A program made the position numbers and the translations under genes. 10,392 nt of DNA from Calditrichota bacterium. GTDB lineage: Bacteria; CLD3. The DNA lies in NCBI GenBank assembly GCA_008501735.1, contig QQUF01000038.1, positions 1-10,392 of the forward strand, given 5' to 3'. Under the pieces are notes generated by a model, which ran no database searches, was not told the DNA's origin, and saw only the letters and a list, made by a program, of their open reading frames with translations. The stretch's first letter is position 1, and every line of letters begins with the position of its first letter. Shown here one piece after another: positions 1 to 10,392 of this stretch.

Positions 1-1206
1 GTTAAAAGGATTAGGGAAGTTTTGTGCTAACTCGAATCTTTTTACAGATTGAGTTTTTACTTCAAAGAAAACAGTTTGAGCATTTTCTTCGTGTTTTGTT
101 TCGAGTCCGTTTGTTTCAACATCAGAAATTATGTAAGTGTAAAGTTCACCGGTAAGAAGTTCGGAGTTGTCAGTGAAGGAATAAAAAATTTGTGCAGAAG
201 TGTTTCCTTGTCCTTTAAGTTCTTTGTGGCTTTTGTGAGAAGCGATTTGGACAAAGTCATTTTCGCCAAGTTTTCTGTAAATATTAAAGCCTTCGTTTTC
301 AGTTTCCGAAGCAGTTGACCAATTTAGTTGAATTGAGTTTTCAATTTGACGAGCTGAAAAAGAATTTAATTCTACCGAAAGTGGTGCATCTGCTATGTCA
401 AGTGCCATTTCAGTTATTAGTCCACCAATAAAAATATCTTCAATATTCGACCCATCTAAATTTGCACGCTTTATTCTATCATTATCTATAAAATAAATTT
501 TTGAACTTACTAAATCTAACTCAATCCCATAAGGTGATATTAACCCTGTTATTACGTCTTCAATATTTGAACCGTCTAAATTTGCTCGTTGAATCTTTTG
601 ACCATTAATACTCCAATATACTTTTGAACTTGCAATATCTAATGCAATTCCATAAGTATCTCCTGAGCTTGTAACTAAATCTTCAATATTTGAGCCATCT
701 AAGTCTGCTCTTTGAATTTTATCATTGCTACCTGACCAATATATTTTAGAGTTTGTTAAATCTAATGCAATTTTGTGTGGAAGAGATGAACCAGTAGAAA
801 TTAAATCTTCCACATTTGAACCGTCTAAGTTTGCTCTTTGAATTTTATTATTTCCAGAATTAGCCCAATAAATTTTAGAATTTGTTAAATCTAATTCAAG
901 CCCAAAAGCAAGATTTAGTCCTGTAGTAACTAAATCTTCCACATTTGAGCCGTCTATGTCTGCTCTTTGAATTTTATTAGCATTGTAGTCAGCCCAATAC
1001 ATTTTAGAATTTGTTAAATCTAATGCAATTCCAGAAGGTCCATTTAAACCTGAAGAAATCAAATCCTCTACATTTGAACCGTCTAAATCGGAACGTTGGA
1101 TTTTGCTCATTCCGAAATCAGCCCAATAAATTTTTTGAGCAAAAGAATTTGAAACTAAAGCAAAACCTAAGCTAAGCGATAAGAGTGAGGTTGTAAGTTT
1201 GTTCAT
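1..1206 (-). CDS. Secreted YWTD-repeat beta-propeller protein with Fn3-like domain and T9SS sorting signal (3' end outside window)
   Basis: This is 402 codons read from ATG at 1206, open at the left edge. Residues 1-23 are a Sec signal peptide (MNKLTTSLLSLSLGFALVSNSFA, cut before Gln24). Residues 26-272 hold six repeats starting at about 26, 69, 112, 155, 196 and 237. Each has the pattern [IMV]YW...KIQRA(D/N)LDGSN(V/I)EDL...ALDL..SK, the YWTD (LDL-receptor class B) signature; six copies make one complete six-bladed propeller. Residues 276-386 resemble the Fn3-like domain that often precedes T9SS tails. The last visible residues (391-402, FELAQNFPNPFN) are the start of a type A T9SS sorting domain, so about 75 residues should follow outside the window. 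AAGGA (1216-1220) sits 9 bases before the ATG. The gene follows the sigma-54 activator on the same strand after a palindrome-rich gap. The likely role is an exported, surface-attached or released binding protein; ligand unknown. No catalytic motif is visible. Confidence 0.9.
   Translation of the reverse strand, partial: MNKLTTSLLSLSLGFALVSNSFAQKIYWADFGMSKIQRSDLDGSNVEDLISSGLNGPSGIALDLTNSKMYWADYNANKIQRADIDGSNVEDLVTTGLNLAFGLELDLTNSKIYWANSGNNKIQRANLDGSNVEDLISTGSSLPHKIALDLTNSKIYWSGSNDKIQRADLDGSNIEDLVTSSGDTYGIALDIASSKVYWSINGQKIQRANLDGSNIEDVITGLISPYGIELDLVSSKIYFIDNDRIKRANLDGSNIEDIFIGGLITEMALDIADAPLSVELNSFSARQIENSIQLNWSTASETENEGFNIYRKLGENDFVQIASHKSHKELKGQGNTSAQIFYSFTDNSELLTGELYTYIISDVETNGLETKHEENAQTVFFEVKTQSVKRFELAQNFPNPFN
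391..1131 (-). repeat. Six tandem YWTD-blade coding repeats
   Basis: There are six in-frame units of about 129, 129, 129, 123, 123 and 108 bases, each coding one propeller blade. At the DNA level the stretches coding DLTNSK, KIQRA and LDGSN are almost the same between units, with differences mainly in the loop between blades. The first three or four units are most alike and the sixth (YF instead of YW) is most diverged. This is consistent with internal duplication, and the later units look older or less constrained. Confidence 0.85.
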
Positions 1207-1256
1207 TGTTTTGTTTCCTTTTTGAAATGAGTTTGTTGTTTTACTGCTTAGTAATA

Positions 1257-1272
1257 CTCAAACTCAATGCCA
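1257..1272 (-). promoter_or_regulatory. Candidate sigma-54 (-24/-12) promoter for the YWTD propeller gene
   Basis: On the minus strand the sequence reads TGGCATTGAGTTTGAG. Against the sigma-54 consensus TGGCACG-N4-TTGCW it has the full TGGCA at -24. It also has TTG of the -12 element, with exactly 10 bases between the GG and the -12 G; the usual following C is A. The predicted start is near 1246, giving a leader of about 40 bases before the ATG at 1206. Support comes from the sigma-54 activator gene immediately upstream and three palindromes at activator distances. The match is imperfect and was found by eye. Confidence 0.55.
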
Positions 1273-1351
1273 AAAAGGATTTTGTGCTTTTAAATATTTC
1301 AATTTAAAAGGTTTACAGAAAATACTTTGTTGAAGTTGTTTCTTTGTAGTC

Positions 1352-1366
1352 GTTACAAATTGTAAC
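1352..1366. promoter_or_regulatory. Palindrome 1 (proximal), putative upstream activator site
   Basis: GTTACAAATTGTAAC is a perfect inverted repeat with 7-base arms around a central A (1359). Its centre is about 113 bases upstream of the start predicted from the -24/-12 element, a usual distance for sigma-54 activator sites. The same core recurs twice more in this gap and was not found elsewhere in the window. Confidence 0.65.
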
Positions 1367-1416
1367 AGGTATAAAATAGAAAGAGATGAAGTTGTTAAAA
1401 ATATTGGACTTAGGTC

Positions 1417-1437
1417 TGTGTTACAAATTGTAACACA
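1417..1437. promoter_or_regulatory. Palindrome 2 (middle, longest), putative upstream activator site
   Basis: This has the same 15-base core as palindrome 1, extended by TGT/ACA on the two sides into a perfect 21-base inverted repeat with 10-base arms around a central A (1427). It is the best copy and may be the highest-affinity site. Its centre is 68 bases from palindrome 1, about 181 bases upstream of the predicted start. Confidence 0.68.
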
Positions 1438-1479
1438 ATTAGTTTTACAGGGCTTAAATTGGATTTTATTGAAAAACTA

Positions 1480-1498
1480 ATTTCTGAAAATCAGAAAT
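1480..1498 (-). terminator. Possible weak terminator hairpin after the regulator gene
   Basis: ATTTCTGA and TCAGAAAT form an 8-base stem with a 3-base loop. On the minus strand it is followed by TTAGTTTTTC. It lies 22 bases past the regulator's stop codon, between palindromes 2 and 3. The stem is AT-rich and the T-run is interrupted, so termination would be inefficient. It could instead be incidental. Confidence 0.3.
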
Positions 1499-1499
1499 A

Positions 1500-1516
1500 T
1501 GTTACAATTTGTAACA
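1500..1516. promoter_or_regulatory. Palindrome 3 (distal), abutting the regulator stop codon
   Basis: TGTTACAATTTGTAACA is a perfect 17-base inverted repeat with 8-base arms around a central T (1508). It starts four bases beyond the stop codon of the regulator gene. It has the same core as the other two sites, with the central base complemented, and its centre is 81 bases from palindrome 2. Confidence 0.62.
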
Positions 1517-1520
1517 GTTC

Positions 1521-4500
1521 TCAAAATTTAATTCTGTCTAAAATTCGGTGAACTTGTGTCCTTGAAATACCTAATTTTTTTGCAACTTTAGATTTGTTCC
1601 CACCACAATCTTCTAACACTTTTGCAAAGATTGCTTTTTCTACAAGTGAAATTTTGTCCATTAAAGTCTCACCTTCAAAAAGTGTGAGAAGTTGTTTGAC
1701 TTCCTCAAATGAAAAATTCTCAGTTCTATCAAAAATATTTTCTTGAGCTTTTTCCTCTTTTTTCAAATTTGGTAAACTTAGATTTTCTAATCCAATTGCT
1801 CTGTTTTCTTTACATTCGACCGCTGCTTTGATAATTACATTTTGTAACTCGCGAACATTCCCTTTCCAAAAATATTCTGAAAAAATATTTAAAACTTCAT
1901 CGGAAAACCCGTTAATCTTTTTCCCGTAATCAGAATTAAATTTGTTCAAAATATGAAATGCCAAAAGTGGAATATCTTGGGTTCGTTCTCTTAAAGGAGG
2001 AATTGTAATTTTCAAAACATCCAATCGGTGCAATAAATCTTCTCTAAAATTTCCATTTGAAACTTCCTGCTCCAAATCCTTGTGTGTTGCAATTAGGATT
2101 CTTACATTCACAGATTTTGATTTCTCTGAGCCGATTACACGTAATTTTCTTTCTTGAATAACTCGCAAAATTTTTGCTTGGTTGTCCAAACTCAAATCAC
2201 CGATTTCGTCTAACAAAAGTGTACCATTTTCCGCTAACTCAAACACTCCTTTTTTGTCAAAAGTTGCTCCTGTAAAAGCTCCTTTCTTGTGTCCGAAAAG
2301 CTCACTTTCTGCTAAGTCTTTTGGAATTGCCGAACAGTTTATGGCAACAAAAGGGTTGTTTCTTCTCGGCGAAAATTTGTGGAGTGCATTTGCAACGAGT
2401 TCCTTTCCTGTTCCCGTTTCACCAAAAATGTAAACAGGAAAATTATAAGAAGCTGCATTTTCAATCTCTTCATAAACCTCTTTCATTTTGAGGCTGTTAC
2501 CAACAAAAATTCCCAATTCACGAATTTGAGATTCGATTTTTTGGTGAAGAGATTCCTTTTGTTTTTGAATAATTGGCAGTAAAATTTTTCCGAATTCTTC
2601 TACTTTTTTTGCATCGGATTTTTCAAAAACACCTTGTTTGGGATTTGTTCTATCTAAGTAAATTGCTCCGATAACTTCATTGTTTACTTTTAACGGAATA
2701 GAGATTACTGACAGAAAAATCTTTCCGACAATGCTTTCATTTCCACTAAATTTTTCGTTCTCTAAAGCATTTTCAACTAAAATTGGTTTTCCAAATTGGA
2801 CTGTCTCATTAAGAATTGACTTACTAAAATCTATTTCAACATCTTTGAAGGACGGTGAAAAAGAACAAGGTTCAAGTTTTCCCGTTGATTTGTTTTTTAG
2901 AATTATGAAACAGTTATCAGATTTAGTTTCTGCGATTAAGTATTCAATTGTTTCGTTCAAGACTGACTCAGGTTCCATCAAAGGAATTAGGGAATTGAGC
3001 AAACCCGATTGAAATATTCCAGACTTATTTTTGAGACTTTCTAAAATTTCAAGACGTTCTTTAAGGACAAAAGACTCATCATTTTTGATAAGATTTTTAT
3101 GAAGTTCAATTGCTTTTTGTCGGAAATCTTCAAATTTGATTTTTTTACCGGGAAGCAAAGTTAGGTTTTCATTTTTTGAGTAAAGATTACAAAATTCAAA
3201 ATACTCTTCAGCAAGTCGGGTTTGGTTTTCTTCTTTTTCTATTAATTTTAACAGACCTTCTAAAGAGCTTTTTTGCAAACCTAAATTAAAATCAATTTTA
3301 TGAGACAAAATTTTTGTCTTGAAAAGTGTTGGTTTATCATTACACTTTTGTGCAATTATTTTTGCTTCTTTATTAATTTTTTTCGCTTCGTTAAAATCGT
3401 AGATTTCAAAAACAGAATTAGCTTTTAAATAAAGGATTCCACCTAAAGTCGGGTCGTTTTGACGGAATGAAATTGATTTGTCCCAAAATTCAATCGCTTC
3501 TTTGAATCTCTTTTGGGCATGCAGAATTATTGCACTGTTTTTGTAAAAAACTCCGTGATTTTTAAACTCTTCAATATTTTCATTTAACTCGAATAATTCT
3601 TGGTTGTATTTATCGCTTTCGTCAAGTTTTCCAAGAACGCAATATATCAAACAAAGATTGTTACAACAATTAATCAACCAATTTCGATAATTTAATTTAT
3701 GAGCTAAGTTGTAAGCTATTTTGAGAAAATGAATCGATTTTGAAAATTGGTTTTCACCGTAATAAATATTACTTATTCCAATTGTGCTATGGATAATTCC
3801 ATAATTATTACCAATTTCTTCTGAATTTTTAAAACTTATTTCGAAGATTTCTAAGGCTTCTTGCGGTTTTCCAAGATTCCTTAAAAGTGTTCCTTTTGTA
3901 GAGTAGCATAAATTTAAATAATCCAAGTCATTTGTTTCTTTGGAAAGTTTCAAACATTTATCCAAGAAATGAAAAGCTTTTTCATAATTTTCCTCTTCTA
4001 CATAATTTCTAATTAGTGTGTAATAAATTTCTTTTTTTAAACCTTTGTCGTTTAGTTTTTCAGCGATTTTAAGAGCATTTTCAAATGCTTCAATTGCTTT
4101 AAAAGATTCACATTTGGTCGTATAGTATTTTCCAATTTGAATTTGTGTTTCAGAAATTTTATGTAAAACTTCGAATTTTTTATAAATCTCTAATGCCTTT
4201 TCTAAGTCAATAAACCCTTCTTCCAAAACCAAATTATGAATTTTGAGTTTAGCTCTTGCTAAGAAAGTATCAGCAATTAATTTTTTATCATCAATTTTCA
4301 AAGCTAATTTGTGTGCGTTGAGAATTACTTTTAGTGCTTCATCAATATCACCAATCCGTTCTAAAAACGAAGCTTTTAAAATGTTAAACTCGACTAACTT
4401 TACCTCACTTTTTTCAAACTCAATTACTTTTGAAATAAAATTTATTGCATCTGAAGTTGCAAAATTTTCAAATGCTGTCTCACTTGCAAGAAGGTTGTAT

Positions 4501-6587
4501 TTCTTAGCTTTGTTGATAATTTTTGCTTCAAAAAAATGGTGTGCGAGTTCAGGAATTATTGATTCAGAGTAATTGCTTTCTAAATTTTCGGCAATGATTT
4601 TATGTAATTTTACTTTTTGGCTTTGAGAAATTGAAATCTCTAAAGTCTCCTTAACGGAGTCGTGATAAAAGCTGAATAAACCACTTTTTTCCGAAACATA
4701 ATTTTCAAAATTGGCATTTTTTAGAACTTCTGCAATTTTGTTAGATGACAATTCGGGGAAAAATGATTTGATAAATTCAACGGTAAAAGGTCTTTTAAAA
4801 AGAGATGCAATTTGTAAAATTTTCTTTGAATCACGTTTCAAGGACTTAATTCTTTCGAAAAGAACTGAGTGAATGCTTTGTGGAAGATTTTCAGAAATTA
4901 ATTTAGTTTCATCAAAACGCCATTCATTTGATTTCTTAAAAAGAATCCCATTTTGTAAAAAATGAAACATCAATTCTTGAATAAAAAGCGGATTCCCATT
5001 GGTTTTTTTCAGAAACATTTCTGCAATATTTTTTTCAATCGGGTCAACTTTGCCTAACATTGAACTCACCAAATTTTTAATCTGTTCTAAGTTCAAGTCC
5101 TCAAGCTGAATTTTTTCAAAACCTTCTAAATTTTTCGAGAAATTCGAGTTTTCAAATTCATTTTTGCGAACCGTTCCGGCAATAAAAACCTTTTTATCGG
5201 CAAAATAATTTTGTGCATACTTTATCCAATTGACACTTTCATTTTCACTCCATTGGACATCGTCAAAGAATAAAACCAAAGTTTTCCCGTCAGAGAGTTT
5301 TTCGAGCAATTTGCATAAACTTTCGTAAAGCCTTTGTAACACTTCGTTTTCTGCTAATTTGGTAGTTTGAGGCAATTTTTTGAAAAACCTGTAGTTTGCA
5401 ATTTGCGGTAGAATGATTTGAAAATCCCTTCCAAATTTCCCCACAAATTCAATTTTTTCAGAATCTGAGAAATTTTCTAATTCTTCCAAACAGCCGTTTA
5501 AAATACTTTTCAGTCCATCAAAACTCTGTGAATTTGGCTGAGCTTTCGTTTGCAAATAAAATGTGTCTTTAAAGTTGAGTGCTGTTGCAAATTCTTTCCA
5601 AAGTTTAGATTTTCCACTTCCCGAATTACCGCCAATCAAAGCAAACTGAAATTTCCCTGATTGGGCTTTTGAATAAATTTTTTGCAATTTTTGTAATTCT
5701 TCCTCTCTTCCGATAAATTCGGGAAAAAGAAGAAAATCATCAATTGACGTTCCTTTTCGAGTTTTTGAATTTTGTAAGAAATTTGTCAAAGATTCGGTTA
5801 CTGCTTTTGCAGAAGCAAATCTTTCATTTGGATTTTTCGACAATAATTTTTTAACAATATCTTCAATCTCAAAAGGAATTTCGGAATTGTAGTAAGAAGG
5901 CGAAGTTAAAGGACTTCTCAAATGCCCTAAAATAATTGAAGTTATTGATTCTCCGTCAAAAGGAAGTCTGCCTGTGAGCAATTTGTAAAAAATAATTCCA
6001 AGAGAATAAAGGTCGCTTCTGTGGTCAATTTTTGCAGAATTTTGACACTGCTCCGGCGAAGAATACTTTGCAGTTCCAAGGAAAGCTCCCGAAGCTGTGA
6101 GAGTGGAGGAATCGTCAAGTTTCACTAAATCAAAGTCTGTAATTTTGATTTGACCTTCTTTTGTTTCGAGAATGTTTGCAGGTTTCAAATCCCTGTTAAT
6201 AATTCCTCTCGAATGAAGTGCTTCTAATCCATTTGCAATTTGAATGATTTTTGAGATTTTTTCTTGTAGGGAACAAAAATTTTTGTTCCCTACAGAATTA
6301 TTTTTTTCACTAGACGCAAGATTTTGCGTCTCTACGGAATCTACAAATTCCATCACAAAACCAATTTGGTCTTTTTCTTCGTACCACTCAATCATTTTTA
6401 CACAATTTGGGTGTGAGACTTTTTGTGCAGTTTCAAAACCTCGTTTGATTCTTTTAATTTCTTTTGGAGTTTTGTAATTCTCGTGAATGAGTTTTAGTGC
6501 GTAGAATTCACCGTTAGTGGATTTTTGAATTTTGTAAACTGTACCAAAAGTTCCAGATGCGATTTTGGAAATGATTTTGTAGGGCAT
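1521..6587 (-). CDS. Ser/Thr kinase - ATPase - TPR - GAF - sigma-54-dependent transcriptional activator (Fis-type HTH)
   Basis: 1688 residues with no signal peptide, so cytoplasmic. Residues 1-270 are a protein kinase: glycine loop SGTFGTVY (11-18), Lys32, NRDLKPAN catalytic loop with Asp133, DFD (151-153), SPE (177-179). Residues 290-545 are an AAA_16-type ATPase with Walker A GNSGSGKS (320-327) and Walker B LVLFFDDVQW (437-446). Residues 690-1170 are helical TPR-like repeats. Residues 1195-1340 are a GAF domain. Residues 1358-1590 are the sigma-54 activator AAA+ domain: GETGTGKE (1389-1396), GAFTGA (1436-1441), LLLDE (1457-1461), FREDLLHRL with arginine fingers (1514-1522), GNVRELQN (1576-1583). 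Residues 1649-1688 are a Fis-type helix-turn-helix. The intact GAFTGA loop predicts a true sigma-54 activator. Kinase-ATPase-TPR-GAF fusions are known in other bacteria; putting the activator module on the end makes a one-protein signalling chain. The start at 6587 begins just before the kinase glycine loop and has a weak upstream GAGA. It is probably the regulator of the propeller gene downstream. Confidence 0.93.
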   Translation of the reverse strand: MPYKIISKIASGTFGTVYKIQKSTNGEFYALKLIHENYKTPKEIKRIKRGFETAQKVSHPNCVKMIEWYEEKDQIGFVMEFVDSVETQNLASSEKNNSVGNKNFCSLQEKISKIIQIANGLEALHSRGIINRDLKPANILETKEGQIKITDFDLVKLDDSSTLTASGAFLGTAKYSSPEQCQNSAKIDHRSDLYSLGIIFYKLLTGRLPFDGESITSIILGHLRSPLTSPSYYNSEIPFEIEDIVKKLLSKNPNERFASAKAVTESLTNFLQNSKTRKGTSIDDFLLFPEFIGREEELQKLQKIYSKAQSGKFQFALIGGNSGSGKSKLWKEFATALNFKDTFYLQTKAQPNSQSFDGLKSILNGCLEELENFSDSEKIEFVGKFGRDFQIILPQIANYRFFKKLPQTTKLAENEVLQRLYESLCKLLEKLSDGKTLVLFFDDVQWSENESVNWIKYAQNYFADKKVFIAGTVRKNEFENSNFSKNLEGFEKIQLEDLNLEQIKNLVSSMLGKVDPIEKNIAEMFLKKTNGNPLFIQELMFHFLQNGILFKKSNEWRFDETKLISENLPQSIHSVLFERIKSLKRDSKKILQIASLFKRPFTVEFIKSFFPELSSNKIAEVLKNANFENYVSEKSGLFSFYHDSVKETLEISISQSQKVKLHKIIAENLESNYSESIIPELAHHFFEAKIINKAKKYNLLASETAFENFATSDAINFISKVIEFEKSEVKLVEFNILKASFLERIGDIDEALKVILNAHKLALKIDDKKLIADTFLARAKLKIHNLVLEEGFIDLEKALEIYKKFEVLHKISETQIQIGKYYTTKCESFKAIEAFENALKIAEKLNDKGLKKEIYYTLIRNYVEEENYEKAFHFLDKCLKLSKETNDLDYLNLCYSTKGTLLRNLGKPQEALEIFEISFKNSEEIGNNYGIIHSTIGISNIYYGENQFSKSIHFLKIAYNLAHKLNYRNWLINCCNNLCLIYCVLGKLDESDKYNQELFELNENIEEFKNHGVFYKNSAIILHAQKRFKEAIEFWDKSISFRQNDPTLGGILYLKANSVFEIYDFNEAKKINKEAKIIAQKCNDKPTLFKTKILSHKIDFNLGLQKSSLEGLLKLIEKEENQTRLAEEYFEFCNLYSKNENLTLLPGKKIKFEDFRQKAIELHKNLIKNDESFVLKERLEILESLKNKSGIFQSGLLNSLIPLMEPESVLNETIEYLIAETKSDNCFIILKNKSTGKLEPCSFSPSFKDVEIDFSKSILNETVQFGKPILVENALENEKFSGNESIVGKIFLSVISIPLKVNNEVIGAIYLDRTNPKQGVFEKSDAKKVEEFGKILLPIIQKQKESLHQKIESQIRELGIFVGNSLKMKEVYEEIENAASYNFPVYIFGETGTGKELVANALHKFSPRRNNPFVAINCSAIPKDLAESELFGHKKGAFTGATFDKKGVFELAENGTLLLDEIGDLSLDNQAKILRVIQERKLRVIGSEKSKSVNVRILIATHKDLEQEVSNGNFREDLLHRLDVLKITIPPLRERTQDIPLLAFHILNKFNSDYGKKINGFSDEVLNIFSEYFWKGNVRELQNVIIKAAVECKENRAIGLENLSLPNLKKEEKAQENIFDRTENFSFEEVKQLLTLFEGETLMDKISLVEKAIFAKVLEDCGGNKSKVAKKLGISRTQVHRILDRIKF
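6265..6294. repeat. Perfect 30-base palindromic element inside the kinase coding region
   Basis: TGTAGGGAACAAAAA is followed directly by its exact reverse complement. It is read in frame as residues 98-108 (SVGNKNFCSLQ) of the kinase domain, between the hinge strand and helix E. A perfect palindrome of this length in coding DNA is unlikely by selection on protein sequence. It resembles the short dispersed palindromic repeats found in many bacterial genomes. Confidence 0.8.
6310..6335. repeat. Second palindromic element (degraded) inside the kinase coding region
   Basis: On the minus strand this reads GTAGAGACGCAA-AATC-TTGCGTCTAG, an inverted repeat (inner arms AGACGCAA/TTGCGTCT at 6312-6331). 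One outer arm has lost two bases and has a substitution. Both elements have CTAC ends followed by [AG]GAAT (CTACAGAAT at 6290-6298, CTACGGAAT at 6332-6340), so they look like members of one family with different cores. It codes residues 85-93 (VETQNLASS) of the regulator. Confidence 0.7.
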
Positions 6588-6613
6588 AAAAATCTCAATT
6601 TGAAAATGATTGA

Positions 6614-6645
6614 AAAACTTAAGACAGAAAATTGATTTTCACAAA
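6614..6645 (-). promoter_or_regulatory. Candidate Bacteroidetes-type promoter for the regulator gene
   Basis: On the minus strand TTTG (6642-6645) is followed after 20 bases by TAAGTTTT (6614-6621), a 7-of-8 match to the TAnnTTTG -7 box of the Bacteroidetes primary sigma factor. It lies 27 bases before the ATG. In such AT-rich DNA the match could be chance. No GTTACAA palindrome is present here, so nothing suggests self-regulation through those sites. Confidence 0.35.
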
Positions 6646-6663
6646 ATAAAAACTAATGTAAAG

Positions 6664-6693
6664 TTTGATTTAAAAAGAAATTTAATAAATTAG
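6664..6693 (+). promoter_or_regulatory. Candidate Bacteroidetes-type promoter for the acyltransferase gene
   Basis: TTTG (6664-6667), an 18-base spacer, then TAAATTAG (6686-6693), a 7-of-8 match to TAnnTTTG. The predicted start is near 6700, about 40 bases before the TTG start codon. It is back-to-back with the candidate promoter of the regulator, with 18 bases between their -33 boxes. Found by eye in AT-rich DNA. Confidence 0.35.
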
Positions 6694-6740
6694 AACATCT
6701 CATTTAGAAGTAGAATTTTTCTTTTTATTGGAGTTTTGTT

Positions 6741-7919
6741 TTGTCAAATAAATTCAAATCGGTTTTACGTAAAGTTTCTAAAAAGATTTTTGGAAATACT
6801 GAAGAGGAAATTTCTGATTTAATGCCAAGCGTTAAAGTATTTCAAGGAATTGAAAAATCGAATTCAAATGAAATTACGATTGGTTACGTTGGAAATGACA
6901 TTCAGTACGAAAATTATATTTTGGAACTAACCTTTAGTAGCGAACCTAAAATTCTATTTAATAAAAAACAGCCACTCGAAAATGTTTCTGAAATGCTGAA
7001 ATCTAATTTTGAAAACTTGTCCTTAATTTATTTTGAAAGTGATAGGGTAGAGTTAGAAGAGTTTTGGAAAGGAAAGAAAGGAATAAAATTTCCGCGATGG
7101 ATTGAATGCACAATGGACATTTCGGATTCGTTTGAAAACCTTTGCAAGAAAAAAGCTTTCAAAAATTTTATTCGCAAAATTAACCAAAATAATTACGAAA
7201 CTGAATACTCTAACTCTGATGAAAATAGAGACGATTTTTATTACAATTTTTACAAACCTTACTTAGCTAAAAATTATGGTGCAACTGCTTACTTCATTGC
7301 ATATAATTATTTCAATAGTATGAAAGACCATACGGAATTACTACTTTTAAAAAAAGAAGGCGTAACCGTTGGAATGGTTTTGATAGAATATTTGGAAGAA
7401 TTTGCTCACTTTGCTTATATGGGATTTAAAGATGGAGATGAAACTTATGTTCGTGAAGGTGCAACAAGTGGTTTATATTTTTACTCAATTCAAAGAGCTC
7501 AAGAAAAAGGCTTCAAATATTTTTGTTTTGGACCTTCAAAGTCATTTCTAAAAGATGGTGTTCTTAGGTTCAAAGTTGAAAAATCTTGTTTCATCGCTGA
7601 CAAAACATTCACTCCTGACGAAAACATATTTTTAGAATTTGTAAAGGAAACAGAAGCCTCGAAAAATTTCCTCGTAGCAAACCCTTTTGTTTTTTATCCA
7701 ATTGAAAGAAAAAGAGAAATCATTATTTTCGTTCCAAGTTCCGATAATTTTTCTGTTGAAAATGCAGTCAAAATGATAAAATCCTACAAACTTGACGAAG
7801 GAATTGAAAATTGGAATTTGGTTTTTTGGGAAAATCCAATTTTAAAAGATGAAGATTTTAAAGACACAAAATACGAGAACAGAGTAAAAATCAGAAACCT
7901 TCAAGAAGTTCTGAGCTAA
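6741..7919 (+). CDS. GNAT / FemAB-like acyltransferase, substrate unknown
   Basis: 392 residues, cytoplasmic, with no signal peptide or membrane segment. The start is TTG at 6741: a GGAG site (6730-6733) stands 7 bases upstream and no in-frame ATG or GTG comes earlier. Residues 115-190 (PRWIECTMDIS, FENLCKKKAFKNFIRKINQNNYE, DDFYYNFYKPYLAKNYG) look like the helical part of FemAB/BioF2-like acyltransferases. Residues 198-285 (ELLLLKKEGVTVGMVLIEY, FAHFAYMGF, GLYFYSIQRAQEKGFKYFCFGPSKSF) resemble the core of the GNAT fold, including the strand-helix unit that normally holds acyl-CoA or aminoacyl-tRNA. Relatives modify peptidoglycan, polysaccharide or lipid precursors. The N-terminal 110 and C-terminal 90 residues match nothing I recognise. 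It is transcribed divergently from the kinase activator with 153 bases between, and it converges on the Asp-box gene. A functional link to the regulator is only inferred from position. Confidence 0.6.
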   Translation: MSNKFKSVLRKVSKKIFGNTEEEISDLMPSVKVFQGIEKSNSNEITIGYVGNDIQYENYILELTFSSEPKILFNKKQPLENVSEMLKSNFENLSLIYFESDRVELEEFWKGKKGIKFPRWIECTMDISDSFENLCKKKAFKNFIRKINQNNYETEYSNSDENRDDFYYNFYKPYLAKNYGATAYFIAYNYFNSMKDHTELLLLKKEGVTVGMVLIEYLEEFAHFAYMGFKDGDETYVREGATSGLYFYSIQRAQEKGFKYFCFGPSKSFLKDGVLRFKVEKSCFIADKTFTPDENIFLEFVKETEASKNFLVANPFVFYPIERKREIIIFVPSSDNFSVENAVKMIKSYKLDEGIENWNLVFWENPILKDEDFKDTKYENRVKIRNLQEVLS

Positions 7920-7922
7920 GGT

Positions 7923-7967
7923 TTTTTTAGACCTGAAAGGTTTTGAAAACCTTTCAGGTCTAAAAAA
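7923..7967. repeat. Perfect 45-base palindrome between convergent genes
   Basis: There are two 22-base arms around a single G (7945). The left arm is TTTTTT then AGACCTGAAAGGTTTT and the right arm is its exact reverse complement. It starts four bases after the acyltransferase stop codon and ends at the base next to the stop codon of the convergent gene. The T-run is on the 5' side and the A-run on the 3' side in both directions, the reverse of a normal intrinsic terminator. It is therefore better described as a dispersed palindromic repeat, although its very stable stem could still block read-through from both genes. Confidence 0.85.
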
Positions 7968-10133
7968 TTACTTCAAGAAAACCATTTTCATAGTTTGACT
8001 AAATTTACCTGCTTCTAATTTATAAAAGTAAACTCCGCTACTAACTTCTTTGCCAAGTTCATTTTTTCCATTCCAAACAACACTTCCAATTTGTTCTGTC
8101 AATTCAAATTCTTTGACTTGCTCACCTAAAACGTTAAAGATTGTTAAAGTTGCTTTTTGGTAATTCGCAATTCCTAATTCGTAATTTATCAAAGTAGTAG
8201 GATTGAATGGATTTGGATAGTTTTGTGCTAAACTAAAGGTTGTGGGTTGATTAGAGTTCTGTTTTACTCCAACAGGTAAGATTTCAGCAAAAACATAAAT
8301 ATTTTTTATAGAATCTACTTGTTGATTTGTGTGAACTTTGATTGTGTCGTAATAGATTCCAACTGAATCTGAGATAAATGAAACTTCAAGGTTAAAAGTT
8401 GAGTCAGGTAAAAGAGTTAGAGGAAGTTGTAAGTTTGGTGAAGTGATTTCATTTGGAAAATCAATGTTTGAAATTACAAGTGGAAGCATACCTTCATTAC
8501 TTAAAACAATTGTAGTGTCTTTTTGTGAAAGAGAGTCAACTGTCCATAAATTCAAAGACTTTATGGAAGATTCAAAAAGTGGATATTTGTAGAAGCCTCT
8601 TCTGTGAACTACTTCGATTAATGAATTTGCAAGATTTCCAGAGACTTGGATATAAGAAACATTTACAAGACTATCGGAGGCTCCTACTGAAACTTTCGAT
8701 TGAACACCATTTACAGTAGGAATAAACTTATTTGCTTTTTGTAATTGAGACCAATTGTTGCCATTATCTCTTGAGAATCTCATCATTGAAATAAAATTTT
8801 GATTGAAGTAAGAAGAACCACCTTCAAAATTCACAAAAACAGTGCTGTCGTGAGCTGTGATTTGTTGAAATTGCTCAGCACTACAATTTACATTTGGTTC
8901 ACATAAATTTACTTCATAATTAAAACTCTGCCCTGAATCTTCACTTCTAAAGTAATAACAAGTATTTGGAACAGCACAAAGGTGGAAAGTATTTCCAATA
9001 GCAAAAACATCAGGAGTTTGTAAATCTGCAAGAGGTTCTAAATCTTCTGCAAAAGGTAACCAATTCTCACCTAAATCAAATGAACGATAAACATTTGCTC
9101 CTGTTAGTGTCGTGTCATTGCCTGTTCTTGCATAAACAATTGAGTTGTTACCAATTGCAATACTCGGAGGTTGTATCTCACCATAAACTGTATCGGTTAC
9201 AACTGTGTAAGGAGAAAAACTCTGTCCAATATCAAAACTCTTTGATTGCATTACTGAATCGGTCGAACCATACTCCTGATAATCAAAAGCATTGTTCAAA
9301 TACGCTGCAAAACCTGACTTCGCTTCATAATCAATAAGTTGTGCCAACACAAAATTAGCTCCATTGTCTGAACTCGCATAAAGTCGCATCTGAGGATTTG
9401 CTTGAAAAAATTGATTAATTACATAAGCATAAACATAATCTCCTGTTGCAACTACCTCAAGAATACTTCCCATTGTGTCATCAAGAACAACTGTCGGTTC
9501 AAAAGTCTTGCCATAATCTGTGCTTCGGTGATAACGAAGGAAACCATCGTCAACAGAAGAAAAAAAGTGAACGTAACCTGAATCTCCAACAGCTAACTTT
9601 GCTGGACCTCCTGCGAATGAACCACCACTAATGTTGTAAGAAACTAAAACTTCTGGTTCGTCCCACAAAATCGTATCCCAAACTGTTGGTGCATTTGGTG
9701 GAAGTTGGTTAACTACCAAATTCTGACCTCCTCCAAAAATTGAATTTACTTGGCAATTTGTTTCAAAGATTTCATTCGTTGTGGTTTTTAGAGTGAGTTT
9801 TGGGCAACTTGGGTCTTCGGAAAGTTGTAGTTCACTAACTCCAAAGTTAAATCTTTGTGAGTTCTCAAAACCAATTGAAAACCAATCTATTTGTGGACTG
9901 TTGGTAATTCGGGTTTTCCAAACTGTTGGCTCAGAACGAGACTCTTCAATTGTAAGAATAAAATAAACTTCACCAAGACTTGTTGCAAAACTATCGTAAT
10001 GAAATTCTTCTTCTCCAATGATGTTATTAGACTTTGCACTCTCGATAAATCTCTCAGGATAACCTAACTCTTCAAGGCTTCTTCCTAAAACAACACTACT
10101 TAGAAATAGCAGAAGTAGTAAACTTTTTTGCAT
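7968..10133 (-). CDS. Secreted Asp-box (BNR/sialidase-fold) protein with Ig-like domain and T9SS sorting domain
   Basis: 721 residues. Residues 1-17 are a Sec signal peptide (MQKSLLLLLFLSSVVLG). Residues 20-150 form an N-terminal domain I do not recognise. Residues 160-515 are a beta-propeller with six Asp-box motifs SxDxGxx[FW]: 204-211, 254-261, 299-306, 351-358, 397-404 and 454-461. Residues 525-618 (TTIVLSNEGMLPLVISNIDF...) are an Ig-like ASH/DUF1573-type domain. Residues 633-721 are a full T9SS type A sorting domain (FSLAQNYPNPFNPTT ... SSGVYFYKL ... MVFLK). No sialidase FRIP motif or catalytic arginine triad is evident, so a binding or structural role is more likely than glycoside hydrolysis. 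Six cysteines fall in close pairs (110/127, 386/392, 411/417), suiting disulfides after export. An AGGAAGAG-like site precedes the ATG. The gene ends against the 45-base palindrome and follows another T9SS cargo gene on the same strand by 68 bases, so the two may be co-transcribed. Confidence 0.87.
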   Translation of the reverse strand: MQKSLLLLLFLSSVVLGRSLEELGYPERFIESAKSNNIIGEEEFHYDSFATSLGEVYFILTIEESRSEPTVWKTRITNSPQIDWFSIGFENSQRFNFGVSELQLSEDPSCPKLTLKTTTNEIFETNCQVNSIFGGGQNLVVNQLPPNAPTVWDTILWDEPEVLVSYNISGGSFAGGPAKLAVGDSGYVHFFSSVDDGFLRYHRSTDYGKTFEPTVVLDDTMGSILEVVATGDYVYAYVINQFFQANPQMRLYASSDNGANFVLAQLIDYEAKSGFAAYLNNAFDYQEYGSTDSVMQSKSFDIGQSFSPYTVVTDTVYGEIQPPSIAIGNNSIVYARTGNDTTLTGANVYRSFDLGENWLPFAEDLEPLADLQTPDVFAIGNTFHLCAVPNTCYYFRSEDSGQSFNYEVNLCEPNVNCSAEQFQQITAHDSTVFVNFEGGSSYFNQNFISMMRFSRDNGNNWSQLQKANKFIPTVNGVQSKVSVGASDSLVNVSYIQVSGNLANSLIEVVHRRGFYKYPLFESSIKSLNLWTVDSLSQKDTTIVLSNEGMLPLVISNIDFPNEITSPNLQLPLTLLPDSTFNLEVSFISDSVGIYYDTIKVHTNQQVDSIKNIYVFAEILPVGVKQNSNQPTTFSLAQNYPNPFNPTTLINYELGIANYQKATLTIFNVLGEQVKEFELTEQIGSVVWNGKNELGKEVSSGVYFYKLEAGKFSQTMKMVFLK
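7971..8237 (-). other. T9SS type A sorting domain of the Asp-box protein
   Basis: This codes residues 633-720 of the 721-residue protein. It has all usual landmarks: LAQNYPNPFNP, LTIFNVLGEQV, VVWNGKNELGKEVSSGVYFYKL and the terminal MKMVFLK. In the family this domain targets the protein through the outer membrane T9SS translocon and is then usually removed. A 26-base stretch of it (8133-8158) is identical to the sorting domain of the next gene (10367-10392). Confidence 0.88.
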
Positions 10134-10201
10134 TTCTTCTCTTCCTAACCTCGTTGTTGATGCTTTTCAAGTAAATCCTTTTTAATTCTTTTTTCAAGAC
10201 C

Positions 10202-10392
10202 TTATTTCAGCAGAAGCATCTTTTTGGTGATTTGCTCTTTCCCTGATTGAAGACGATAAAGATAAACTCCTGAACTTACAGTGTTTCCAAGCTCGTCTTT
10301 GCCGTTCCAAATTACTGAACCTTGAGATTCTTCAAGTTTCCATTTTCTCACCTCCTCTCCAAGAATGTTAAAGATTGTTAAAGTTGCTTTTT
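10202..10392 (-). CDS. C-terminal end of a T9SS cargo protein (5' part outside window)
   Basis: Only the last 62 complete codons are visible, starting KATLTIFNILGEEVRKW and ending ITKKMLLLK, with the stop at 10202-10204. They include VIWNGKDELGNTVSSGVYLYRLQSG, the second half of a type A T9SS sorting domain. The protein is thus exported through the outer membrane, but nothing is known of its main body. It lies 68 bases upstream of the Asp-box gene on the same strand, with no clear terminator hairpin between them, so a two-gene transcript is plausible. Its sorting domain closely matches its neighbour's in protein and partly in DNA. Confidence 0.88.
   Translation of the reverse strand, partial: KATLTIFNILGEEVRKWKLEESQGSVIWNGKDELGNTVSSGVYLYRLQSGKEQITKKMLLLK

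Follow-up and report, generated by a model that had tools for sequence, protein, structure and literature searches.

Three palindromes before a secreted propeller gene are very probably private enhancer sites of the neighbouring kinase-type sigma-54 activator in a Calditrichota bacterium

Results

The window, that is, the whole stretch of 10,392 nucleotides analysed here, contains three exact copies of the 15-mer GTTACAA-W-TTGTAAC in region 1207-1520 (centres 1359, 1427 and 1508), and these are very probably private docking sites of the kinase-type activator encoded next to them. Comparison with paralogous loci of the same genome makes it highly likely that each of these regulators is an enhancer-binding activator dedicated to a surface-protein operon of its own, and that region 1207-1520 serves as both enhancer and promoter for a secreted propeller gene. 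The first-pass annotation had taken the palindromes for binding sites of the adjacent activator and the propeller for its target, and this assignment is supported by the confinement of the palindromes, the presence of rpoN, the geometry of a sister cassette (C24a) and the tracking of the helix-turn-helix (HTH) domain by the palindromes. Its term "complete signal-to-surface module" is fair as a description of the architecture. The features of the locus are as follows.

1..1206, minus strand: secreted YWTD propeller (LDL-receptor class B), truncated at its C-terminal FPNPFN tail where contig C5 begins
1257..1274, minus strand: -24/-12 (sigma-54) promoter element, TTTGGCATTGAGTTTGAG, GG-N10-G; expected mRNA start near 1246-1247
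1352..1366, no strand: palindrome 1, the proximal copy, GTTACAAATTGTAAC; centred 84 bp upstream of the -24 element
1417..1437 (15-mer 1420-1434), no strand: palindrome 2, TGTGTTACAAATTGTAACACA, perfect over 21 bases; centred 152 bp upstream of the -24 element
1501..1515, no strand: palindrome 3, the distal copy, GTTACAATTTGTAAC; centred 233 bp upstream of the -24 element
1521..6587, minus strand: regulator of 1688 aa, with kinase, AAA_16, TPR, GAF, sigma-54 AAA+ and Fis-type HTH parts
1545..1646, minus strand: Fis-type HTH (HTH_8), predicted to be the ligand of the three palindromes (PF02954, 1.6e-09, residues 1648-1681)
2007..2504, minus strand: sigma-54-interacting AAA+ domain with GAFTGA (PF00158, 8.5e-68; Walker A GETGTGKE)
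2604..2975, minus strand: GAF domain
3453..4379, minus strand: TPR region (approximate)
5226..5720, minus strand: AAA_16 ATPase domain (STAND-like), Walker A GNSGSGKS
5796..6581, minus strand: Ser/Thr protein kinase domain, with NRD for HRD and DFD for DFG

Palindromes and predicted sigma-54 promoter of the propeller gene

All three palindromes lie where the first-pass annotation had placed them, and the copy that it had seen extended to 21 perfect bases is the middle one. Relative to the expected mRNA start they are found at about -112, -180 and -261, the distal copy lying 5 bp past the stop codon of the regulator. Seven matches to the 15-mer were found in the window at up to three mismatches, compared to 0.73 expected from shuffled sequence. 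In the whole genome (4,144,650 bases), the only copies with no or one mismatch are these three palindromes; scatter across the genome, which the first-pass annotation had named as evidence against its reading, was not seen. Copies with two mismatches, including one at 1834-1848, were rejected as chance matches because their 47 further genome places are as frequent as those of a reversed-pattern control (45).

The promoter element reads from 1274 down to 1257, with GG at 1271-1270, ten bases, and G at 1259; compared to GG-N10-G(C) its final base is A instead of C, and the repeated sites lie upstream of it. The GG-N10-G spacing given in the first-pass annotation was thus right, while its TGGCA-N8-TTG has to be corrected to TGGCA-N6-TTG. 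Strict -24/-12 matches number 32 genome-wide, this one included, and about a third of them belong to cassettes of a regulator and its cargo genes. A single rpoN gene is present in the genome; its absence would have spoken against sigma-54 control.

The regulator and its cargo

The regulator retains an intact GAFTGA and two intact Walker A motifs. It has the AAA+ domain with Walker A and GAFTGA and the Fis-type HTH of sigma-54 enhancer-binding proteins; a sigma-54 activator of this type with GAFTGA had been noted from the first reading. It fell short of the equivalog cut-offs of all the named activators compared, NorR, NifA, NtrC and the PEP-CTERM response regulator (best NorR score 337.8 bits against a cut-off of 476; TIGR02915, 293.1 against 502.6). 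A single-protein scan of named genomes gave no matches, and the matches of a profile scan were for the most part large ATPases of other kinds. In the 48 loci that could be read, a kinase and a sigma-54 activator in one frame were found in the sister genus only, by a motif-based and non-exhaustive search. Divergent to the regulator, the plus-strand frame at 6741-7919 shows a weak FemAB/XrtA-associated likeness (TIGR03019, far under the cut-off).

Since the start of contig C5 cuts the propeller gene, its T9SS tail can be read only to FPNPFN. Intact paralogs of this propeller carry complete T9SS tails, and paralogous cargo proteins match the T9SS sorting domain TIGR04183.

Sister cassettes in the same genome

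The genome encodes many paralogs of the regulator, of which ten or more are either complete or truncated by nothing but contig ends. The layout recurs: a regulator, 276-933 bases, and then at least one secreted T9SS-tailed protein of the YWTD or FG-GAP kind. Most paralogous regulators adjoin such secreted genes with a -24/-12 element and a multi-copy palindrome of their own, some cassettes stand in tandem, and almost every YWTD gene in the genome has surroundings of this type (exceptions at C52:159k and C1:86k). The -24/-12 element precedes the first cargo gene and is mostly TTTGGCA-N6-TTG. Second cargo genes follow 36-137 bases behind the first and have no -24/-12 element of their own; they look like operon members.

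Two observations on this layout count against dedicated activators. Next to C32, C57 and several other regulators there is no such cargo, and at C50 the enhancer is found ahead of the gene on the regulator's upstream side, which means that regulator and target do not always adjoin on the same side. Several paralogs (C24b, C47, C13, C1, C55, C32) have GAFSGA or GSFSGA in place of GAFTGA, and the same activity should therefore not be assumed across the family. Many contigs, among them C1, C10, C12, C13, C23, C43 and C47, break off within kinase-activator genes; the number of cassettes is thus uncertain, and some halves may belong together.

Most cassettes have a palindrome of their own

The stretch before each -24 element was searched for dyads with base-composition weights and compared to 100 dinucleotide shuffles; the weighted score was used as the score without composition weights missed C24a and C38. 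The dyads detected were as follows.

C5 (window cassette): TGTTAC-N5-GTAACA, 3 copies, reached by 0/100 shuffles
C24a: TGTAAC-N5-GTTACA, 3 copies, degenerate, 0/100
C47: TAGTCA-N3-TGACTA, 4 copies, 0/100
C38: CGTAAC-N6-GTTACG, 3 copies, 0/100
C13: TGGCTC-N7-GAGCCA, 3 copies, 0/100
C1: TTAGGC-N5-GCCTAA, 3 copies, 0/100
C10: TGTACG-N6-CGTACA, 4 copies, 0/100
C47c: TGAGCC-N5, 2 copies, 0/100
C38b: TGTACT-N6-AGTACA, 2 copies, 0/100
C183 (sister genus): TGCCTT-N5-AAGGCA, 3 copies, 0/100
Cargo next to C50: GACACA-N3-TGTGTC, 3 copies, beats all 40 shuffles
C1:1589: GTAAGG-N4-CCTTAC, 3 copies, beats all 40 shuffles

The 33 control intergenic regions taken from these loci all scored below 22, compared to mostly 22-42 for the cassettes and 16.6-17.7 for C38b. 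The palindromes that were searched for genome-wide keep largely to their own cassettes. Exact genome copies of the C47 and C1 palindromes occur only in their own cassettes, and the C50 palindrome has its sole exact copy at home, along with two of its six copies with one mismatch. C24b and C55 also pass the shuffle test but are tentative; their sites lie across large inverted repeats, which may be terminators, and this counts against the enhancer reading. Also on the negative side, the weighted search gave no significant repeated palindrome for C48, C1b and the sister-genus C132, even though C48 and C132 have a -24/-12 element.

Several further sequences were noted in these loci. Behind regulator C24b, a perfect 64-base inverted repeat (L051:5634-5697) is terminator-like, and its arms contain the proposed sites. 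At C38:434-12319 (L077, L080, L054), five tandem T9SS genes each carry the same enhancer sites; all eight genome sites of the C38b palindrome at up to one mismatch lie before these five genes on contig C38, where spacings of 194 and 166 to the -24 element recur, as if gene and enhancer had been duplicated together under a single activator. Two YWTD genes are followed directly by a decayed regulator (L075:5209-6345, 3' part, with stops upstream), and the enhancer of these genes, TGTAAGG..CCTTACA, is similar to the enhancers of C10 and C38b, which are relatives of the decayed regulator by HTH. A dispersed element, aacgcttcgcttgaatt...ctcctcctt-N-aaggaggag, found in both orientations in intergenic sequence (L050 ~10730-10790 and L075 ~6440-6490), is REP-like and separate from the enhancers.

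Palindromes follow the HTH of the adjacent regulator

The first-pass annotation had suggested aligning this region in relatives that keep the regulator. The closest regulator paralog, C24a, retains three palindromes at 85, 153 and 233 from an equal -24/-12 element, compared to 84, 152 and 233 in C5; all three sites have changed from TGTTAC to TGTAAC, and the DNA between them has diverged. Across the cassettes, the more identical the HTHs, the more similar were the palindromes (r=0.49, permutation p=0.0013), whereas identity in GAF+AAA+ showed no such correlation (r=0.11, p=0.21); the partial correlation between palindrome and HTH was 0.48 (p=0.0017). Other forms of the test were weaker and in part not significant, which counts against the reading (r=0.13, p=0.12, mean rank p=0.03), and a further form gave r=0.34 (p=0.004) for the HTH and, when restricted to the recognition part, r=0.06 (p=0.34). 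The C13 and C1 regulators are nearest to each other by body (GAF 76%, AAA+ 62%), whereas their HTHs share only 35% and their palindromes differ; the nearest HTHs are those of C24b for C13 and C47 for C1, and the two palindromes lean likewise. By sequence, the regulators look like mosaics with apparent HTH exchanges. C1 and the sister-genus C132 regulator have a common HTH stretch, IDNKRLDRLL, and the same AGGC-N5-GCCT dyad, of which C132 has one good copy.

These comparisons bear on other explanations of the palindromes. An unlinked factor, such as a global repressor, might bind them while the neighbouring activator works elsewhere, and palindromes of 15-17 bp would suit many dimeric regulators. 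Since the palindrome differs in each sister cassette, however, a separate DNA-binding protein would be needed for each, whereas the adjacent HTH, which the palindromes track, is the only cassette-specific DNA-binding domain. No second copy of the palindrome lies near another gene in the genome either, and we regard an unlinked factor as improbable. It is very improbable that the sites were simply copied along in cassette duplication, their relation to the HTH reflecting shared ancestry and no present function. C5 and C24a are indeed homologous across the whole region, and the tandem cassettes would fit such a history, but copies within a cassette stay alike where flanking DNA has diverged, and regulators nearest by body (C13/C1 and C50/C1) have different palindromes, which follow the HTH. 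RNA hairpins (terminator or attenuator) of a regulator-propeller transcript are likewise very improbable, for although each palindrome can fold (-4.7 to -8.7 kcal/mol) and the 21-base copy scores weakly as a terminator-like site, though on the plus strand alone, the stems are rich in A+T, their loops have 3 bases and the transcribed strand lacks a terminator-like U-run, and the copies are symmetric and repeated with binding-site spacing, at distances to the -24/-12 element that are kept in a sister cassette.

Discussion

With the palindromes read as sites of the adjacent activator, region 1207-1520 would work as enhancer and promoter of the propeller gene. Regulator dimers would use their C-terminal Fis-type HTH to dock on the three palindromes, and a signal, if one exists, may be received by the kinase, ATPase, TPR or GAF parts, upon which the AAA+ ring would form. 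Through DNA looping, this ring would open sigma-54 polymerase at the -24/-12 element, with a start near 1247, and the secreted propeller would then be made. Across about ten sister cassettes, HTH and palindrome appear to have diverged together, which suggests that each activator serves only its own surface-protein operon and would be insulated from the others in the cell. We also lean towards a wider reading, in which about ten paralogous kinase-type activators with exchangeable HTHs and matching private enhancers form a repertoire for switching propeller operons independently.

Enhancer-binding proteins with distinct motifs and often neighbouring targets are known, with 37 in Desulfovibrio vulgaris (PMC4641369). 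As in the NtrC/NorR class, the regulators described here have a sigma-54 AAA+ domain with GAFTGA, a C-terminal Fis-type HTH and sites about 100 bp or more upstream of the -24/-12 element. Unlike the D. vulgaris set, they are paralogs from one expanded family, share a kinase-STAND-TPR-GAF front and have mostly secreted T9SS surface proteins as presumed targets. Sigma-54 control of sorting-tagged exoproteins is known from the PEP-CTERM/PrsK-PrsR system, in which one activator and one shared site serve many genes (PMC1569441, PMC9850573). Both arrangements place a sigma-54 promoter and activator site in large intergenic regions and have cargo with C-terminal sorting tails. In contrast to one shared site upstream of many genes, the palindromes here differ between cassettes, and many sister activators would each control their own operon through private sites; the sorting tail is that of T9SS, and no separate histidine kinase was seen. 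We found no description of the kinase-activator fusion or of sigma-54/T9SS/YWTD cassettes in the open-access literature. In the polysaccharide-utilisation loci of Bacteroidetes, many paralogous regulators also stand each beside their own surface-protein genes, although these are not known to be sigma-54-enhancer systems and their cargo are outer-membrane uptake systems instead of secreted propellers.

In this family, a kinase-STAND-TPR-GAF front is fused with a sigma-54 activator, and sigma-54 control is linked with surface proteins of the T9SS type. An unsettled question is how transcription factors avoid crosstalk after duplication; in this genome, about ten sister activators share body plan and promoter type but differ in HTHs and sites, with close pairs (TGTTAC and TGTAAC) and apparent HTH exchanges among them, and this makes the recognition code of the Fis-type HTH directly testable. 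If the repertoire reading is true, the family would be a natural series of insulated activator-enhancer pairs, and laboratory strains could be given such pairs as insulated switches of expression.
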